Shown piece after piece: positions 1 to 7,468 of a stretch of DNA of 7,468 nt. The DNA comes from Solobacterium sp. (lineage in GTDB: Bacteria > Bacillota_I > Bacilli_A > Erysipelotrichales > Erysipelotrichaceae), in assembly GCA_016280695.1 (NCBI GenBank), contig JAEEHG010000042.1, positions 1 to 7,468 of the forward strand, given 5' to 3'. Both the position numbers and the translations under genes were made by a program. Under the pieces are notes generated by a model, which saw nothing but the letters and a program-made list of their open reading frames with translations, ran no database searches and was not told the origin of the DNA. The stretch's first letter is position 1. Each line of letters opens with the position of its first letter.

Positions 1-891
1 CGGGGAAGCATCATCGAAAACAACCTGCGGGAGAAGGATTATTCATTCTCCTACGCCGGGGTGCCCTCCATGGCCATGCACAAGTACCGCCGGGCGTTCG
101 CGCGCAACGACGGTGAACGGTACAAAGCGTTTATTACCGCCGTCATCCAGGGTCAGGCAAAGATCCACGCGGGAGCTATCTATCCCTATCAGATCATCTC
201 TGAATACCAGCCGGAGATGACAGACCTGCAGAAGCAGGCCATGCAGGTCAAATGGGATGAGATGAAGTCCGCCTTCAGTGCCGAGCAGACAATCGTGGTC
301 CGCGACGGTTCCGGTTCCATGACCTGGGACAACAACCTGCCAATGCTGAACGCGACAGCGCTCGCCATCCTGTTTGCCGAGCTGCAGCAGGGCCCGTTCC
401 ACAACCGCTTCATCACATTTTCGTCAAAACCGGAGATGGTGTCGTTCAAAAAGAACGATACATTATATGACAAGCTGGCCACGGCTTATCGGTATGACGA
501 CTGCAGCAACACCGATATTTCCAGAGTTTATGATCTGCTTTACAACACAGACAGGCGGGCTGAGACCGCAGCGGATTATGTCCGGCGGGTCGTCATTATT
601 TCCGACATGGAGTTCGACTGCGGCACGGTCAATGTCCCGACCTATGAGACCATGAAGCAGAAGTTCGAGTCTGCCGGCTTCCCGCTGCCGGGGATCATCT
701 ACTGGAACGTCTGCGCCCGCCGCGTCCACTTCGCGGCGCCGGCCGGCGAGTCCAACGTGAAGTACGTGTCCGGTTTCTCCGCCGCCGTACTGGACGCGAT
801 CCTGCACCACGGCAGCCTGGAGGCAGAGGAGATGATGCGCCAGACGCTGGCAAAATACGATATCTGGACTGCCGGCCTCACACAGAAGTAA
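1..891 (+). CDS. DUF2828 family protein with von Willebrand-like (MIDAS) domain, 5'-truncated by the window edge
   Basis: The frame is open from base 1, so this is the C-terminal 296 codons of a longer gene; family members are usually several hundred residues, so roughly the first half is missing. A metal-ion-dependent adhesion site is visible: DGSGSM at visible residues 102-107, a Thr in SNTD near 171, and SDMEFD at 201-206. Other family signatures are FITFSSKP (137-144), GFPLPGIIYWN (226-236) and VSGFS (256-260), the order expected of DUF2828, a TROVE/vWA-like family. The upstream segment YPYQIISEY (61-69) also fits. The vWA fold binds a divalent metal and mediates protein contacts; the cellular role of bacterial DUF2828 proteins is not established, although the relation to TROVE (Ro60-like) proteins suggests RNA-linked work. 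No signal peptide or membrane segment is visible in this part. The gene converges on the aldo/keto reductase gene. Family call is firm; function is unknown. Confidence 0.85.
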   Translation, partial: RGSIIENNLREKDYSFSYAGVPSMAMHKYRRAFARNDGERYKAFITAVIQGQAKIHAGAIYPYQIISEYQPEMTDLQKQAMQVKWDEMKSAFSAEQTIVVRDGSGSMTWDNNLPMLNATALAILFAELQQGPFHNRFITFSSKPEMVSFKKNDTLYDKLATAYRYDDCSNTDISRVYDLLYNTDRRAETAADYVRRVVIISDMEFDCGTVNVPTYETMKQKFESAGFPLPGIIYWNVCARRVHFAAPAGESNVKYVSGFSAAVLDAILHHGSLEAEEMMRQTLAKYDIWTAGLTQK

Positions 892-901
892 GCAGTTAAA
901 C

Positions 902-924
902 AAAAGCCGTGTAAAGCGGCTTTT
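902..924. terminator. Probable bidirectional intrinsic terminator between convergent genes
   Basis: AAAAGCCG and CGGCTTTT form a perfect 8-bp stem around a 7-base loop (TGTAAAG). On the plus strand it lies 10 bases after the DUF2828 stop and ends in TTTTCATCTTT. Read on the minus strand it ends in TTTTGTTT and lies about 45 bases after the aldo/keto reductase stop. The A-tract and T-tract on both flanks make it usable from both directions. Confidence 0.75.
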
Positions 925-943
925 CATCTTTCATATAAATCTG

Positions 944-969
944 CGGCATGGCTGAAGCTGTGCCGTTTT
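944..969 (+). terminator. Second hairpin with short T-run, possible back-up terminator
   Basis: CGGCATGGC (944-952) pairs with GCTGTGCCG (957-965), including two G-T wobbles, around a TGAA loop, and is followed by TTTT. It sits directly against the stop codon of the minus-strand aldo/keto reductase gene. The T-run is short, so termination strength is uncertain; it would act on plus-strand transcripts that read through the first hairpin. Confidence 0.45.
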
Positions 970-1830
970 CTACATCCAGTCATCCCCGTACCAGTTGAAC
1001 AGGCTGCGGCCCTGGTCAAGGATCCCGATCAGCCGCATGTCTTCTGGCTGCAGGATAAAATCAAAGACGTTGAGATTCTCTTCCATGCGTTCCCGGTGGG
1101 CGGTTTTCGGTATGACCATGATACCGTTCTGGAGCTGATACCGCAGGGCAATCTGGGCGGCAGTGCGGCCGTATCGGCGGGCGATGTCGTTCAGCAGCGG
1201 GTCGGTGAAGATCGGTTTCCTGCCTTCGGTGAAGGATGCCCAGGCCTGCATCTTCGTGCCGGCCTTTTCCAGCAGGTCCCTCTGATCCAATTGCATATAG
1301 TACACGTGTGATTCGATCTGGTTGACCATCGGGATGATCCGGCAGTTCTGCAGCAGCCGCTGGAACGGCACCGGCAGAAAGTTGGAGATGCCGATGGCCC
1401 TGGCCAGGCCCTGCTCATATGCCTTTTCCATAGCCCGGTACATCGTTACGGAAGCCCGGTACGGCTCATGGATCAGCAGGAGGTCGACATAGTCAAGGCC
1501 GAGCCGCTGCAGGGAAGACGCGATACTGCGGGCGGTCTCTTCTTCCGTCGCGCAGGGCCGGCTGAGCTTGGTCGTGACGAAAATATCACGGCGGGGAATC
1601 CCGGATTCCCTGACTGCCTTGCCGACGATCTCTTCGTTGTCATACATCTGCGCGGTATCGATCAGCCGGTAACCGGTATCTAGGGCCATGCGGATGATGT
1701 TCTCTCCCGCGGTACCGCGGACATCCCATGTGCCGAAACCGGCCGCCGGCATGCGGACGCCGTTGTGCAGAGTCTGATATTCCATTGTTTCCCGGTGCAT
1801 GTCTTCTGTTGTTTTCATGATTTTCCCCAT
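970..1830 (-). CDS. Aldo/keto reductase (2,5-diketo-gluconate reductase-like)
   Basis: A cytosolic NAD(P)H-dependent oxidoreductase of the (beta/alpha)8-barrel aldo/keto reductase family that reduces carbonyl compounds to alcohols; the natural substrate cannot be read from sequence. The catalytic tetrad is complete (numbering from the longest start): Asp58 in LIDTAQ, Tyr63 in MYDNE, Lys88 in TTKL and His121 in LIHEP. GISNF (147-151), VNQIE (169-173) and the cofactor-phosphate segment IPKTAHRERMEEN (240-252) are all present. Length of 286 residues is normal. The start is uncertain: ATG at 1830 has no ribosome binding site, ATG at 1818 follows GGGGAAAATC and is better placed, and ATG at 1785 gives MEYQTLHNGVRMP, the usual family N-terminus. 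It follows the GNAT gene by 9-21 bases depending on start, so the two are probably co-transcribed. General family is certain. Confidence 0.93.
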   Translation of the reverse strand: MGKIMKTTEDMHRETMEYQTLHNGVRMPAAGFGTWDVRGTAGENIIRMALDTGYRLIDTAQMYDNEEIVGKAVRESGIPRRDIFVTTKLSRPCATEEETARSIASSLQRLGLDYVDLLLIHEPYRASVTMYRAMEKAYEQGLARAIGISNFLPVPFQRLLQNCRIIPMVNQIESHVYYMQLDQRDLLEKAGTKMQAWASFTEGRKPIFTDPLLNDIARRYGRTAAQIALRYQLQNGIMVIPKTAHRERMEENLNVFDFILQPEDMRLIGILDQGRSLFNWYGDDWM

Positions 1831-1839
1831 TGCGTGTCA

Positions 1840-2532
1840 TTAACGGAAAAGCCAGTAATACAGGTCGCCCCAGGCAAAGCCGAGCTTTTCCTGCAGCCGG
1901 CGTGAAGCTGTATTGCTTTCTTCCACCTGGCCCCACACCGCCCGGCCGTCTGCCATAAGGAAACGGATCATGGCAGTTTCCAGGGCTTCGGCATAATGCC
2001 TTCTCCGGTACGGCGGCAGGATCTGCAGCAGGCCCATGGCCCCCTCATCATGCGTACCGATATAGCCGGCCAGCTGGCCCTCTGCCTCAATGCCGATCAT
2101 GCCGCGCCGCAGACAGCGCTTCAGGTAGGCGTCATCAGCGTCAAAGCCGGTATAGGTTTCCTGTACAAACGGCAGGTCCTTCTCATCCAGCATCCGGAAA
2201 GATGTACCGGGAAGGAGGATTTCTTCCGGCGGCAGGTCTTTCATATAGACCGCGTTCCGGGCAATCAGCGTCCCGGCATACTGCCCGCCTGCCAGTTTTT
2301 CCTCAAACCAGTCTTTCCGGTCAGTCATCAGCGTCCCGGCTTTGAGAATTTCTTCCGTGTCCCGGAACTGTCCGAGGGCAAAGACCATGTCCGCTTCGTC
2401 CTGCACCATGACAAGGGTGTCTGCGGAGCATTCAAGCACCCGGCCGCCGTTGCGCACAAAAGTCTGCACATAGCCGTGCATTTTCCCGCGGGCAGTCAGC
2501 CAGGGCAGCAGTTTTACCGTTTCATTCATCAT
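1840..2532 (-). CDS. GNAT family N-acetyltransferase
   Basis: Probable acetyl-CoA-dependent N-acetyltransferase; the acceptor is unknown. The first ~105 residues form a less conserved N-terminal part, and the GNAT fold occupies about 110-230. Motif A is LLQILPPYRRRHYAEAL (168-184), where the pyrophosphate-binding R-x-x-G-x-A pattern reads R-R-R-H-Y-A, so His179 replaces the usual Gly. Motif B is N207..S210..L213..KLGF (216-219), typical of the family. The two-part layout resembles FR47/GLYAT-like enzymes with an extended N-terminal region. Start ATG at 2532 is supported by GAGAGG nine bases upstream; a second ATG follows immediately. It is the first gene of a minus-strand pair with the aldo/keto reductase, and it diverges from the PNP gene. 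Family call is strong, substrate unassigned. Confidence 0.85.
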   Translation of the reverse strand: MMNETVKLLPWLTARGKMHGYVQTFVRNGGRVLECSADTLVMVQDEADMVFALGQFRDTEEILKAGTLMTDRKDWFEEKLAGGQYAGTLIARNAVYMKDLPPEEILLPGTSFRMLDEKDLPFVQETYTGFDADDAYLKRCLRRGMIGIEAEGQLAGYIGTHDEGAMGLLQILPPYRRRHYAEALETAMIRFLMADGRAVWGQVEESNTASRRLQEKLGFAWGDLYYWLFR

Positions 2533-2553
2533 AAGACAGGACCTCTCTTCCGT

Positions 2554-2582
2554 ATTTTACTTCATACAGGAAAAAACAACCA
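2554..2582 (-). promoter_or_regulatory. Possible promoter of the GNAT-AKR unit
   Basis: On the minus strand TAAAAT (plus 2554-2559) is a 5/6 match to a sigma-A -10 box, with a poor TGGTTG -35 (plus 2577-2582) at 17 bases. It would start transcription about 15 bases before the GNAT start codon, leaving room for GAGAGG. The weak -35 keeps confidence low. For the divergent PNP gene the best -10 I see is TACGAT at 2590-2595, with no convincing -35. Confidence 0.3.
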
Positions 2583-2601
2583 CATGTGTTACGATGTCAC
2601 T

Positions 2602-2608
2602 GAGGTGA
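2602..2608 (+). promoter_or_regulatory. Ribosome binding site deciding the PNP start
   Basis: GAGGTGA is a near-ideal Shine-Dalgarno sequence six bases before ATG at 2615. The in-frame GTG at 2609, two codons earlier, directly abuts this site and cannot use it, so ATG 2615 is the better start. Confidence 0.8.
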
Positions 2609-2614
2609 GTGCAC

Positions 2615-3436
2615 ATGAAGTATACGTACGAGTTTTTTCAGGAAACGGCTGACTATCTGAAGCGTGTCCTGCCGGATACGCCGGAGGTGGGCCTGGTGCT
2701 GGGCTCGGCGCTGGGACCGTTTGCGGATACCATTGAAAACCCGGTTGTGATCGACTACAGCGAGATTCCGAACTTCCTGCTGTCCACGGTGGAATCCCAT
2801 GCCGGCAAACTGATCTACGGCACGGTAGCGGGGAAGAAAGTACTGTGCATGTCCGGCCGGTTTCACTATTATGAAGGCTACGACTTTGAGCAGCTGGTCA
2901 TCCCGGTGCGCATGTTCAAACTGATGGGGGTAAAGGCACTGATCCTGACCAACGCGGCCGGCGCGGTCAACTTGGAATACAGGCCGGGCGATATCATGGT
3001 GGTCAGTGACCATATCAAACTGAACGGGGCCAGTCCGCTGCGGGGCCCGAATATCCGGGAGTTCGGCGACCGGTTCTTCGATATGAGCCGGGCATACGAT
3101 CCGGACCTGAGAAAGCTGGCGCTGGCCTGCGCGGAGGGCATTGACCTGCAGGTACATGAGGGCGTGTACATGTTCTTCCCGGGCCCGCAGTTTGAAACCC
3201 CGGCGGAGATCCGGGCGGCCCGTGTGCTCGGTGCGGACGCGGTCGGCATGTCCACGGTAACGGAAGCCATCACGGCGGCACACTGTCATCTGCCGGTGCT
3301 GTGTCTTTCGGTGATGACCAACATGGCCGCGGGCATTCTCGGCCGGCCGCTGACCACGGACGAGGTCGATGAAGTGGGCAGAACCATCGCCGAACGCTTC
3401 AGCATCTATGTGACAAAGATCATCAGCAATATCTGA
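2615..3436 (+). CDS. punA: Purine nucleoside phosphorylase, trimeric (PNP-I / inosine-guanosine) type
   Basis: A cytosolic enzyme of purine salvage that splits inosine or guanosine (and deoxy forms) with phosphate into free base and (deoxy)ribose-1-phosphate. The 273-residue length matches the low-molecular-mass homotrimeric class, not the hexameric DeoD class. Motifs from ATG 2615: phosphate-binding GSALG (30-34, commonly GSGLG), GRFHYYEG (81-88) with the conserved His, NAAG (113-116), SDHI (131-134), FETPAEIR (193-200) with the base-contacting Glu, VGMSTVTEA (210-218) and VMTNMAAG (233-240), whose Asn contacts 6-oxopurines. All active-site blocks are present, so it should be active. It is transcribed alone, diverging from the GNAT gene, and is closed off by a strong terminator before the potassium operon. 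The symbol follows Bacillus/Clostridia usage (punA, also pupG or deoD2). Confidence 0.94.
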   Translation: MKYTYEFFQETADYLKRVLPDTPEVGLVLGSALGPFADTIENPVVIDYSEIPNFLLSTVESHAGKLIYGTVAGKKVLCMSGRFHYYEGYDFEQLVIPVRMFKLMGVKALILTNAAGAVNLEYRPGDIMVVSDHIKLNGASPLRGPNIREFGDRFFDMSRAYDPDLRKLALACAEGIDLQVHEGVYMFFPGPQFETPAEIRAARVLGADAVGMSTVTEAITAAHCHLPVLCLSVMTNMAAGILGRPLTTDEVDEVGRTIAERFSIYVTKIISNI

Positions 3437-3461
3437 ATCATGAACAGGGACAGACAGTCCG

Positions 3462-3485
3462 GCAGGAAGCGATTCCTGCTTTTTT
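3462..3485 (+). terminator. Intrinsic terminator of the PNP gene
   Basis: GCAGGAA and TTCCTGC make a perfect 7-bp stem around a GCGA tetraloop, followed at once by six T residues. It lies 25 bases after the PNP stop and insulates the gene from the potassium operon. Confidence 0.92.
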
Positions 3486-3531
3486 AATGCCGATTTAATG
3501 TCAGGAACCGTACTTTAATCCCGATTTAACG
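3483..3531 (+). promoter_or_regulatory. Double direct repeat, putative OmpR/PhoB-type response-regulator operator for the ktr operon
   Basis: Two 18-base blocks, TTTAATGCCGATTTAATG (3483-3500) and TTTAATCCCGATTTAACG (3514-3531), match at 16 of 18 positions and are offset by 31 bp. Each block contains two TTTAA(T/C) half-sites 11 bp apart, so half-sites begin at 3483, 3494, 3514 and 3525. Direct half-sites at 10-11 bp are what OmpR/PhoB-family winged-helix dimers bind, for example PhoB and Bacillus PhoP boxes. The block lies between the PNP terminator and the ktrB start, where an operator for that operon belongs. A KdpD-type kinase is encoded in the same operon, so a KdpE-like regulator is the obvious candidate. 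TTTAAT also resembles a -10 box, which is an alternative explanation for one copy; a possible -10 after the repeats is CAGAAT at 3542-3547. Confidence 0.6.
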
Positions 3532-3547
3532 TGATTCGGGGCAGAAT

Positions 3548-4912
3548 GTGGGCATGGGAAAACAGTCAATGATGCAGAAAATGCGGATTTATATCCACGA
3601 TCATATGAACTCTTTCCGGACGATCCTGCTGGGTTTCTGCCTGCTGATTCTGGGCGGGGCCGTGCTGCTGAGCATGCCGTTTGCGTCGGCCAGCGGGGAA
3701 TCCGTACCGTTTATCGATGCGCTGTTTACGTCCGTGTCGGCTTCCTGCGTAACCGGGCTGGTGGTCTATGATACAGCGGTGCAGTGGTCACTGGCCGGAC
3801 GGACCATCATCCTGATCCTGATCCAGATCGGCGGCCTGGGCGTGATTACCCTGGCGACCGTGACCCTGATCCTGACCGGGAGGCAGATCGGCATTATGCA
3901 GAGAACCGTCATGCAGGACGCGATCTCGGCCCCGCAGCTGGGCGGCATTCTGCGGCTGACGGTATTCTTCCTGAAAGGCACCCTGCTGATCGAAGGGCTC
4001 GGGGCGGCCCTGCTGACGCCGGTGTTCGCGGAGAAGTACGGCCTGCTGAACGGCTTCGGGCATGCGGTGTTCCATTCTGTCTCGGCCTTCTGCAATGCCG
4101 GCTTTGACCTGATGGGGGCAGAGCAGCCATTTGCTTCCCTGACCGGCTGGGCCGGGGATGCGCGGGTCAACCTGGTCATCATGTTCCTGATTGTGACCGG
4201 CGGCCTCGGGTTTTTGACCTGGCAGGATCTGCTGCGGTGCCGCGGCCGGTTCAGCAAGCTGGCCCTGCAGACGAAAGTCATCCTGGCCACGACGGGGGTG
4301 CTGCTGCTGATCCCGTTCCTGTACTTCTATTTCCTGGAATTCAGAAATGCTCCGGACGGTGAAAGACTGCTGCTGGCGATGTTCCAGACTGTTACCCCCC
4401 GTACTGCCGGCTTCAGCACAACTGACTACGCCGCAATGTCCGAAGGCGGGCTGCTGGTGACGATTGTGCTGATGCTGACAGGCGGGGCCCCGGGCTCCAC
4501 AGCCGGCGGCATGAAAGTGACTACGGTATATATCGTTGCCCTGTCCGTCGCGTCATTCCTCCGGCGCCGGGAAAATGTCAGCTGTTTCAGCCGGCGGATT
4601 GAAGAGGAAACCGTACGGGAAGCGATGTACATCATGGTGCTGTATCTGAGCCTGCTGTTCCTGGGGTCGGTCGCGGTATCCGCGGCGGAGCAGATCCCGG
4701 TGCTGCCGGCCATGTTCGAATGTGCTTCGGCACTGGGGACGGTGGGCCTGACCACCGGCATCACCCCGGGGCTGTCCGCATTCTCAAAGATCATACTGAT
4801 TCTGTTCATGTACGCGGGCCGGGTCGGCGGACTGACGCTGGCTTATGCGATGGCCCTGCCGGGCCGGCGGGAGAAGAGCCGGTTCCCGGTCGGCAAGGTT
4901 GCCGTAGGATAG
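3548..4912 (+). CDS. ktrB: KtrB/TrkH-family potassium uptake channel subunit
   Basis: Membrane subunit of a Ktr-type K+ (Na+-influenced) uptake system, in the superfamily of K+ transporters built from four M1-P-M2 repeats. Selectivity-filter glycines are visible in each pore loop: CVTGL (67-71), CNAGF (182-186), RTAGF (285-289) and TVGLTTG (398-404). The intramembrane gating segment GGAPGSTAGGMK (312-323) is intact, as is GRVGGLT near the C-terminus (424-430). The 454-residue length fits KtrB better than TrkH, and the partner is a single-RCK KtrA-like protein, not a double-RCK TrkA. Start is uncertain: GTG 3548 has GGGG six bases upstream; ATG 3554, 3569 and 3572 are alternatives, all before the first membrane segment at about residue 23. 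The stop codon overlaps the ribosome binding site of ktrA. First gene of the operon, directly behind the double repeat. Confidence 0.93.
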   Translation: MGMGKQSMMQKMRIYIHDHMNSFRTILLGFCLLILGGAVLLSMPFASASGESVPFIDALFTSVSASCVTGLVVYDTAVQWSLAGRTIILILIQIGGLGVITLATVTLILTGRQIGIMQRTVMQDAISAPQLGGILRLTVFFLKGTLLIEGLGAALLTPVFAEKYGLLNGFGHAVFHSVSAFCNAGFDLMGAEQPFASLTGWAGDARVNLVIMFLIVTGGLGFLTWQDLLRCRGRFSKLALQTKVILATTGVLLLIPFLYFYFLEFRNAPDGERLLLAMFQTVTPRTAGFSTTDYAAMSEGGLLVTIVLMLTGGAPGSTAGGMKVTTVYIVALSVASFLRRRENVSCFSRRIEEETVREAMYIMVLYLSLLFLGSVAVSAAEQIPVLPAMFECASALGTVGLTTGITPGLSAFSKIILILFMYAGRVGGLTLAYAMALPGRREKSRFPVGKVAVG

Positions 4913-4915
4913 GAG
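4911..4915 (+). promoter_or_regulatory. Ribosome binding site of ktrA, overlapping the ktrB stop
   Basis: AGGAG begins inside the TAG stop codon of ktrB (4910-4912) and lies four bases before ATG 4920. The overlap implies translational coupling, so the two subunits should be made in linked amounts. Confidence 0.8.
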
Positions 4916-4919
4916 ATTC

Positions 4920-5576
4920 ATGAAAAACATACTGATTATCGGGGCCGGAAGGTTCGGCCGCTATACTGCCATGAAACTGCATGATCTCGGTCATCAGATC
5001 CTGGCTGTGGATAAGGATGAGGAACGGATCAACAAGATCCTGCCGTATGTGTCCAAAGCCCAGATCGGCGACAGTACGGACAGCGGTTATATGTCCACCC
5101 TGGGCATCAGGGACTTCGACCTGTGCATCGTGGCGATCGGGGATGACTTCCTGAGTTCCCTGGAAACCACCTTCCTGCTGGATGAACTGGGGGCCCGCAA
5201 GATCATTGCCCGGGCGACCACGGGGTCCCAGGAAAAGTTCCTGCTGCGCAACGGGGCCTCGGCGGTGGTGTTCCCGGAGCGGGAACTGGGCAGCTGGACA
5301 GCCATCCGCTACAGTTCGGACCAGATCTACAACTATATCGAAATGCCTGACGGCTACGCCATTGTGGAAACCGGTATTCCGGCATCCTGGGACGGGAAAA
5401 AGATCGGTGAACTGGATGTCCGGGGCCGGTACGGGGTGAATATCCTCGGGATCTGCCATGGCAGTATGGATATGAATGTTACATCCGAAACAGTCCTGCA
5501 TGCGGATGAACACATGCTGGTCCTGGGCCGGATCGAAGTGATACAGAAACAGTTTCTTACGGAACGGAAAGGATAG
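4920..5576 (+). CDS. ktrA: KtrA-type RCK regulatory subunit of potassium transporter
   Basis: Cytosolic gating subunit that in known systems forms an octameric ring under the KtrB dimer and opens it on ATP and closes it on ADP. The N-terminal RCK_N Rossmann domain (about 1-125) shows the dinucleotide motif GAGRFG (8-13), the acidic residue ending strand 2 (Asp31 in AVDKDEE) and GDSTD (50-54). The RCK_C (TrkA_C) domain spans about 135-215, with IPASWDGKKIGELDVRGRYG (153-172) as its conserved opening. In Firmicutes this domain is a known cyclic-di-AMP receptor that inhibits uptake; whether this copy binds it is inference. The 218-residue length is normal for KtrA. Start ATG 4920 is set by AGGAG. 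It is seven bases after ktrB and three bases before the next gene. Confidence 0.94.
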   Translation: MKNILIIGAGRFGRYTAMKLHDLGHQILAVDKDEERINKILPYVSKAQIGDSTDSGYMSTLGIRDFDLCIVAIGDDFLSSLETTFLLDELGARKIIARATTGSQEKFLLRNGASAVVFPERELGSWTAIRYSSDQIYNYIEMPDGYAIVETGIPASWDGKKIGELDVRGRYGVNILGICHGSMDMNVTSETVLHADEHMLVLGRIEVIQKQFLTERKG

Positions 5577-5579
5577 TAT

Positions 5580-6044
5580 ATGAAAGACATGATCATGGTA
5601 CTTGGCCTGCTCGTCATCCTCGTACTGGTCGTTGACCGGATGATCAGAAAGATGCCGGGAATGCTGTTCCCGGAGGAAACGGCAGACAACACAAAGCGGG
5701 TCATGGTAGATGATGTTCTGTTCCTGCAGAAGATCAGGAAGTACATCAAGCCGTCGGATTATACGGTGTTTACCGGGCACAGCGGTGAAGTGGTCCGGGA
5801 AATGAACCGCCGTCAGGCAGACATGGTGGTTGTTGACAGCGGGCTGGCCGATGAAGTGCAGGCAGACTTTCTTAACCACATGACAGCCTATTACTATGCT
5901 ACGGCACTGGAAATCAACGGGTACCCGGCAGCGGTCCTGCCCCTGGCCAGGCGTCCGCGTTCAGTGGAAATCTACTATAAAGATGATATGCAGCCGATGA
6001 TTGAGAACCTGCTGAACAGCGGGATCATTACAAGAGCGTCCTGA
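5580..6044 (+). CDS. Unrecognised membrane-anchored protein in potassium operon
   Basis: I do not recognise this 154-residue protein. One hydrophobic segment at residues 4-18 is followed by a basic stretch (DRMIRKM, 19-25), so the positive-inside rule predicts that the rest faces the cytosol. The soluble part (about 38-154) alternates predicted helix and strand: VDDVLFLQKIRKYI (43-56), TVFTGHSGEVVREM (62-75), ADMVVVDSG (80-88), an aromatic YYYATALEINGY stretch (104-115) and VEIYYKDD (129-136). This suggests a small alpha/beta domain, but no catalytic motif stands out. There is no Walker A or phosphoacceptor motif, so it is not the missing N-terminal KdpD domain. AAGGA (5569-5573) six bases before ATG 5580 supports the start; it follows ktrA by three bases. 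Placement between transporter and sensor kinase suggests an accessory to one of them. Confidence 0.85.
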   Translation: MKDMIMVLGLLVILVLVVDRMIRKMPGMLFPEETADNTKRVMVDDVLFLQKIRKYIKPSDYTVFTGHSGEVVREMNRRQADMVVVDSGLADEVQADFLNHMTAYYYATALEINGYPAAVLPLARRPRSVEIYYKDDMQPMIENLLNSGIITRAS

Positions 6045-6055
6045 TACGGTACAAT
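6027..6055 (+). promoter_or_regulatory. Possible internal promoter before the sensor kinase
   Basis: ATTACA (6027-6032) and TACAAT (6050-6055) are spaced by 17 bases and match the sigma-A consensus at 4/6 and 5/6. Transcription would begin near 6062, just before ATG 6063. It overlaps coding sequence of the preceding gene and the first kinase codon, so chance is a real possibility. Confidence 0.25.
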
Positions 6056-7468
6056 GAGCATAATGACTGAACTGGAAAACAGAAACGGGCCGGCGGTTAT
6101 GGTATGTCTTTCCGGCTCACCCAGCTGTCAGCGGGTGATTCGGGCGGCAGCCCGCCTGGTGACTGCCGATACAGCCATTGCCGTGGCCTTGTATGTCCGG
6201 CCGGCAGGGCAGGATGAAAGCAAGGATTATCAGCTGCAGGACAATTTCCGCTTTGCCCGGCAAAATGGTTTTGATGTGCAGACTCTGACCAGCGCCGATA
6301 TCCCGCTTTCCATTTCGGAATATGCCAAACGGCTGAAAATCACTGACCTGTTTGTCGGCAGCTCGGCGCCGCAGCATCTGTTCCAGCCCCGGCGTTCCAT
6401 GGGTGAAAGACTGATGAACTACCTGCCGGAGACGGATATTCACATCATCCCCGACAGCCGGGCCTCCGGCGCGGCCAGACTGCCGGAAGGCAAATCCCGG
6501 CCTGTCTGGAACATCCGGGACTTCCTGACGGTTGTGCTGATCATGACGGTGTCCACACTGCTGTCGGTCTGGTTTGACCAGTCCCGCTTCAGCAACGCGA
6601 ATATCATCACAATCTACCTGCTGGCTGTACTGGTGGCGTCACTGCTGACCTCACATCAGTTTTTCGGGATCCTGGCAGCGGTGCTGTATATCCTGCTGTT
6701 CAATTTCCTGTTTATTGATCCGCGCTTTACCCTGCTGGTGTATGACCCGGAATACCTGGTGACGTATCTGGTCACGCTGGCAGCAGCCCTGATCACCAGT
6801 TCGCTGGCGATCCGGATGAAGAACATTGCCCGGATCTCGGCAGAAAACGCCTATCAGGCCCGGGTCCTGCTGAGCACGACGGAACAGCTGGAACAGGCCG
6901 GTACTGCTGACGATATCATGCAGGTGCTCTGCCTGCAGCTCAAACATCTGCTGAACCGGACGATCCGGTTCTACAGTCCGGATAATATTACCGGGCTGCC
7001 GGAGATTTACGCGGCTGATGATCAGGAGCCGGATCTCAGGCATTTGCAGAAGGAAAAGGATGCCGTGCAGTGGACGTTTGTGAACGATCATCACTCCGGG
7101 GCGTATACCTCGCATTTCCCGGATTATCTCAGCCGGTATTTCAGTCTGTATTCAGATGATCACAGCTACGGGGTCATCGGCGTGGAAATGAACGGGCGCA
7201 ATTTTACGGATTTTGAAAGCACCATCCTGCAGTCCATTGTGCATGAGGGGATCATGGCCCTGGACAAGGAACGGATTGACCGGGAACGCAATGATGCCCG
7301 GGCTGCGGCCGAAAAGGAACGGCTGCGGGCCGGCCTGCTCCGATCACTGTCCCACGACCTGCGTACACCTTTGACTTCCATCAGCGGCAATGCGGCTAAC
7401 CTGGCGGCCATGGCGGATGCCATGAGCCCGGAAGACCGGCAGCGCATCTATGAGGACATGGAGGAGGA
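6054..7468 (+). CDS. kdpD: Short KdpD-type sensor histidine kinase (USP-DUF4118-GAF-HisKA), 3'-truncated by the window edge
   Basis: Sensor kinase of the K+-responsive KdpDE family; it autophosphorylates and feeds an OmpR-type KdpE regulator. Domains from ATG 6054: a universal-stress-protein domain (about 14-135; VCLSGSPSC at 17-25 and FVGSSA further on), four membrane segments of the DUF4118 module (about 157-174, 184-200, 204-221, 235-254), a poorly conserved GAF-like region (about 265-395), a helical linker, and HisKA with SHDLRTPLT and phosphoacceptor His434. The ATPase domain lies beyond the window. The N-terminal KdpD domain with its Walker motifs, normally before the USP domain, is absent. 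SxS and AxY residues spaced as in c-di-AMP-binding KdpD are present. Start is ATG 6054 or 6063; neither has a clear ribosome binding site. It begins nine bases after, and in the same frame as, the preceding gene. A kdpE is expected downstream. Confidence 0.9.
   Translation, partial: MSIMTELENRNGPAVMVCLSGSPSCQRVIRAAARLVTADTAIAVALYVRPAGQDESKDYQLQDNFRFARQNGFDVQTLTSADIPLSISEYAKRLKITDLFVGSSAPQHLFQPRRSMGERLMNYLPETDIHIIPDSRASGAARLPEGKSRPVWNIRDFLTVVLIMTVSTLLSVWFDQSRFSNANIITIYLLAVLVASLLTSHQFFGILAAVLYILLFNFLFIDPRFTLLVYDPEYLVTYLVTLAAALITSSLAIRMKNIARISAENAYQARVLLSTTEQLEQAGTADDIMQVLCLQLKHLLNRTIRFYSPDNITGLPEIYAADDQEPDLRHLQKEKDAVQWTFVNDHHSGAYTSHFPDYLSRYFSLYSDDHSYGVIGVEMNGRNFTDFESTILQSIVHEGIMALDKERIDRERNDARAAAEKERLRAGLLRSLSHDLRTPLTSISGNAANLAAMADAMSPEDRQRIYEDMEE

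Follow-up and report, generated by a model that had tools for sequence, protein, structure and literature searches.

Which regulator acts on the four TTTAA(T/C) words that precede the potassium transporter gene ktrB in a Solobacterium genome, and which potassium transporter does the KdpD-type kinase encoded behind ktrB serve? The window, meaning the whole stretch of 7,468 nucleotides analysed, is an entire contig (C79) of the source assembly (1.74 Mb, 77% complete) and carries the following genes:

3554..4912, + strand: ktrB, TrkH family K+ transporter subunit (start at ATG 3554 or at ATG 3569/3572)
4920..5576, + strand: ktrA, with domain matches to TrkA_N and TrkA_C
5580..6044, + strand: 154-aa protein, predicted to have one membrane helix and a LysR-effector/periplasmic-binding-like domain
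6054..7468, + strand: kdpD-type kinase, its gene running off the contig end (DUF4118, HisKA; no N-terminal PF02702)

The structure of the 154-aa protein gave no Foldseek match at E ≤ 0.001. A syntenic contig of genome G019 (L033; KtrB 98% identical) has the same gene order and encodes, farther on, a 649-aa KdpD followed by a 242-aa regulator of the OmpR family (kdpE), the complete kinase adding HATPase_c and a weak, below-cut-off match to Usp. KdpE is missing from the source assembly (0 matches at E ≤ 1e-60) and its identity is taken from G019. KdpA is absent from the same assembly and was found, as fragments, in only 1 of 35 genomes of the genus; KdpDE therefore most likely serves Ktr here. 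The records of KtrB relatives are from Solobacterium/Erysipelotrichaceae, with the more distant ones from the Lachnospiraceae, Oscillospiraceae, and others. In L142 (8779-9789) a reverse-transcriptase ORF sits between ktrA and kdpD, by eye of group II intron type and seemingly an insertion into the operon.

The words upstream of ktrB, all on the + strand, are TTTAAT at 3483, 3494, and 3514 and TTTAAC at 3525, with spacings of 11, 20, and 11, and the 18-mers at 3483-3500 and 3514-3531 are identical at 16/18 positions at an offset of 31; the sequence-only reading had reported the same words, spacings, and blocks, and all were exact on recomputation. The words form two boxes within a predicted promoter frame:

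3461..3485, + strand: putative intrinsic terminator, a hairpin behind the preceding gene for purine nucleoside phosphorylase (8-pair stem at 3461-3480, T tail; -12 kcal/mol, z -2.8)
3483..3499, + strand: box 1 (TTTAAT 3483-3488, TTTAAT 3494-3499; predicted -71 to -55)
3514..3530, + strand: box 2 (TTTAAT 3514-3519, TTTAAC 3525-3530; predicted -40 to -24, occupying the -35 place)
3542..3547, + strand: predicted -10, CAGAAT (4/6 match; 11 bp past the last half-site; predicted +1 at 3554)

The T-run of this hairpin extends into the first half-site and takes in three bases of it, 3483-3485. TTTAAY occurs four times in total on the + strand of the window, and these four occurrences are the array itself (hereafter, the quad). 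When 3437-3571 was shuffled 5,000 times with dinucleotides preserved, no 18-mer repeat at an offset of 18-60 exceeded 15/18 and none equalled the real repeat, and the window holds no further 18-mer pair of that quality within 60 bp, bar the same repeat shifted by one base. Across the assembly, TTTAAT-N5-TTTAAY was found twice, both times at the site upstream of ktrB (reversed-pattern control, 0). A looser single pair, YTTWAY-N5-YTTWAY, matched 8 times in the same genome compared to 13 for its control; because single pairs are at background, the signal is carried by the quad only.

Conservation was assessed from 117 sequences, comprising the window, 36 stretches (mainly the better KtrB matches in the genome table, plus a minority of the weaker ones), and the best 80 of at least 581 relatives. 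After 12 were dropped (one partial locus and 11 near-duplicates, including the window because it duplicates L033), the remaining 105 loci were divided into 62 linked (kdpD and/or kdpE ≤7 kb downstream), 30 unlinked, and 13 cut (contig ends within 3.5 kb). The quad was scored as four YTTWAY half-sites at 11-S-11 (S = 20-22; maximum 24), a model widened from YTTAAY after clostridial sequences had been seen. Within 700 bp of ktrB, ≥22/24 was reached at 58/62 linked loci, 0/30 unlinked loci, and 0/2,100 shuffles (Fisher 3e-20), and ≥21/24 at 62/62, 2/30, and 4/2,100, respectively (Fisher 1e-21), while within 200 bp the counts for ≥22/24 were 56/62, 0/30, and 1/2,100. The stricter YTTAAY model (S 19-22, 200 bp, duplicates kept) gave ≥20 in 61/71 linked and 0/30 unlinked loci. 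'Linked' was kept as first defined and includes L161 and L065, whose regulators are just 43% identical; L101 and L065 failed the 200-bp scan, the quad lying farther upstream there (313 bp; before an extra gene). The within-box spacing was 11 in 56/62 loci, with any other spacing from 7 to 16 seen in at most seven, and the box offset peaked at S = 20 (42) and S = 21 (22). An apparent secondary peak was seen at S = 31/32 (8/62 each).

Judged by this conservation, the site upstream of ktrB is a real and strongly conserved regulatory site; lack of the repeat in orthologous ktrB upstream regions had been named beforehand as evidence that would overturn the proposal, and the comparison, once run, found the repeat conserved. 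As the quad recurs across dozens of remote relatives where kdpDE is adjacent and not in the examined loci without it, it is likely a KdpE switch. Six of the 13 cut loci reached 22 within 700 bp. Another cut locus, in G011 (L039; KtrB 62% identical; genome 92% complete), had no quad, no kdpD in the 2.9 kb downstream, and no KdpE match in the genome at E ≤ 1e-60. The unlinked loci scoring 21 were L126 and L144. Upstream of the L126 ktrB a partial quad is accompanied by TATAAT at gap 11; this quad may be real, and KdpE may act on it from a kdpDE pair located at another site of that genome.

The distribution of the quad beyond ktrB follows the regulator genes. In 60 whole genomes, the TTAAY quad matched 26 times, compared to one match for the reversed control, and these 26 comprised 21 before ktrB, one before ktrA-kdpDE (G005), two at TPR loci (G059 and G009), and two unexplained. 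That the arrays are chance or generic AT-rich promoter sequence, T-rich words being common upstream of genes, was set against the shuffle and unlinked-locus controls, the near absence of reversed matches, and the conservation at orthologous loci, and its probability is close to nil. In G005 the operator precedes ktrA-kdpDE and none was found before the distant ktrB (L058), and the quad also precedes kdpA in G038, G043, and G054. In G040, G045, and G058, ktrBA and kdpDE are divergent with one operator facing each unit, and in G059, from another family, the quad separates kdpD from a divergently oriented unit of a TPR gene and kdpA. On these placements, the putative operator is one that moves with the regulator genes.

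Several loci add observations of their own. Back-to-back two-box operators, one in each direction, lie between divergent ktrBA and kdpDE in L197, L198, and L203, the kdpD of L203 matching in three pieces, perhaps frameshifted. A small TPR protein is encoded directly behind the operator in G009 (L073/L182) and G059 (L070/L183), with an opposing ORF as neighbour in the former and kdpA downstream in the latter; the two TPR genes are homologous and are possible members of a KdpE regulon. The exact quads of G051 (L069) and G029 (L083) have no visible link to potassium genes and are probably chance in AT-rich DNA. No filter-passing quad was present in the stretches examined around kdpDE genes located away from ktrB/kdpA in G002 (L195) and G009 (L196), and none in the stretches, cut by contig ends, around the second kdpDE pair of G021 (L199) and the kdpDE of G016 (L200). 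The G002 genome has zero exact quads, and the 14 kb around its kdpDE (L195) contain neither ktrB nor kdpA nor a quad. The kdpA fragments of G009 (L180, L181, and L205) were likewise without one, as were 6 of the 10 plasmid kdp promoters examined (among 40 of 461 matching records), five of the six (L187, L188, L191-L194) from alphaproteobacteria and one from Deinococcus.

The regulator itself has some features of a KdpE. The closest PDB chains to the G019 protein are 6lgq (named DNA-binding response regulator) and 4kny (named KdpE), the latter of which we take to be the E. coli protein, and of the NCBIfam models KdpE scores highest, at 193.6 bits, which is below its cut-off of 325. E. coli Arg193, Arg200, and Thr215 (residue numbers mapped onto the 4kny chain as index minus 2) correspond to Arg, Arg, and Thr of the regulator in the alignment, and by eye the equivalents are present in 56/56 complete KdpEs of linked loci, two further proteins being cut short. 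Arg193 is described in the available part of PMC3264566 as conserved solely among orthologs of KdpE, which requires it to bind DNA. KdpE is thus the likely binder, as indicated by linkage, mobility, half-site resemblance, and recognition residues.

CiaR sites of streptococci, TTTAAG-N5-TTTAAG, share the TTTAA core and the 11-bp repeat with the quad, while the sixth base is Y here and G in CiaR and the operator here is tied to kdpDE; with sixth bases of T, T, T, and C, the site in the window was rejected as a CiaR site. Another OmpR/PhoB-family regulator, for example of the CiaR type, could still bind, with the kdpDE linkage incidental, given that the half-site and 11-bp repeat are typical of the family and that C. 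difficile RR_1586 prefers TTAAG repeats 11 bp apart (PMC6222199, available text). Binding by such a regulator is very improbable, however, as presence of the quad follows that of kdpDE over 92 loci (62 linked plus 30 unlinked), the operator goes with kdpDE and kdpA when the genes move, and few half-sites have G as their sixth base (box 1, 2% and 0%; box 2, 2% and 10%).

The ktr-linked kinases differ in one domain. PF02702 was absent in 7 of the 11 scanned (L033, L037, L045, L054, L061, L065, and L104) and present in 4 (L116, L131, L141, and L150). Serine-kinase control of the Kdp pump is assigned to this domain in the accessible portion of PMC11018627, and its loss where Ktr is the target is therefore suggestive: PF02702 loss may go with Ktr as the target, though some ktr-linked kinases keep the domain.

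Downstream of the quad the promoter frame is nearly invariant. Across 63 aligned operators (the 62 linked loci and the window), the best -10 hexamer (nearest TATAAT) followed the fourth half-site at a gap of exactly 11 bp in 60 cases and of 10 bp in three, in a search that tried gaps of 6-19, broke ties towards 11, and concerned operators found without use of the -10; a strict -10 test at gap 11 was passed by 56/63. A -35 sought in the same operators matched TTGACA at no more than 3/6 with spacers of 16-18 in 59/63, and a sigma-70 scan of 3380-3620 found no promoter because no -35 is present. The predicted frame is that of a promoter whose activator occupies the -35 place, and the layout of a PhoB-like class II activator, a direct repeat replacing the -35 at a fixed distance from the -10, was found at the level of the sequence frame. 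PhoB pho boxes (pstS type) are TGTCA(T/C) direct repeats, spaced by 11 bp, that replace the -35 as tandem adjacent boxes. The quad shares with them the 11-bp direct repeats in the -35 place, the end ~10-11 bp before the -10, and the tandem boxes, but its boxes are 31-32 bp apart where those of PhoB are adjacent. The tandem OmpR/PhoB-type geometry put forward from the window alone gains support from the conservation, the kdpDE linkage, and the fixed -10 distance, as does the suggestion that a KdpE-type regulator would feed back onto its own operon.

Very probably, then, the site would be a two-box KdpE operator that recruits RNA polymerase and switches on ktrB-ktrA-154aa-kdpD-kdpE. Two dimers of KdpE, the candidate binder, would bind, one per box; the dimer at box 2 (-40 to -24) would stand in for the -35, in the manner of a pho box bound by PhoB; RNA polymerase would be recruited by KdpE to the predicted -10, 11 bp downstream; and the genes would be activated as one operon that includes the regulator's own. 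The signal would come through KdpD, from low K+ or turgor and perhaps from c-di-AMP at the Usp-like domain. The words, spacing, hairpin, conservation, kdpDE co-occurrence, and fixed -10 distance were computed, and we infer KdpE as the binder, the replacement of the -35 by box 2, the single operon, and activation. The position of box 2 would also suit a KdpE that represses, its dimer covering the -35 region and turning ktrB off, yet there is no -35 worth blocking in 59/63 operators, the near-fixed 11-bp gap to the -10 resembles that of promoters dependent on an activator, and in E. coli KdpE is an activator at the equal box 1 position (PMC2714519 and PMC3264566, parts available), which makes repression improbable.

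The predicted +1 also bears on the start of ktrB. The listed start, GTG 3548, was ruled out because it precedes the predicted +1 at 3554, leaving ATG 3554 (leaderless) or ATG 3569/3572 as candidates, and the latter is not insisted on because it is absent in G006. ATG 3554-3556 is kept in G000, G019, G006, and G020 and coincides with the predicted +1; the ktrB mRNA may be leaderless here. In many of the other relatives ktrB is preceded by a short leader and a Shine-Dalgarno-like stretch. A known type of ktr control is a c-di-AMP riboswitch in the leader, and this was rejected for the window, which had 0 matches in Rfam at gathering thresholds and a predicted leader of just 0-18 nt.

Comparison with E. 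coli corrects one earlier statement, that the half-site matches no known Kdp operator. The E. coli KdpE half-sites are given as TTTATA-N5-TTTACA with a footprint from -72 to -50 (PMC3264566, in its accessible text), and TTTAAY resembles them because the 11-bp layout is equal and YTTWAY, one base in register, covers both, although the letters TTTAA(T/C) and TTTA(T/C)A differ. Clostridial and G015 sites (CTTTATAC) bridge the half-sites of the window and E. coli. The layout of a KdpE site, two 6-bp direct repeats 5 bp apart with leading T's, was found in the window, the two T's (positions 2-3 and 13-14 of box 1 in the YTTWAY register) being kept in 63/63 operators, and box 1 at -71 to -55, relative to a start site predicted from the -10, agrees with the E. 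coli placement. The mycobacterial KdpE site, as it appears in the part of PMC5401905 available, is unlike the quad. The operator is a variant of an already known operator type, sharing with the kdpFABC site of E. coli the 11-bp direct-repeat half-sites, the distance from box 1 to the -10, and probably a KdpE-type regulator, and differing in its TTTAAY half-site, in the proposed control of Ktr rather than the Kdp pump, and in a box 2 that is well-formed here and degraded in E. coli.

With TACCCT as the E. coli -10 (L095), the footprint falls exactly on TTTTATACTTTTTTTACACCCCG, and in the same frame TTTTGC-N5-CTTTGC stands at -40 to -24, 11 bp ahead of TACCCT. This second E. coli box scores 10/12, equally good in 1.0% of shuffles and, with an equal -10, in 0.13%; in the kdp promoters of Pluralibacter, Proteus, Mycetohabitans, and L. 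plantarum, a small set with some related members, box 2 alone was matched in 0.2-2.1% of shuffles. In the available text of PMC2714519, canonical -35 and -10 regions are described as lying downstream of the E. coli KdpE site; a second, unrecognised KdpE box at -40 to -24 of the kdp promoter is possible. Box 1 alone could instead be the KdpE site, with box 2 a degenerate -35 or spacer that KdpE does not contact. Box 1 is the better conserved (12/12 in 53/63 operators compared to 21/63 for box 2), and the E. coli footprint covers its counterpart only. Box 2 nevertheless has half-sites that repeat at 11 bp and an offset that hardly varies, and its E. coli counterpart is still 10/12, so that a single-box site appears rather unlikely.

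In the literature searched (open-licence PubMed Central titles and abstract openings, a set outside which lie the primary papers of 1992 on E. coli and of 2000 on C. acetobutylicum), no earlier description was found of KdpE control of ktr in Firmicutes, with KdpDE wired to ktr through an operator, or of a second KdpE box and the two-box frame. For a wider reading, the case is evenly balanced: canonical KdpE promoters would be two-box, the second dimer replacing the -35, from ktr and kdp in Firmicutes to kdpFABC in E. coli, where box 2 has been read as an ordinary -35, and the Erysipelotrichaceae-type genus, perhaps with many Clostridia, would for the most part have given up the Kdp pump and connected KdpDE to Ktr by way of the same module. 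For E. coli K-12 this raises the question of whether a second KdpE box has gone unnoticed in the kdp promoter, which is directly and cheaply testable. The operator would offer a sequence-level rule for which potassium transporter a given KdpDE system controls, and the prediction is that many Erysipelotrichaceae and Clostridia, whether or not they have a Kdp pump, place Ktr under the control of KdpDE.
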